DNA of 64,000 nt from Planctomycetaceae bacterium (GTDB lineage Bacteria > Planctomycetota > Planctomycetia > Planctomycetales > Planctomycetaceae). Below the pieces are notes generated by a model that ran no database searches, was not told where the DNA came from, and saw nothing but the letters and a program-made list of their open reading frames with translations. The stretch is taken from assembly GCA_002726205.1 (NCBI GenBank), contig PBSL01000037.1, forward strand, positions 1 to 64,000, given 5' to 3'. Position numbers and translations under genes: made by a program. This document shows positions 1-64,000 of this stretch, piece by piece (position 1 is the first letter of the stretch; every line of letters begins with the position of its first letter).

Positions 1-5
1 CTGGC

Positions 6-122
6 TCACTCGGCTGCCCTGAGCATCGCCAGGATCGCCTCGCGGATCGCTGGTGGCAGCGTTGGCCACGCCCCGAACACGCGATAACCGGAGTCACGCC
101 GCGAGCGAGGGCCGGTACCGTG
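6..122 (-). pseudogene. Relic of a protein C-terminus (second copy of recombinase-type tail)
   Basis: Read on the minus strand this stretch ends in WPTLPPAIREAILAMLRAAE followed by TGA at 8-6. The WPTLPPAIREAILA core is the same peptide, encoded by the same 41 bases, that ends the relic at 138-443. From memory, tails of this kind (acidic residues, then a WP-LP-AI-I motif) terminate many planctomycete tyrosine recombinases; this was not checked by search. No start codon, domain or ribosome site is visible, so it is treated as a fragment and not a gene. The rest of the frame may lie outside the window only if it was spliced in by rearrangement. Confidence 0.35.
28..68. repeat. 41-bp exact direct repeat, copy 1
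   Basis: Positions 28-68 match positions 166-206 base for base (starts gccaggatcgcctcgcgg, ends gcagcgttggcca). The flanking bases differ, so this is a short duplication of 41 bp with about 97 bp between the copies. Both copies keep the same minus-strand reading frame. Confidence 0.9.
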
Positions 123-165
123 GTTCGGATCTGGCGGTTACCGCCCGTGAGCGGCCTCGACGATG

Positions 166-206
166 GCCAGGATCGCCTCGCGGATCGCTGGTGGCAGCGT
201 TGGCCA
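166..206. repeat. 41-bp exact direct repeat, copy 2
   Basis: This is identical to 28-68 and lies inside the 138-443 relic, where it encodes WPTLPPAIREAILA on the minus strand. Confidence 0.9.
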
Positions 207-296
207 GACCTCGATCACCTGGGCCGGATCGGGGTCGATTGGGGCGTTTTCGCGGTCAACTGCACCGGATTTCGCACCGGCCGTATCCGAAACGTG

Positions 297-416
297 CACA
301 CGTCTCGGGGAATTCTCTGATTGTTCGAGTCCTTGCGGGGGCACTAAGGCCACCGGCACCACGTCGCACTCGGCAGCAGACCCCTGCAAAACAGGGGTTT
401 TCTCTTGCGCGGCCAA
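297..416. repeat. Dispersed intergenic relic, copy A (full-length version)
   Basis: Bases 297-352 match 6872-6926 (copy B) with a few substitutions and one extra G. Bases 335-416 match 8429-8510 (copy C) at 75 of 82 positions with no gap. Copy A therefore contains both halves. On the minus strand it encodes the QGSAAECDVVPVA and VPPQGLEQSENSPRR segments. It lies 79 bp downstream of the stop of the DUF1501 gene at 495-1904. Its hairpin-forming part (379-407) is degenerate compared with copy C. Confidence 0.85.
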
Positions 417-494
417 CTCCGGTTGCGACCCCGTGCGAGACAAAACGGCGGGTTGCTGATGGCCACGGATGGAGAGCTGCGTGGTGTGCCTGCG

Positions 495-1904
495 TCACGC
501 AATGATGTCTTTGGCGACCGTGCCGTGGACGTCGGTCAAGCGGAAGTCACGGCCAGCGTAACGGAACGTCAGTCGCTCATGATTCAGGCCCAGAAGATGC
601 AGAATCGTGGCGTGCCAGTCGTGGATGTGGCAAACGTTTTCGACGGCTTCGTAACCATGCTCGTCAGTGGCTCCGTAGCTGAAACCGCCTTTCACGCCGC
701 CTCCGGCCATCCAGGTTGTGTAGCCCTTGTTGTTGTGGTCTCGGCCGTCGCTGTTCTGGCCGTAGGGCGTCCGTCCGAACTCGCCGGCCCAGATGACGAG
801 TGTGTCCTTCAGCATGTCCCGGCGTTTCAGGTCCTGCAGAAGACCCGCAATTGGTTTATCGATCTGCTGGCAAAGCTTCGGCAAAGCAGTCGTCATGTTG
901 AAATGCGTGTCCCAGTCGCGGTGCGTGATCTCGACGAACCGAACACCGGCTTCCGACATCCTGCGAGCCAATAAGCACTGCCGGCCAAAGTCGTCTGTTT
1001 CGTCGGCTCCGATCCCGTACAGGTCGAGCGTTCGCTGATCTTCGCCCGCCAGATCCATGATTCTCGGCAGCTCGTCCTGCATTCGAAAAGCCAGTTCGAA
1101 CGACTCGATCGCACCTTCCACGCCAGGTTGTTCCTTGTCGCGATCGAGCTTTTCTCGATTCAGTGTCTGAATGAGGTCCAGTTGCTGCCGTTGTTGGCGA
1201 CTGGTCAGACGCGAGTTCGTGATATCAGGAATCGTCTGGCCGCTCCCCCGACCTCTGCGCCGCCCGCCCGATGAACCAGTCGACGCATGATTGAGTCTTG
1301 TTCCCTGGTAAATCGCGGGCAGGAAGGAACTGCCGTAGTTTTGTGCTGTTCCGGCAGGCGGATTGAAGGAAACGAACCCGGGCATACTGTTGTTTTCCGA
1401 ACCCAGGCCATACAACGACCATGCGCCCAAAGAAGGACGCACGAACTGGGCATTGCCGGTATGCAATTGGGTCATGGCGCGAGGGTGGATCGGTTGATCG
1501 GTCTTCATGCTCCGAATCAAACACAACTCGTCGGCCATGACTCCGACCTGTGGGAACAGGTCCGAAATCCATAGCCCACTCTTTCCTCGCTGCTTGAATT
1601 GCCAGGGTGACTTCAGCAGAGCACCCTGGTACTTACTGCTCTTGCCATGATCCCTCAGGAGACGCGGCTTGTAATCAAACGTGTCCAGATGCGATGGCCC
1701 CCCACGCATGCAGAGGAAGATCACGCGTTTCGCCTTTGGCTCGAAGTGAGGGGGTTTCGGTGCGAGCGGACTGCCGGTCGCACCGCTCGCGTGGGCTGCT
1801 TCACTCCTCCGGGCAGTGTTCGCCAGTGAACAAAACGCGAGGTAACCGATCCCCGACGAGACGGCTTTCAGCGATTCTCGGCGAGACAATGTGTTCGGGA
1901 CCAT
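495..1904 (-). CDS. DUF1501 family secreted protein (first of three)
   Basis: This encodes a 469-residue protein of the DUF1501 family, which belongs to the alkaline phosphatase/sulfatase-like fold and is abundant in planctomycetes; its substrate is unknown. The Tat-type leader SRRESLKAVSSGIGYLAF near the N-terminus indicates export. Family landmarks are MRGGPSHLDTFDYKP early and GRDHNNKGYTTWMAGGG late. The ATG at 1904 is preferred over an upstream in-frame start at 1997 because GGGAG sits just ahead of it and the Tat motif then falls at the right place. An RGRGSG-type low-complexity stretch occurs mid-protein. It is the last gene of a four-gene operon and starts 40 bp after the PSD1 gene stop. 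DUF1501 and PSD1/cytochrome genes are usually paired, which suggests a joint extracytoplasmic role. Confidence 0.92.
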   Translation of the reverse strand: MVPNTLSRRESLKAVSSGIGYLAFCSLANTARRSEAAHASGATGSPLAPKPPHFEPKAKRVIFLCMRGGPSHLDTFDYKPRLLRDHGKSSKYQGALLKSPWQFKQRGKSGLWISDLFPQVGVMADELCLIRSMKTDQPIHPRAMTQLHTGNAQFVRPSLGAWSLYGLGSENNSMPGFVSFNPPAGTAQNYGSSFLPAIYQGTRLNHASTGSSGGRRRGRGSGQTIPDITNSRLTSRQQRQQLDLIQTLNREKLDRDKEQPGVEGAIESFELAFRMQDELPRIMDLAGEDQRTLDLYGIGADETDDFGRQCLLARRMSEAGVRFVEITHRDWDTHFNMTTALPKLCQQIDKPIAGLLQDLKRRDMLKDTLVIWAGEFGRTPYGQNSDGRDHNNKGYTTWMAGGGVKGGFSYGATDEHGYEAVENVCHIHDWHATILHLLGLNHERLTFRYAGRDFRLTDVHGTVAKDIIA

Positions 1905-1944
1905 GATATTCTCCCAATCGGTGGGCCGGTCTGATCTGGTGACT

Positions 1945-4689
1945 TCAGTTGGAGTAACGGAACTCGGCTGCGGCGATAATCGACTGGCACAGAGCACTCA
2001 GCCGCCTCAGTACGTCGGTATCGGCGTTGTCGCGGAACTGTCCGGAACGGGTCCCGACGTCGAATCCGCGCATGAACTTGATCGCGGCGCTCAGTTCCTT
2101 TGGTGTGGCCTGACGTCCGTATGCCAGTAGAAACGCCCGGGCGATCTGGTCACGCAATTGCCGCTTCTCATTGATGAGCCTGTGAGCCATCGCGTCGCAT
2201 TGTTCAATCACAAACGGATTGTTCAAAAAGAAGAGCCCCTGATCGGGAGTGTTGGACGAATTCCTTTTTCCGACCACCATGCTCGATTCGGCGAAGTCGA
2301 ACAGGTCCAAAGCGCGGGGTGGGTAGTCTCGAATCACCGGCAGGTAAACGCTGCGGTAATGGGCAGATTCCGCGTTTTGCTCGATCGCGGATCTCTGAGT
2401 TCCGGCCTGCGCCTGCCTCATGTTGCCGGCACGTTGACGATTCACTCCGCCACGCTGAAGGCGTTCATTCTGCTCGCCGCGTTGGCCCTGCCGGCGTCCG
2501 TTCTGCTGGAATCGTCGTCCCTGCCGGCGGCGTCCCCCTTGCGGGAACCTGTCACGCTGCGAATTCATGCGGCCCATTTGTGGTCCGTCGCCGCCGGTCG
2601 TGGTGATGAGTATTCCATTCCGAACGGAGGCCGGACCGACTTCGGCGATCAGTGATGCCCGCGGACGCCGAACCTCCAGTTGCCCGCTGACGGCGAGAAT
2701 TGAATCGCGAATGACTTCCGCATCCAGCCGCCTGGGCGAATGTCGCCACAGGTACTTGTTCTCCGGGTCTACGAGAAACTTCTCCGCGTCGTACTTTGAG
2801 TCGATTCGGTAAACGCGCGAGCTGACAATTTCGCGAATCAGCTTCTTGACGCTCCAGCCGTTCTCGATGAAGCGGGCAGCCAGGTAGTCCAGCAATCGCG
2901 GATGACTTGGCGGCTCGCCGGACATTCCGAGGTCTTCCGGCGTCCGAATCAGTCCCTCGCCGAACAAGTGCAGCCAGACACGGTTCACCATGACCCGCGC
3001 CACGAGCGGGCTGCAGTCGCGCGTCATCCAGCGGGCCAGTTCAAGCCGACCGGACGAATCATGAGCGATTCGCGTTGGACGATTCGACAGGATCTGCGGG
3101 AACGCCCGAGGCACTTCTTTCGCTGGTTGATCGATATCACCACGAACGAGCAACGTGGAATTGGTCGGCCTGTCCACAGCCTGAGTTGCCATGCAATACG
3201 AGTAGGCCTCTCCACGTTCGTTGTACGAATCGACCCGGATCTCCAGAATGCCGACTTCCTTTCGCATTCGGATCGCCTTCCCGATGACGGACTTTGCATC
3301 GCCGCCGGGACTTGAGCCGGACGATCTGATCTTTCGCACCTCCTGTTGAACACTACGAAGTTCACGCCTTTTCTGTACGAGTTGTTCCTCGAGTGCTGCC
3401 AGTTGCCGCGGCGTAATGTTTTTCTCGGCATTGTCATCAACCGGAAGGTGCAGCAGAGGGCCTGGGTTCCGATTCTGCTGGGTTCGATGAGTTCCGTAGT
3501 ACGTCTTGGTGCTTTCGAATATACCCGCCAGTGCGTAGTAGTCAGCCTGCGGAATCGCATCGAACTTGTGGTCATGACACCTTGCGCAAGCGACTGAAAG
3601 GCCAAGGAACACCCGGGTTGTGGCGTCGATCTGCTCGTCGATCAGATCCATTCGGAACTGCCGCTGATTCTGTTCAACCAGCGTCTTGGTGCCGATCGCA
3701 AGAAAGCCGGTCGCCACGAGATTTTCAGCCCATTGTTCGTCGGTCTTCACGGGCAACAGGTCGCCGGCGATTTGTTCCTGCACGAAACGATTGTACGGTT
3801 TGTCTTCGTTGAACGAATCGATGACGTAGTCGCGATATCGCCAGGCATGGGGATACGTGAGATTCTGCTCCTTGCCGGATGATTCCGCGTAACGTGCCAC
3901 GTCGAGCCAATGTCGGCCCCAGCGTTCTCCGAAGCGTTTGCTCTTCAACAGCGAATCTGCCGCATCCGACACCGCCTTTTGTCGATCCCGTTGCCAGTTC
4001 CTCGTGAAGGAGACGATTGCCTCAGGCGTGGGCGGGAGGCCCACGAGGTCCATCGACAGTCGGCGAAGGACGGCATTGGGTTCAGCATCGCCAGCCGGTG
4101 TCAGGCCGTTTTCGATTTGGTTCGCAAGGATGTACAGATCGATCTTGCTGGTCGGCCACGACTCTCGCTGCGGAGCTCCGCTCCCTGTGAAAACCGGGGT
4201 CTCGACCTTCAGCGGCTGAAAGGACCAGAACTTCCGCCCCTCTTCGATGTCAGCCGTGCTGACTGTTGACCGTACTTCAACCGAGTCGCCGACCCTGGGA
4301 TCCGGGGCCCCCATCTCGATCCAGTTCCTGAAGTCAGCGATGACGTTCGCCGGCAACTTTCTGTTCGGCGGCATTTCGAAGTCTTCGTAATTGATCGCAC
4401 TCCAGAGCAGGCTTTTGTCGAGCGTGTTCGGCACAACCGCCGGCCCGCTGTTTCCTCCTCGCAGAGTTCCCAGCTTCGTATCGAGTCGCAGGCCTCCGCG
4501 GATTTTCCCCGACTTGCCGGAGTGGCAACCGTAGCAGTGCTTGACCAGATGCGGCCGGATGTTCGTCTCGAAGAAACGGGTCGGACCGTCCGTGATGCGG
4601 CGTTCCTGCGCAAGCAATACACCGCCACACAGCAGCACGACCGCGGCAACAAATGCCGCCTGCCGGATCACCTGGCGTCGATTGATCAT
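1945..4689 (-). CDS. PSCyt1/PSCyt2/PSD1 (DUF1549/DUF1553) cytochrome c-like protein
   Basis: This is a 914-residue exported protein. It has a hydrophobic signal segment (residues 8-27) and a planctomycete cytochrome domain with one heme-attachment motif, CYGCH (about residue 52). A DUF1549 domain follows (GERWGRHWLDVARYAES, then a second cysteine pair CARCHDHKFD), and a DUF1553 domain (RVWLHLFGEGLIRTPEDLG). These multi-domain proteins are characteristic of Planctomycetes; their electron-transfer or polysaccharide-related role is not established. An arginine/glutamine/glycine-rich insert lies within the DUF1553 region, about residues 700-770. The start has AGGAAA about 8 bases upstream. It follows the FecR gene by 69 bp and precedes the DUF1501 gene by 40 bp. 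Confidence 0.92.
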   Translation of the reverse strand: MINRRQVIRQAAFVAAVVLLCGGVLLAQERRITDGPTRFFETNIRPHLVKHCYGCHSGKSGKIRGGLRLDTKLGTLRGGNSGPAVVPNTLDKSLLWSAINYEDFEMPPNRKLPANVIADFRNWIEMGAPDPRVGDSVEVRSTVSTADIEEGRKFWSFQPLKVETPVFTGSGAPQRESWPTSKIDLYILANQIENGLTPAGDAEPNAVLRRLSMDLVGLPPTPEAIVSFTRNWQRDRQKAVSDAADSLLKSKRFGERWGRHWLDVARYAESSGKEQNLTYPHAWRYRDYVIDSFNEDKPYNRFVQEQIAGDLLPVKTDEQWAENLVATGFLAIGTKTLVEQNQRQFRMDLIDEQIDATTRVFLGLSVACARCHDHKFDAIPQADYYALAGIFESTKTYYGTHRTQQNRNPGPLLHLPVDDNAEKNITPRQLAALEEQLVQKRRELRSVQQEVRKIRSSGSSPGGDAKSVIGKAIRMRKEVGILEIRVDSYNERGEAYSYCMATQAVDRPTNSTLLVRGDIDQPAKEVPRAFPQILSNRPTRIAHDSSGRLELARWMTRDCSPLVARVMVNRVWLHLFGEGLIRTPEDLGMSGEPPSHPRLLDYLAARFIENGWSVKKLIREIVSSRVYRIDSKYDAEKFLVDPENKYLWRHSPRRLDAEVIRDSILAVSGQLEVRRPRASLIAEVGPASVRNGILITTTGGDGPQMGRMNSQRDRFPQGGRRRQGRRFQQNGRRQGQRGEQNERLQRGGVNRQRAGNMRQAQAGTQRSAIEQNAESAHYRSVYLPVIRDYPPRALDLFDFAESSMVVGKRNSSNTPDQGLFFLNNPFVIEQCDAMAHRLINEKRQLRDQIARAFLLAYGRQATPKELSAAIKFMRGFDVGTRSGQFRDNADTDVLRRLSALCQSIIAAAEFRYSN

Positions 4690-4758
4690 TTCGTATTTCC
4701 TGAATCAGTTGTCTTGCCGACTGAATCGAAGTCGTGAAGTGCCCGATAAACAATGACC

Positions 4759-6186
4759 CTAATCACTGACGGCTGGTGTTTCGTTCGAAGCATCGACGAT
4801 GACGCGGACGAGGTCGGAGAACCGCCGTGGAGCCGCAAGATCGAGACCAACCGTACGGCGATCATCGCTGAGAGTGATCAGGTCACCGACGGGATGGCCT
4901 GTCAGTTCCAGTTGTCGATGCCTCAGGGTTTCACCTGCCCTGCGTCCCGGGAATCGTGTGGCACTGGCAGCGAGTTCCTCGTGAAGAACGATCAGTCCAA
5001 GCACCGGTCGATCAAACGTAATACTCCCGGTCGTCCGCTTGAACCGCCGACGTCTGCCATCGTGCCGGGGATGGAAGTGCAGAATGAAGCTGCGGACGGC
5101 GCGGCCGGCAGGAAGCTCCAACACGGAAACTTCCTCCGCCCGGAAGTACTCGCCAGGCGCTGAAACGTTGACCTTCAACGGCCGGTCGAGCGTAGTCACG
5201 TAGCCTTCCGGCGCGACGAAAATCTCGTCATCGCTTCGTACGAAGCGCAGCCGGCGCGGCCAGGCTGGAGTGAAGCGGAATGCACCAGTCGAGCGTTCGA
5301 TCCCGGACGAGATCGGCCAGATTTTCGCGTACGGTGCCGTGTCAAAGTCAGCCGTTTCGATGTCTTCACCGTCTTCCACGCGGACTGATTCTCCTTCCTT
5401 CAGCAACAACTTCTCGCCGGAGCCGGGCAGAGCAACGTCTACTTCCCCATCAAACACGGAAACACGGGACACACCGTTGTTGTCCAAATGAATGCCGAAA
5501 GCTGTACCGAGGTCGACGACCTGAGCATTCGGAGTGTCGACTCGAAAGCCCTCGGCTCCGGGCGGAACAGTCGCTGTCAGCAATCCCGATGTGAGTTTGG
5601 CGTGTTCGGGCGACATCAGTTCGAGTTTCGCCGGTCCCTGAAGCGTGACCTCGACACCGCTGTCGAAACCCAGGCGAACGAAACCGTCCCTGAGGTCGAG
5701 TGTGGCCGCGGCAATTCGGTCACCCTTGTTGAGGTCACGTTCGCCATCCCACTCGACGTCGACCGTTTGAGAGATTGTCACGAACGGAACCTGGATCTTC
5801 GGCTGCAGCGCGACTGGTTCACCTTCCTGCGGCCGTGACAGGAACAGGCCAAGAGCGAAGACCACGCTTGCGGCGATTGATCCTGCCAGCACAATCGAGA
5901 ATCGAAGCCTGGACCATTTTCTTGACGTGCGGCCAACAGAGAGCTGCTCCGTTGATTCGAGTTCTGTGTTCTGTGTTGGATCGACACGCGTAGCAAACTC
6001 GTCCGCCTCACGCGCCCTCTTTTCCCCGCACAACTGCCCGCGTAGTTGTGCGTGGAGCAGAGCGCAGCGAGCAAACTCCTCGGCGTTCTCCGGTTCCTCG
6101 CGAATCCACGCAAACAGCCGACGGACTTCATCCGCCGAAGCTTCGTCATGCAGGTGTGCGACGATGATGTCTTCGGTGTTTTTCAC
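4759..6186 (-). CDS. FecR-like anti-sigma/regulatory membrane protein
   Basis: This is a 475-residue single-pass membrane protein. An N-terminal cytoplasmic zinc-finger-like anti-sigma region (about 1-75, with EEPENAEEFARCALLHAQLR) is followed by one membrane segment near residues 100-120. A FecR domain comes next (about 130-280, VDLGTAFGIHL and VSVFDGEVDV). The C-terminal region contains a GSITFDRPVLGLI motif and LSDDRRTVGLDL, resembling an extracellular domain seen in exported planctomycete proteins. The start is taken as GTG at 6186, because its GTG overlaps the TGA of the sigma gene (GTGA), a classic coupling arrangement. An upstream in-frame start at 6225 would run 42 bases into the sigma gene. 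Its likely role is to control the sigma factor encoded just upstream. Confidence 0.85.
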   Translation of the reverse strand: MKNTEDIIVAHLHDEASADEVRRLFAWIREEPENAEEFARCALLHAQLRGQLCGEKRAREADEFATRVDPTQNTELESTEQLSVGRTSRKWSRLRFSIVLAGSIAASVVFALGLFLSRPQEGEPVALQPKIQVPFVTISQTVDVEWDGERDLNKGDRIAAATLDLRDGFVRLGFDSGVEVTLQGPAKLELMSPEHAKLTSGLLTATVPPGAEGFRVDTPNAQVVDLGTAFGIHLDNNGVSRVSVFDGEVDVALPGSGEKLLLKEGESVRVEDGEDIETADFDTAPYAKIWPISSGIERSTGAFRFTPAWPRRLRFVRSDDEIFVAPEGYVTTLDRPLKVNVSAPGEYFRAEEVSVLELPAGRAVRSFILHFHPRHDGRRRRFKRTTGSITFDRPVLGLIVLHEELAASATRFPGRRAGETLRHRQLELTGHPVGDLITLSDDRRTVGLDLAAPRRFSDLVRVIVDASNETPAVSD

Positions 6187-6719
6187 GATCCCCGTGCTTC
6201 CGCTGCGAGCCGTTCGTCGACGCATTCTCGCAGCTTCCGATAGGTGCGATTCAGAATCACCGACACGTTTCCGGCGGTCAGACCAAGTTGTCTTGCGATC
6301 GCGCCCGTCTTGAGTGCTTCGCCGTAGCGTTTCTCCAGAACGTCACGCGAACGCCCCTTCAGCCGCCGCAGACACTGGGCAAGCGCTTTCCGACGTGCGT
6401 CGTATTCCGGAGCGATCTCCTCAAACGCCTCCACGATCTGCCCAAGAGACTCCGCAATGAAGTCATGGCGATCCGTCGCACAGTCGCGGAGATGGCGGAG
6501 AATCTCAAACCGAGCGATCGTGATCGTCCACGCAGTGAAGGCGTTTACGTCGCCGTCGCTTGCGAACTGATCGAACTTCGTAACCGCGACCGTCGAGACT
6601 TTCTGCAACACATCTTCGGCATCCGCAAAATTCGTCACGGTCGCTGAGATCACCGCGAAGACCGAAGTCTGAGCTTGTGTCCAGAGCGTCGTGAATCGAG
6701 TGACCTGTTCGTGATCCAC
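6183..6719 (-). CDS. ECF-type RNA polymerase sigma factor (Rhodopirellula/Verrucomicrobium type)
   Basis: This is a 178-residue ECF sigma factor. Region 2 is seen in FADAEDVLQKVSTVAVTKFD followed by FTAWTITIARFEILRHLR. Region 4 is an HTH (CLRRLKGRSRDVLEKRYGE, then AIARQLGLTAGNVSVILNRT). The length and the VLQ-V motif fit the planctomycete/verrucomicrobial ECF group. It is the first gene of the operon and overlaps the FecR gene by 4 bases (GTGA). By analogy with sigma/FecR pairs elsewhere, FecR would hold or release this factor, and the PSD1 and DUF1501 genes downstream may be its targets. No promoter matching a known ECF consensus could be assigned upstream. Confidence 0.93.
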   Translation of the reverse strand: MDHEQVTRFTTLWTQAQTSVFAVISATVTNFADAEDVLQKVSTVAVTKFDQFASDGDVNAFTAWTITIARFEILRHLRDCATDRHDFIAESLGQIVEAFEEIAPEYDARRKALAQCLRRLKGRSRDVLEKRYGEALKTGAIARQLGLTAGNVSVILNRTYRKLRECVDERLAAEARGS

Positions 6720-7027
6720 CAGGGATTCCTACAAGTGCCAATCTGCCGTTCACAATAAAACTGCGCGTCATTCAAGAAACTTACAGCCGAATCTCAGAAT
6801 GTCTCCGGGGCGATGGGCGGCAATTTGTCACCAACTGCAGCGTATTCTGCAGCGCCTGTCTTGGGTTTTGCCACACGTCTCGGGGAATTCTCAAATTATT
6901 CGAGTCCTTGCGGGGCACTCCGGCCATCTCGGACCTGGCGGGTTGAACGCCGGGGCTGGGATTGGGAGACTGGGAGGCGTTGGGGCCGATCAATGAATCG
7001 GCGGATCACCTGCAAGGACTTCATTTC
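6720..7027. other. Divergent intergenic region, 308 bp
   Basis: This separates the sigma gene (minus) from the Gfo/Idh gene (plus) and must carry both promoters. It contains relic copy B at 6872-6926. No credible -35/-10 pair or operator could be picked out by eye. Apart from copy B and the ribosome site AAGGA ahead of 7028, nothing else is identifiable. Confidence 0.6.
6872..6926 (-). pseudogene. Dispersed relic, copy B (frameshifted)
   Basis: The match to 297-352 begins cacacgtctcggggaattc, diverges over six bases, then continues ttcgagtccttgcgggg. One G is missing, and CAA has become TAA in the frame corresponding to VPPQGLEQSENSPRR, so no intact peptide survives. It is in direct orientation relative to copy A, so the two copies bracket the sigma/FecR/PSD1/DUF1501 operon. 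Confidence 0.75.
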
Positions 7028-8395
7028 ATGACCACGAACTATCGAACCTCACGACGTCAGTTTCTCGGGGGCATGGCTGCCGGTTCCGCCGGTCTGCTGT
7101 TCTCAGCTGACAACCGGGCAGCCGGTTATCAGTCACCAAACGAACGTCCCGTTTTCGCCACCATCGGCCTGCGAAACCAGGGCTGGGCGATTACCAAGAA
7201 ATCCACCAAGTTCGCCAACTTTGCGGCATTAGCAGACGTGGATGCGAAGGTCCTGGAAGCTAACGTCAAGAAAGTCGAGAAGCGACAGGGCAAGAAACCG
7301 GATTCCTACAAAGACTACCGCAAGGTCCTCGACCGCAAAGATATCGATGCCGTGATGATTGCCACTCCCGATCACTGGCATACCAAGATTGCTGTCGAGG
7401 CGATGCTCGCCGGAAAAGACGTCTATTGTGAAAAGCCGCTCACGTTGACGATCGAGGAAGGAAAGCTCATTGAAAAAGTGCTCAAACAGACCGGGCGCGT
7501 TTTCCAGGTCGGCACGATGCAGCGGACAGAATCGGGGCAACGCTTCCTGAAAGCGATTGCCCTGGTCCGAGCTGGCCGCATCGGAACGGTCAAGAAAATC
7601 ACCTGCGGGATCGGTGGCTTCGGTCCCTCACCGAAGATTCCCGTCATTGCGGTTCCCGAATCTCTCGATTGGGACTTCTGGCTCGGCCCGGCTCCCAAGG
7701 TTCCCTATCGCGCCTTGCCCGAAATTCGGAAAGGTTATGGTGGCGGCGTGCCGCTCTACAGCAATTGCCATTACGCATTCCGTAACTGGCACGAATACTC
7801 GGGTGGCAAACTTACCGACTGGGGCGCGCATCACGTTGATATTGCCTGCTGGGCGATCGGTGCAAGCGATACCGGGCCGAGCAAAGTGACCCCGGTCAAT
7901 TACGAAATGGCCGTCGAGTACAAGGACGGTCATCCGCTGGTCGATGATCAATACAACATCGCAACGAAGTTCAATATTCGGGCTGACATGCCCGGCGATG
8001 TTGAGCTGTTGATTACCAACGAAGGAGATAACGGGATCCTGTTCGAAGGAACAAAGGGCCGCTTCTTCGTGAACCGCGGTAAGATCGTCGGAAAGCCGGT
8101 CGACGATCTCAAGGACAACCCGCTCCCGGGAGACGCCATCGAAGAAATTTACGGTGGGCCGGTGGCCAAGAATCACACCGCGAATTTCATCGACGGCATG
8201 AAATCCCGAAAACAACCGATCTCCGACGTTCGGTCTCACAACCGGATGCTGGAAATCTGCCACCTGGCCAATATTGCCATGCGATTGAACCGCGAACTCA
8301 AGTGGGACCCGGCCAAACGCGAGATTGTGGGGGATCCGGAAGCGAGCTCATTCCTGTCGAGGGAAAACCGCAAGGGGTACGAGATCAACATGTGA
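7028..8395 (+). CDS. Tat-exported Gfo/Idh/MocA family oxidoreductase
   Basis: This is a 455-residue NAD(P)-dependent oxidoreductase of the Gfo/Idh/MocA family. A Tat leader, SRRQFLGGMAAGSAGLLF, lies near the N-terminus. The nucleotide-binding half includes DAVMIATPDHWHTKIAVEAM and the family signature CEKPLTLT; the C-terminal half has the usual alpha/beta dimerisation fold with ADMPGDVELLITNEG. Exported members are common in planctomycetes and probably act on sugars or glycosides in the periplasm; the substrate here is unknown. The ATG at 7028 is chosen over an earlier in-frame start at 6962 because AAGGA lies just upstream and the Tat motif follows directly. It is divergent from the sigma operon. 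Confidence 0.93.
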   Translation: MTTNYRTSRRQFLGGMAAGSAGLLFSADNRAAGYQSPNERPVFATIGLRNQGWAITKKSTKFANFAALADVDAKVLEANVKKVEKRQGKKPDSYKDYRKVLDRKDIDAVMIATPDHWHTKIAVEAMLAGKDVYCEKPLTLTIEEGKLIEKVLKQTGRVFQVGTMQRTESGQRFLKAIALVRAGRIGTVKKITCGIGGFGPSPKIPVIAVPESLDWDFWLGPAPKVPYRALPEIRKGYGGGVPLYSNCHYAFRNWHEYSGGKLTDWGAHHVDIACWAIGASDTGPSKVTPVNYEMAVEYKDGHPLVDDQYNIATKFNIRADMPGDVELLITNEGDNGILFEGTKGRFFVNRGKIVGKPVDDLKDNPLPGDAIEEIYGGPVAKNHTANFIDGMKSRKQPISDVRSHNRMLEICHLANIAMRLNRELKWDPAKREIVGDPEASSFLSRENRKGYEINM

Positions 8396-8420
8396 TCTCA
8401 CGGTTGTGGACCTCTGGCCA

Positions 8421-8510
8421 TTAACTTCGCGGGGGCACTGAGGCCACCGGTACCACGTCGCACTCTGCAGCAGACCCCTGCAAAGCAGGGGTCTGCTCTT
8501 GCGCGGTCAA
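8421..8510 (-). pseudogene. Dispersed relic, copy C, with open frame
   Basis: Bases 8429-8510 match 335-416 at 75 of 82 positions without gaps. On the minus strand the frame stays open, reading QGSAAECDVVPVASVPPRS before TAA, against QGSAAECDVVPVALVPP in copy A. This shared frame supports origin from a coding sequence. It lies between two convergent genes. Confidence 0.7.
8469..8497. terminator. Perfect 13-bp hairpin between convergent genes
   Basis: The arms agcagacccctgc (8469-8481) and gcaggggtctgct (8485-8497) are perfectly complementary around a 3-base AAA loop. There is no T-run after it, so it is at best a modest bidirectional terminator for the Gfo/Idh and FG-GAP genes. It sits inside relic copy C, where copy A has a decayed version. 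Confidence 0.5.
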
Positions 8511-8528
8511 GTGAAGCCGTCGGCGAGG

Positions 8529-11393
8529 CTACTGATCGACGACCGAACGGCGAAAGTAGAACACCGGACCGAAGTCGGCACCGGTGATCACTTCGAATCG
8601 GCCGTCGCCGTCAAAATCACACGGCTCGGCCATGCGATAGTGGCCGCCGGGATGATTGGTCAGGAAGCCGGGGCTTCCCGTGAAGCGAAACAGCGGCTTG
8701 GCACGGGTGCCAACGTTCTCGAACAATCGGAGTCCGTGACCGCGGTTACCCACCGCCAGGTCGAAGTCGCCGTCCCTGTCCCAATCAAACACGCTCAGCT
8801 TGATCCGTGCATTGAGCCGTTGGCCGTAACTGCCGTCGTTCTGGTCGCCGGTGTAACCGGACGCGAAGACCGCGTTGCCGTTCTCCAGCTTGAGCCGTAC
8901 CGGTTGGTGGAGCACCAACCGGCCCGCCTTCCGTTCGCGGCGGTGAAACACCAGGTAGCCCTCGATGTCCGGAGCGATCAGGTCAATCAGCCCATCCCGG
9001 TCGAAGTCCACCGCTGCCGGGCGTGAACGAGCTCCGGAAAAAATCGGCTTGCCTTGACGGTGGACCTCGACAGCCCCGGCAAGCCGTGGCCTGGTCCGGC
9101 TGCCGATGTTTTCGTGGAACGACAATGTCGCGCCCTGCCAGCCAAGCAGCAGGTCCAGATCGCCGTCCCCGTCCCAGTCGGCCACCTCGGGATTCGTATA
9201 ACAGAAGTGCACTCCGAAGCTGACGTCGGTCATTCCCGACATCGTTCGCGGCTGGATCAGACGTCCGGCCGCACGCAACATGACCGGGGTGGCGAACTGT
9301 GGCCGGTCGCCCTTGCGACCGAGGTTCCGGCAGTAGTGAACGTAGCCGGCCTGGGATCCCAGGATCAGGTCCGGATGGCCATCACCGTTCCAGTCGGCCA
9401 CCTTGGGAATCGTGAAGATTCCAGTCGTCAGTGGCCCGCCGCGGGTGACCCACGGCGTGATGTCCCTGTACCGGGGCTTGGTGAGAGTTCCGCGGTTGGG
9501 GGCAAAGTAGAGCAATCCGTAACCCTGTTCGCGGAATACCAGGCACTTGCGGTGCTGCCTGGACCAGTCGACGAGTTCGAGCATTCCGGGGTCGGCGAGT
9601 GGCTCGTCCTGCTCCCCGAACAGGATCTGTTCCGGTTCGCCCAGTCGGGCGCGGCGATTGTCGTAAACACGTTGGTCGACCGGACGACCCAGGTTGCGGT
9701 ACAGGAACAACCCCATCGAGTTGTGCACAAGCAGGTCGGGGTCGCCATCCTCGTCGAAATCGGTGACCGTGGAACTGACGCCTCCCCAGTGCATCAGCAG
9801 GCGATCATCACGACCGGCCGTCACGATTCGCCCGGGATGAAACACCGGCTTCTCTCGAGTGCCGAGATTCCGGTGCCACCAGACGGTCCCGTAGATCTGG
9901 CCGGCCAGCAGCATGCCCTGTGGGTCGTTGCGGGGCCAGAAGGAACGCTTGAATCCCCAGCCCAGGAACGGTTGCCAGCCAACGTCAAACCCGGCCGGTG
10001 CCGGATGGCCAGAACACAGCAGGTCCAGGCGGCCGTCCCCATCCCAGTCGACGACATCGATCGTCTCGTAGGGCCACGTCCTGGTCAGGGCTTGCAACGG
10101 TTTGTCACTGGGGTCAGAGAGCGTTACCACCTTGATCGTTCCGAGGCTCCGGGCCGTCCACGCCCTGGTCTTCGGCGACGGTAAGATCAACTCGTGTCGG
10201 CTCATGGTCATCGGCGGCTTGTCGCGGGCCGAGATAACCTCGAGCTTGCCGTTGTTGTCGAGGTCCGCGATCGCCCGGCCCAGCACGGGAGCAGGCTTGT
10301 CCTGGAACCTGGCAAAGATCGGCACGCCGTTCTGGTACTGGCCCGTGTTCCTGTAGAAACGCTTCTCGGCCCAGATGTCCTTGTGCCCGTCTCCATCAAA
10401 ATCGTGAATCAGGACGTCCGGGAAGAGGTTCTTGTAGGGTGAGGGATCGATCGCGCCGAGTTGATCGCCGGGGACAAAGAGCTGGACATGCGGTTGAAAG
10501 TCGCGGGGAAAGGCACCCAGGTCACCGGTGGGCTCCATGTTGAATTGCGGCCGACGTGGCACCAGCTGGGGCTGCGGCTTGGGGCGGATTGCCTTGATTG
10601 TCGCCAGCACGGCCGGGGCCCGGTTCTGCGCCAGGATCTTCTCCGGCGTCGTCCCGCCGGGCATGAGAAACTGCGAGGTGTCCAGTGCGGTATTGCTGAC
10701 CCGCACAAAGTCGATCGCACCGGTCCATGGCCGTGTAATTTTCGGCTTGCCCCGGCTGCCACCGCGGTGGAGGCCTCCAATCGAGGTCAGTGATGAGATC
10801 GTCAACGGTCCACGATTGGCCGGCTTCTGCTTGCTGGCCACCGGTTTCCCATCGATGTAGAGCACGAGGTGTCCCCCGTCTTCGACACCCTTCACCCGCC
10901 GTACCAGGGCCACATGATGAAATTTTCCGTCGACGACGGCACGGGGTCCCGAGACGATAAGATCCAGGCCCTTGCCGGTTTTTATCAACGCGGCGATGGC
11001 CGCATCGTGACCACTCTTGACGTGTTGACGGATCCAGATTTCTCCGGTTGGACCGTTGCGGAGAAAGATGTACTGGCCGACACGCTTCTGGGTACGAACC
11101 ATTGCCTCGATGGTGAAGTCGCCGGGGAAATCGAAGGCATGAGCGTCGGGCACTTCCAGCATGCCGGAACCGTCCAGGGCAATCGCGGTCCCGTCGGGAC
11201 CGGAACCCCGGACATAGCCTGCCGGGCCGATCAGCCGGCCGTGGTTGCCAAAACCGCTGGCATCCATGACTCGTTGTTGGGACCCGGCCGCATTCCCGGC
11301 CGGCTTCTCAGCAAACCGCCACAACGCCACGGTCTGGGCCTGGGCAACGATCGGGGCAAGAAACAGACACGCAAGAAAAGACAATCGCTTCAT
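8529..11393 (-). CDS. Secreted LamG plus FG-GAP/VCBS repeat protein
   Basis: This is a 954-residue exported protein. After a signal peptide (MKRLSFLACLFLAPIVAQAQ) comes a LamG/concanavalin A-like domain, about residues 20-250 (ASGFGNHGRLIGPAG and HVALVRRVKGVEDGGHLVLY). At least nine FG-GAP-type calcium-binding motifs follow, such as DFDGDGHKDIW, DWDGDGRLDLLC, DFDEDGDPDLLV, DWNGDGHPDLIL and DWDRDGDFDLAV. These form a beta-propeller that probably binds carbohydrate or mediates adhesion. The ATG at 11393 has GGAAGGA upstream and opens directly into the signal peptide; a longer frame from 11432 adds a non-signal stretch. It lies 174 bp downstream of a DUF1501 gene on the same strand. Confidence 0.92.
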   Translation of the reverse strand: MKRLSFLACLFLAPIVAQAQTVALWRFAEKPAGNAAGSQQRVMDASGFGNHGRLIGPAGYVRGSGPDGTAIALDGSGMLEVPDAHAFDFPGDFTIEAMVRTQKRVGQYIFLRNGPTGEIWIRQHVKSGHDAAIAALIKTGKGLDLIVSGPRAVVDGKFHHVALVRRVKGVEDGGHLVLYIDGKPVASKQKPANRGPLTISSLTSIGGLHRGGSRGKPKITRPWTGAIDFVRVSNTALDTSQFLMPGGTTPEKILAQNRAPAVLATIKAIRPKPQPQLVPRRPQFNMEPTGDLGAFPRDFQPHVQLFVPGDQLGAIDPSPYKNLFPDVLIHDFDGDGHKDIWAEKRFYRNTGQYQNGVPIFARFQDKPAPVLGRAIADLDNNGKLEVISARDKPPMTMSRHELILPSPKTRAWTARSLGTIKVVTLSDPSDKPLQALTRTWPYETIDVVDWDGDGRLDLLCSGHPAPAGFDVGWQPFLGWGFKRSFWPRNDPQGMLLAGQIYGTVWWHRNLGTREKPVFHPGRIVTAGRDDRLLMHWGGVSSTVTDFDEDGDPDLLVHNSMGLFLYRNLGRPVDQRVYDNRRARLGEPEQILFGEQDEPLADPGMLELVDWSRQHRKCLVFREQGYGLLYFAPNRGTLTKPRYRDITPWVTRGGPLTTGIFTIPKVADWNGDGHPDLILGSQAGYVHYCRNLGRKGDRPQFATPVMLRAAGRLIQPRTMSGMTDVSFGVHFCYTNPEVADWDGDGDLDLLLGWQGATLSFHENIGSRTRPRLAGAVEVHRQGKPIFSGARSRPAAVDFDRDGLIDLIAPDIEGYLVFHRRERKAGRLVLHQPVRLKLENGNAVFASGYTGDQNDGSYGQRLNARIKLSVFDWDRDGDFDLAVGNRGHGLRLFENVGTRAKPLFRFTGSPGFLTNHPGGHYRMAEPCDFDGDGRFEVITGADFGPVFYFRRSVVDQ

Positions 11394-11567
11394 GGTCCTT
11401 CCACGCTTTCTTCGCAGTGTCGGGAATGACAAGACACGGCCGGCACTTCGCCAGCCTGAATCGGACGACCAGGTCCAGCGTATGACCGCGTGGTCGCCGA
11501 GACAACGATGGCCGTGCCTGCACCCCTGCGGCGTGATCGAACCTCTTTGCCGCTCGCCGGGACCCGG

Positions 11568-12944
11568 CTACAGCAGTTGAGGGATTGGACGTCCGCTGTA
11601 GAGGATCGGGATCGGACGGCCCGAGTGATCCTCGAGACCCAGTTCCGGATCAATGCCCAGGTGACGATAGATCGTCGCCAGTAGATCCTGGGGCGTGACC
11701 GGATCATTGAGTGGATGTTCTGCCCTGGAGTTGGTCTGGCCGACCACCTGCCCCATCCTCAGACCCCCACCGGCGATCAGGGCGCTGAACGCGTTGGGCC
11801 AGTGGTCGCGGCCCAGCCAGGGCCCCCCCTTCTTGCCGGGGAATGTCTTGCGGTGGGTCAACCGGGGGGTGCGGCCGAATTCCCCGCAGGCGACCACCAG
11901 GATTTTCTGGCTGAGACCTCTCTGGTGGATGTCCTCGATCAACGCGGTGATCGCCTGGTCGTACTGTGGAAACCGCTCGAGGTTGGCACGGACCAGGTGG
12001 AACGGGCCGGCGTGGTCGTCCCAGCTGAAGTTCTCGCTTTCGTCCGAGGGTGCTGTCGCATCGACGTTGATGACGGCCGCTCCCGATTCAGCCAGCCGAC
12101 GTGCCAGCAGGCAATTCTGTCCCCAGCGGTGACGGCCGTACCGGTCGCGGACCGTGTCGGGTTCGCGACCCAGGTCGAAGGCCCTTGCGATCCCTGCACT
12201 GGTCAACATGTCGAAGGCCGCCATTCGGAAATCGTCGACACCCTGCATCGAACCCGAAAGATCCAGGTCGCGTCGGAATCGGTCGAACTGGCTCACCAGC
12301 GACCTGCGGTCATCCAGCCGCTTGCCATCCACCCCCGCGGCCAGGGTCAGGTTCTTGGGGGCGTATTTCTTCTTGGAGGGATCGCCGCTGTGGAAGGCCT
12401 GGTGGCTAAGTCCCAGATAGGCAGGCTTGGTCATGAACGGCGATCGGTGCACGCCAAAGTACTGCGGCAGGCCGTCCGGCCGCGGGCCGCGCACACGACT
12501 GGCCACCATGCCGAAGTCGGGGTGCTGGGAACGGGCCTGGGAGGTCGGGTCGGGTTTGTCGGGGGTTTTTCCGGTCAGCACCTCGATACTGCCGTCGTTG
12601 TGAGCCGACATCGTGTGGTGCAGCGAGCGGATGACCGAGATCTTGTCGGCGATCCGGGCTTGCAGCGGGAAATGCTCGACGACATCCATACCGCCAACCT
12701 TCGACTGGATCGGGTTGAACGGCCCGCGATACTCGCTCGGAGCATTGGGCTTCATGTCGTAGGTTTCCAACTGGCTGGGTCCGCCCCACATCCAGAACAG
12801 GATCACCGAGGTGTCCGAGGACTGGCTTCCGGCCGCTGCCCGATGTGCCAGCAGATCCGACAACGTCATTCCGCCCAGCGCAAGCGTGCCAACCCGCATG
12901 AATTCGCGGCGAGGCATCGGTCCTGGACAGAGAAAGCTATTCAT
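11568..12944 (-). CDS. DUF1501 family secreted protein (second of three)
   Basis: This encodes a 458-residue DUF1501 protein. A Tat-type leader, PRREFMRVGTLALGGMTL, begins about residue 11. Family landmarks are LFWMWGGPSQLETYDMKP near the N-terminus, RYGRHRWGQNCLLARRLAE in the middle, ACGEFGRTPRLT, and GRDHWPNAFSALIAGGG toward the end. The likely location is outside the cytoplasmic membrane; the activity is unassigned. It is upstream of, and co-directional with, the LamG/FG-GAP gene, with which it may be cotranscribed. Unlike the first DUF1501 gene, no PSD1 gene is adjacent. Confidence 0.92.
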   Translation of the reverse strand: MNSFLCPGPMPRREFMRVGTLALGGMTLSDLLAHRAAAGSQSSDTSVILFWMWGGPSQLETYDMKPNAPSEYRGPFNPIQSKVGGMDVVEHFPLQARIADKISVIRSLHHTMSAHNDGSIEVLTGKTPDKPDPTSQARSQHPDFGMVASRVRGPRPDGLPQYFGVHRSPFMTKPAYLGLSHQAFHSGDPSKKKYAPKNLTLAAGVDGKRLDDRRSLVSQFDRFRRDLDLSGSMQGVDDFRMAAFDMLTSAGIARAFDLGREPDTVRDRYGRHRWGQNCLLARRLAESGAAVINVDATAPSDESENFSWDDHAGPFHLVRANLERFPQYDQAITALIEDIHQRGLSQKILVVACGEFGRTPRLTHRKTFPGKKGGPWLGRDHWPNAFSALIAGGGLRMGQVVGQTNSRAEHPLNDPVTPQDLLATIYRHLGIDPELGLEDHSGRPIPILYSGRPIPQLL

Positions 12945-13214
12945 CGTCGAGGCATTATCGCAGGTTATCTGACCAGCATCACGCCCATACCGGGCATGGT
13001 TTTTCCATCGACATTGTCTCTACCCGATCAACAGACCCCGCACCATCCCGAGTATGACCGATTGCCGGCATGCTGATCGCAGACGTTGACCAACCGGATC
13101 ACGCCGGGTCCCTGTCGAAACCGATGTGCTAAGCTGGCACGAGAAATCACGGACGGCCGTCGCCGACACGTTGTTTTTCCGGGCCCCTGATTGTTCCAGC
13201 GGAAAGAGTGAAAA

Positions 13215-14183
13215 ATGAGAATTCTTGTCCGACCCTGGTTGTGGTGCCTGGTGGCCGTCTCGGGAATTTCGACCTCGGTGATGGTCCCCGCCCAGCCTCG
13301 TTCTTCACCGGGCACGATTCCCGTGAAAATCCAGGGCGTGGATGTCGCCGACATTCTCCAGCGACTGGGCGCAAAGCTCGAACGGGGAACATCGAAAACG
13401 ACACTCGACGATTATTCGAATCACTTCGACCGCACCGATCCCAACCGGGACGGAAAACACACGCGGAAGGAATACGTCGACAACGGCCGCTACCTGACTC
13501 CCCAGGCACGATCCGGAATTTTTCGTGCCGCCGATGGGAATGGAGACGGGGTTGTCACCAGGGCTGAATATGTCCTGAACCGGATCATCACCGATGAAGC
13601 CAAGGAACTTGTCCAGCGAATGGACGACGATGAAGATGGACGGACCGAGCGATCCGAGTTCCTGCGGCACTCGACAAAGCGGCTTGCCAGCCCCGGGTTG
13701 GCCACCGAAGTGTTCTCGGTGCTGGATTCCAACTCCGATGGCGTGATCAACGTGCCCGAGTACCTGAGGGTCTGGGGACAGTGGGCACGCGGCGGACGGG
13801 AATCGGCCGAGAAGCGGATTGCCAAGAGGCGGGCGGAGTTGGCGGCCACGCCGGGCCAGGAAAAGGAAAGGCGTGTTGGCAGCGGGCCGCCGAATCGTCG
13901 GGGCCAGTCGAGACGACCAACGGGCGGCCGTACCGCTTCTCGCAGCCGACGAACCGGCCGTTCCAGTCCGTCCGGAGCACAGGGCAACCGTTTTGGCGGT
14001 GGCCTGCCAGGTCCCGACCAGTTCGTCGAGCGGGCACTGAGATTTGATGCCGACAAGGACGGAAAACTCGACCGCCGCGAATTGCTGAAATTCGCCGAGA
14101 GCCTGGAAGGCCGTCCCGGTGGGCGGGGAGACTCCGGGGGACGTGGACGGACCGGCGGGCGGCGTTCCAGCAAACGCCCCTGA
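13215..14183 (+). CDS. Secreted EF-hand protein
   Basis: This is a 322-residue exported protein with a hydrophobic leader (residues 6-26) and five EF-hand-like calcium loops: DRTDPNRDGKHTRKEY, ADGNGDGVVTRAEY, DDDEDGRTERSEF, DSNSDGVINVPEY and, near the C-terminus, DADKDGKLDRREL. A basic Gly/Arg/Ser-rich linker separates the first four from the last, and the tail is also Gly/Arg-rich. It probably binds calcium at the cell surface; its partner is unknown. The start has GGAAAGAG just upstream. It is convergent with the TPR lipoprotein gene, with only 6 bases between stops. Confidence 0.88.
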   Translation: MRILVRPWLWCLVAVSGISTSVMVPAQPRSSPGTIPVKIQGVDVADILQRLGAKLERGTSKTTLDDYSNHFDRTDPNRDGKHTRKEYVDNGRYLTPQARSGIFRAADGNGDGVVTRAEYVLNRIITDEAKELVQRMDDDEDGRTERSEFLRHSTKRLASPGLATEVFSVLDSNSDGVINVPEYLRVWGQWARGGRESAEKRIAKRRAELAATPGQEKERRVGSGPPNRRGQSRRPTGGRTASRSRRTGRSSPSGAQGNRFGGGLPGPDQFVERALRFDADKDGKLDRRELLKFAESLEGRPGGRGDSGGRGRTGGRRSSKRP

Positions 14184-14189
14184 CCGGGA

Positions 14190-14606
14190 CTACCTCGCCC
14201 GCAACGCCTTGGCCTCGGCGAAATCGGTTGCGGCTTTCTCCTGTTCACCCTTCTCGCGATACGCGATGCCCCGGTTACGGTAGGCCACCGCCGGGAACCT
14301 GGTCTCCAGGCGAATGGCCTCCGTGTAATCACTGATCGCGAGGTCGTATTTCTGTTTCTTGTGGTAGGCCAGGCCCCTGTTGACGTAGGCGTTGGCAAAG
14401 TCAGGCTTCAGACGGATCGCTTCCGTGAAACAAGAGATCGCGGCGTCCCAATCTTCGAGATCATAGAAGCCAATCCCCTTGCTGTGCTCGATGGCCGAAG
14501 GCCGCGGGGGCGCCCCCGGCACGTGGGGACGAGGATTGCCATCACATCCACCCAGCACCAGCAGCAACACGACAGCAGCCCGGCCCCCGGAGAATCGTCG
14601 CATCAT
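14190..14606 (-). CDS. TPR-repeat lipoprotein
   Basis: This is a 138-residue protein whose leader ends in a lipobox (VLLLVLGGC, lipidated Cys about residue 21). About three tetratricopeptide repeats follow (AISCFTEAIRLKPDFANAYV, then NRGLAYHKKQKYDLAISDYT, then NRGIAYREKGEQEKAATDF). It is expected to be membrane-anchored and to act as a protein-interaction scaffold. Transcription is convergent with the EF-hand gene. The gene is 101 bp downstream of the large heme protein gene on the same strand. Confidence 0.85.
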   Translation of the reverse strand: MMRRFSGGRAAVVLLLVLGGCDGNPRPHVPGAPPRPSAIEHSKGIGFYDLEDWDAAISCFTEAIRLKPDFANAYVNRGLAYHKKQKYDLAISDYTEAIRLETRFPAVAYRNRGIAYREKGEQEKAATDFAEAKALRAR

Positions 14607-14707
14607 GGCCTCGTCTCGACGAACACGGTCGAACCGGCAATCATCCGGAAAATTGCAGTTTGCTGTGGGGTTGTGATTCGATCAAGCAACAGACCCCGCC
14701 GCAGGAG

Positions 14708-17700
14708 CTAGCGGATCTTGCCGAGATCCGAGAGAAAGCGGACCAGGTCGAGCAACTGCTCGCGAGACAGCACCGCCGTCAGGCCGACGGGCATCACGCT
14801 GCCGGTGACCTGCTTCACTTCGATTCGCTCTTTCCTGATCGTCACCAGTTTCCTGGTGGCCAGGAGCTGTAGTACCAGGTCGCCGGATTCCTGGCCGGCC
14901 TTTGGCTTCCGCTCGTAGCCCTGGTGAATCCTGCCGTCATCGGTAACCACCTGGACGACCGAAAAACCTTCCTTGACCTGGCGGTTGGGCCACAGCAGTT
15001 CCTCGACAATCCGCTCCGGCGAGAGTGTCGTCCCGATCGCCGTCAGGTCCGGCCCGGTCCCGCCACCACTGCCCCCCACCCTGTGACACGACCCGCAGGC
15101 CAGGTTCTTGAACAGCACACCACCCCGTGTCACCGTGCCCGACCTGGCCGCGTCAGCGGCCAGCTTCTTGACGAACGGTTCGCTGTACTCGGGAGCCTTG
15201 CTCGACGCGGCCACCGAGTTGTTGAAGATCCCGAGCAGTTCCCGGTTTGAGTGCCCGGTTGAGAACAGTGATTTCAACAACTGCCGCGCGACCTGCGGCT
15301 TGAGCTTGTGCGACTGCAACGCTGTCGCCAACGCCTGTGCCCCACCGGTTCGATTCACGAACGCCGCCAGGGTGGCCGTCGCATCGGCCGCTGCCAGGCC
15401 TTCCCCGTCGAACAGGTCGGCCGCACACTCGGCCGCCAGGCGTGAATCGATCAGGACGAGCCCTCGCACGGCCGCCGACCTCAGCAGCAGCGGGTGTGGC
15501 GGCCTGGCAGTACGTTCGAGGACATCACGTCCGCCGGGGTCCTTCAGTGCGATCAGCGCCCCGAACGCGGCTTCCCGTACCGGGACCGACAGCCTGTCAT
15601 CAGTAGCCACCGCCAGGACCGCATCCCGCGTTCCGCTCACTTTCCAGAGACCGGCCAGGTCTAACGAGCGGGCTCGTACGCCGGCATGCGCCGTCGCGAT
15701 CAGCTTCCCGAGCTTCCCGACCAGGTCCCCCGCGGGACGAGCGTCGCGGAATCCGGCCACCGCGACCAAGCGGGCCAACGCCTCGGCATGAAGATCCATG
15801 TCGTAACGGCCGTCTTGCGTGAACCGTTGCGGATCGAGTCCGTAATCCCGCAGGTCGTCGGGTCCGCCGACCGCCAGGATCGCCGCGATCGCTGCCGACC
15901 TCGTCGCCCGATCCAGGCCGTCGCCGGCCAGCAGCTTCTTCAGGCTCGCCACCACATCGCGACCACCGGCTTCGTTCAACACAGCCGCCAGTTGACCGGG
16001 CCGCTCGAACACCAGTTCACCTCGACGTAACGCCGGCAGCCAGTAAGGCACCAGGTGATGTACCGCCTGCTTGAACGCGTAGTCAATCCACCCGTCCCTG
16101 GGCCTGTCGACGACGCGGGCAACCACCTCGATCGACCTGGCCGACGGAATCGCAGCACAGGCCAGCACCGCCTCCATCCGCACCCGCGGAACCTCATCGG
16201 CAACACGGGCAGCCAGCAGATCCAGAGGACGGTCCAGCCGATCGTGCCAACGCCCGACGATGCGGGCGGCATAGGCACGGGCCCGTGAATCGCCGGCCTG
16301 CAACAGTCGGTCCAGCAGAGCCGGTCGCACCACTTCGATCGTCGCGAAAGCGCCCAGCGCTTCGTAGAGCTGGTGCTCGTACCCGGGCAGTTTCGGATCC
16401 AGAGAGCGAATCCACACGTCCAGCGAACGGGCAACCGTCCGACTGTCGCGAGTGGTCAGGGCCCGCTTGGCCTGGTATCGCGTCCAGTGCTCCGGCGCCT
16501 TGAGAGCGTCGAGCACGTCATCGATCGGTGCCCTGGAAAGATCGGGCGGCTTGATGATCGGCTCGCTGGTCGACAATCGCCAGATTCGCCCGTGGGCCTT
16601 GTCTCGCTTGGGATCACGGTAGGCATCGTCCTGGTGACAGGTGACCGGGTTGTACCAGTCAACCACGTAGATGGCACCGTCGGGGCCCTGCTTGACATCG
16701 ACGGGTCGGAAATTGCGGTGCCGCGAGTGCAGGATCGGTTCCTTCCACTGCAACGAGAACCCGGCCCCTTCCTGGCTGACCGAGAATCGCTTGACCCGGT
16801 TGGGCTTGAAGTCCCCGATGACAAAATCTCCCTGCATCGATTCGGGAAGATGCCGCCCGTCCAGGTAACCAATTCCGCAGTAGCCGCCGGGTTTTCCAAT
16901 CGTCGGCAAACGCAACCGGTGCGTGGTGGGAACCTGGCCCGGTGACAGGTAGGTCACACCCCCTGCGCCGTCGACGCTGAAGACCTGGCCCCACGCGTCA
17001 AAGGCAACCCCCCAGGGATTTCCCGGCCCCATCATGTCATCGAGCAGGGGCTGCAGCTGCAATCGCCGTGGCCGAAAGCGGTAAAACCCCGCCTGGAACA
17101 GGTTGCTCGTTCCCCAGGGAGTTTCCACCCGTGATTCGCAACCATCACCCTGGCCGAAATACAGCTCACCACCCGGACTCCAGATGAACGAATTGACAGT
17201 CTGGTGTGAGTCCCCATTGCCAAATCCACCCAGCACGACCCGGCGGCGGTCGGCCTTGCCGTCGTTGTCGGTGTCCTGCAGGAACAACAACTCGGTGTTC
17301 TGCCCGACATAGATGCCGCCATCGCCCCACTCCAGCCCCGTCGGAATATTCAGGCCCTCGGCAAAGACGATCGCCTTGTCCGCCACGCCATCCCGATCGG
17401 TGTCCTCCAGCCGAATGATCTTGTCGTTGGGCAGGTCTCCGGGAAACACGTGCGGGTAGGTCGTGGTGACGGCCACGTACATGTGACCCGACGGATCCCA
17501 CCGCAGGGCAATCGGCGATGTCAGCCCCTGCTTTTCGGAGGCGAACAGGTTGATCTGCAACCCCTTGGAAACCGAAAACGACGCGAGCTCGGCCTTGATG
17601 TCGGCCTGCGGTGCCGCGTGCAAGACCTCGGGTTTCGGCCGATTGCTGCCGGGATCCTTCTTGCCGTCGGCGATCGCCCAGACACGCTGCTCGGCTCGCT

Positions 17701-18574
17701 CGACGAGCGGCAGCAACTTCTTCCACTCGTCGCGGAACGGGATATAGTCCTCACCACCGCGGGTGAACTGTCGGCGCGAATCGTCACCGTAGAGCAGTTT
17801 CCAATTGGCCGGGCGCCAGTAGTCGTACCAGAGGCGATGTTTTTCGATCACGGCCCGCCGCAGGGATCGCTGTTGAAGGCCCGCGGTCACCTCGAGTCCC
17901 AGTTGCCTGGCGATCTCCCGGGCAACCCCCGCCTGGGCGACCGGCTTGACGTGCATGCCGTTGTCGGTCAATCCCGGCCTGGCGGCCGAAAACAGGTCAA
18001 CGAAAACCAGTTCGCGTTGGGCAGCGATTTTCGCGATGGCCTTCACGTACAACGAGAGAACGGCATTTCGTTTCGAGAGGTCGGGAATCAGCGGGCTTGC
18101 CGGCTTCTCGAAGGGCGTGGGCGTCACCAGCACAACCAACCGGGCCTGCTTGCCGAACCCGTCGACCAGTCGCCGGTAGGCGTTGATGAATCTCGCGAGG
18201 CCGCCCGGTCCGGCCCGGGACTCGAGCCGGCCAAACTGTGCGATGACGACGGTGGCTCCGACGCGTTTGAGTTGAGCGTCCCAGGTCCCGAAACCGTCTT
18301 TTCGCCAGCGTTCGATCGCGGTACCCAGCGAAAACACCGTGTCGGCTTCCCAGGACAAGTCCCGGAATCTCGGTTGCGACGAGGCAAAGGCCTGTGCGAG
18401 CATCGTCTCGAGATAGCCGGCCTGCTGCAGGTGCACCATGTTGGTGCCCCCGACCATGACGACGACATCTCCCCCGGCCAACACGAATCGGCTCTCTGCC
18501 CGGGCAAGTCCCGCGACGGCCAACACCACGACACCCGCCAGGATGCACCCAGGACACCGGTTGTGGAATCTCAT
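14708..18574 (-). CDS. PVC-type heme-binding protein: SGNH-like, propeller, HEAT, cytochrome c
   Basis: This is a 1288-residue exported multidomain protein. A signal peptide (about 1-26) precedes an SGNH/GDSL-hydrolase-like domain (about 28-230) with GGDVVVMVGGTNM as block I and DNGMHVKPVAQ at the end, where the catalytic Asp/His would lie. A membrane-bound-dehydrogenase/PQQ-like beta-propeller follows (about 330-690: ALRWDPSGHMYVAVTTTYP, DGAIYVVDWYNPV). HEAT-like helical repeats occupy about 700-1090. A C-terminal cytochrome c domain carries CGSCH (Cys1160, Cys1163, His1164) and TGPDLTAIG. This architecture is a hallmark of Planctomycetes and Verrucomicrobia. It may oxidise sugars or alcohols and pass electrons through the heme. 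No canonical GDSL serine is seen in block I. Confidence 0.92.
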   Translation of the reverse strand: MRFHNRCPGCILAGVVVLAVAGLARAESRFVLAGGDVVVMVGGTNMVHLQQAGYLETMLAQAFASSQPRFRDLSWEADTVFSLGTAIERWRKDGFGTWDAQLKRVGATVVIAQFGRLESRAGPGGLARFINAYRRLVDGFGKQARLVVLVTPTPFEKPASPLIPDLSKRNAVLSLYVKAIAKIAAQRELVFVDLFSAARPGLTDNGMHVKPVAQAGVAREIARQLGLEVTAGLQQRSLRRAVIEKHRLWYDYWRPANWKLLYGDDSRRQFTRGGEDYIPFRDEWKKLLPLVERAEQRVWAIADGKKDPGSNRPKPEVLHAAPQADIKAELASFSVSKGLQINLFASEKQGLTSPIALRWDPSGHMYVAVTTTYPHVFPGDLPNDKIIRLEDTDRDGVADKAIVFAEGLNIPTGLEWGDGGIYVGQNTELLFLQDTDNDGKADRRRVVLGGFGNGDSHQTVNSFIWSPGGELYFGQGDGCESRVETPWGTSNLFQAGFYRFRPRRLQLQPLLDDMMGPGNPWGVAFDAWGQVFSVDGAGGVTYLSPGQVPTTHRLRLPTIGKPGGYCGIGYLDGRHLPESMQGDFVIGDFKPNRVKRFSVSQEGAGFSLQWKEPILHSRHRNFRPVDVKQGPDGAIYVVDWYNPVTCHQDDAYRDPKRDKAHGRIWRLSTSEPIIKPPDLSRAPIDDVLDALKAPEHWTRYQAKRALTTRDSRTVARSLDVWIRSLDPKLPGYEHQLYEALGAFATIEVVRPALLDRLLQAGDSRARAYAARIVGRWHDRLDRPLDLLAARVADEVPRVRMEAVLACAAIPSARSIEVVARVVDRPRDGWIDYAFKQAVHHLVPYWLPALRRGELVFERPGQLAAVLNEAGGRDVVASLKKLLAGDGLDRATRSAAIAAILAVGGPDDLRDYGLDPQRFTQDGRYDMDLHAEALARLVAVAGFRDARPAGDLVGKLGKLIATAHAGVRARSLDLAGLWKVSGTRDAVLAVATDDRLSVPVREAAFGALIALKDPGGRDVLERTARPPHPLLLRSAAVRGLVLIDSRLAAECAADLFDGEGLAAADATATLAAFVNRTGGAQALATALQSHKLKPQVARQLLKSLFSTGHSNRELLGIFNNSVAASSKAPEYSEPFVKKLAADAARSGTVTRGGVLFKNLACGSCHRVGGSGGGTGPDLTAIGTTLSPERIVEELLWPNRQVKEGFSVVQVVTDDGRIHQGYERKPKAGQESGDLVLQLLATRKLVTIRKERIEVKQVTGSVMPVGLTAVLSREQLLDLVRFLSDLGKIR

Positions 18575-18843
18575 CGAATTCCCTCACCACACGATCTCTG
18601 GACAGCACTATGCCGGAAGCTGTGAATCTCCGCCATGCAGGTCCCACACAATTTGATTTCGCTGGAAATCGCGAGCTGCCAACCGGGCACGCTGCAACAG
18701 CCGATCCCAACGAAAACGAAAAACTTGCCGAGATCGACAAATTCGATGCAAAGAACATTCACAGTCTTGCGAATTGCCCGGCGAGCGGTTGAAGTGAACC
18801 GGTTGCAGTTTCCGTGGACCGACGGACCTCGAAAGGGCAGACC

Positions 18844-19935
18844 ATGACGACGTTCTCTATCCCCCGCCACCCGTCTCCACGTCGTCCCCGGTTCGCGACC
18901 CACCGGACCTGGGCGGGTCTGTGCCTGCTTGGATTGACCCTGGGGCTGTTGCCCGGCCCGGTCGTTGCCGGTGATGCCGACAAGGCGGCCCCCAGGACCA
19001 AATCCGATGCGGCGAAAAAGTCGCGGGCGAAAAAACCCAGGCTCGAGTTCGTTCGATTGGTCCGGGACAAGAAGACCAAGGAGCCGATCCGGATGGAAAC
19101 GGCCACGGTGCGTTACGTGCTGAAACCAAAAAACACGGCCAAGCCCACAGCCGACAAACCGGGTCGTCGCCCGGTCACCGTCGACCTGATCGGCGTGGTT
19201 CACGTCGGTGAACGATCCTACTACGACCGGCTGAACCGACAGTTCGAACAATACGACGCGTTGCTTTACGAGCTGGTCGCCCAGCAGGGGGCGCGACCGT
19301 CTCCTAAGGGGAAAGCCGCCTCGAACAATCCGGCCGGTTTCCTGCAGAATGCCATGAAGTCGATGCTTCGACTCGAACACCAACTCGAGAACATCGACTA
19401 CACGAAGAAGAACTTCGTCCACGCCGACCTCTCGCCCGAGGAAATGGCCGAGGCGATGCGAAAGCGGGGCGACAACGGTCTGACGATCACCCTGGGCATC
19501 CTGGCCGACATGATCAGGCAGCAGAATCTTGCCGGGTCCCGCAAGAAGGGTGCCCCGGCGGCGGAGGAGGTCGATTTCTTCACTCTGCTGGCCGACCCCA
19601 ACGGACCGGTCAAGATGAAACGGATGATGGCCGAACAGATGGTGACGATGGATTCCACCGGCGGTGTCGGAAAAACTCTCGATCGGATCCTCGTCCAGGA
19701 CCGCAACGAGGCGGCGATCAAAGTGTTTCGCCAGCAGGTCGCCAAGGGAAAACGCCGGCTGGGTATCTTCTACGGTGCCGCCCACATGCCGGACTTCCAC
19801 CGCCGCCTGGCCGCCCTGGGATTTCGACCCCAGAAGATCAGCTGGGCAACCGCCTGGGATCTGAGAATCCGGCAGCGAAGCGAGACCGACGACCTGATCC
19901 AATTGATCAGGTTACTGCAGCGGCTCAGCCAGTAA
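18844..19935 (+). CDS. TraB/GumN family protein, exported
   Basis: This is a 363-residue protein with a signal-like leader (WAGLCLLGLTLGLLPGPVVA). Its TraB/GumN-type domain contains DLIGVVHVGERSYYDRL, QYDALLYELV and a C-terminal GAAHMPDFHRRLAALGF. The GxxH and E-L motifs are those of the TraB/Tiki fold, which is thought to be a metalloprotease-like enzyme; the target is unknown. The ATG at 18844 is preferred to an in-frame GTG at 18814, because AAGGGCAG lies just ahead of it and the signal peptide fits. It is convergent with folB (21 bp between stops). Confidence 0.82.
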   Translation: MTTFSIPRHPSPRRPRFATHRTWAGLCLLGLTLGLLPGPVVAGDADKAAPRTKSDAAKKSRAKKPRLEFVRLVRDKKTKEPIRMETATVRYVLKPKNTAKPTADKPGRRPVTVDLIGVVHVGERSYYDRLNRQFEQYDALLYELVAQQGARPSPKGKAASNNPAGFLQNAMKSMLRLEHQLENIDYTKKNFVHADLSPEEMAEAMRKRGDNGLTITLGILADMIRQQNLAGSRKKGAPAAEEVDFFTLLADPNGPVKMKRMMAEQMVTMDSTGGVGKTLDRILVQDRNEAAIKVFRQQVAKGKRRLGIFYGAAHMPDFHRRLAALGFRPQKISWATAWDLRIRQRSETDDLIQLIRLLQRLSQ

Positions 19936-19956
19936 ACCGCCGGCATCCCGGGGGAA

Positions 19957-20325
19957 TCAGCGTGGGAAAAACCCCTGGGACCGTTCGATCGTGACACCCA
20001 CGGTGCGGGCAAATCGCACCGCGCCGGGTTTTTCCACCGTGACCCGGACCCGCTCGATCCGGGAATCCGACAGGCACACTCTCGCAATTTCAGTCGCCAG
20101 TTTCTCGACCAGGTAGAACTGTGATCCCTCGACCAGTTCGATCACCTGCTTGGTGACCGTGCGATAATTGACCGCATCTTCAATATCGTCGGTCTCTCCG
20201 GCACGACCCATATCGGCCCACAGCGAAAGGCCCACGACCACGTCCTGAGGTTTGATCCGTTCCTCGTCATTGATCCCGATGATGGCCCGCATCAGCAGGT
20301 CATGCACGTCGATTCGATCACTCAC
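19957..20325 (-). CDS. folB: Dihydroneopterin aldolase family protein (FolB)
   Basis: This is a 122-residue protein of usual FolB length. It matches the family in AIIGINDEERIKPQDVVVGL (active-site Glu region), DIEDAVNYRTVTKQV, FYLVEKLATEIARVCL and VEKPGAVRFA, which carries the catalytic Lys. FolB splits 7,8-dihydroneopterin in tetrahydrofolate synthesis; the related FolX epimerase is the main alternative. It lies 46 bp downstream of a pteridine-reductase-like SDR on the same strand, so both probably handle pterins. Confidence 0.9.
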   Translation of the reverse strand: MSDRIDVHDLLMRAIIGINDEERIKPQDVVVGLSLWADMGRAGETDDIEDAVNYRTVTKQVIELVEGSQFYLVEKLATEIARVCLSDSRIERVRVTVEKPGAVRFARTVGVTIERSQGFFPR

Positions 20326-20371
20326 AACCTGGAACTCCCGGAAAGAGACTCGCGATTATCCACCGTGGCGT

Positions 20372-21148
20372 TCATTCGGCAAACGGTTCCCGGGGAAGTT
20401 GTGCCCCGCCGGCAACCGCCAGCACTTCCCCGGTGACCAGCTCGGCTTGCAGCAGGTAACCGACCGCGGCGACAACATCCTCGGGACCACCGCTGCGTCC
20501 CAGTGGCGAGAGCGCCGCTGCCTGGGCAAGCAGATCGGGTGTCGAATCGGGAGGCGGCAGAATCGGGCCCGGTGCGACCGCGTTGACACGGACCCGTGGT
20601 GCCAGCGTGGCGGCCAGTGTCCTGGTCAACGCCACCAGTCCCTGCTTGGACAGCGAATAGGCCAGCCGCGACGGGTCGGTTTTCAACCCCCGCCAATCGG
20701 CCAGGTTGATGATCTGGCCGGTTCCGGTTTCGCCCAGCCCCTGGACAAAACGTTCCGACAGCACGTAGGGAGCCTTGAGGTTGATCGTGAACAGTCGATC
20801 CCAGGTGTCCGAGTCGGTCGATCCCAACGGGCCACCCTCGAAGATCGCCGCGTTGTTGATCAGCAGCGAGACAGGTCCGAAGTGCTGCTCGGCGGCGGCA
20901 AACACTTTTTCGGCCGCCGGGTGCGGTTCGAGCAGGTCCGCCGCCACGCAGATCGCCTCGCCGGATCCCCCGCGAATTTCCTCGACGATGGTCTCGGCCT
21001 GCTCACGGGATCGACCGAAGTGCACGACAACCCGCCAGCCCGAGGCCGCCAGGTCCAGTGCCAGGGCTCTCCCGATCCTCACGGCAGCACCGGTAATGAC
21101 CGCTACCGGGCGAGGCGTCTCTGCAGCGGGTTCCGGTCGTGCGTCCAT
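20372..21148 (-). CDS. SDR family oxidoreductase, pteridine-reductase-like
   Basis: This is a 258-residue classical short-chain dehydrogenase. The N-terminal coenzyme motif is TGAAVRIGR (residues 19-27), the T-G-x3-R-x-G form typical of pteridine reductases (PTR1/FolM), not the usual TGxxxGIG. NNAAIFEGGPL and the catalytic YSLSKQG follow, then NAVAPGPILPP. VVVHFGRS after the second strand suggests NADPH preference. The start ATG at 21148 is chosen over an upstream in-frame start at 21277 because the Rossmann fold begins 15 residues later. Being next to folB supports a dihydropterin or dihydrofolate reductase role; this is inference. Confidence 0.82.
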   Translation of the reverse strand: MDARPEPAAETPRPVAVITGAAVRIGRALALDLAASGWRVVVHFGRSREQAETIVEEIRGGSGEAICVAADLLEPHPAAEKVFAAAEQHFGPVSLLINNAAIFEGGPLGSTDSDTWDRLFTINLKAPYVLSERFVQGLGETGTGQIINLADWRGLKTDPSRLAYSLSKQGLVALTRTLAATLAPRVRVNAVAPGPILPPPDSTPDLLAQAAALSPLGRSGGPEDVVAAVGYLLQAELVTGEVLAVAGGAQLPREPFAE

Positions 21149-21275
21149 GAAAGTTGATTCTACGAACCCGGCCGAAATTTCGCAGCCAGAGCGGACCCCA
21201 ACTGTCTCTTGCAGCAATCCGGAGACACAGCTACAAAGCCACCCGCTCTCCGTGTCCGAACCCCTCCTTGGCGCC

Positions 21276-22322
21276 ATGTTACACCGTCTCCGTCAGTGGA
21301 TTTGTCCCGACCTGGCGATCGACCTGGGCACCGCCAACACGCTGGTTGCCATCCAGGGCGCGGGTGTGGTCGTCGACGAACCGAGCGTGCTGGCTCTGGA
21401 GAAAGGCACGCGACGAGTGCTGGGACGGGGGACGGCCGTCGGCAAGCTCGCCAAGCAAATGCTTGGCCGCACGCCCGATTCGATCACGGCGGTGCGGCCA
21501 CTGCAGGACGGGGTGATCACCGATTTCGAGTTGTGCGAGGCGATGCTCGAGTACTTCATACGGAAATCAAGCCCGCGTCGCCTGCTGCGGCCCCGGGTGG
21601 TGATCGCCGTGCCCGGAAGCATCACCCAGGTGGAAAAGAGGGCCGTCTTCAACAGCGCCGAACGGGCTGGAGCCGGTCGTGTTTACCTGATCGACGAATC
21701 CAAGGCGGCCGGCATCGGGGCCGGCCTGCCGATCTCGGAACCGATGGCCAGCATGGTCTGCGACATCGGTGGCGGAACCACCGAGATCGCGATCCTCAGC
21801 CTTGCCGAAACCGTCGTCAGCCGTTCGATCCGCATCGGCGGTGACGAGATGGACGAAGCGATCGTCGAATACATGAAGCAGCACTTTTCCCTGCGGATCG
21901 GCACCCAGGCAGCCGAGGCGATCAAGATCGAGATCGGCAGTGCGTTTCCACTCGACCAGGAATTGACCAGCGAGGTTCGCGGTGTCGATTCAATCAGCGG
22001 AGTACCACGCAAGGCCGTGGTCACCAGCGAGGAAATACGCGAGGCACTGCGGGAACCCCTCGAAGCAATTCTTGGTGCGGTTCGCAACGTGATCGAGCAG
22101 TGCAAGCCGGAGCTGGCCGCTGACATCGTCGACACCGGCCTGGTCCTGACCGGCGGCGGGGCCCTGTTACGAGGCTCTGATCGCCTGATGAACGAACAAC
22201 TCGGTGTTCCCGTTCGCGTCGCCGACGAACCGCTGACCACCGTCGCCCGCGGAACGGCCATCTGCCTGGAACACCTCTCGCAGTGGCGTGACAGCCTCGA
22301 GGACGGCAACGGCGATCTCTAG
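21276..22322 (+). CDS. mreB: Rod shape-determining actin homologue MreB
   Basis: This is a 348-residue MreB, close to the usual length. The actin-fold signatures are phosphate-1 AIDLGTANTLVAI, connect-1 VVIAVPGSITQVEKRAV, phosphate-2 CDIGGGTTEIAI and adenosine LTGGGALLRG. It polymerises beneath the inner membrane and directs peptidoglycan synthesis. The ATG at 21276 is used; a GTG at 21252 in the same frame is a plausible alternative, and no strong ribosome site separates them. It is the first gene of mreB-mreC-mreD-PBP2, 13 bases ahead of mreC, and divergent from the SDR gene with about 127 bp between. Confidence 0.95.
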   Translation: MLHRLRQWICPDLAIDLGTANTLVAIQGAGVVVDEPSVLALEKGTRRVLGRGTAVGKLAKQMLGRTPDSITAVRPLQDGVITDFELCEAMLEYFIRKSSPRRLLRPRVVIAVPGSITQVEKRAVFNSAERAGAGRVYLIDESKAAGIGAGLPISEPMASMVCDIGGGTTEIAILSLAETVVSRSIRIGGDEMDEAIVEYMKQHFSLRIGTQAAEAIKIEIGSAFPLDQELTSEVRGVDSISGVPRKAVVTSEEIREALREPLEAILGAVRNVIEQCKPELAADIVDTGLVLTGGGALLRGSDRLMNEQLGVPVRVADEPLTTVARGTAICLEHLSQWRDSLEDGNGDL

Positions 22323-22334
22323 AGGCCGGACTCC

Positions 22335-23300
22335 ATGGCATCAGCATCAGCGAGTTGGAAACCCCCGGCGGTATTTCTGCTGATCGGACTGGGACTCACG
22401 CAGTTGCCTTTGCGCCCGAGCGAGGCGATCCGCAACGGCGTGTTCGACGCGGCGCGTCCCGGCCAGTTGCTCGTGGTGGCCCTCGATGATCGCATCACCA
22501 CGTGGCGACAACAGCGATCCTCGACGTCGGACCAGGACCGGCGACAAGAACTCGAAGCGACGCAGCTGGAGGTGCGGAGGTTGCGGCTGGCCAATGCCCG
22601 GCTGGCCCAACGAACACCCGGCCGATCCCTCCCCGGGGACCCCCTGGCCGATGATCTTGCCGGCGACGCAACCACCGTACCACTCGGGCCTCCCCTGTTC
22701 GTGACGGACCTGGTCGGGACGAGAATTCTCGGACGCGAAACGATCGAGGCCTGGCAGGCGGGCCGGATTCTTGACCGTGGAGCCGGCCTGGCGATTGACA
22801 ACCTGGTCCTGGAACCCGGGCACCCCACGCTTGACCGGGGCCGCGACTCGGGGTTGGCCAGAGGCCAACCCGCCTACTCGGGCCGCCGTGTGGCCGGACG
22901 GATTTCACGAGTCGGTCGCTGGACGGCCACACTGCAGCTGCTGACCAATCGCGGCTTTCGCGGACTGGCCCGCCTGGCCCATCCCGGACAGGATCATCCC
23001 GTCTTCACCTCCCAGGGAATGCTCGAAGGGACCGGAGATTCCCTGTGCCGATTGACGCTTGTCCGGGAAACCGCCGCGGTGAAGGTCGGCGACCTGGTCT
23101 ACACCGCCGGCCGCGACAGCCAGTTTCCCTGGCCGATGCTCTACGGCACGGTGGTCCGGGCCGAACTGCCGATGGAGGCACCCCACTGGGAAATCCTGGT
23201 CCGCCCGGCAATGGACATCGTACGGCTGGAGCGGGTCGAGGTTCTGACGCGGGTGTTGAATCCCCGCCGGGTAAAGACACCGGGGGTGCTGTCGCAATGA
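22335..23300 (+). CDS. mreC: Rod shape-determining protein MreC
   Basis: This is a 321-residue protein. It has one N-terminal membrane segment (about 10-28), a coiled-coil helix (QQRSSTSDQDRRQELEATQL and on) and a periplasmic beta domain with RVAGRISRVGRWTATLQLLT and VKVGDLVYTAGRDSQFP. That order, and the position between mreB and mreD, identify MreC. It scaffolds PBP2 and RodA outside the membrane. Its stop overlaps the mreD start as ATGA. Confidence 0.88.
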   Translation: MASASASWKPPAVFLLIGLGLTQLPLRPSEAIRNGVFDAARPGQLLVVALDDRITTWRQQRSSTSDQDRRQELEATQLEVRRLRLANARLAQRTPGRSLPGDPLADDLAGDATTVPLGPPLFVTDLVGTRILGRETIEAWQAGRILDRGAGLAIDNLVLEPGHPTLDRGRDSGLARGQPAYSGRRVAGRISRVGRWTATLQLLTNRGFRGLARLAHPGQDHPVFTSQGMLEGTGDSLCRLTLVRETAAVKVGDLVYTAGRDSQFPWPMLYGTVVRAELPMEAPHWEILVRPAMDIVRLERVEVLTRVLNPRRVKTPGVLSQ

Positions 23301-23845
23301 ACGTGTTCTCACCGATGCGTCATCTCGGACTGCTGGCCCTGGCCTACGTGGCGGTGGTCGCCGAGACCACGCTGGCGCCGGAGTGGCAGCCCGCCGGGAT
23401 GTCGGTCCGGCCATTATGGATTGCACTGGCGATTGCCGTGGCCGTGTGCGAGGGCGGTGCCGTGGTTGTCTGGGCCGCGGTGCTGGGGTTGCTCAGCGAC
23501 TGCCTCCGTGGAAGCGGCCCGCTCGGACTCGATCTCGTCCTGGCCGTCGCGGTCGTCACCTGCCTGCCGTCGGCGTGGACCCGCCGGCGACTGCGTTCGG
23601 CTCACCAGATCGCCCTGGTGGCACTGTTGCTGATCGTGACGATCGACAGCGTGTCCCAGCAGGTTCGTGCCGGCCTTGACGAGTCCTTCTCTTTGCTGCT
23701 TACCGCATCGTTGCCAGCGATTGTCATTGCTTCACTGGGCGACGCCCTGCTGACCTCCGGTCTGCTGTTACTGGTCGTGTGGACGTGGCGGGCCACGCTG
23801 AATTCTCTGGGCCGCCTGCTGCTGCCGACACCGTTGACCTCCTGA
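23297..23845 (+). CDS. mreD: Rod shape-determining protein MreD
   Basis: This is a 182-residue, very hydrophobic protein with five or six membrane segments (for example LWIALAIAVAVCEGGAVVVW and LGLDLVLAVAVVTCL). Sequence conservation in MreD is weak, so the call rests on topology, length and position between mreC and PBP2. The start ATG at 23297 overlaps the mreC stop (ATGA), which settles it against a longer frame from 23045. Confidence 0.82.
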   Translation: MNVFSPMRHLGLLALAYVAVVAETTLAPEWQPAGMSVRPLWIALAIAVAVCEGGAVVVWAAVLGLLSDCLRGSGPLGLDLVLAVAVVTCLPSAWTRRRLRSAHQIALVALLLIVTIDSVSQQVRAGLDESFSLLLTASLPAIVIASLGDALLTSGLLLLVVWTWRATLNSLGRLLLPTPLTS

Positions 23846-23877
23846 CCCCCGTCCGATCTCGCGTCACTTTGCCACTC

Positions 23878-25992
23878 ATGCTCAACCGACCCACCAACGA
23901 TCTGATAGCTCCCCCGACACCCGACGGTTCTCACTGGGACCGGCGACCGGGAACCCGATTGACCATGCTGGGAACGCTGGTGGGGCTGTCGCTGCTGCTG
24001 ATCGGGGGCCGCGTCGCCTGGATCCAGCAGGGCGGCCTGGACCTGTTCGTTCGGCGGGCAGCACCGGTCACCGTCACCACTGAACCGATCCCGACACACG
24101 ACGGTCGGATCCTCGCTGCCGATGGCACCGTGCTGGCCCATGACCTGCAGCGGTTCCGGGTCCGCCTGCATTACCGTTGGCTGGAATTTCCCGCCGACCC
24201 GACCTGGCTGCGGGAACAGGCTCTGGCACGCCTGGTCGGATTCGGTCGCCGCGACAAGGCGCGGTTAGCCGCCGCGAAATCGAAGGTCCTGGCTCATCGT
24301 GAAACGATGCACGCCGAACTGGCCCGCGTGTGCCGGGTTGACCCACAGGAGTTACGGCGGCGGATGCAGGCCATGCAGGACCGTGTCGAACGGGTGGTCA
24401 CCTCGGTCCAACGGCGACGAGCGACCACCGCCAAACCGGCGTTCGTCCCCAGCGAACCCGGGCCGTGGTGGCAGGTCGCCTGGGAAAACGTGCGGACCAC
24501 CTTGACCACCCCGCCGAGACGACTCAGGAGCGAACCGGTCGTCGTGACCGAGGAACTCGAGTACCACCGGATCTTCGACAACGTGCCACTGGAAGCCGCC
24601 GCGGTCATCCAGGAACATCCCGAGCGATTCCCCGGCGTCGAGATCCGCGTCGAGACGCGGCGAAGCTATCCCGCGGGAGCATTGGCCGCCCACGTCGTGG
24701 GGACACGTCGCCGTCAACCCCGCTCGCAGGGACTCGTACCCGACAGCGACTGGATCGGAACCAGTGGTGTCGAACAAACCTACGACCACCTGCTGCGGGG
24801 TCGACCGGGATTGAAACGCATCGTCACAAACCGTTCCGGCGAGGTGCTCTCGACCCGGGTCCTGCAGACACCCCGCCGGGGTCGCGATATCGAATTGACT
24901 CTTTCGCTGACGCTGCAGAAACGGGCCGAACAACTGCTCGACGCCGCCACCAATACCGGTTCACCCGGTGGAGCGATCGCCGTGATCGACCTGCACACCG
25001 GCGCCGTCCTGGCCGCCGCGTCGGCACCCCGGTTTGATCCCAACCTGTTGATCTCACCGGATCCCACCACCTGGCAACGGTTGAGCAAAGATCCTCGCCG
25101 CCCATTTTTCTGCCGTGTCACCCGGATGGCACTGCCCCCGGGATCGGTCTTCAAGTCGCTTTCAGCCACGGCACTTCTGGAAAGCGGGGTGCTGGAACCG
25201 GGGCACAGCATTTCCTGCCGAGGCTACCTCGATCATCCGGGCCGCCACCGTTGCTATGTCTTTCGCCACTTCGGTGTGGGGCATGGTGAAACCGCCATCG
25301 GGGATGCGTTGTGTCGCAGCTGCAACGTGTTCTTCTTCGATGCCGCACGACGGCTGGCACGCTCAGATGGCCATCGGCATCTGCATGCCTGGGCGGCCCG
25401 GTTCGGTTTTGGACAGCCGACAGGCATCGATCTTCCCGGTGAATCCGCCGGACGACTGCCGGCACCGCCTGACAAGCCGCGGATCTCAGAGACGATGCAA
25501 TTGGCGATCGGACAGGGCCCCATCACGGCCACGCCCCTGCAGATCGCAAGGCTGATGGCCGCGATCGCCAACAGCGGCACGCTGGTCACCCCCCACGTCG
25601 TCGCCAACAACGGACCGGCCCGAAGAATTCCCCGGGGGAAACGAATCCAGGGCCTGTCGCGACAAACCCTGGTGGCCGTCCGCGAGGGACTGCGGCGCGT
25701 GGTGGCCGACCCGCGGGGAACCGGTTACAAGCGGATCCGCCTGCCGGAGGTGAGCATCGCCGGGAAGACCGGCACCGCCGAGGTCGGCGGAGACATGGAA
25801 GACCACGCCTGGTTTGCCGGCTACGTGCCCACCAAGGCACCACGACTGGCGTTCGTCGTGGTACTGGAGCACGCGGGGTCGGGAGGCCGAACGGCTGGTC
25901 CGGTAGCCCGCCAGCTGGTCCAGGCCATCCGCTCGACGGGACTGATCGGCGAGACTGCGGCCGTATCGGTCAATCGACGCCACGACCGCTGA
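23878..25992 (+). CDS. mrdA: Penicillin-binding protein 2 (elongation transpeptidase)
   Basis: This is a 704-residue class B PBP. It has a short cytoplasmic tail, one membrane segment (TMLGTLVGLSLLLIGGRVAW), a dimerisation/pedestal region, and the transpeptidase domain with SVFK (Ser423, Lys426), SCN (481-483) and KTG (630-632). It crosslinks peptidoglycan during lateral growth with MreB and RodA; no rodA is in the window. A longer frame from 23779 overlaps mreD and lacks support, so ATG 23878 is used. An insert around residues 135-215 (about 24280-24530) is Arg/Pro/Thr-rich. Confidence 0.93.
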   Translation: MLNRPTNDLIAPPTPDGSHWDRRPGTRLTMLGTLVGLSLLLIGGRVAWIQQGGLDLFVRRAAPVTVTTEPIPTHDGRILAADGTVLAHDLQRFRVRLHYRWLEFPADPTWLREQALARLVGFGRRDKARLAAAKSKVLAHRETMHAELARVCRVDPQELRRRMQAMQDRVERVVTSVQRRRATTAKPAFVPSEPGPWWQVAWENVRTTLTTPPRRLRSEPVVVTEELEYHRIFDNVPLEAAAVIQEHPERFPGVEIRVETRRSYPAGALAAHVVGTRRRQPRSQGLVPDSDWIGTSGVEQTYDHLLRGRPGLKRIVTNRSGEVLSTRVLQTPRRGRDIELTLSLTLQKRAEQLLDAATNTGSPGGAIAVIDLHTGAVLAAASAPRFDPNLLISPDPTTWQRLSKDPRRPFFCRVTRMALPPGSVFKSLSATALLESGVLEPGHSISCRGYLDHPGRHRCYVFRHFGVGHGETAIGDALCRSCNVFFFDAARRLARSDGHRHLHAWAARFGFGQPTGIDLPGESAGRLPAPPDKPRISETMQLAIGQGPITATPLQIARLMAAIANSGTLVTPHVVANNGPARRIPRGKRIQGLSRQTLVAVREGLRRVVADPRGTGYKRIRLPEVSIAGKTGTAEVGGDMEDHAWFAGYVPTKAPRLAFVVVLEHAGSGGRTAGPVARQLVQAIRSTGLIGETAAVSVNRRHDR

Positions 25993-26040
25993 GCACGCCG
26001 GGAACTTGGCGATCCCTGCGAGGGATTCTAGACTCACGCC

Positions 26041-27135
26041 ATGGGAAGAGTTGTCGTGGCGATGAGCGGTGGCGTCGACAGTTCGGCGGCCGCCTGGCTA
26101 CTCAAGGAGCAAGGTCACGACGTGATCGGGCTGTTCATGCGATCGGGAGTCGCCGAACAGACGGCCTGCGAGTTGCCGATCACCGGCCCGGGATCCGCCC
26201 GTCGTCAGGGCTGTTGCAGCGCCGCCGACGCCGCCGACGCCCGCCGGGTCGCCGACACGCTCGACATCCCCTTCCACGCCCTGGACTTCCAGGACGACTT
26301 CGAACGGATCCAGGACTACTTTGCCGACGAGTACCTGGCCGGACGGACGCCCAACCCCTGCGTGATGTGCAACAACTGGCTGAAGTTCGGCCGCCTGTGG
26401 GAATTTGCCCGGCAGGTCGGAGCCACCGCGATCGCCTCGGGACACTACGCCCGCCTCCAGCCGACCAGCGATCCGGCCCGACCAGCGCTGCTCCGCGGCC
26501 ACGACCCGGACAAGGACCAGTCCTACGTGCTGTTTGGCCTGAAACCGGATCTGCTCGAACACGTCGTGTTTCCCATCGGTGACTCCACCAAGTCCGAAAT
26601 CCGGGCAACGGCCAAGCGGGCCGGGATCCGGGTTTTCGACAAACCCGACAGCCAGGAAATCTGCTTCGTTCCCGACAACGACTATGCCGCTTTCCTTCGA
26701 CGACACCGTGGCGAACTGGACACCGCCGGCGAACTGGTCGACACGGCCGGAACAGTTGTCGGGACACACGACGGATTCGAGCGGTTCACGATCGGCCAGC
26801 GGCGCGGGCTGGGAGTTGCCTTTGGTGAACCCCGGTACGTCGTCGCGATCGAATCCCGGACACGCCGGGTGACCATCGGGACCCACGACGACCTGGCACG
26901 TGACTGGCTGGAAGCGGACCGGTTGAACTGGTTGGCCGAGAAAGCCGGTGGCGAGGTTCTTCGCTGCAGTGCCCAGATCCGCTACCGCCACGAGGCAGCA
27001 ACGGCGGCGGTCCAGCAACTCGATGACGACCGGGTTCGCGTGACGTTCGATCAGCCGCAATTCGGCGTGGCGCCCGGCCAGGCGGTCGTGTTCTACGACG
27101 ACAATCGCGTTCTGGGCGGCGGCTGGATCCGTTGA
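26041..27135 (+). CDS. mnmA: tRNA-specific 2-thiouridylase MnmA
   Basis: This is a 364-residue MnmA (TrmU). It adds sulfur to U34 of tRNA Lys, Glu and Gln in the cytoplasm. The PP-loop ATP-binding motif is SGGVDSS (residues 9-15). The catalytic cysteines are Cys107 in NPCVMC and Cys208 in SQEICF. A conserved ASGHYARL lies between them, and the C-terminal domain has GQRRGLGVAFGEPRYV. It starts 48 bp after the PBP2 stop, possibly in the same transcript, and is convergent with the MscS-type gene (17 bp). Confidence 0.96.
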   Translation: MGRVVVAMSGGVDSSAAAWLLKEQGHDVIGLFMRSGVAEQTACELPITGPGSARRQGCCSAADAADARRVADTLDIPFHALDFQDDFERIQDYFADEYLAGRTPNPCVMCNNWLKFGRLWEFARQVGATAIASGHYARLQPTSDPARPALLRGHDPDKDQSYVLFGLKPDLLEHVVFPIGDSTKSEIRATAKRAGIRVFDKPDSQEICFVPDNDYAAFLRRHRGELDTAGELVDTAGTVVGTHDGFERFTIGQRRGLGVAFGEPRYVVAIESRTRRVTIGTHDDLARDWLEADRLNWLAEKAGGEVLRCSAQIRYRHEAATAAVQQLDDDRVRVTFDQPQFGVAPGQAVVFYDDNRVLGGGWIR

Positions 27136-27152
27136 CGAACCCGGTTCCCGGT

Positions 27153-28448
27153 TCAGGCGGCCGACGAGCGACCACGCCGGTCCAACCAATCGGCCCCGGT
27201 GGGATTCTGAAAGACCCTCAACTCGAATTCGCCGACCACGGCCAGGACGTGATCGAAGATATCCGCCTGCAGGCTCTCGTAGCTTGACCACTCCTTGTCA
27301 CGACTGAAGACGTAGATCTCGATCGGGATCCCCGACGATGACGGCGGCAACTGCCGGACCAGCAACGTCATCTCGTTGTTGATTTCGGGATGGCGACGCA
27401 GGTACTCGACCAGGTAGGCCCGGAAGGTGCCCAGGTTGGTGATGCGACGCCCGTTGATGATCTCCGACATGTCGACTCCATGCTGCCGGTTGTAGTTGGT
27501 CACCTCCTCCTGTTTTCCGGAAATGTAGTCCTCGAGCATCGAGAACCGCGAGAAGCGATCGATCAGTTCCGGCGAGCAGAACTTGACGGAGCTCATGTCG
27601 ATGGCGATCGACCGCTTGATCCGTCGGCCACCCGAATCCTGCATGCCCCGCCAGTTCTTGACCGAATCGGTGATCACCGCGTAGGAGGGAACGGTCGCGA
27701 TCGTACGGTCCCAGTTCTGTACCTTCAGTGTCGTCAGGGTCACGGCCAACACGTCTCCATCGATGCCGAAGGCAGGCATCTCGATCCAGTCTCCCACGCG
27801 GACCAGGTCGTTGGAGAAGATCTGGATGCTGGCGACCAGGCCCATGATCGAGTCCTTGAAGACGAGCATCAGCACGGCGGTCAATGCGCCGATTCCGGCA
27901 ACCAGCACCGACGGATCCTTGCCGGTCACCGCTGCCAGGCAGAGGATGATGCCCAGCACCCACAGGACCAGCTTGACGGCACCGACGAGCCCGGAAATCG
28001 GATTGCCGCGGTTGCGGTCGAGTGAATCGTAGATGTCCGCTGCGGCATTCAGCAGGGAACTGATCGCCCGCAACGCGACAACGACAATCCAGGCCGTTGC
28101 CAATCGCCGCAGAACGACGTCCAGGGCCAGCGTGCTGAAGAACGGGTCGGTGAAGAACGGGGAGGCCAGATAAACAACAGCGGCGGGAACCAGGAGAGCC
28201 AGTCGGGAAAAGAATCCCCGCTCGACCAGGCGATCGTCCCAGTGCGTTCGGGTCCTTGCCGCCATCCGGCGGATGGCGGCAAGCAGCACCTGGCGGGTGA
28301 CGAGATACGCGACGATCGCCACGACCAGCGTTCCCGAAATCACGATCAGCTTGGCCATCCAGTTCGAAAGCTGGCCATCAAACAGCCGCAGCTCCAACCA
28401 GACGTGCAGGTCCGTCACCCAGTCACCAGCCGATTCGACACTCTCCAT
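27153..28448 (-). CDS. MscS-family mechanosensitive channel (YbdG-like)
   Basis: This is a 431-residue inner-membrane channel. It has about five membrane segments, then the MscS pore and beta-domain signature: GIGALTAVLMLVFKDSIMGL, FSNDLVRVGDWIEMP and TLTTLKVQNWDRTIATVPSY. The large cytoplasmic C-terminal region with NLGTFRAYLVEYLRRHPEIN resembles the YbdG/MscM subgroup. The ATG at 28448 is preferred because AAGGAG lies 6 bases upstream; longer frames reach 28604 without support. Role: release of solutes on osmotic downshock. It is the last gene of a minus-strand run. Confidence 0.92.
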   Translation of the reverse strand: MESVESAGDWVTDLHVWLELRLFDGQLSNWMAKLIVISGTLVVAIVAYLVTRQVLLAAIRRMAARTRTHWDDRLVERGFFSRLALLVPAAVVYLASPFFTDPFFSTLALDVVLRRLATAWIVVVALRAISSLLNAAADIYDSLDRNRGNPISGLVGAVKLVLWVLGIILCLAAVTGKDPSVLVAGIGALTAVLMLVFKDSIMGLVASIQIFSNDLVRVGDWIEMPAFGIDGDVLAVTLTTLKVQNWDRTIATVPSYAVITDSVKNWRGMQDSGGRRIKRSIAIDMSSVKFCSPELIDRFSRFSMLEDYISGKQEEVTNYNRQHGVDMSEIINGRRITNLGTFRAYLVEYLRRHPEINNEMTLLVRQLPPSSSGIPIEIYVFSRDKEWSSYESLQADIFDHVLAVVGEFELRVFQNPTGADWLDRRGRSSAA

Positions 28449-28519
28449 GTCCGCTCCTTGCATCCGTGCCATTCGAACCCAGCAGAGCATACTCACCGGA
28501 GACCAGTCGAGCCAATCGT

Positions 28520-30829
28520 TCAATCGGCCGCCGGCCGATTCACCTTTTCCCTGGAGACCAGGCGGAGGATGGCCGGCAGTGGTACCAACGCCACCAGCAG
28601 GCAACTGCCCACGCCCAGCAGGAGTACCAGCCCGAGACTCGAGAGTCCCCGGTGCGAGGCGACCATCAGCGTGCCGAAACCGATCATCGAGGTCAGCGAG
28701 GTCAGCAGCACGCCATGGATCGTCGATGGTGACATCACGTACGGGCCCCGCCGGGAGCGAAAGTCGTGCAGCACGTGGACACCGTCATCCACCCCGATGC
28801 CCAGCACCAGGGGCAATACGATCAGGTTGGCCGGGTTCAGCGGAACTTTCAGCCACTGCATCACGCCAAGCATCAGTACCGCACCGAAGACGGGGGGCAA
28901 GAGCGCGAGCAGGGTGTCACGGAGGCTGCGCCAGTCCAGGATCAGCCCGCTCAGTACCGAGGCGGCGACGAAGGCGGCCGACCAGAGAACGGGGAATCGG
29001 CCCAGCCCCTCCCGCAGGGACATTTCGATCGACAGCGAGATAACGGCACCGGCCACCGCCAACATCACCAGGGCCCGCCAACCGCCCAGCCCGGCCGCCA
29101 GCAGCACAACCACGATCGCTCCCAGTGCCGCGATGGCCGCCTGTTCATAACTCTCCTTGATCTGCCGGCCGGCTTCGTAGTTCTGCAGCGGGGTCCCGGT
29201 CGCTTCGGGATCCACTCCCCTGATCTCCTTGACGAACCGTCCCAGAGGTTCCTGCTCCCAGATCGACTCCCGCGGTGACACCTGGACCAGCCAGTCCCCG
29301 GTAGAACTGAGGTAACGGGAGACCAGGGCTGGTGAAAGTTGTTCGAGTCCACGGCGATCGGCACCGGGAAGGAATCGGCCCAGGTGCATTACCCGTCCCA
29401 CGCTGGGCAACGCCTCCATCTTCTTCGCCACGCTCTCGGCTTCCTCGAGCGACCGGGCCAGTGATACGGCAAACAGCGCCCCGCCATCGGGATCGCGGGC
29501 CACCCGCCGCTGGACGGCAACCGAGTCGAGATCCTCGGCCTGGAGATTCAACAGGTTGTAGTCGTAGCGGACACGCCAGGTCAGTTGCCCCTCGCGTCGT
29601 TCAACCAGTGCCGATCCGCTGATCGCCAGGATTGCCAACGAAACCAGCAGGAACGCTCGAGGGTTCTCGGCCACACGGTGCCGCCAACGTTCGCCCATCA
29701 ACGGCACGGCAAAGTCGACCGGCGTCAATCGCGAATCGGTCAGCCGGATCATTGCCGGCAGGACACAGAAGGTGACCACCGCGCACAGGCCGATCCCGGC
29801 ACCGGCGATCCATCCCAGTTCCGCCACGCCGCGAAACTCGGTCAACGACGCGCACAGAAACGCCAGCGCCGTCGTCACCGCCGCCGTCAGGATCCCCGGC
29901 CCGACACCGCGGGCCGAACCGCCCAGGGCCTCCCTCAGGTCTCTGCCTTCCTGTCGCAACCGGACGTAGCGCGCCAGGAAGTGGATCGAGAAATCGACAC
30001 CCAGGCCGATCAGGACGACGGCAAAGGAAACCGAGAGGATGTTCAGATGGCCGATGGTCAGACTGGTCAGTCCGAAAGACCAGATCAGCGACATCCCCAG
30101 GCTCACCAGGATCACCAGCGGCAACCGCAGCCCGTGAAAACCCACGCCCATCAAGACGGCGACACCGATGGCTGCCAGCAACGACGCGTAGATCATGTCT
30201 TCACGCGACCGGATCATCTCGTCACTCTCGAGCACCGGAATCCCGGTCAGACCGATCTGCACAGCGGCGTTTCCGTTGCCGGACCTGCGATTGTCTGCCC
30301 GGACATCGGCGATCAACTCTCTCATCCGCGAGATGGCTGCCGTGGCTCCCTCGAAACCAGCGGTGCCGGTAACCACCGGCGACGCACGCAGGTAACCGGT
30401 GTGGCCATCGACGGTCGTCACGTAGGTCGTCGGACCACCCCCGGGGCGGTCAATCCGGAACAGCACACTGCGAAACAGGTCGGACTGTTCCTCGACAAGA
30501 CGACCCAGCTGTTCGAGCGTGACCTGCACGCTGACACGATCGGATCCCCGGACGACGACGACCAGGTCGGCCGTATCGGGAAATTTCTCGACAAACATCA
30601 ACCACCGCCGGTGAAAATCCGCGGTGGGGTCGATCAGGTCCGACCGCCGGGTCTGGAACTCCAGCAGCACCAGCGTTGCCAGCAGCGCCAGGATCGTCAG
30701 CTTGGCAGCCGAGATCAGCGCCAGTCGGGGCGCGGCGGCGACGGCAAGGACAATCCAGCCCAGGCTGTTGGCGAGCAGTCCGGTCGACTCGCTGTCGTTG
30801 TTTTCCCGTGTCACCGTGGTCTCATCCAT
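28520..30829 (-). CDS. RND/MMPL-family exporter
   Basis: This is a 769-residue inner-membrane transporter. Two homologous halves each have a membrane helix, a periplasmic loop and a five-helix bundle. The charged motifs are GVDFSIHFLARY in the first bundle and GVDDGVHVLHDF in the second, typical of the MMPL/HpnN branch of the RND superfamily. HpnN relatives move hopanoids or other lipids to the outer membrane; the cargo here is unknown. It lies 71 bp upstream of the MscS-type gene and about 51 bp downstream of the CPBP gene, all on the minus strand. Confidence 0.9.
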   Translation of the reverse strand: MDETTVTRENNDSESTGLLANSLGWIVLAVAAAPRLALISAAKLTILALLATLVLLEFQTRRSDLIDPTADFHRRWLMFVEKFPDTADLVVVVRGSDRVSVQVTLEQLGRLVEEQSDLFRSVLFRIDRPGGGPTTYVTTVDGHTGYLRASPVVTGTAGFEGATAAISRMRELIADVRADNRRSGNGNAAVQIGLTGIPVLESDEMIRSREDMIYASLLAAIGVAVLMGVGFHGLRLPLVILVSLGMSLIWSFGLTSLTIGHLNILSVSFAVVLIGLGVDFSIHFLARYVRLRQEGRDLREALGGSARGVGPGILTAAVTTALAFLCASLTEFRGVAELGWIAGAGIGLCAVVTFCVLPAMIRLTDSRLTPVDFAVPLMGERWRHRVAENPRAFLLVSLAILAISGSALVERREGQLTWRVRYDYNLLNLQAEDLDSVAVQRRVARDPDGGALFAVSLARSLEEAESVAKKMEALPSVGRVMHLGRFLPGADRRGLEQLSPALVSRYLSSTGDWLVQVSPRESIWEQEPLGRFVKEIRGVDPEATGTPLQNYEAGRQIKESYEQAAIAALGAIVVVLLAAGLGGWRALVMLAVAGAVISLSIEMSLREGLGRFPVLWSAAFVAASVLSGLILDWRSLRDTLLALLPPVFGAVLMLGVMQWLKVPLNPANLIVLPLVLGIGVDDGVHVLHDFRSRRGPYVMSPSTIHGVLLTSLTSMIGFGTLMVASHRGLSSLGLVLLLGVGSCLLVALVPLPAILRLVSREKVNRPAAD

Positions 30830-30880
30830 GAGTTGCCGTGGCGAGGGTCGTCGATCAACGCGGGTGCGGATTGTAGTCGC

Positions 30881-31561
30881 TCAGTCGAGCTCGACAATCC
30901 CGGTGCCCGTCTCGGCGGACTTGCGGCCTTCCGCGGCAATCACCAGGAAACCGATGAAGTCGTAAACGCCATGAGCGATGACCGGGACCGCGAGGTTGCC
31001 CTGACCGGCAGCCGGACCGGTCGCCGGCAAGATATCGACCAGGCCCACCAGCCCCAGGTAACAGCCGATCAGCCCCGCCACCGCCGCATACGTCGGGGTC
31101 ACCGAGTGCAACAAGGCGAACACCAGGTTGCTGGCGACCAGCGCGACCAGGAACCGGGTCGAAGTCGGCGCGGCCGCATCGGCAGCGGAGATCCACGGTT
31201 GGATCACCCCGCGAAACAGCACCTCCTCACACAACCCCGCCATCGCCGCCAACAGCAGCAGCTCATACCAGCGACAGGCAGCCAGCGGCTGGCCCAGCAG
31301 GCGAATCAGCAGTTCACGGATCCGGCGAAATGGAGGCCAGGCCACGGTGTAGGCCAAGCCGAAGATCAGCAGCAGGGGTCCGGTTGCCAGCAGACCCCAG
31401 CCCGCCGCCTCGATCGTCCAGCGACAGTGGCTCCAGGGATCGATCCCCACCAGCCAGCCCAATCCCAGGCCGATCAACAGGGCGACCGCCTCGATACCCA
31501 GCCCCATGCCGAGAAACGAGCGGCGGTCGTTCCAGTCGAAACCTCCAGCCGGATCGTTCAT
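30881..31561 (-). CDS. CPBP-family intramembrane metalloprotease
   Basis: This is a 226-residue multi-spanning membrane protein. The CPBP (Rce1/abi) motifs are EEVLFRG (Glu112, Glu113, Arg117), FALLHSV (His152) and AHGVYDF (His197), which form the intramembrane active site. The substrate is unknown; family members process prenylated proteins, bacteriocin-related peptides or anti-sigma factors. It starts 10 bases after the stop of the methyltransferase gene. Confidence 0.92.
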   Translation of the reverse strand: MNDPAGGFDWNDRRSFLGMGLGIEAVALLIGLGLGWLVGIDPWSHCRWTIEAAGWGLLATGPLLLIFGLAYTVAWPPFRRIRELLIRLLGQPLAACRWYELLLLAAMAGLCEEVLFRGVIQPWISAADAAAPTSTRFLVALVASNLVFALLHSVTPTYAAVAGLIGCYLGLVGLVDILPATGPAAGQGNLAVPVIAHGVYDFIGFLVIAAEGRKSAETGTGIVELD

Positions 31562-31571
31562 CGACGGGGTG

Positions 31572-32369
31572 TTACTCCTTGGGACCTGGCGGGGGAAGGT
31601 TTCCGGCGGACTTCTCGAAAATCACGATGTGCTGCCGTGGCAGGACACGGATCGTCTCCTTGAACTTCAAGCCGAACTCCGCCTGGCTGATTTCCTTTTT
31701 GACCTGTGCCTCGGTCATCTTGTGGATCAGCTTGATCGGCACCCGGGGATCTTCCATCCGGTACTCGACGAAGGCGGCCCGCCCGCCGGGTTTCAGGGCC
31801 TTGCTGAGTTCGAGAGTCATCTCGAAAGGAAACTCGAACTCGTGGTACACGTCGACCATGATCACCAGGTCGACCGAAGCGGGCTTGAGCTTGGGGGTCT
31901 TCTGATTGCTCAGCACGGGCATGACGTTCTTGACTCCGAACCGCTTCATCCTCAGTTTCAACCGCTGCAACATCTGCGGCTGCACGTCGACGGCCATGAC
32001 TTTCCCACTGACACCGACGGCCGAGGCCAGCAACGCGGTCACGACCCCGCTCCCGGCCCCGATGTCGGCAACACTCTGACCGGGCTTGAGTTTCAGGGAA
32101 CGCACCATCAACGAGAGCCGTTCCTCGCGTTCACGCTCGACGCGTTCCAGCCAGCGGGCACCGGCCCCCTGGAATCCGTAACCCATCACCCGGGCAATCT
32201 CGCGGCCCATGTAGAACTTGCCGATCCCGTTGGGATCGTGAAGGCGACGAAAGGAATACCGCTTCGTCTGCCGCGGCTTCGTCGCACGCGGTTCTTGTCC
32301 AACGGCGGAACCCAGCGTGGCCAGGACCACCAGCGCCGTCGCCAGGACAGTTGATCGTCGATTGATCAT
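31572..32369 (-). CDS. Class I SAM-dependent methyltransferase with signal peptide
   Basis: This is a 265-residue protein. It begins with a basic-hydrophobic leader (MINRRSTVLATALVVLATLG, then SAVGQ), a signal peptide by appearance. A Rossmann methyltransferase fold follows: VADIGAGSGVVTALLASAVG (SAM site), VMAVDVQPQML, DLVIMVDVYHEF and LKPGGRAAFVEYR. Such exported methyltransferase-like proteins occur in planctomycetes; how they would obtain SAM outside the cytoplasm is unclear. Its ATG overlaps the stop of the Trm112 gene (ATGA). Confidence 0.86.
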   Translation of the reverse strand: MINRRSTVLATALVVLATLGSAVGQEPRATKPRQTKRYSFRRLHDPNGIGKFYMGREIARVMGYGFQGAGARWLERVEREREERLSLMVRSLKLKPGQSVADIGAGSGVVTALLASAVGVSGKVMAVDVQPQMLQRLKLRMKRFGVKNVMPVLSNQKTPKLKPASVDLVIMVDVYHEFEFPFEMTLELSKALKPGGRAAFVEYRMEDPRVPIKLIHKMTEAQVKKEISQAEFGLKFKETIRVLPRQHIVIFEKSAGNLPPPGPKE

Positions 32370-32626
32370 GACGCGTCATCTCCTGTTGAATCCATCACCG
32401 AATCCCTGTCGATTCCCTCCGGGCGACCGACCACCTTTCCCCAGTCTGCCGGGTCCAGCTCGTCGGCTTCGTCAACCAGCAGTACCGGGATCCCCTCACG
32501 AACAGGAAAACTCAATCGACAACCGGCACCGGTGCAAACCAGGCTCTCCGCCGACAACACCAACCGTGAACGGCACTGCGGGCAGACGACCAGATCGGCC
32601 AGGTCACCGAGTTCAAATTCACTCAT
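32366..32626 (-). CDS. Trm112-family zinc protein
   Basis: This is an 86-residue protein with the Trm112 fold: CPQC (Cys15, Cys18) and CTGAGC (Cys31, Cys36), then FPVREGIPVLL. Eukaryotic and archaeal Trm112 activates methyltransferases. Bacterial members are short and of unclear role. Here the stop overlaps the start of a methyltransferase gene by four bases, so the two are translationally coupled. It is 83 bp downstream of the sugar isomerase gene on the same strand. Confidence 0.85.
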   Translation of the reverse strand: MSEFELGDLADLVVCPQCRSRLVLSAESLVCTGAGCRLSFPVREGIPVLLVDEADELDPADWGKVVGRPEGIDRDSVMDSTGDDAS

Positions 32627-32709
32627 TTCCGTGCACTCACCCCGGTCGCTGTCACCGAAACCGCTGAGAACTCGAGTGTGCCTTGTCGACGAAAGATCTC
32701 GTCCTGATC

Positions 32710-33729
32710 CTAGAATCCACGCGCCGCCTGGATATCCGAAAAGTCCCTGAGGCCGTAATCGATGCCGACGTAGTCCAGGACCCGACAGAGGCTGCGAACG
32801 GCCACGCCGATGCCGTCGGGACCGCTGAACCCACCGAACTGTCCGCCCCCCTTGAGGTGTGGTTCGACCTCGAGAAAGAATCCGGGGGCGCCCAGTGCCA
32901 CCATCCTGGTTTCCAGTTCCGGCAATCGATCCTTGAGCTCCCGCAGCAGGCTGTCGTGGCCGGCGTCTCCGATGTCGGCAGGAACGAAGTTCTTCAATCG
33001 CTCCTCATCGACCGCCCCGGTCCAGGTCAGGCTGGGATCAATCGTGTAGTCCTTGATGTGCATCCAGCCGATGTAATCCATCATGTCGCGAAGTTCATCG
33101 AGTACCTGCAGTCGCGTCTTGTTCTGTGCCGCAACGTTGCCGCCGTCGTAGATGCAGACCATGCTGGGATGATCGACCTGCCGGCACAATTCGGCCAGCA
33201 ACTCACCGGTTTCGCCGATCAGGTTTGGCTCGATCTCCAGTCCGTAGACCAACCCGGCCTCGGCACAGGCGTCGACGATCTTTCCCAGTTGCTCGACCGC
33301 CTGGGGAATGTGTTCGGCCGGATCGGTTCCCTGCGGGTGGTAGAACGAGAATCCGCGGATCAATTTCGTCTGCAGGGTCGCGGCAACACGGATCGTGTCG
33401 GCCACTTCCCCGGCGAGGTATTCGTCGAAGGGGACAAATACGTTGTGTGAGCCGTCATCGACATCAAGCAGCTTGACCTTGCCGACCCGGGCCCCGATCC
33501 CGGTGACACTCATGCCGAACTCGTCGTGAAGATCACACAGCCGGGCCAGTTCGGCGTCATCGAGTTCGACGACATGCTTGACCTCGCCGGTCCCGTTGAC
33601 GTCGATGAACCGCGGGCTGTAGTACCTCAGGCCAATCCCGGCCATCACGGAAAGTTGTTCGAGGGCGGTCTTGTGGTTGGCGGCCTCGTCGGCGAACGCA
33701 CTGAGTATTACGCGGGGTCGGTCGCTCAT
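32710..33729 (-). CDS. Xylose isomerase-like TIM barrel protein (sugar isomerase/epimerase)
   Basis: This is a 339-residue protein of the AP endonuclease 2/xylose isomerase-like TIM-barrel superfamily. Metal-ligand-bearing strands are seen in [33 protein letters not shown] and [14 protein letters not shown]. Family members isomerise or epimerise ketoses or act in inositol catabolism; the substrate cannot be named. AAGGA 7 bases ahead of ATG 33729 sets the start; a frame from 33888 would run into the divergent gene region. It is divergent from a Gfo/Idh oxidoreductase gene, a pairing common in sugar pathways. Confidence 0.85.
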
Positions 33730-33909
33730 GATGGTCCTTGGCTGGGGTCGGCTCGTATCGGTCAACCGCTTGGGCGGGCTGCCATTGTCGGACCGCGTGT
33801 GGCGGGATGCAAGACACCGCCCTGCAGACGCCCGAATTGCAATTCCCGCCCGTCTCCTCTGAAATGGAGCAAAGTTGTTCACCCGCACTTCGAGGAAGGT
33901 CCAGCCGCG

Positions 33910-35187
33910 ATGACCGACATGATCTCACGCCCCTCGCTGAAAGCCGGCATGATCGGCATCGGGATGATCTTCGACGAGACTTACCGGCCATTCTTCGAGG
34001 ACACGCACGCGGCCGGCCTTTTTGATCGCCGCTTCGGCGACGTCGAGGTGCCACTGACGGCCGTCGCCAGCCGGACCGGACGACGCGCCGAGGCGTATCG
34101 CGAGGCCGCGGGCGAGAAGATTGCGTCGTTCGAAAGTTTTCACGGCGAGGGAGCGACCGCGGCATTACTGGCAGCGGCACCCGACTTCGTCTGTGTGGCC
34201 ACCCCCGACGACCGCCACTTCGAAATTTCCCGTGACATCCTCACGGCCGGTTGTCACCTGCTTGTCGAAAAACCCTCGGTCCTGTCCCTCGACCAACTCG
34301 ACGAGTTGACCAGCCTGGCCCGCCAGCACGAGGTGCTGGCCAAGATCGTCTATCACAAGCTGCTCGACCCTGACCACAAGAAGCTCAGGACACTGTATGC
34401 CGACGGCGTGCTCCGCCACGTCAACAGCGGGTATTGCACGTTGCTGGAACCAAAGCAGATTTCCGGTGACCAGTTTTCCGAGTGGATCACCGGCCGCAAC
34501 CCGGGAACCTACGTCGCGGTGCACTACATCAAGCTGATCGACTTCTCGTTCCCCGGCCGACTCAAGACAGTCACGGCGACCGGACAACGCGGCCTGGTCG
34601 GAGCGGCCGACGGACCGACGTGGGACAGCACGCAGTTGCGGATGATCTACGAGTACGAGAGCGGCCGCGAGGCGGCATTCGACATTCACACCTCGTGGGT
34701 CACTCCCGACAATTTCCCCGGCTACGTCGAACAGGAAGTCCAGTTCCGCTTCGACAACGGGCTGTGGAACGGGCACTCGAGGAAGCGGGGCGTCGAGTGC
34801 ACCGTCGAGGACCAGACGCCGATCTCGATCAAGAACTCGATGAACAACCACTACAACGGCACGTTTCTGGAACCATGGGGCGAACGGTCCCAGCGAGGGT
34901 ATGGGATCGAGACGATCGAACGATTCGTCCGGGAACTGGCCTGGCTGGAACACTCCGAAGAGGGAACCCGGGGCGAACGGCTGGCGACACTCGCCAGCCT
35001 GGCCTACAACGACCTGGCCGCCGATCGCCAGACGGTCGCCACCGTCCAGGCCCTGGAAGCGATCCTGGAACACCAGGCGGCCGGGGAACCCGATTGCGTG
35101 GTCCGGGTCAACGATCCCGCCGGGGGACTGGTGCTTTATCGTCCCGGTTCCGAAACCCCCGAAGTTCTTTACGCGGGCACCGTCTGA
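33910..35187 (+). CDS. Gfo/Idh/MocA family oxidoreductase (cytoplasmic)
   Basis: This is a 425-residue NAD(P)-dependent oxidoreductase without a leader. The Rossmann half shows [33 protein letters not shown] and the signature [11 protein letters not shown]; the C-terminal half has [14 protein letters not shown] and [10 protein letters not shown]. It lacks the Tat leader of the 7028-8395 protein. The start at 33910 has GAGGAAGG about 10 bases upstream. It is divergent from the sugar isomerase and 190 bp ahead of a class III aminotransferase, suggesting a sugar or aminosugar route. Confidence 0.88.
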
Positions 35188-35377
35188 GCCACAAGAACAC
35201 CGACACGGCCGGTCACGCCGCTCCCTCGAGTTTCCCCCTGGCGAGCGGCCAGCCTGGCGAACTATCTCGCCCCGGTTCCAGACCCTGTTGCCGGCAGCCG
35301 CTCCACACCATTCGATCGTATTGCTAGACTTTCTGGGCGTGGCACATCTTTTCAACACCGACACCAAGCAGACAACA

Positions 35378-36763
35378 ATGACGACACCGATCCATTTCCC
35401 CGGTGAAGATCAATCCAACGTCGCCCGACGGATCATCGCCACGCAGGAACCGCTGGCACTGCGAACATTCACACCCAGCCTGGCCGTGCTGGCTCGTTCG
35501 GCCGGCGTGTTTCACTGGACCCCCGAGGGACGGCGGCTCTACGACTACACCTCCGGCGTCCTCGTCGCCAACCTCGGCCACAACCCCCGCAACTGGCTGA
35601 AACGCCTGGCCGACTTGATGGGCTGGAACGCCGAAACACTCTCCGGCGGAGAGGGGTATGCCGAGGCCGCGACGCTGACCGCCTACAACGCGGTGACCGA
35701 GTTGGAGACCGCCGCCGTGGAACGGCTGCTGGCCAACGTCGCTGCCAGTCCCGGCGGCGAACGGCTCGATTCGGTCTGCTGGGCCGCGTCGGGATCGGAA
35801 GCCGTCCAGAAGGCTCTCTGGGCCTGCCTGCACCATGCCCCCGACCGGGATACGATTCTCGCGACCCGCCACGGCTTCCACGGCAAGAAGGGACTCGCCG
35901 GAGCCGTCACCGGCTGCGAGTCCGATGCCGACCGTGACCGGCGTGTCCGTTTCCTCAGCTTCCCGATGGACGACTGGGACGATCTCGACTGCTACGACGG
36001 GGAACTCGACCTGGCTCCCTACCGCGACGAACTCGAACGCCTCTGGGATGAACTCGGGACATCCATCGGCACGCTGATCACCGAACCCTATCTCGGCGGC
36101 GGCGGCAGCTATCACCCCCCGGCCGCCTACCTGCAACTGCTCGAGACGTTCTGCCGTGAACACGATATCCTGTTCGTGCTCGACGAGGTCCAGTCGAACT
36201 TCGGCCGCACCGGGCGGATGTATGCCTTCGAGAAATACGGGATTGCTCCCGACTTCGTGACGCTGGGCAAGGGACTCGGTAACGGCATTCCCGTCAGTGC
36301 CGTCGTCGGCCGCAGTGACATCCTGGCCAGCCTCAAGTACGGCGAAGCCTCCGATACCTGGAGTGCCAACCCGATCGCCAGCGCGGCCGTCATTGCGACG
36401 CTCGACGAGTTCGAGGCATCCGACGTGCTCGAACACACCCGGCAACTCGAACCGCTCTTCTTCAGCGAGCTGAACCGGTTGAAAGAGACCGGGGTCATCA
36501 CGAAGGTCCGCGGCGAAGGCATGGTCTACGGGATCGAGTGCAACGATGTCGGGTCGACCGCGGCTGCAGATGTCGCCAACGCGATCGTCGAGACCTGCTA
36601 CCTCGGCGGCGAGGGAGGCGAGGGGATCCACCTGCTGGGCCCGTTGGCCGGCACCGTGGTGAGAATCAGTCCCCCGATGACGATCACCGAGGACGAAGCA
36701 AGGACGTCGCTGGCGTTGCTGATGGAACTGGTCAGCCGGGTGGGCGAGTCGCTGGCGAGTTGA
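35378..36763 (+). CDS. Class III PLP-dependent aminotransferase
   Basis: This is a 461-residue fold-type I enzyme. Landmarks are [53 protein letters not shown] and the PLP Lys298 in TLGKGLGNG. The substrate is undecided among ornithine, diaminobutyrate, 4-aminobutyrate and sugar-ketone types. The start at ATG 35378 fits an N-terminus of normal length; an earlier frame start at 34901 would overlap the oxidoreductase gene. It lies 88 bp ahead of lysS. Confidence 0.88.
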
Positions 36764-36851
36764 CACTCGCATTGACCTACCTCCCTGTTTCCCGGATGAT
36801 CTCGCAATTCGCAGGCACTCCCCACAAGGTCTTTCCCGCGGACCTTGCCCC

Positions 36852-38351
36852 ATGAACACCAGAAAACCCGATCGTCTCGAAGCCGCGCGACTGGAGAAGT
36901 TGCACAGGATCGAGGAACTGGGACTGGATCCCTGGGGACAGCGCTTCGACGATCATATCCCCATCGACGAGGCCCGTCGGCGATGCCCGGCCGAGGCGGG
37001 CACCGACGGCGACGTGGTCCGCGTGGCCGGACGGATCATGCTGCGAAACAACCGTGGCAAATTGAAGTTCTACCACGTCCAGGACTGGACCGGACGGATC
37101 CAGTTGATGGTCTCACGGGGAGATCTTTCCGAGGAACAATGGGAACTGATCGGGGCACTGGACCTGGGCGACCTGGTCGGCATCGACGGCCGCCTGCGGG
37201 TGTCGCAGACCGGCGAAAAGACGATCTTCGCCGAGAAGATCACGATGCTCTGCAAGTCGCTGGCTCAACCACCGGAGAAATTTCACGGTGCCCGGGACAC
37301 CGAGATGCTGCTCAGGCAGCGATCGATCGACCTGATCTACAACGAGGGCGTGCTCGCGAGGATGCTCAAGCGGACCCGCATCATCCACTCGATCCGCCAG
37401 ACGCTCTCCGGGCAGGGATTCGTCGAGGTCGAAACGCCCGTGTTGCACTCGGTCGCCGGTGGAGCGGCGGCCCGGCCGTTCATCACCGCGCACAACACGC
37501 TGGGCATCGAGCTGTACATGCGGATTGCACTCGAGCTGCACCTGAAACGGCTGATGGTCGGGGGGGTCGAGCGGGTGTATGAAATCGGGCGGGTGTTTCG
37601 CAACGAGGGCATCGATGCGACGCACAATCCCGAGTTCACGATGATCGAGATCTACCAGGCCTACGGTGACTACCGATCGATGATGGACCTGACCGAGCGG
37701 ATCGTCGTCGAAGCGGCCGAGGCGCTGGGCGAGGGTCTGGTGCTGCCGTGGGGTGAGGAACGGATCGACTTCACCCCGCCCTGGCCGCGACGCTGCTACG
37801 CCGAGCTGTTCGAAGAACATGCCGGCTGTCCGATGAACGACCCAGCCGCGGTGGCCGAGGTGGCCAAGCGACTCGGGATCGAGACCGACGGTGTCCACCC
37901 GGATGTCGTGATCAACGACGTCTTCGAAGCAACCGTCGAAGACGCGTTGGTGGGACCAATCTTCGTAACCGATTACCCGGCCAGCCTCTGTCCCCTGACC
38001 AAGCGAAAGGCCGATGATCCCAACGTCGCCGAGAGGTTCGAACTGTTCATCCAGGGCATGGAACTGGCCAACGCCTACACCGAACTCAACGATCCACGCT
38101 TGCAGGAAGAACTCTTCCAGACCCAGTTGGACGGCCTCGATGAAGAAGACTCGATGGCCAAGACCGACAGCGACTTCCTGACCGCCCTGAAAGTCGGCAT
38201 GCCGCCGGCTGGCGGGCTGGGGATCGGCATCGATCGCCTGGTCATGCTGCTGACGGACAGCCGCACGATCCGGGACGTGATCTTCTTCCCACTACTCCGC
38301 CCCGAATCGGTCGGAGGTCCTCCGGCCGAAACCCCGGCTGGAACAAGCTGA
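36852..38351 (+). CDS. lysS: Lysyl-tRNA synthetase, class II
   Basis: This is a 499-residue LysS. The N-terminal OB-fold anticodon-binding domain has [20 protein letters not shown]. Class II core motifs are motif 1 around [20 protein letters not shown], motif 2 [20 protein letters not shown] and motif 3 [13 protein letters not shown]. It charges tRNA-Lys. It is 36 bp upstream of the LolC/E-like permease gene. Confidence 0.97.
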
Positions 38352-38386
38352 CCGAACTCGCTGCTACGCCACGGCAAGGGACTGCC

Positions 38387-40189
38387 ATGTACAAGATTCT
38401 GCTCTGCCTCCGCTACCTGCGAACACGCTGGATCGCGATGGCCAGCATCATCAGCGTGATGCTCGGCGTCGCCACGATGATTGTCGTCAACAGCGTGATG
38501 GCCGGTTTTGCCACCGAGATGCGGGAACGGATCCACGGCATCCTTGCCGACGTCGTCCTGGAAACACACACCCTCGACGGCGATCCCGACGCGGCGGCAC
38601 GGATGAGGGAAATCCAGGACGTGGCCGGCGAGTACATCGAGGCGATGACCGCGACAGTCGAGGTCTACGGAATGGTCAGTTTCAAGTACCGCGGTCAGGT
38701 GATCACCCGCCCGGTCACGCTGATCGGAATCGACCCGCAGACCAAGGCGGCCGTCAGCCCGCTGGTGACCAATCTCTCCTCCTTCACCAGCGGCCGACGA
38801 TTGGGATTGAAATTCGGCCCCGAATCATCGAACTGCCAGGTTATCGCGGTCACGCCCGACAGTGCCGCGGCGATTGCAGGGCTGGAGAACGGCGACGTGA
38901 TCACCGCCTGCAACGGTGACTCGGTCGAGTACACCCGCGACCTCTCCTCGCAGCTGAAGAACTCGATTCACCAACCAACCGTCTCGCTGGCCGTGCGGCG
39001 CGGCAAACGTTCCCTGGTCCTCAAAGTGAAAATCCCTCGTCCGTCGTGGGACCTGACCGCCGATGCACGAGCACACCGTCGCACCCTGATCGAACTCGAG
39101 CGGAGACGAATCGAGTGGAATCGTCCCCGCGAGATCCTCCCTGCCGGAGGAACCCCGCTGCCGCCACCCGGTTTCGACGCGGGCCCCTCCTCGGCACCGC
39201 CAACGGGCACGGCTGAACAGCTCACGCCGCCGTCCTCGCTGCCGGACGCCCCCGATCTCGACGCCCTCGATCCCCCCACGATCGCCGACGGTCACACGAC
39301 CGAAGATCCAGCCGCCTCGCTGCCGGCCTGCGTCTACCTGGGATCGGGTCTGATCGAGTTCCCGATGGAGGACAAGGAAACCGGAGAGATCCGCATCGAG
39401 CGCATGGTCCTGGCCGGTGAGGACGTCCGGATCACGACGGTTTCAGCCGGTCGTCCCCCCGAACCCCGGCACTTCACGGCAACCGTCATCGATGTCTTCA
39501 AGAGCGGGATGAGCGAGTACGACTCGAACCTTGTCTTCTGCAACCTCGAGGAACTTCAGCAACGCCGCGGCATGGTCGATCCCTCGACCGGCGATCGTGC
39601 CGTCACGTCGATCCAGATCAAGCTCAAGGACTTCAAGCACGCCGACACCGTCATCAAACGCCTGCGGGCCGCCTTTCCAGCCCACATCTACTCGGTCCGC
39701 ACCTGGCAGCAGAAACAGGGTCCACTGCTGGCAGCCGTCGAACTCGAGACCGGAATCCTCAACATCCTGCTGTTCCTGATCATCACCGTCGCCGGCTTCG
39801 GCATCCTGGCCATCTTCTACATGATCGTTGTCGAGAAGACCCGCGACATCGGGATCCTGAAGGCGCTGGGAGCAAGCTCGCGCGGGGTGATGTCGATCTT
39901 CCTGGGCTACGGCATCGCCCTGGGCATCGTCGGCAGCGGCGTCGGCGTGCTGCTGGGGCTGGTCTTTGTCTGGTACATCAACGAGATCGAATCGGGCATC
40001 ACCTGGCTGCTGGGTCGGAAGGTCTTTGACGAAACGATCTACTACTTCCCGGAGATCCCCACGGCGGTCGATCCTTTCACGGTCGCCTGGATTGCACTGG
40101 GCGCCGTGGGCATTGCCGTCCTGGCCAGCATCCTGCCGGCTCGCCGGGCGGCGAAGCTGCATCCCGTCGAGGCCTTGCGCCACGAATAA
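38387..40189 (+). CDS. LolC/E-like ABC permease with an inserted PDZ domain
   Basis: This is a 600-residue inner-membrane permease of the MacB/FtsX (LolC/E) type. An N-terminal membrane helix (about 16-44) leads into a large periplasmic domain, then three C-terminal helices (ILLFLIITVAGFGILAIF, LGYGIALGIVGSGVGVLLG, VAWIALGAVGIAVLASIL) and the tail RRAAKLHPVEALRHE. Within the periplasmic part, about residues 146-216 read as a PDZ domain (VTPDSAAAIAGLENGDVITA, then NGDSV). A Pro/Ala-rich linker of about 90 residues follows. Family length is usually near 400, so about 200 residues are additional. It is 19 bp upstream of the matching ATPase gene. Confidence 0.9.
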   Translation: MYKILLCLRYLRTRWIAMASIISVMLGVATMIVVNSVMAGFATEMRERIHGILADVVLETHTLDGDPDAAARMREIQDVAGEYIEAMTATVEVYGMVSFKYRGQVITRPVTLIGIDPQTKAAVSPLVTNLSSFTSGRRLGLKFGPESSNCQVIAVTPDSAAAIAGLENGDVITACNGDSVEYTRDLSSQLKNSIHQPTVSLAVRRGKRSLVLKVKIPRPSWDLTADARAHRRTLIELERRRIEWNRPREILPAGGTPLPPPGFDAGPSSAPPTGTAEQLTPPSSLPDAPDLDALDPPTIADGHTTEDPAASLPACVYLGSGLIEFPMEDKETGEIRIERMVLAGEDVRITTVSAGRPPEPRHFTATVIDVFKSGMSEYDSNLVFCNLEELQQRRGMVDPSTGDRAVTSIQIKLKDFKHADTVIKRLRAAFPAHIYSVRTWQQKQGPLLAAVELETGILNILLFLIITVAGFGILAIFYMIVVEKTRDIGILKALGASSRGVMSIFLGYGIALGIVGSGVGVLLGLVFVWYINEIESGITWLLGRKVFDETIYYFPEIPTAVDPFTVAWIALGAVGIAVLASILPARRAAKLHPVEALRHE

Positions 40190-40208
40190 CCTCGAGAGGT
40201 CCCGAGAG

Positions 40209-41030
40209 ATGAGCACACCACTGGATGCCAGCCAGCAGCCGCGATCGATCGGCGCCACCGGCTCCGAGAATTCCATCTCGATGATCCCGGAACCGCCGGC
40301 GGTCACGGCTCCGGTGGAGCCGGAAGCGGCCCGCCTGGAATGCGTGGCGTTGGAAAAGGCCTTCCGCAAAGGAGACCACGTCATCCCGGTCCTGCGGGGT
40401 GTCGATATCGACGTGGCCCCCGGCGAATTCCTGTCGATCGTCGGCCAATCCGGTTCGGGCAAGAGTACCCTGTTGCACGTGATGGGGCTGTTGGACGTGC
40501 CAAGCGTCGGTGAGGTGCACTGTGATGGACGGCGGATCGACAACCTGCCCGAGAGTCAACGGGACCGGTTGCGCAACCGTGAGTTCGGGTTCATCTTCCA
40601 GTCCTACCACCTGCTTCCGGAACTGACATTGCTGGAGAATGTCGTCTCGCCGCTGTCGATCCGCTACTCGACCCTGGCCTGGTGGCAACACCGTCACCAG
40701 ATCCGCGACCAGGCAGCCGAAATCGTCGAAAAAGTCGGACTCGGCCATCGCCTCAAGCATCGGCCGGCCGAGTTGTCGGGCGGAGAAATGCAACGGACGG
40801 CTATCGCACGGGCGTTGATCGGCCAGCCGCGGGTGCTGTTGGCTGACGAGCCCACGGGGAATCTCGACTCGAACACCGGCCAGGAGATCATGTCGCTTTT
40901 GGCCAGCTTGAACGAGTTCGAGGGGCTGACTATCATCATGGTCACCCACGATGAACGGATCGCCTGCCGGGCTCACCGCACGGTGCGGCTGGGCGAGGGA
41001 AGGATCGAGATGGTGGGCCGGGCCGCCTAG
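40209..41030 (+). CDS. ABC transporter ATP-binding protein (LolD-like)
   Basis: This is a 273-residue ATPase. Walker A is GQSGSGKST (residues 79-87), the Q-loop FIFQSYHLLPELT, the signature LSGGEMQR, Walker B VLLADEPTGNLDS, and the switch His MVTHDE. It fits the LolD/MacB ATPase group and pairs with the PDZ-bearing permease encoded just upstream. Together they may move lipoproteins or another substrate out of the inner membrane. The start at 40209 has GAG bases ahead; a longer frame from 39966 overlaps the permease gene. The N-terminal 40 residues are an unusual Pro/Glu-rich extension. Confidence 0.92.
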   Translation: MSTPLDASQQPRSIGATGSENSISMIPEPPAVTAPVEPEAARLECVALEKAFRKGDHVIPVLRGVDIDVAPGEFLSIVGQSGSGKSTLLHVMGLLDVPSVGEVHCDGRRIDNLPESQRDRLRNREFGFIFQSYHLLPELTLLENVVSPLSIRYSTLAWWQHRHQIRDQAAEIVEKVGLGHRLKHRPAELSGGEMQRTAIARALIGQPRVLLADEPTGNLDSNTGQEIMSLLASLNEFEGLTIIMVTHDERIACRAHRTVRLGEGRIEMVGRAA

Positions 41031-41122
41031 GACGGGCAGCCGGGAGATTCGGTGACAGGACACACAGGCGGGTTCTGTCGTGTTTCACCGCCCCAGAACT
41101 ACGATCAGGTCCGTCCAGAACG

Positions 41123-41983
41123 ATGTCCAAGAGTGTCTACATCAACGGATCGCTCGTTCCCGCGGCCGAAGCGACCGTCAGCGTTTTTGATCACGGCCTG
41201 CTCTACGGCGACGGCGTGTTCGAAGGCATCCGTGTCTACGACGGCAACGTGTTCCTGCTCCAGGACCACGTCAACCGGTTGTACGAAAGCGCCCAGGCAA
41301 TTCGACTGTCGATCCCGATCACCAACGACCAGATGGTCGCGGCGGTCAACGACACGGTGACAGCCAATCAGATCAGCGACGGCTATGTCCGCCTGGTGGT
41401 CACCCGCGGAGCCGGCACACTGGGACTCGACATCCGCAAGACCAGCGACCCGGTCGTGATCATCATCGCCGACACGATCACGCTGTATCCGCCCGAGATC
41501 TACGAGAACGGCATGCCACTGGTCACGGCCAGCACGATTCGCAATCACCCGGGAGCACTCAATCCCAGGATCAAGTCGCTGAACTACCTCAACAACATCC
41601 TCGCCAAGATCGAGGGGACCGACGCCGGCTGTGTCGAGGCCTTGATGCTCAACCACAAGGGCGAGGTGGCCGAGTGCACCGGCGACAACGTGTTCATCAT
41701 CAAGAACGGCCTGATCCGGACACCACCGACTGACGCCGGGATCCTCGAAGGCATCACCCGCAACACGGTCATCGGCCTGGCCCGCGAAGCCGGGCACGAC
41801 GTGCGAGAGACAGCGCTGGTACGCCACGACATCTACACGTCCGACGAGTGTTTCCTGACCGGCACGGCCGCCGAGGTGATTGCTGTCGTCAGTCTCGACG
41901 GCCGCCAGATCGGCAGTGGCGTCCCCGGCCCGATCACACAGGACCTCCGCGACCGCTTCCAGTTGCTGACGCGAGGCGACTGA
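41123..41983 (+). CDS. ilvE: Branched-chain amino acid aminotransferase (class IV)
   Basis: This is a 286-residue fold-type IV PLP enzyme. VFDHGLLYGDGVFEGIRVY is the family N-terminal signature. The PLP lysine is Lys151 in RIKSLNYLNN. EVAECTGDNVFIIKNG and FLTGTAAEVIAVVSLDGRQI close the domain. It exchanges amino groups of Leu, Ile and Val with 2-oxoglutarate. D-amino-acid aminotransferase is a less likely reading given the NYLNN and GTAAE motifs. It is 92 bp after the ABC ATPase gene. Confidence 0.88.
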   Translation: MSKSVYINGSLVPAAEATVSVFDHGLLYGDGVFEGIRVYDGNVFLLQDHVNRLYESAQAIRLSIPITNDQMVAAVNDTVTANQISDGYVRLVVTRGAGTLGLDIRKTSDPVVIIIADTITLYPPEIYENGMPLVTASTIRNHPGALNPRIKSLNYLNNILAKIEGTDAGCVEALMLNHKGEVAECTGDNVFIIKNGLIRTPPTDAGILEGITRNTVIGLAREAGHDVRETALVRHDIYTSDECFLTGTAAEVIAVVSLDGRQIGSGVPGPITQDLRDRFQLLTRGD

Positions 41984-42072
41984 GCCGGGACGACATCCCG
42001 CGTTCCGGTAATCCGCCTCGCCTGATATCCTTGATGAAAAGAGAAGCTCCTGGCCCTCGGAGATCGACCACG

Positions 42073-42816
42073 ATGCCTCGTGCGGTGTTGGTTGTCCTGG
42101 CTGCCGTGACCGCCGTCGGCGTATTGACCGCCGCCGACGCCACAGACACGCGATCGGCCTCGCAGAAGGCACTGAAGCGGTTCAACCCGCTGATCGGGAA
42201 ATGGCGAGGGGTTGGCCAACCACGTCGTGGATCGGCCACGGGTGCCTGGAGCGAAAAATCCGAGTGGACCTGGGAATTCGACAAGAAAAAGAACTCTGTC
42301 GCAGTTCGCTACAAGTCGACCGGGACAAAGTTGCTGGCCGACGGGATTTTCGGCTACGACCCAGGCACCAGGCGATTCACGTTGCAGGCCACCTTCGCCG
42401 ACAAGACACGTCGTCGCTACACCGGTCGGGCTGACGCCACCGGCACGTTGATCCTGGAGTCAACACCCGACAAGAAAAACCAGGTCTACCGGCTGACGAT
42501 TCGCCAACTCAATTCCAAGAGAACCCTGGTGTTGCATGAACGGCGGCGGACCAAGAGCACGTTCTACACCCGGGTGGCCGGCATCGGGTACACGCGGTCC
42601 GGAACACGGCTGGCCGCGGCCAACACCGGCCCGCTGTGCATCGTCACCGAAGGCCGGGGAACGAGCAAGGTGAGCTACAAGGGCAAGACCTACTGGGTCT
42701 GTTGCAGTGGCTGCCGCGACGCGTTTCTCGAGGATCCGGAAGGAATCCTGGCCGAGGCGAAAAAACGCGAGGTCCAACGAAAGCGGAAGAAGGCCAAGAC
42801 GAACGGCTCGTCTTGA
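42073..42816 (+). CDS. Secreted protein with C-terminal YHS/TRASH-type metal domain
   Basis: This is a 247-residue protein. A signal peptide (PRAVLVVLAAVTAVGVLTAA) is followed by a beta-rich region starting FNPLIGKWRGVG, which looks like a DUF1579/lipocalin-type fold. The C-terminal YHS-like cluster is LCIVTEG, then YKGKTYWVCCSGCRDAF and EDPEG. YHS/TRASH modules bind copper or other soft metals. The final tail is Lys/Arg-rich. ATG 42073 is used since the leader begins there; an in-frame ATG at 42034 is also possible. It lies between ilvE and a DegT-family gene. Confidence 0.78.
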   Translation: MPRAVLVVLAAVTAVGVLTAADATDTRSASQKALKRFNPLIGKWRGVGQPRRGSATGAWSEKSEWTWEFDKKKNSVAVRYKSTGTKLLADGIFGYDPGTRRFTLQATFADKTRRRYTGRADATGTLILESTPDKKNQVYRLTIRQLNSKRTLVLHERRRTKSTFYTRVAGIGYTRSGTRLAAANTGPLCIVTEGRGTSKVSYKGKTYWVCCSGCRDAFLEDPEGILAEAKKREVQRKRKKAKTNGSS

Positions 42817-42866
42817 CCCTTCCGGGAACCGGTCCTACATTACCGCCCCCGCTTCCTCACCAGCGA

Positions 42867-44042
42867 ATGGACTCGCCCGTGGACGCCAACTCTCCCCCGG
42901 TCCCGTTTATCGACCTCGCCGCCCAACACGGTCCGATCGCCGACAAGCTGATCGCCGCAACCACCAGGATCCTCGACAGCGGGCAGTTCGTTCTCGGCCA
43001 GGAGGTCGCCGACTTCGAATCGGAAATCGCCGCCTACTGCGATGCCGCGTTCGCCGTCGGTTGTGCCTCGGGCACCGATGCTCTGATCCTGTCGTTGATG
43101 GCCCTGGAAATCGGCCCCGGCGACGAAGTGATCACCAGCCCCTTCACCTTTTTCGCCACCGCCGGGGCAATTCACCGCACGGGAGCCACACCGGTATTTG
43201 TTGATATCGAACCGGGCGGATTCAACATCGACGCCGACGCCGTCGCCGACGCGATCACACCCAACACCCGTGCCATCATTCCCGTGCACCTGTTCGGCCA
43301 AACTGCCGATATGGACGTCCTCTGGCGAACGGCTGTCGCCCACGACATCCCGATCATCGAAGATGCGTGCCAGGCGATCGGAGCCACCTTCCAGGGACGC
43401 CGGACGGGCGTCCTGGGGAAAATGGGGTGTTTCAGCTTCTTCCCGACCAAGAACCTGGGAGGCGCCGGCGATGGCGGGATCATCACGCTCGATGATGAGA
43501 AACTCGCCCAGCACCTCAGGCAACTGCGGATGCACGGCGACACGGGCGGTTACCACCACGTTACCGTCGGACTCAACAGCCGCCTCGATGCCCTCCAGGC
43601 AGCCTTCCTGCGAATCAAGCTCGTGGAACTCGAGGATTGGACCCGGCAGCGAATCGCCGCTGCCACGGACTACGACCGGTTGTTGTCCGAGCATGGCCTT
43701 TCCGACCGGATCACCTCACCGGTGACCTTCGACAACCGTCGACACGTCTTCAACCAGTACACGATTCGCGTCGCCGCCACTGATCGCGATCGTATCGTCA
43801 CCTCGCTCCGTGATGACGGAATCGGCTGCGCCGTCTACTACCCACTGCCCCTGCATCGCCAGCCCTGCTTCCACTCACTGGGCTATCCTCAAGGCAGTCT
43901 GCCGGAATCCGAGGCGGCTGCGGCCGAGGTGATCTCGCTGCCGATCGCTCCGGGCCTGGATAGCGTCGCCCGGGAACGCGTGATCGATCGTCTTGCCGCC
44001 GCCTGCGGCGGGGCCGCCTGCAAGCAACGACGGGCTGCCTGA
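42867..44042 (+). CDS. DegT/DnrJ/EryC1/StrS family aminotransferase
   Basis: This is a 391-residue PLP enzyme of the sugar aminotransferase family. Motifs are CASGTDALILSLMALEIGPG, ITSPFTFFATAGAI, IIEDACQAIGATF, the PLP Lys195 in FFPTKNLGG, and GLNSRLDALQAAFLRIKL. Members aminate nucleotide keto-sugars for surface polysaccharide or antibiotic sugars. A frame from 42636 overlaps the preceding gene, so ATG 42867 is taken. No other nucleotide-sugar genes are adjacent. Confidence 0.93.
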   Translation: MDSPVDANSPPVPFIDLAAQHGPIADKLIAATTRILDSGQFVLGQEVADFESEIAAYCDAAFAVGCASGTDALILSLMALEIGPGDEVITSPFTFFATAGAIHRTGATPVFVDIEPGGFNIDADAVADAITPNTRAIIPVHLFGQTADMDVLWRTAVAHDIPIIEDACQAIGATFQGRRTGVLGKMGCFSFFPTKNLGGAGDGGIITLDDEKLAQHLRQLRMHGDTGGYHHVTVGLNSRLDALQAAFLRIKLVELEDWTRQRIAAATDYDRLLSEHGLSDRITSPVTFDNRRHVFNQYTIRVAATDRDRIVTSLRDDGIGCAVYYPLPLHRQPCFHSLGYPQGSLPESEAAAAEVISLPIAPGLDSVARERVIDRLAAACGGAACKQRRAA

Positions 44043-44202
44043 GCGACTGTAACGGTCGCAACGACAGGGCAGTTTCGCCATCTTGCCCAACCGGAGGTTC
44101 GTCACGGAATCGAAGGGCGGCAACTGCCTTGGCCATCCGCGGAGACTCGCAGCGGGCAGTAGACTTCAAGTGGACAAACACCCGGGCCGAAGGTCTCTAG
44201 CA

Positions 44203-45903
44203 ATGCGATGTTCTCCGATCCCACGTTTGATCATTCTGGCCGCCTCGATCGCGATCGGTGTCAACCTGGCACACGCCGAACCACCGAGCTCAACACAAAC
44301 CGTTGACCAGAAAACCGCTGACCAGAAAACCGTCGAGCAGAAGGCCGTCGATGCGGCCACGGCGGCGAAGGCCGCGGCGGACGCCGCCGAGGCCAAGCGA
44401 CTGGCCGAGATCGAAAAGGACCGCAGGGCCACGGCCGTCGCGCTGAACTATTGCCGCGCGTCCTTTCATCGCATCCGTAAGAATCCGTCAAAGACGGTGA
44501 TGCTCGAAGAGCAGAGCAAGATCCTCAACAATCTCAACCTCAGCGGCATCGCCGACCAGGAGATCATCAAGCTGTACTCGGCAGTCCTGGACGAAATCCA
44601 CCAGGTGGAAATTGCCGAGAAAGAGCGAGTGGCGCTGGAATCACGGCACAAGAGAGAATTCCAACGGCGGCTCTTTACCAACGCGATGATGCTGGGAACC
44701 GAACTTGCCACGGCGCAGTTCGTGGGAGCGGTCCGAACCGGAGCCAACAGCTGGTGGGACTACCGGGCTTCGGAGGACCAGCGGGATGGGGCGATCTGGA
44801 AAGTCGAAAAGGGTCGGCTGACGACCGTCGTCAGCAAGTCGTCGATCTTCCTGGACACTTTCTGGCGGATGGCGAAGAAGAAGAACATTCCCGACGAGTG
44901 GCTGATCCGCGGCAGCGACCTCGACCGGCTGCAACTGGCGATGCAGATCCGTGATCCCAAGCGACGGCTGCGGGTGCTGCGACGAATGCAACGGTTCATG
45001 ATCTACTACCCGCCCTACTGGTACTACATCGCACGGACTCAACAACAAATGGGTCAGTTGTTCGCGGCGTTGAAAACCTACGAACGGCTCGGCGAGGTGG
45101 CACGCGGGCACTTCCGCAACGACGACATGCTGGCCGCGGGCCTGGCCAACCAGTCCCTGATCCAGGCGCATCTCTCCCAGCCGGGAGCCCACGTGACCGC
45201 CCTGAAGGCCCTGGACTTCTCTTCGTCCTGCTGGCAGGCCAACCTGCTCTGCGCCAGCGTGCTCGCCGACAGCGGGCAGACGGTTCAGGCCGAGGACGCC
45301 ATCCTGGCCAATCTCGACACCGACCTCGAACGCTCCCGCAGCCTCGTCCACCTGCTCTCGTTGTACTACCGGTCCGGGGACACCGAAAAACTCACCCAGC
45401 GGCTCAGTGATCCGCGGGTCTGCAAGGACGTCCCGGTGCCGGTACTCTTGAGGTGTGCTTCGCGTTTGGACGCCGCCAAGGTTCCGGCCGCCCTGAACCG
45501 TCAGCTGGCAGGTTCACTGGTCGTGATGCCTCATCGCCAGTTCGGTCCCGACGACATCGTGGTCGTCGCCGGCAGCGGCTGGCAACTCGGCCAGGCCCGA
45601 CTGACTCTCAACCTCAACGGTCGCACCGTGAAGATCCGGCCCCGCCTGTCCCGCCACAAGGGCCAACTCGTGGCCCGCTTCTCCCGTGTCGGGGAATTCG
45701 GCAACCCGCTCTCGGGCAATCGGACCCCGCCGAAAGCCACGCTGATCCTGGACTATCCCGACACGCCCAAGGTCCGACTGGCCCTGGGAGACAAGCGTCC
45801 AAACGTCGTGGCGGCCAAGCCGGCAGCCGATGACGGGCTCCGGATCACCGCGATCCAGTTCGACAAGATGCACCTCTCGCTGATTGCAGTCGCCGGGCGC
45901 TAG
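44203..45903 (+). CDS. Exported helical protein of unknown function
   Basis: This is a 566-residue protein I do not recognise. A signal peptide (LIILAASIAIGVNLAHA) is followed by a Lys/Gln/Ala-rich coiled-coil-like stretch that contains a 15-base tandem repeat. Next is a central region with FWRMAKKKNIPDEWLIRGSD, and a helical TPR-like part (YYPPYWYYIARTQQQMGQLF, then AALKTYERLGEVARGHF). The C-terminal 120 residues are beta-rich. It starts at ATG 44203, where the leader begins. It probably acts in the periplasm or on the surface as a binding scaffold; nothing in the context identifies it. Confidence 0.72.
   Translation: MRCSPIPRLIILAASIAIGVNLAHAEPPSSTQTVDQKTADQKTVEQKAVDAATAAKAAADAAEAKRLAEIEKDRRATAVALNYCRASFHRIRKNPSKTVMLEEQSKILNNLNLSGIADQEIIKLYSAVLDEIHQVEIAEKERVALESRHKREFQRRLFTNAMMLGTELATAQFVGAVRTGANSWWDYRASEDQRDGAIWKVEKGRLTTVVSKSSIFLDTFWRMAKKKNIPDEWLIRGSDLDRLQLAMQIRDPKRRLRVLRRMQRFMIYYPPYWYYIARTQQQMGQLFAALKTYERLGEVARGHFRNDDMLAAGLANQSLIQAHLSQPGAHVTALKALDFSSSCWQANLLCASVLADSGQTVQAEDAILANLDTDLERSRSLVHLLSLYYRSGDTEKLTQRLSDPRVCKDVPVPVLLRCASRLDAAKVPAALNRQLAGSLVVMPHRQFGPDDIVVVAGSGWQLGQARLTLNLNGRTVKIRPRLSRHKGQLVARFSRVGEFGNPLSGNRTPPKATLILDYPDTPKVRLALGDKRPNVVAAKPAADDGLRITAIQFDKMHLSLIAVAGR
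44299..44343 (+). repeat. 15-bp tandem repeat, three units, in coding sequence
   Basis: The units accgttgaccagaaa, accgctgaccagaaa and accgtcgagcagaag encode TVDQK, TADQK and TVEQK. A partial fourth unit follows. It lies in the exported protein just after its signal peptide and could vary in copy number. Confidence 0.8.
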
Positions 45904-46012
45904 GCCGTCAGCCCTGTCGGAACCGATCCGGGTTCTTCATTGATTCCTCCCCCGACGTCAACGAGAGTGAGAGCACACTCCGCGCGGCTCCCGACCCCCG
46001 ACTCCATCTGCG

Positions 46013-47104
46013 ATGACCCGTTCCGACCCCGACCACCCTGACCCCAGCACGGTGACCCCGTCCCGTTCGCTGTGTGGACTCGATCAGCACGAACTGATCG
46101 CCTGGCTCGATGAACACCGGTATCCGGCGTACCGGGCCGAACAGCTGCGACGCTGGATTTTTCACCGCGGCGCCGGCTCGGTCCAGGAAATGACCGACCT
46201 GCCGCAGGAGTTGCGACGAGAGCTGGCCGTGGATTTCCAACTGTTCAAGAGCCGGATCGTCGCACACCAGGTCGCCAGCGATCGCACCGTGAAACTGCTG
46301 TTGGCCCTGGAAGACGAAAAACACGTCGAGTGCGTGTTGATGCGGGAAACGCGGCGGCGAACGGTGTGTATCAGTACCCAGGTTGGCTGCGCGATGGGCT
46401 GTGTCTTCTGCGCCAGCGGACTGCACGGACTCGACCGCAACCTCTCGTCGCCGGAAATCCTCGAACAGATCCTGAGGCTCCAACACTGCCTGACCGCCGG
46501 CGAACGACTGACGAATATTGTTGTGATGGGCATCGGCGAACCGTTGGCCAACCTGCCGGCCCTGTTGCAGGCCCTGGAACCGGTCCACGCCCAGGACGGG
46601 TTGGGCCTGAGTCCGCGGCGGGTCACGATCTCGACAATCGGTTTGCCCAAGGGAATTCGGGAACTGGCCGCGGTCGGTCGTCCCTACAACCTGGCCGTCT
46701 CGCTGCACGCACCCAACAACGAACTCCGCAACACTCTGGTCCCGGTCAACCAGGAAATCGGTCTCGATCCAATCCTCGACGCCGCCGACGATTACTTCGC
46801 CAGTACGGGTCGACGGGTGACCTACGAGTACGTGCTGCTGGCCGAAACCAATGACCGGTCACGACACGCACGGCAACTGGCCGCACTGCTGGCCGACCGC
46901 AACGCACACGTGAACCTGATTCCGCTCAACAACGTCGACGTGCTGCCCTGGTCGTGCCCGGGTGAACCCGAAACACGGCGGTTCGTGGAGATCCTCGAAA
47001 CGGCCGGAGTGGTAACAACCGTACGAAAACGTAAGGGAGCCGACATCGATGCGGCCTGTGGCCAACTCCGCCTGCACAACCTCGAAGGGAGGATTGGTGA
47101 GTGA
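46013..47104 (+). CDS. rlmN: 23S rRNA/tRNA adenine C2 methyltransferase RlmN
   Basis: This is a 363-residue radical SAM enzyme that methylates A2503 of 23S rRNA and A37 of some tRNAs. The iron-sulfur cluster motif is C126-x3-C130-x2-C133 (CAMGCVFC). NIVVMGIGEPLAN and VTISTIGLPKGIREL are conserved, and the methyl-carrying Cys349 lies in IDAACGQL near the C-terminus. Presence of Cys349 does not by itself separate RlmN from Cfr, but length and the housekeeping context favour RlmN. The first 20 residues are a Pro/Asp-rich extension. Confidence 0.94.
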   Translation: MTRSDPDHPDPSTVTPSRSLCGLDQHELIAWLDEHRYPAYRAEQLRRWIFHRGAGSVQEMTDLPQELRRELAVDFQLFKSRIVAHQVASDRTVKLLLALEDEKHVECVLMRETRRRTVCISTQVGCAMGCVFCASGLHGLDRNLSSPEILEQILRLQHCLTAGERLTNIVVMGIGEPLANLPALLQALEPVHAQDGLGLSPRRVTISTIGLPKGIRELAAVGRPYNLAVSLHAPNNELRNTLVPVNQEIGLDPILDAADDYFASTGRRVTYEYVLLAETNDRSRHARQLAALLADRNAHVNLIPLNNVDVLPWSCPGEPETRRFVEILETAGVVTTVRKRKGADIDAACGQLRLHNLEGRIGE

Positions 47105-47145
47105 GTTGACTCCTGCCAAAATGACAGCCACAATGGGAGATCTGT

Positions 47146-47163
47146 CCCGTGAGAACGGGTTTT
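47146..47163 (+). terminator. Short hairpin with GNRA loop and T-run after rlmN
   Basis: The stem cccgt/acggg (47146-47150 and 47155-47159) closes a GAGA tetraloop and is followed by TTTT. It lies 41 bp after the rlmN stop and could be a weak terminator; with only 5 base pairs it is a tentative call. Confidence 0.35.
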
Positions 47164-47360
47164 GGCATACGAGCGAATCCGGGTGTGCTGACTCAAGAGA
47201 AGCTGAGAGCAGGACTTAGAGATTCCCAACTGTTTGGGCACGACGTTCGCATTGCCAAGAGTGACCATGAAGGATCGTTCCGCGTGAAATTCAGACGCGG
47301 AAACCAGTGTGGATGGATAAACAACTGGCTAGTTGAGAGTGACTGTAGAGGAGGCGGCTG

Positions 47361-47663
47361 ATGGCCAAGAAATCGGGCATCAATATTGTTCCCCTGGGAG
47401 ACCGGGTGGTATTACGACGCGAGTCGGCAGAAGAAACCACGACCGGTGGCATCGTGCTGCCCGACGCTGCCCAGGACAAGCCCCAGCGGGGCGAGGTCGT
47501 CGCAGTGGGTGATGGGTACGTCAAGTCCGACGGCCAGAAGATCGCCCTGACCGTCCAGGAAGGCGACAAGGTGATTTTCAGTTCCTACGCCGGTGACGAG
47601 ATCAATGTCGGCGACGAGGAATTCCTGCTGCTTCGAGAAAGCGACATCCTGGCCACGTTCTAA
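47361..47663 (+). CDS. groES: Co-chaperonin GroES
   Basis: This is a 100-residue Gro[41 protein letters not shown] and [14 protein letters not shown] match the family, including the mobile loop. It caps the GroEL ring. It starts after a strong GAGGAGGCGG ribosome site and is 115 bp upstream of groEL. The 256-bp leader after rlmN holds no clear CIRCE operator. Confidence 0.96.
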
Positions 47664-47778
47664 CGGCCAACAATCCGGGGACAACGGTTCGGCTGCGGAT
47701 CGACGGTCCTCCCGACACCCAACGACCGGTGACGGACGCAATACACCAGAGATAGCTTCGCAGAGGAGATAGACAGCC

Positions 47779-49392
<1,614 letters not shown>

Positions 49393-49435
49393 TCCTCGCC
49401 CCCTTCCCGACGGGAGGGCCGGCGACCACGACCAG

Positions 49436-49478
49436 ACAACGCCCCGGCGGACCAGCGGTCCGCCGGGGCGTTGTTTCT
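49436..49478. terminator. Strong terminator after groEL, 18-bp perfect stem
   Basis: Arms at 49436-49453 (starts acaacgccccggcgg) and 49457-49474 are perfectly complementary across a 3-base AGC loop. TTCTT follows on the plus strand. It lies between convergent groEL and the PfkB kinase gene, so it may serve both. Confidence 0.88.
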
Positions 49479-49506
49479 TGTCGACAAAACCTCGCCGGCC
49501 CAGACA

Positions 49507-50550
49507 CTACGGTTGCTGCGCGGCCCAGACCCCCAAACGCTCCCGCAGTTGCTCCGGGTCGGCCGTCCCGGTCATCGCCAACTGCTCGACCGTGATCGAA
49601 GCCACCAGGTTTCCCACCAACGCCGCCTCGACCAACGTGCCACCACTGGCCAGACCCAGGACGCACCCGGCCGTCGCGCTGTCACCGGCACCGGTCGTGT
49701 CGAGTTCTCCATCCCGCTCCACTCCCGGGACATGAGTCGGCTCGGGGTCACTCACCAGCATCCCTCGCTCTCCCAGCGTCACCACCACCGCAGCCCCCGT
49801 CCTGTTCCGCAACTCTCCCAACGCCGCCATCGCGTCCCCGATCTCCACCCGCTCCCCCGGCAACGGAAACTCACGGCCCACCGCCTCGAACTGGTTCGGC
49901 TTGGTGATCACCCCACGGAACCGGTCGATCCGCGTCCGGCTGTCGACCCAGAAGACCACCCGTGGATGAGACACCGCCTGTCGGGACAACGCCTCGCGGA
50001 CCATCCCGGTCACCACGCCCCGGTCCTCCTCTTCGACCTGGTCGGCGATGATCACCGCATCAACCTCGCCCGCCTCCAGCACCTCGTCCAGTGACGCGAT
50101 CACCGCCGAGCTGATCTCGCCGGTCAGCGCCTGGCGGTTCTTCGTGTCGTAGCGTTCGTGCTCACCGGCCAGACTGGGGTCGGTGCGATCCCGTGGTTTC
50201 AGGTACGTTGGCGTCATCAGACTCTCGAAGGCATGCAGGTGATCGGCCCGGCAGCCGACCTGTTCGAGACAACGCCGCAGTTCCCACGCCTCGCCGTCAT
50301 TCCCCACTGCTCCGATCGCCAACAACTGCCCAGTGCCCAGAGCGGCCAGGTTGTTGACCACCGTACCGGCCACTCCCGCGCTGGTGCGGATACCGGTGAC
50401 CTGGTGAGCCGCCTGGCCGGTTTCGACACTGTGTTCGAGCAGGGACGGCTCGGTGTCCAGGTACTTGTCGAGAAAAAAGTCACCGATCACCGCGATCCGG
50501 CACTCGGCAAACCGGCCGATCAACTCGCCGAGACGCTGGGGTGTCATCAT
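49507..50550 (-). CDS. PfkB-family carbohydrate kinase (HldE/RfaE-like)
   Basis: This is a 347-residue kinase of the PfkB/ribokinase family. RIAVIGDFFLDKYLDTEPSL, the FNL-like loop, and the C-terminal signature DTTGAGDSATAGCVLGLASG with catalytic Asp are seen. IGDFFLDKY and TKPNQFE resemble the heptose-7-phosphate kinase branch (HldE domain I), though no cytidylyltransferase domain is present. Its ATG overlaps the stop of the DHS-like gene (ATGA). It is convergent with groEL across the terminator. Confidence 0.88.
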   Translation of the reverse strand: MMTPQRLGELIGRFAECRIAVIGDFFLDKYLDTEPSLLEHSVETGQAAHQVTGIRTSAGVAGTVVNNLAALGTGQLLAIGAVGNDGEAWELRRCLEQVGCRADHLHAFESLMTPTYLKPRDRTDPSLAGEHERYDTKNRQALTGEISSAVIASLDEVLEAGEVDAVIIADQVEEEDRGVVTGMVREALSRQAVSHPRVVFWVDSRTRIDRFRGVITKPNQFEAVGREFPLPGERVEIGDAMAALGELRNRTGAAVVVTLGERGMLVSDPEPTHVPGVERDGELDTTGAGDSATAGCVLGLASGGTLVEAALVGNLVASITVEQLAMTGTADPEQLRERLGVWAAQQP

Positions 50551-51536
50551 CGCGAATCCCCGGCCTGGTGGCAGTCCGCGGCGTCGATCAAGTCGTACAG
50601 TGACGGCAGCGTCGCCTGGTGCTCGCCCTGGACGTAGAAACTCTCACCCCCGTCAGCCACCGTCCGCACCAGGATCGTCTTGAAGGGCCGGAAGTAGTAG
50701 CGGGGGTCGTCCCTGGGAGCTTCGATGCCGAGATCCTCGCCCAGGTCGAGCAGATCGAAAACGGCCGTGGTGAACCGGCTGATCGTCTCGCCCTGCTGGT
50801 GAGCCACGTTGCGGGCCATCGCCAGCGCCTTCAGGTAGACTTCCGGCCCCATCACCGCCGTACCGATGTTGAGAAACACGCCCCCCTCCAGTCGGGTGAT
50901 CGTGTCGGCGTAGGACAGGAAGTCGGAGTAGGAGGTGGCTCCGGCAGCGGCCCCGTCGAAGTTCGGGTGTTCGTGGACGATGTCCTGTCCGATCGACACG
51001 TGGATCGTCACCGGCACTCCCAACCGGTATCCCGCCGCCAGCACGCTGGTCCCGGCATGCGGGAACCCCTCCTCGACGATCATCCGACCAATCGCCTCAC
51101 CCATTCCCAGGCCATCGCGGTACCCGGCGGCGACGGCGTCGTTGAGCCGGGCCGTTTCGCTCCAGAGGCCGAACTGCCCCTCGCTGACATACCGCGCCAC
51201 GCTCTCGCATGTCTGCCCGATCATTGCCAACTCGAAATCGTGGATCGCTCCCGCCCCGTTCAGGGCCAGGTGCCCCAGCAGTCCGCGTTCCATCAAGTCG
51301 ATCAGCAGGGGGGCATTGCCCTGTCGCAACACGTGGCCCCCGCAGGCCCACAACACCGCTCGGCCCGACCGGGCTGCGGTCACCGTCCGCTCGGCCAGTA
51401 CCGGCAACGCCGGATGATCGAACGCTATCCGTGGGCCGCCGGGCCGCTTGAGGATGTCGGGCAGTTGCACGTCATGCACCCGTTCTCCCAGTGGACGGAT
51501 CGACAACCGGTCCCGATCGAACAGCTCGCCCGACAT
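50547..51536 (-). CDS. Deoxyhypusine synthase-like protein, function unknown
   Basis: This is a 329-residue protein. The order GRAVLWACGGHVLRQGNAPL, LALNGAGAIHDFELAMIG, SVLAAGYRLGVPVTIHVSIG and EGGVFLNIGTAVMGPEVYL parallels the NAD-binding fold of deoxyhypusine synthase, but bacteria of this type lack eIF5A and the catalytic Lys segment is not evident. Homology is judged by eye and is tentative. ATG 51536 is set by GGGAGAGGT upstream. It is coupled to the PfkB kinase gene downstream (ATGA) and follows the HAD gene by 23 bp. Confidence 0.6.
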   Translation of the reverse strand: MSGELFDRDRLSIRPLGERVHDVQLPDILKRPGGPRIAFDHPALPVLAERTVTAARSGRAVLWACGGHVLRQGNAPLLIDLMERGLLGHLALNGAGAIHDFELAMIGQTCESVARYVSEGQFGLWSETARLNDAVAAGYRDGLGMGEAIGRMIVEEGFPHAGTSVLAAGYRLGVPVTIHVSIGQDIVHEHPNFDGAAAGATSYSDFLSYADTITRLEGGVFLNIGTAVMGPEVYLKALAMARNVAHQQGETISRFTTAVFDLLDLGEDLGIEAPRDDPRYYFRPFKTILVRTVADGGESFYVQGEHQATLPSLYDLIDAADCHQAGDSR

Positions 51537-51559
51537 GATTACCTCTCCCTCCCGGCCCT

Positions 51560-52441
51560 TCACTCACACCACAACCAACTCAACAACGCGGCAGCTTCTC
51601 CGAAGTCGGGTACGATCACGTCGGCTCCCACGCCGGCAAGTCGCTCCCGTTTCCAGGCATCAACCCGGCCGTTGCGATTCGACTCGTCGGTGGCCACACC
51701 GACGGCCGATCCGCCGGCGGTCTTCACGTTGTCGATCTCGACATAGCCGTCGCCAAACCCCACCAGCCGTGCCCCGTCGACCCGATTCTCTTCGAGCAGT
51801 CGCTCGATGACCATCTGCTTGGAGAACGACTGGAAATCGTCGACCGCCCCGTAGATCCGTGGCCCGAAAAAACCGTCGATGGCCAACAGTTCGGCCTCCT
51901 CGCGGACATACGCGGCGTCGGTCCCGCTGGCCAGGTACAGCGTCACACCCCGATCGATCAATCCCCGCAGCATCTCCAGCGATCCGGGCACCAGCATCGA
52001 TTCCGGCGAAGCCTCGCCGCGACGCAACCGGTCACGCCGGCCCGCGATCCGCTCCATCAACCGGTCGTGGTAAAGCTGCTTGTACTCGAGCGCGTCAGCC
52101 GGTCGGCCCCCGCGCTGCCTGACCTCCTCGACCAGTCGGATCATCTGGTAGATCGTCTGCTTGCCGGTCAACTCGTCGACGAACTCGCGGCAGATCTTCC
52201 CGAGTTGTCCGGGCGATTCTCCGGTCCCGGTCTCCGAGAGGATCTCGACCATCATCGGCACCATCACCTCAACCCAGCCCTCGCGGACCAGGCTGAGCGT
52301 GCCATCGAAATCAAACAGCGCATAGGCGGGGGGCTGGTCACCGCGGCTGTCACAGATCACCTCGATCGAGGTCCCCGGCAGAAACGATGACGAGATTTCC
52401 TCGATCCGCCGCCGGTAGTCTCGTTCGTGAGTCTCGGTCAT
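51560..52441 (-). CDS. HAD-superfamily phosphatase
   Basis: This is a 293-residue HAD hydrolase. Motif I is FDFDGTLSLV (nucleophile Asp). Motif II is seen in LYLASGTDAAYV. The conserved Lys is probably in the SFSKQMVIERLL segment, and motif IV is LVGFGDGYVEIDN. It likely dephosphorylates a sugar phosphate or nucleotide. ATG 52441 is used; an earlier frame start at 52621 would run over the THUMP gene. It is followed by the DHS-like and PfkB genes in an apparent operon. Confidence 0.87.
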   Translation of the reverse strand: MTETHERDYRRRIEEISSSFLPGTSIEVICDSRGDQPPAYALFDFDGTLSLVREGWVEVMVPMMVEILSETGTGESPGQLGKICREFVDELTGKQTIYQMIRLVEEVRQRGGRPADALEYKQLYHDRLMERIAGRRDRLRRGEASPESMLVPGSLEMLRGLIDRGVTLYLASGTDAAYVREEAELLAIDGFFGPRIYGAVDDFQSFSKQMVIERLLEENRVDGARLVGFGDGYVEIDNVKTAGGSAVGVATDESNRNGRVDAWKRERLAGVGADVIVPDFGEAAALLSWLWCE

Positions 52442-52493
52442 GGCAGGAAGTCTACGTCGGCGGGGGTGCGACACGAAAGCCAGCCACACGGAC

Positions 52494-53645
52494 TCAGGTC
52501 CACGGTGGCCTTGGTCCGGGAAACTGGTAGTAGGTGCACTCGATCGGACCGTTGAACAACTTCCGCCGCCGCACATCGCCTTGCCGGCCCGACGGCTCGC
52601 CGAAGATCCTCTCGAAACCACGATGGGACGTCAGTGTGTAGAAGCTCCACGTGTCCAGCCGGCGGGCAATCCGTCCCAGTCCGCGATACAACTCCTCGGC
52701 CTCTTCCCGCTCTCCCATCCGCTCGCCGTAGGGAGGATTGGTGACCAGGCAGCCGTACTTGTGATGACAGCTGAAATCGGTCACCGATCGCTGCTGAAAC
52801 GAGATCACCTCGGCCAGTCCTGCCTGTTCGACGTTACGGCGGCCAAGCTCCAGAACCTCCGGGTCCCGGTCACTGCCCAGTAACGGTGCCTCAGGCAGCC
52901 GGACCTGGCAATCCCTCGCCTCTTGCCTGGCCCGCTGCCACACCCGGTTCTCAAGAGAAGGCCAGTGCTCGGCCAAGAAACCCCTCCCCAGTCCGGGGGC
53001 CCGGTTCTGGCCGATCCAAGCCGCCTCGATCAGGATCGTTCCGGTGCCACAGCAGGGGTCGGCCAACACCCGTCCGGCCTCCCAGAAGCTCAACTGGACC
53101 AGGGCCGCAGCCAACGTCTCCCGCAACGGCGCTCCCCCGGTCCACGTTCGATAACCGCGGCGGTGCAGGCCTCGGCCGGTCGTATCCAGTGTGACAACAG
53201 CCTGGTCCTTGCGGATCGAGACATCGATCGGAAATTCGGCACCGGTCTCCTCAAACCAGTCACGCGGCCAGTTGCGCTTCAACGACTCGACAACGGCCTT
53301 CTTGGTGATCGCCTGCGTGTCCGGTTCGCTGGCCAGTTGAGACCGCACGCAACGGGCTCGGACCGGGAACTTCGCGTCCTCGGTCAACCACTCCGCCCAG
53401 GGCAACTCGGTCACGCGATCGAACAACTCACCGAAATCCCGCACCTCGAACGCGGCCAGCTTGACCAGGACACGATCGGCGGAGCGAAGCCAGAGGTTTG
53501 CCCTCGCAACGGCCTCGGCATCGCCGCTGAACTCGACACGTCCATCGCTGACGGTCCGCTCGGAATATCCCAGCGCTTCCAGTTCCCTGGAGACGACGGC
53601 CTCGAGACCAAACGCGGTCGTGGCGATCAACTGCAGTTGTTCCAT
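52494..53645 (-). CDS. THUMP-domain class I RNA methyltransferase (RlmL N-half-like)
   Basis: This is a 383-residue protein. The N-terminal THUMP region has TTAFGLEAVVSRELEALGYS and VSIRKDQAVVTLDTTGRGLH. The methyltransferase half has LADPCCGTGTILIEAAWI (SAM site), LLGSDRDPEVLEL and NPPYGERMGE, the N6/N2 methyltransferase NPPY motif. It resembles the N-terminal half of RlmKL, making m2G2445-type marks on rRNA. It begins 1 base after the UbiD stop, using ATG 53645. Confidence 0.92.
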   Translation of the reverse strand: MEQLQLIATTAFGLEAVVSRELEALGYSERTVSDGRVEFSGDAEAVARANLWLRSADRVLVKLAAFEVRDFGELFDRVTELPWAEWLTEDAKFPVRARCVRSQLASEPDTQAITKKAVVESLKRNWPRDWFEETGAEFPIDVSIRKDQAVVTLDTTGRGLHRRGYRTWTGGAPLRETLAAALVQLSFWEAGRVLADPCCGTGTILIEAAWIGQNRAPGLGRGFLAEHWPSLENRVWQRARQEARDCQVRLPEAPLLGSDRDPEVLELGRRNVEQAGLAEVISFQQRSVTDFSCHHKYGCLVTNPPYGERMGEREEAEELYRGLGRIARRLDTWSFYTLTSHRGFERIFGEPSGRQGDVRRRKLFNGPIECTYYQFPGPRPPWT

Positions 53646-53646
53646 C

Positions 53647-55473
53647 CTAGATGATCCCGTGCAGTGGGCCGCCGGGGGCCCCCAGTTCATCAACGCGTCG
53701 CGTTACCCGGGGATCCTCGACCAGCGGCGGCGCATGCCCCGGCTTGGTTCGTGCGTCGATCACCATCGCTCCCCGACAGCCCCAGTGCTTGTCCTCGATG
53801 AACGCGTCCACGCCATGAATATCGGCCGCGGGATTCGACCGCGTGAAGGTCACCCAGAGAAAATCCTCGAGCGACCGCGCGGCGAACTCGCTGTCGTCAA
53901 CCACGACCACCAGCGGAAAGTCGTTGAGGGGATGGCCACCACGACACTCGCCGACGAACCGGGCCATCTCGTCGGTCTCTCCCGCGGAAGGACCCTCGAC
54001 GACCAGCACGCCCGGCATCACGACCCGCGGCTTGTCGAATTCGGACGGCAGAGTCAGTCCCGCGGGCAACTGCGCCGGCAATTCACGCCGCACCGGCCCG
54101 GCGGCGGCGATGACGAGTTTCGAACCCTGATTGAGCGAGGTCCCGGTGTAGTCGAGCGTGTCGATCGTCGTCGCGGTCTGGAAGTGCAGGTCGCGAGTCC
54201 AGTCGACGCGTTGCAGCACGTGCCGCAGGACGGCGGTCACATCGTGAATGTCCAGTTCGGGATCGTCTTCGTGAGCGGCGATCAGCAGGTACTTTGCCAG
54301 CGAGAGTTGTCCCTGGCCGAGAATCGCGTTGGCACAGGTCAACAGTTCCATCGGTTGCCGTCGACCGGCGTAGGGCACATACCGTTCGCTGCCGATTGCC
54401 AACAACAACGGATGCACTCCGGCGGCATCGACGGCATGCACGGCGTGGACACCCGGCACCACGGCCGGAATCGCCGGGCCGGTCAACTCGTGAATGAGCT
54501 CACCGAATGACGTGTCCTCCTGCGGAGGCCGGCCCACAACCGTGAAAGGCCAGACGGCATCACGGCGATGATGAACCGCCTCGACATTCAACACCGGGAA
54601 GTCGTGGACCAGGCTGTAGTACCCCAGGTGATCCCCGAAAGGCCCCTCGGGCAATTGCCGCTGTGGATCAATCGTTCCAATGATGCAGAAGTCGGCCTCG
54701 GCCGGAAGCGGCAGGCCACCGGCCCGGCCAACCAGGCGGACCCGTCGACGGCCCAGTGCCCCGGCGAACGCCAGTTCGGGAATGTCCCCGGGAAGCGGCA
54801 TCACCGCCGCCACTGCCATCGACGGCGGCCCTCCCACGCTGATAACAACCCGCAGGGGCTCGCCCCGCTCGATCGCCGCAGCGTGGTGAATGCCGATCGA
54901 TCGGTGAATCTGGTAATGCAACCCCACCTGCCGATCGACCTCGTAACGTCCGCCTCCCAGTTGGACACGGTACATGCCCAGGTTGGATCCGCGCCAGCCG
55001 GGCCGACGAGGATCCTCGGTATAAACCTGGGGCAGCGTGATGAACGGGCCGCCATCATCGGGCCAGTTACGGATCGCGGGAAGATCGGAGATCTTCGCGG
55101 TGCACTCGGTCACCGGACCCCTGCCGACCAGCCTGGGTCGCGTCGACCAGGCGGTGCCCAACAGGCCCAGGTTCTTCAACGGGCTTTTCAGCAACGCCCC
55201 CGGATCGCCCTTCAACTCGACCAGCCGCTTGACCCGATCGATCGTGTCACGAAACAGGTACCGGGTTCGCTCGACCGTCCCGAAGATGTTCGAGACCAGT
55301 GGAAAGCGGCAGTCCCTGACCCGCGAATAGTAGACGACCGGACCGCCGGCGGCGTAGACCCGACGCTGGATCTCGGCCACTTCAAGATCGCTGTCGACTT
55401 CCTGGTCGATTCGGACCAGTTGGCCTGTCCGTTCCAGGTCTGTCAGGCACTCGCGCAGGTTCCGATAGCCCAT
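53647..55473 (-). CDS. UbiD-family decarboxylase
   Basis: This is a 608-residue UbiD-type (prenylated-FMN-dependent) decarboxylase, at the longer end of the family. Motifs include YRVQLGGGRYEVDRQVGLHY, ISVGGPPSMAVAAVMPLPG, the EGPFGDHLGYYS core with conserved Glu, and CRGGHPLNDFPLVVVVDD. UbiD enzymes act in ubiquinone, futalosine-type menaquinone or aromatic acid metabolism; the substrate is unknown. No ubiX gene is adjacent. It leads a minus-strand run of five genes and is divergent from the metallophosphoesterase gene. Confidence 0.92.
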   Translation of the reverse strand: MGYRNLRECLTDLERTGQLVRIDQEVDSDLEVAEIQRRVYAAGGPVVYYSRVRDCRFPLVSNIFGTVERTRYLFRDTIDRVKRLVELKGDPGALLKSPLKNLGLLGTAWSTRPRLVGRGPVTECTAKISDLPAIRNWPDDGGPFITLPQVYTEDPRRPGWRGSNLGMYRVQLGGGRYEVDRQVGLHYQIHRSIGIHHAAAIERGEPLRVVISVGGPPSMAVAAVMPLPGDIPELAFAGALGRRRVRLVGRAGGLPLPAEADFCIIGTIDPQRQLPEGPFGDHLGYYSLVHDFPVLNVEAVHHRRDAVWPFTVVGRPPQEDTSFGELIHELTGPAIPAVVPGVHAVHAVDAAGVHPLLLAIGSERYVPYAGRRQPMELLTCANAILGQGQLSLAKYLLIAAHEDDPELDIHDVTAVLRHVLQRVDWTRDLHFQTATTIDTLDYTGTSLNQGSKLVIAAAGPVRRELPAQLPAGLTLPSEFDKPRVVMPGVLVVEGPSAGETDEMARFVGECRGGHPLNDFPLVVVVDDSEFAARSLEDFLWVTFTRSNPAADIHGVDAFIEDKHWGCRGAMVIDARTKPGHAPPLVEDPRVTRRVDELGAPGGPLHGII

Positions 55474-55538
55474 CTCCCTGTTGTAACGGGGCGCCGCTGC
55501 GTAGTACCACCCTCACCGGACCCTTAGAATCGGCCGGA

Positions 55539-56738
55539 ATGAGTGTCCTGGCAAACGCTGTGCTGCTGCTGACCTGGTATGCCGGCCACTGCGAACTCTG
55601 GACCGCTGCACTCAACCGGGTGTACGCCAATCCGTGGTCGCGCCGGCGATTGTCGCGTTGGCGGCTCTGGCACGATGGAGCACTGTTGCTGTTTCCCCCG
55701 CTGTTGATCGGGTGGGTCGGACTCTACAGCCCGGGCGTACTGGTCGGTGGCCGTTGGAACGAGCTGGGGATTGCCTGGTCCGGCTACGCGATCCTGTGTG
55801 GTTGCGGGACCGTGTCACTGGTCCTCCACTCGCTCTGGCAGGGCCTGCGACCACGTCCCCGTTGGATCACCAGACGGGATTCCCGCGTCATCGATCTCGC
55901 AAGCCAACTTGGCGGCCGCCCGATCGGAGCAGGTCGCCACCAGGGCATGGCTCGCCTGCCACTGAACCAGACATTTCAGCTCGACATCGTCTCCCGCACC
56001 GTCAAACTGCCTGGGCTGCCCCCCGCCTGGAACGGATTGACGATTGTCCAGTTGACCGACTTGCACTTCACGGGCACCGTTGATCGTCGATGGTTTGATG
56101 CCGTCATCGATCTCGTCAATGAAACACGACCGGACCTGGCTGTCTGCACCGGAGACCTGATCGATGAGATGTCGTTGATCGATTGGCTCCCCAAGACACT
56201 CGGGCGGATCAATGCCCCACTGGGCCGCTTCTTCATTCTCGGCAACCACGACCAGTACCAGCGTCCCGATGAGATCCGCCAGGTGATGGTCGAACAGGCC
56301 GGATGGAGAGACCTCGCCGGGCGTTGCGAGCCAATCGAACACGCTGGCCAGGTCCTCGAGATCGGCGGGACCGAAAGACCCTGGATGGGCCAACACCCGT
56401 CATTTGACCCCGCCGCGGCACCAGCGTTGAAACTGCTGCTGAGCCACACACCCGACAACGTGACCTGGGCACAACAGCAGCACATCGACATCGTGCTGGC
56501 CGGGCACAACCATGGGGGCCAGGTCTGCCTGCCGTTGATCGGACCGGTCTACTCTCCCAGCCGCTTCGGCTGTCGCTTCGCCGCCGGCGAATTCCAACTT
56601 GATCCGACGTTGATGATCGTCAGCCGGGGACTCTCGGGCCGTCATCCGCTGCGACTGTTCTGCCGACCCGAACTGACCCGGATCGTTCTCGAAACGGCAA
56701 CTCAGGGTGATCCCGCCGATGCGGCAAGCGGTCGGTAG
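55539..56738 (+). CDS. Membrane metallophosphoesterase
   Basis: This is a 399-residue protein. Membrane segments occur in the N-terminal 100 residues (ALLLFPPLLIGWVGLYSPGV and others). A calcineurin-like phosphoesterase domain carries TDLHF, TGDLID, GNHDQ, LLLSHTPDN and GHNHGG, the standard metal ligands. It is close to YaeI/YkuE-type enzymes that may hydrolyse lipid or lipid A phosphates; the substrate is unknown. Its last 37 bases overlap the 3' end of the convergent gene at 56702-57265. Confidence 0.9.
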   Translation: MSVLANAVLLLTWYAGHCELWTAALNRVYANPWSRRRLSRWRLWHDGALLLFPPLLIGWVGLYSPGVLVGGRWNELGIAWSGYAILCGCGTVSLVLHSLWQGLRPRPRWITRRDSRVIDLASQLGGRPIGAGRHQGMARLPLNQTFQLDIVSRTVKLPGLPPAWNGLTIVQLTDLHFTGTVDRRWFDAVIDLVNETRPDLAVCTGDLIDEMSLIDWLPKTLGRINAPLGRFFILGNHDQYQRPDEIRQVMVEQAGWRDLAGRCEPIEHAGQVLEIGGTERPWMGQHPSFDPAAAPALKLLLSHTPDNVTWAQQQHIDIVLAGHNHGGQVCLPLIGPVYSPSRFGCRFAAGEFQLDPTLMIVSRGLSGRHPLRLFCRPELTRIVLETATQGDPADAASGR

Positions 56739-57265
56739 GCGATCACCGAGCCCGACACCAGGTCCTGGAAATCCAGATCAAGCGTCGTGACCTTCTTCGA
56801 CCCGAAATTCTGGTGCAGCACGAAGGTCTTTCCGTCCCGCGTCGCGTAGACAATCGCGGTGTGGTTTGGAGTCCCCAGCAGCTTCCGCTCCCGTGCGGTC
56901 TCGAACCGGGCACTCTTGAACTGCAGGATGTCTCCCGGATTGGCATCTTTCAGGGAAATCGTCCGGCCGAACACGTAGCCCCTTGGAGGTTGCGCCCCGG
57001 ATTGCTTCATTGCCTGGGCTGCCAGCGTCCAACACTCGCCGTCGCCGACCCGTCGGCCCAGGTTGTTCACGGCGAAGGCAACGATCTTGCGATTGAGCTC
57101 GGTAACAACACCGCCAGGACGGGGACTCTCGGTCTTGCGGCTGCTGCCTTTCTTTTTCTGCTTTTCCGGCCCGGCCGATGCCGTGGCCTTCCGGTCACGG
57201 GTTTTCGCTTTCCCGGAAAATCCTCCCGGGAAGGTTCGTGGCGAGGAACTCGAACGGCCGCGCAC
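56702..57265 (-). CDS. Small papain-like (BBC1/AIM3 or NlpC/P60-like) protein
   Basis: This is a 187-residue protein. After a low-complexity Arg/Ser/Lys start comes a fold with VGDGECWTLAAQAMKQ (possible catalytic Cys), PGDILQFKSA, PNHTAIVYA (possible catalytic His) and VLHQNFGSK. This order suggests a cysteine peptidase or amidase of the NlpC/P60 clan, closest to the BBC1/AIM3 type. The start is GTG at 57265, without a clear ribosome site; the true start could differ. It overlaps the convergent metallophosphoesterase by 37 bp at the 3' end. Confidence 0.65.
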   Translation of the reverse strand: MRGRSSSSPRTFPGGFSGKAKTRDRKATASAGPEKQKKKGSSRKTESPRPGGVVTELNRKIVAFAVNNLGRRVGDGECWTLAAQAMKQSGAQPPRGYVFGRTISLKDANPGDILQFKSARFETARERKLLGTPNHTAIVYATRDGKTFVLHQNFGSKKVTTLDLDFQDLVSGSVIAYRPLAASAGSP

Positions 57266-57286
57266 GGCGGTCAGTCGTCTGACACC

Positions 57287-57847
57287 TCACCCGCCCCCCG
57301 GTGGGCAGGCAACCGACGGAACTGCCGAGCCGTTCGCCGGCCGACCGGCCGATCGCCGGTTTAGGCTCGCGTCGGGCAAACGCACTTGCCGTTGCCAGTC
57401 CTTGGCCGTTTCAGTTCCCTCGTCAACAACCAGCTTCAGGTAGCGGCGACCGCGGCGCTCGAACACGTCGATCACCAGCACGGTCTGGGCACCGGTGAGT
57501 TCCCTGAGTCGAGTAACATCGCGGTCGGCCAGCAGCACCGCCGAGGGCAATTCCTTGACCAGCGAATCGGCTGCCGCCGTGACGACCGGCACCAGGTCTT
57601 TCTGCTGCAGTTGATGGAAAATCGCGTGCCGGGCCTTGCGGGCCACATCGGCCAGTGGCGCCCGTCTGACCTCGGTCCTGGCCACACCGCGGGCCACGAC
57701 AAGGACCCTGGGCGTCTTGCGGGACACGACAGTCGCCGTCGCCTGTCGCATCAGCGAGCGGAATCGACGCGTCGCGGCCGTCTCGGCCGCCGTGGCAACC
57801 GAGACCGTCAACAGCAACACGAGCAGCCAGCCGGTCAATCGGACCAT
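57287..57847 (-). CDS. Exported protein of unknown function
   Basis: This is a 186-residue protein. Its leader (TGWLLVLLLTVSVATAAE) is a signal peptide. The mature part has RVLVVARGVART, AADSLVKELPSAVLLADRD and VLVIDVFERRGRRYLKLVV, vaguely like the FlgO/LpoB fold, but the match is weak. ATG 57847 has GGAGAGG upstream; an in-frame GTG at 57856 is less likely. It lies 21 bp upstream of the papain-like gene on the same strand. Confidence 0.65.
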   Translation of the reverse strand: MVRLTGWLLVLLLTVSVATAAETAATRRFRSLMRQATATVVSRKTPRVLVVARGVARTEVRRAPLADVARKARHAIFHQLQQKDLVPVVTAAADSLVKELPSAVLLADRDVTRLRELTGAQTVLVIDVFERRGRRYLKLVVDEGTETAKDWQRQVRLPDASLNRRSAGRPANGSAVPSVACPPGGG

Positions 57848-58053
57848 GATGATCACCTCTCCCCATCGATCGCGCGGCGGCCCGCCTGTGGCAGTCTAAC
57901 CTTCTTCGCACCAATCCGTCCAGAATCTGCCGACCCATCCGATCGCGGCCACCGGCACGGACACCGCTGAACTGGAGCCTCAACGGAGCTTCGGTCAATA
58001 TACACGCACGACTCTCCTGACTCCCCCGGACATCAAGCAAGGGATAACGCCTC

Positions 58054-59430
58054 ATGGCCTTCGTCAACCACTTCGGTGCAACCGGTGATGGTCGCAAGGA
58101 CGACACCGCGGCCCTGGAACATGCCCTGGCCGCCGGTGACGGCATCCTGGAACTCGGCAAGGGGTCCTACCGGATCACGCGACCGGTAGTCCTGGACACC
58201 ACCCGGCTGGGCTACGCGGCTGTCCGTGGTCAGGGCGGGACGTCGCGGATCATCATGGATGGCCCCGGGGCGGCACTGAGGATTGTCGGCGACCACCGTG
58301 GGACCGCCCAGCCAACAAGCTACCAGGAGCACACCTGGGAAAAGGAACGCTTCCCGACGATCAGCGGCCTGGAGATTCTCGGACGGCACCCCGAGTCGAT
58401 CGGTATCGAGTTGATCAAGACCACCAAGGCCACGATCCGTGAGGTGCTGGTTCGTCGCTGCCGTCACGGAATCCGACTGGCCCAGCGCAATCGCGACTTC
58501 ATTCTCAGCGACTCGCACCTGCTCGATAATCACCAGTACGGACTCTTCTTCGACCGCTGCAACCTGCACCAGATCATCGTGCACGGCAATCACATCAGCT
58601 GGAACAGGCAGGCCGGCATCAAGTCGCTCGACGGTGACGTCCACAATCTGCAGATCACCGGCAATGACATCGAGTACAACAACCACCCCGGCGTTGACAA
58701 ATCTCCCGACGGCGAGCCACGCGGGGCCGAGATCTGGTTCGAGGCTCTCCAGGGAGTGATCAGCGAGGTGACCATTTCCAGCAACACGCTGCAGGCCACG
58801 ATCCAGCCCGGCGGCTGCAATGTCCGGATTCATGGACAGGATACCGACGGTCCTTCGGCAGCGCGGTTGGTGACCATCGCCGGTAACGTGCTGGGATCAC
58901 AGACCCGGGGGATCGAGCTCAAGCACGTCGAGCGGGTGGCGATCACCGGCAACACGATTTACGATTCCGCCGAACTGTCGATCCTGGCCGAACACTCCTC
59001 GGGATTGGCAATCGGGTCCAACACGTTCGTCTGGCGAGGTGACGACGATGCCCCAGCGCGGGATGGGCTGAAGTTCGTCGACTGTCGCGACGCTTCGCTC
59101 GTGGGACTCGTCGCCCGCCGGCTCTGTCACGGCACCGCCGAGGCCGGTGGGGCCATCACGCTGACCCGCTGCGAGGACTTTGCGATCAGCGAGTGCCAGT
59201 TGCTCGACTCGCTGGTCCGCGGAATCGAGATGACCGACTGCACACGCTGTCGCGTTTCCGGCAACAGCATCATCGACCGCCGCGAGAAGCCGTTGATGCG
59301 CCAGGCCGTTCGGATCCGTGGCAAGAGCCGGGACAATCTCGTGCAGAACAATCTCCTCGGAGGCGCCAGCCAACAATTGCTCGACATCCCCGAGGGAACC
59401 GCGGTGTTGCAGGGGAACACACTGCTGTGA
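58054..59430 (+). CDS. Right-handed beta-helix (pectate lyase 3-like) protein
   Basis: This is a 458-residue protein. It starts with the pectate-lyase-3 motif FGATGDGRKDDTAALEHAL, then has repeats of a parallel beta-helix (ITGNDIEYN, ISSNTLQA, ITGNTIYDS, VSGNSIIDR). Such proteins cleave or bind polysaccharides. No signal peptide is visible at this start, which is unusual. It is followed without a gap by a CYTH-domain gene that overlaps it as GTGA. Confidence 0.88.
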   Translation: MAFVNHFGATGDGRKDDTAALEHALAAGDGILELGKGSYRITRPVVLDTTRLGYAAVRGQGGTSRIIMDGPGAALRIVGDHRGTAQPTSYQEHTWEKERFPTISGLEILGRHPESIGIELIKTTKATIREVLVRRCRHGIRLAQRNRDFILSDSHLLDNHQYGLFFDRCNLHQIIVHGNHISWNRQAGIKSLDGDVHNLQITGNDIEYNNHPGVDKSPDGEPRGAEIWFEALQGVISEVTISSNTLQATIQPGGCNVRIHGQDTDGPSAARLVTIAGNVLGSQTRGIELKHVERVAITGNTIYDSAELSILAEHSSGLAIGSNTFVWRGDDDAPARDGLKFVDCRDASLVGLVARRLCHGTAEAGGAITLTRCEDFAISECQLLDSLVRGIEMTDCTRCRVSGNSIIDRREKPLMRQAVRIRGKSRDNLVQNNLLGGASQQLLDIPEGTAVLQGNTLL

Positions 59431-59957
59431 CTCCACGTCGCAATGTCGAACTGAAGGCCCGCTACCCGGACCTGGACACCGGGCGGTCGACGGCGCTGCG
59501 ACTGGGATCGGTCCACCAGGACACGCTGCGGCAACGTGACACTTACTTCCCGGTCGTCACCGGCCGACTGAAGCTCCGCGAGATCCGGTCGGCCACCGGC
59601 GACGACTCGTCTGAGTTGATCTGGTACGCGCGTTCGAATGATTCGTCGGCCCGCACCAGTTGCTTTCATGTCGTTGCCGTCAGCGATCCAGGCGACGTCA
59701 TCGAAGTTCTTGCCGCGGCCACCGGGATCCCGGTGATCGTGAGCAAGACACGGGAGCTGTTTCTCTGGCACAACGTCCGCATCCACCTGGACGATGTCGA
59801 GGGCCTGGGAAAGTTCCTCGAATTCGAAGCGGTCCTGGCCGCCGATCAGGACGAGTCCGAGGGATACGACCAGCTGAGAACACTCGAACGGGAGTTCGGC
59901 ATCCTGGCCTCAGACATCATCGGCCAGTCCTACGCGGACCTGCTGGCTGACGGCTGA
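59427..59957 (+). CDS. CYTH-domain protein (adenylate cyclase class IV/thiamine triphosphatase type)
   Basis: This is a 176-residue protein. CYTH signatures are NVELKARYPDL (ExExK-like start), QRDTYFPVVTGRLKLRE and a second-half EFEAVLAADQDE. These domains hydrolyse triphosphates or make cAMP. The GTG at 59427 overlaps the beta-helix stop (GTGA), fixing the start; a frame from 59193 would be shadowed by that gene. It is convergent with a DUF1501 gene. Confidence 0.82.
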   Translation: MTPRRNVELKARYPDLDTGRSTALRLGSVHQDTLRQRDTYFPVVTGRLKLREIRSATGDDSSELIWYARSNDSSARTSCFHVVAVSDPGDVIEVLAAATGIPVIVSKTRELFLWHNVRIHLDDVEGLGKFLEFEAVLAADQDESEGYDQLRTLEREFGILASDIIGQSYADLLADG

Positions 59958-59979
59958 CGGCTGAACCGGTCGCCCGGGC

Positions 59980-61302
59980 TCACATCCATTCGCGGATCGG
60001 CTTGCCTTCGATCAACTTCACCGGGCGACCATCGGGGGCGCGAACGATCAGGTCGTGGGGAATGCCCAGTTTCCGGTAGACGGTCGACGCGATGTCGTCG
60101 CTGAAATACTCGTTCTTGGCAACCCGACCACCGTCCTCGTTGGTTTCACCCAGGATCTCACCCCGCGGCACACCGGCGCCGGACATGATGGCAAAACCGG
60201 AACTGGACCAGTGATCGCGTCCGCTGGCAGAGTTGATCTTGGGCGTTCGACCAAAGTCGGTCAGCCACAGGACAAGCGTCGAGTCGAGCAGACCACGGTC
60301 CTCGAGATCTTCCAGCAGCACCGGCAAGGCCTGGTCGACCGGCGGAATCCGGCTGCTCTTCAGCGAGGAGAAGTTGTTCTGGTGAGTGTCCCAGCCACCG
60401 TCGGTGACCGTCACAAAGCGGACGCCGGCCTGGATCAGCCGCCGGGCCAACAGGCAACTCTGGCCAAACTTGTGCCGACCGTAGCGATCGCGGAGTTTCT
60501 TGTCCTCGGACTCGATATCAAAGGCGGTCTTTGTCTCGGGCGCGGTGATGATGTTCATCGCCGTCTTGTAGAAGTCGTCGAGCGCGTCGAAAGCGGCCGG
60601 TTGCAAGTCGGCCTGCCGCTGCAGGGCATCAACCTTTGCCAGGATGCGGCGGCGGCGATCAACCCGCTTCATCGAGATGCCCTGCGGGGGCGTGATGTCA
60701 CGAACGCTGAACTGCTTGGCATTGGGGTCGGCAAGCATCTCGAAGGGGTTGTGCTCGATGCCCAGGACCCCCGCGGTTCCCCCCCCGTAACGCCGGTCGA
60801 TGTTGCCACCCAGCTGCACGAACGGGGGCAGCACGCTCTTGAAACCCTTGTAATGGCTGACCACCGAGCCGTAGGTCGGATAGGCCATTGCCGGATTGAA
60901 TCGACGACCCGACATCACCCACTGGTCGGCAGTACCGTGGCTGCCGTTGCGAGGATTCCAGCCGCGAAGCACCGAGTACCGCTTGGCCTCCCGCGCCATC
61001 GTCGGCACGATCTCGGTGAATTGCACACCGGGAATCGCCGTGTCGATCACGCCAAACTCACCACGCACGCTCACCGGCGCCGCGGGCTTGGGATCGAACG
61101 TATCGTGATGACTGGTTCCGCCCCGTGTCCAGACAACGATGCAGTTGACTTCCGGCTTCGTATCGTCTTTTGCAGCCAGTTCACGACTCGCCAGCAGCGT
61201 CGGTAACGAAACGCCCAGGCCGGCCAGCCCCCCCACCTGCAGCAGGCAACGCCGTGAAAATCTCTCACAGTCCCGGTCAAATCCTGGCAGGAGATTCAGC
61301 AT
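59980..61302 (-). CDS. DUF1501 family secreted protein (third of three)
   Basis: This is a 440-residue DUF1501 protein with leader FSRRCLLQVGGLAGLGVSLP, a Tat-like motif lacking one typical residue. Landmarks are VVWTRGGTSHHDTFDPKP, RYGRHKFGQSCLLARRLIQ, WLTDFGRTPKI and GRDHWSSSGFAIMSGAG. It is divergent from the Big2/PSD1 gene with 282 bp between, so the usual PSD1/DUF1501 partnership is kept here in divergent form. Confidence 0.92.
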   Translation of the reverse strand: MLNLLPGFDRDCERFSRRCLLQVGGLAGLGVSLPTLLASRELAAKDDTKPEVNCIVVWTRGGTSHHDTFDPKPAAPVSVRGEFGVIDTAIPGVQFTEIVPTMAREAKRYSVLRGWNPRNGSHGTADQWVMSGRRFNPAMAYPTYGSVVSHYKGFKSVLPPFVQLGGNIDRRYGGGTAGVLGIEHNPFEMLADPNAKQFSVRDITPPQGISMKRVDRRRRILAKVDALQRQADLQPAAFDALDDFYKTAMNIITAPETKTAFDIESEDKKLRDRYGRHKFGQSCLLARRLIQAGVRFVTVTDGGWDTHQNNFSSLKSSRIPPVDQALPVLLEDLEDRGLLDSTLVLWLTDFGRTPKINSASGRDHWSSSGFAIMSGAGVPRGEILGETNEDGGRVAKNEYFSDDIASTVYRKLGIPHDLIVRAPDGRPVKLIEGKPIREWM

Positions 61303-61584
61303 GAAATCTGCTCGCTTGGGATGGAGCCACCGCCGGATCAGCTCCCCACACGGGAAACGTCAAGGCGATGGAAATTGGTCCGATCCGTCAGACACGGTGG
61401 GATCCTGATTCTACCAGCACTGTTCGTGATCTATCAACGCAGATTGACGCGTGTCCCATCTATAGCATCGGCTCCGGCCACGCGGCATAATTAAGCTCAG
61501 GTGGAACGACCACCTGCCTGCCCCCCCGAAACCACCAAGTTGTTTCCCTCCGAGGTTTCGGGAACTCCCAAGGAGACTTCCGAC

Positions 61585-64000
61585 GTGGCACGATCACGAA
61601 GGGTCCGTACCCGCCCACCACACCTGGTACTGGTCACGCTCGCCATCGCCATCGCGAGCAGCACGACAACGGTTGAAGCGGCAGCCGGGTTTTCCGTGAC
61701 CCCTGAACAGGCGACTCTTCGGGGCAACTTCGCTCGCCTGCAACTGGTCGTCGGCAAAACCAACGCGAACGGCAAACGCGACGATCGCTCGATCGACCTC
61801 ACCCGCAAGGCTCGCTACACGTCACTGACTCCCGATATTGTTGCGGTCAACTCGACAGGAGAATTGCTGGCCAGGAGCAACGGCCAGGCCCAGGTGGAAG
61901 TGGTCGTCGAGGGAGAAACGCGGTACGTGGCGGTCGCTGTCAGCCAGGTGACCGGGACACCGGTGATTGGATTCAAGGAACAGGTCGGCCCGATCCTCAG
62001 CAAACACGGTTGCAACATGGGGGCCTGCCATGCCTCGCAGTACGGCAAGGGGGGGTTCAAGCTGAGCGTGTTCGGGTTCGACCCGGCCAACGATCGCCGC
62101 GCGATTGTCCGCGATCATCACCAGCGACGGGTGAGCCTGGTACGACCCGAGGGCAGCCTGTTTCTGCGCAAGCCAACGATGCAGGTCCCCCACAGCGGTG
62201 GCCACCGCCTCGGACGCAACTCGGTCGACCACGACATCCTCGTTGCCTGGCTGCTTGGCGGTGCCGGCGGCCCGGAAAGCAAGGCTCCGAAGGTCACCGG
62301 GCTGCAGGTCTTCCCGACCCGGCACGTGGGGCCTGCCGGCACGGAGCAGCAACTGCGTGTCGTTGCCCGCTACAGCGACAAGACCACCCGCGACGTCACC
62401 GCCTGGGCCAAGTACGACTCGATGGACGAGGCGATCCTGGACGTCGCGCCCACGGGACTGGTGACCGCCAGCGACCGCGGCCAGGCCTCGGTGATGATCC
62501 GCTTCGAGGGCCAGGCCCAGATCGCCATGTTTGTCACACCCTTTGCCAAAAGCGTGTCGCTGGCCGGTTGGAAGAACAACAACTTCGTCGATGAACTGGC
62601 CGTGGCCAAGTTTCGTGAACTGGCAATCGCCCCCTCGGGACTGTGTGGCGATGACGCGTTCATTCGCCGGGCCTACATCGACGCGACCGGCACGTTGCCC
62701 ACGCCCGGGGAAACCCGGGACTTCCTGGCCTCGCCCCGACCCGACAAACGACAACGGCTGATCGACGAACTGCTGGGACTGACCGGCGACCCCAAGCGGG
62801 ACCGCTTCAACGATCGCTACGCCGCCTGGTGGACGCTGAAGTGGTCGGACCTGATTCGCAACAGCAGCAACAAGCTCGGCGAGCAGGGCATGTGGGCGCT
62901 GCACAACTGGATCCGCGAGTCGTTCCGGACAAACAAGCCTTTCGACCGTTTCGTCACCGAACTGGTCACTGCCAAGGGATCGATCTACTCATCGGGACCA
63001 GCCAACTACTTCCGCATCAACAGCAACGCCAACGACCTGACCGAATCGACCGCCCAGCTCTTCCTGGGAATCCGTCTCGAGTGTGCCAAGTGCCATCATC
63101 ACCCGTTCGAGAAGTACAGCCAGGGAGACTACCAGGGATTCGCGGCCTTCTTCCGCAGCGTGGGTACCAAGAGCAGCGAGGAATTCGGGCTCTTCGGTCG
63201 CGAGTCGGTCGTTGTCGTCAAGCCCGGCAGCACCGCCAAAGCCACCCCCCTGGACGGCGAGCCGGTCGAGCATCCGCTCGACCTGAGAATCCCGCTGGCA
63301 AAGTGGCTGACCGCCGGCAACAACGACTTCTTCTCTCGCAACGTCGTCAACCGCTACATGAGCTACCTGCTCGGGCGCGGCCTGGTCGAACCCGTCGATG
63401 ATCTCCGCTCCACCAATCCTCCCACCAACGTGGCCTTGATGGACGCCCTGTCAAAGCACCTCGTCGAGAACAAGTTCAACCTGAAGGTGCTGCTCCGGGC
63501 GATCATGTCCAGCCGGCTCTACCAGCTCAGTTCCCAGCCAACGAAGGCCAACGTCGGTGATTCGCGGTTCTACAGCCACTTCCGGGTCAAGCGAATGGCC
63601 GCCGAACCGCTCCTGGACGCCGTGGACGTCGCCACCGGTGTCCCGACAAAGTTCAAGAGCCTGCCGCTGGGCACGCGGGCCATCGAGTTGCCCGACGCGG
63701 GCGACTTTTACTCGAACTACTTCCTGAAGACCTTCGCCAAACCCAAGCGTGCCAGCGTGTGCGAATGCGAGCGGTCCAGCGACGAGAACCTCACGCAGGC
63801 CCTGCACACGCTCAACGGCGACACCGTCGCCGGTAAGGTCGCCAGCAAGAACGGTCGCGTCGCCAAGCTGCTGGCCGCCAAGACCGGGCACGAAGCGATT
63901 GTCGAGGAACTGTACCTGGCCACCCTCTCCCGGCGACCGACCGCCGACGAGCAGTCGGCCTGCCGTGAGTTCCTCAAGCAGAGTCCCAGCCCGAAGGAGT
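61585..64000 (+). CDS. Big2-domain PSCyt2/PSD1 (DUF1549/DUF1553) protein, partial at window end
   Basis: The open frame runs from GTG 61585 to the window edge (805 codons and one base), so the C-terminus is missing. A leader (LVLVTLAIAIASSTTTVEAA) and a first Big2-type Ig domain (DIVAVNSTGELLARSNG) come first. A heme-type motif with four residues between the cysteines follows, GCNMGACH (Cys143, Cys148, His149). Then come a second Big2 domain (DVAPTGLVTASDRGQASVMI), DUF1549 with CAKCHHHPFEKYSQGDYQ (Cys500, Cys503), and DUF1553 (VNRYMSYLLGRGLVEPVDDL). AGGAG sits ahead of the GTG. It is divergent from the DUF1501 gene. Confidence 0.9.
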   Translation, partial: MARSRRVRTRPPHLVLVTLAIAIASSTTTVEAAAGFSVTPEQATLRGNFARLQLVVGKTNANGKRDDRSIDLTRKARYTSLTPDIVAVNSTGELLARSNGQAQVEVVVEGETRYVAVAVSQVTGTPVIGFKEQVGPILSKHGCNMGACHASQYGKGGFKLSVFGFDPANDRRAIVRDHHQRRVSLVRPEGSLFLRKPTMQVPHSGGHRLGRNSVDHDILVAWLLGGAGGPESKAPKVTGLQVFPTRHVGPAGTEQQLRVVARYSDKTTRDVTAWAKYDSMDEAILDVAPTGLVTASDRGQASVMIRFEGQAQIAMFVTPFAKSVSLAGWKNNNFVDELAVAKFRELAIAPSGLCGDDAFIRRAYIDATGTLPTPGETRDFLASPRPDKRQRLIDELLGLTGDPKRDRFNDRYAAWWTLKWSDLIRNSSNKLGEQGMWALHNWIRESFRTNKPFDRFVTELVTAKGSIYSSGPANYFRINSNANDLTESTAQLFLGIRLECAKCHHHPFEKYSQGDYQGFAAFFRSVGTKSSEEFGLFGRESVVVVKPGSTAKATPLDGEPVEHPLDLRIPLAKWLTAGNNDFFSRNVVNRYMSYLLGRGLVEPVDDLRSTNPPTNVALMDALSKHLVENKFNLKVLLRAIMSSRLYQLSSQPTKANVGDSRFYSHFRVKRMAAEPLLDAVDVATGVPTKFKSLPLGTRAIELPDAGDFYSNYFLKTFAKPKRASVCECERSSDENLTQALHTLNGDTVAGKVASKNGRVAKLLAAKTGHEAIVEELYLATLSRRPTADEQSACREFLKQSPSPKE

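Follow-up and report, generated by a model that had tools for sequence, protein, structure and literature searches.

A permease of the LolC/E/F type that carries a genuine PDZ domain inside its periplasmic domain is encoded on contig PBSL01000037.1 of a Planctomycetaceae bacterium, of which positions 1 to 64,000 (hereafter, the window) were analysed. It is a real, single-origin domain insertion in an already known kind of transporter. We tentatively propose that the protein is the permease of a LolDF-type lipoprotein-releasing transporter, which gained an HtrA-type PDZ domain as an accessory tether for free C-termini. The transit of lipoproteins from the inner to the outer membrane has hardly been studied in Planctomycetes, and the presence of the PDZ domain in four genomes and its absence in their relatives provide a natural with/without comparison for a C-terminus-binding domain in lipoprotein release. 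The case also draws attention to a family with a LolDF-like extractor and no recognisable LolA or LolB, in which DUF1571 proteins are candidate carriers. No description of a PDZ domain in FtsX, MacB or Lol permeases was found in the open-access papers searched.

A LolF-like permease and its neighbors

The permease is a 600-aa open reading frame with no internal stop (Table 1). Homology to LolC/E/F is found at both ends of the protein, namely TM1 with the periplasmic core and the C-terminal FtsX part. The top NCBIfam model was lolCE TIGR02212 (1e-70, matched in two stretches), but the score of 238.8 bits is below the equivalog cutoff of 362.45 bits, and the protein is therefore called LolF-like and not an equivalog. 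The top PDB sequence match is LolF (8e-34), followed by LolC and LolE, and a profile search gave 2e-55. The full-length model (pLDDT 82.6) has its best fold matches in LolE and LolC of LolCDE (E 2e-20).

A LolD-like ATPase gene lies about 20 nt downstream, its start being placed by us at the ATG at 40209. TIGR02211 LolD is the best NCBIfam model for this ATPase, with a score below the equivalog cutoff. The gene order lysS-permease-lolD is conserved across the family; in nearly all loci the permease gene is followed by lolD, and in many it is preceded by lysS. The source genome (96% complete) has one close permease homologue, the next best match (1.5e-16) being restricted to the C-terminal part. 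The absence of a second close permease agrees with a LolF homodimer. LolDF is described as the commonest layout among Gracilicutes (PMC11784454). As judged from homology and gene order, a homodimer of this permease would form, together with the adjacent LolD-like ATPase, a LolDF-type lipoprotein-releasing ABC transporter.

Table 1. Positions of the permease gene, its parts and its neighbors in the window, and of DUF1571 genes in the source genome
Feature	Position	Strand	Basis
lysS, lysyl-tRNA synthetase	36852..38351	+	Pfam tRNA-synt_2 2e-87; conserved upstream neighbor
LolF/LolC/E-like permease with PDZ insert, 600 aa	38387..40189	+	ORF; Pfam, NCBIfam, PDB and fold matches
PDZ domain, residues 139-216	38801..39034	+	PDZ_2 3e-10; AF2 isolated pLDDT 84; Foldseek HtrA/Deg PDZ
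Pro/Ala-rich linker, residues 246-311	39122..39319	+	Alignment; model pLDDT about 47-56 over residues 250-300
Short hairpin at LolC Hook site, residues 352-360	39440..39466	+	E. coli LolC/LolE alignment; model strands 346-352 / 360-371
FtsX-like membrane domain, residues 460-593	39764..40165	+	PF02687 1.2e-18
LolD-like ABC ATPase	40209..41030	+	ABC_tran 1e-32; TIGR02211 LolD 4.7e-74
DUF1571 copies of the source genome	G000:C37:131790-132401; G000:C7:74765-75409	-; +	L155, L156

The PDZ domain and the linker

The first-pass annotation, made from the letters alone, had placed a PDZ domain at about residues 146-216 within the periplasmic domain of a LolC/E-like permease. Pfam profiles, AF2 prediction and fold search all agree with this assignment. 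PDZ_2 matched residues 139-216 with 40.7 bits (gathering score, 27), the Pfam PDZ model was above its cutoff at residues 136-193 (5e-6), and MacB_PCD matched residues 20-173 (3e-7). Compared with other family members, the domain is a net insertion of about 65 aa. The best PDZ-containing NCBIfam models are Trx7/PDZ and DegP/HtrA, and Deg/HtrA profile matches range from 1e-10 to 1e-11. When predicted in isolation by AF2 from four sequences, the domain folds (best model pLDDT 84.2, pTM 0.74; 58-84 among five models), and Foldseek retrieved the PDZ structures of HtrA1, HtrA2, HtrA3, DegQ, DegS and CtpB, with E down to 6.5e-6. Inside the full-length model, pLDDT is about 40-64 across most of the domain because only four sequences cover it. 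The GL loop and alpha-B helix are retained in all four PDZ copies, and it is from this motif conservation that binding of C-terminal peptides appears plausible. Two cysteines, at permease residues 150 and 175 (window 38834-38836 and 38909-38911), are also invariant in the four copies and possibly structural.

The protein had also been described as about 200 residues longer than usual. That excess stands in comparison with E. coli LolC (399 aa), but the PDZ domain accounts for only about 65 residues of it, and the rest is mostly the linker region. A Pro/Ala linker of about 90 residues, which had been taken as part of the fusion, turned out to be family-wide: at residues 236-312, all aligned members contain 41-143 aa of variable sequence, often rich in Pro, Ala, Glu and Asp. 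The linker of the window protein is probably disordered since model confidence is low there. Some relatives without PDZ (L038-L041) reach 600 aa by a longer linker. At the same place, 79 homologues are very variable in length and sequence, whereas outside the class many homologues are of a more compact build. Open frames of homologues outside the class are mostly about 420-550 aa, many of them near 425-500. The likely order of events, reconstructed from these comparisons, begins with a compact, LolF-like ancestor; the linker would have come next, in this class, and the PDZ domain last, in one clade.

Distribution and origin of the PDZ domain

When 84,980 species genomes were scanned for the permease, 80 loci emerged, all planctomycete by record title, and 80 proteins were aligned (the window protein and the scanned homologues, leaving out the incomplete L073). 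The PDZ domain is present in four of them (the window protein, L001, L002 and L003), all matched by PDZ models, and the other 76 have 4 to 22 residues at this site. FtsX and MacB_PCD were detected in 58 of 58 members searched with Pfam, and PDZ_2 in the same four. With 54 of those 58 homologues and 76 of the 80 aligned proteins devoid of it, the reading of the insert as a regular component of planctomycete LolE was rejected. In the GTDB family, the permease was found at E<=1e-60 in 153 of 170 genomes, and a match over the whole length including PDZ was seen, besides the source genome, in just three genomes, all from a single other genus (g58); this count for the 170 genomes is based on the extent of the best match, and members beyond the 80 were not all read individually. 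The three genomes (G167-G169) were equated with L001-L003 by length and position. The order-level sample consisted of the same 170 genomes. A query of the PDZ domain with its flanks against 392 phylum genomes matched the N-terminal flank alone, the window itself excepted. A wide occurrence of the fusion in Planctomycetes is not supported; among the genomes covered, it forms one clade of four genomes. Among the matches listed, PDB alignments to LolC/E/F leave the PDZ region uncovered.

When the conserved core was used for a maximum-likelihood tree, the four carriers formed one clade with support of 100/100, and a single change explains their distribution. The tree indicates that the PDZ domain was gained once, in the common ancestor of a small Planctomycetaceae clade. 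An ancestral PDZ domain with losses elsewhere was rejected, as the tree needs one change and losses would need many. Assembly error is excluded because three other assembled genomes have the domain at the same place. A recent copy from the same genome was also rejected, since the best other PDZ there is just 35% identical, and no donor was identified; the other PDZ proteins examined in the source genome are serine-protease-like. Relatives, unlike carriers, seemed to have a second permease (two matches versus one), but this was an artefact, in which the N-terminal part of a protein without PDZ is reported as a separate BLAST piece.

Fast evolution and constraint

Substitution rates were estimated by the Nei-Gojobori method among the four related carriers. 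Between the window protein and L001, dN is 0.55 for PDZ, 0.63 for the linker and 0.05-0.06 for the core. Against all other carriers, PDZ dN of the window protein is about 0.55-0.64 versus about 0.06 for the core; amino-acid change in the PDZ domain is therefore about 10 times faster than in the permease core and similar to that in the linker. dN/dS is nonetheless below 1 in every pair, and 0.26-0.34 for PDZ among L001-L003, although these ratios are rough because dS is high in several comparisons. Positions of the groove, a set chosen by us from the model as the GL loop and alpha-B, are invariant in 9 of 16 cases, against 16 of 63 elsewhere (p=0.02, from four related sequences). By these estimates the PDZ domain appears to be retained as a fold, yet loosely. 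With a dN on a par with that in the linker, the domain is under weak constraint and could be a passenger that the transporter can do without.

Hook, LolA/LolB and DUF1571

In E. coli, the Hook of LolC is essential and serves to recruit LolA (PMC10865981). The hairpin at this site of the planctomycete permease is shorter by about 6 residues, an approximate value from a low-identity alignment. LolA (PF03548) gave no match at E<=1 in the source genome, and Pfam LolA gave two marginal matches only in 41 family genomes; LolB had no match in 42 genomes. DUF1571 is present in all of the 41 family genomes surveyed; among the PDZ carriers, the source genome was covered. LolA_like was matched by 17 of 20 DUF1571 members (best 4.8e-6), with the copy of the source genome at 0.007, below cutoff. 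The sole PDB match of DUF1571 is a LolA-like protein, at an E of 0.24 that is by itself not significant. In both copies of the source genome, Y-x-F directly precedes the stop codon (YDF and YKF), and among 16 DUF1571 proteins from other genomes, 11 have the exact Y-x-F end and five have one to three extra residues. As a lead only, secreted DUF1571 is a candidate for replacement of LolA in Planctomycetaceae.

Possible roles of the PDZ domain

An accessory tether that binds C-termini is the best-supported reading of the PDZ domain. The single HtrA-type PDZ, inserted into the periplasmic domain of the permease in the ancestor of the clade, would grip a protein of the periplasm or outer membrane by its free C-terminus. 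This partner may be a lipoprotein client, the carrier in the periplasm or a factor of quality control. The PDZ domain would hold it close to the site of lipoprotein hand-over. Counted for this reading were dN/dS below 1, groove conservation, the HtrA-type fold, the single gain, homology to LolC/E/F and adjacency of lolD. Counted against it were the linker-like dN of the PDZ domain, the scores of lolCE and LolD below equivalog cutoffs, and the low confidence of the domain in the full-length model. The main rival, itself somewhat doubtful, is that the domain is a near-neutral passenger, folded and with no specific ligand, which is tolerated in a disordered, fast-changing periplasmic loop. The nearby linker is variable in all family members and therefore the site tolerates insertions; linker-like dN and confinement to four genomes are also in line with a passenger. 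However, dN/dS below 1 in every pair, matches of all four copies to PDZ models, somewhat higher conservation of groove positions, and retention of the domain after two GTDB genera had separated argue against it.

More specific versions of recruitment are less probable. It is distinctly unlikely that the PDZ domain acts at the transporter as a sensor or collector of proteases or of misfolded outer-membrane proteins, as PDZ domains of DegS, AlgW and DegP do, and so couples lipoprotein release to envelope stress. Its nearest relatives in profile and fold are Deg/HtrA PDZs, and PDZ domains of this type bind the C-termini of outer-membrane proteins (PMC8545111), but no protease or stress gene adjoins the permease at the locus. 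Recruitment of the carrier DUF1571 by its Y-x-F tail, by which the PDZ domain would compensate for the short Hook, is very unlikely. The near absence of recognisable LolA and LolB, the ubiquity and LolA-like matches of DUF1571, the YDF and YKF ends, the short hairpin and the binding of YxF by the DegS PDZ (PMC8545111) are in its favor. On the other hand, the tail is also found in genomes without PDZ and is therefore not selected for PDZ, the PDZ-tail binding is putative, a divergent LolA may escape Pfam, and the Hook comparison depends on a low-identity alignment. It is highly improbable that, in a diderm lineage with no recognisable LolA or LolB, the PDZ domain of the extractor would recruit DUF1571 as a replacement carrier by this tail. 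To our knowledge, tail-docking of a carrier is not known from any Lol system.

Comparison with known systems

LolF of LolDF (PDB 9w37 and others) and E. coli LolC/LolE likewise have an FtsX-type membrane domain, a periplasmic core and an adjacent lolD, whereas the planctomycete permease has the PDZ domain of about 65 aa and the long linker in its periplasmic domain. It differs also in the apparently shorter hairpin at the Hook and in a source genome without recognisable LolA/LolB. The PDZ domains of HtrA1/2/3, DegS and DegQ resemble that of the permease in fold, GL loop and profile matches, but the latter has no protease domain and sits inside an ABC permease. In type II secretion, GspC/EpsC is an export component of the inner membrane whose periplasmic part bears a PDZ domain; it belongs to an unrelated machine, and its PDZ is not inserted in a permease. 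MacB is of the same ABC superfamily branch, with MacB_PCD and FtsX domains, but has its ATPase in the same chain as the permease, and its match to the planctomycete permease is far weaker than those of LolF/E in PDB sequence and fold searches.

Elsewhere in the phylum, one locus (L042:5001-7454) has tandem permease-like stretches before lolD, a C-terminal match at 5001-5867 being followed by a full-length copy from 5892. Two close-set permease matches are likewise found on G289:C97 and G320:C214, so that tandem permease pairs may exist in some Planctomycetota.
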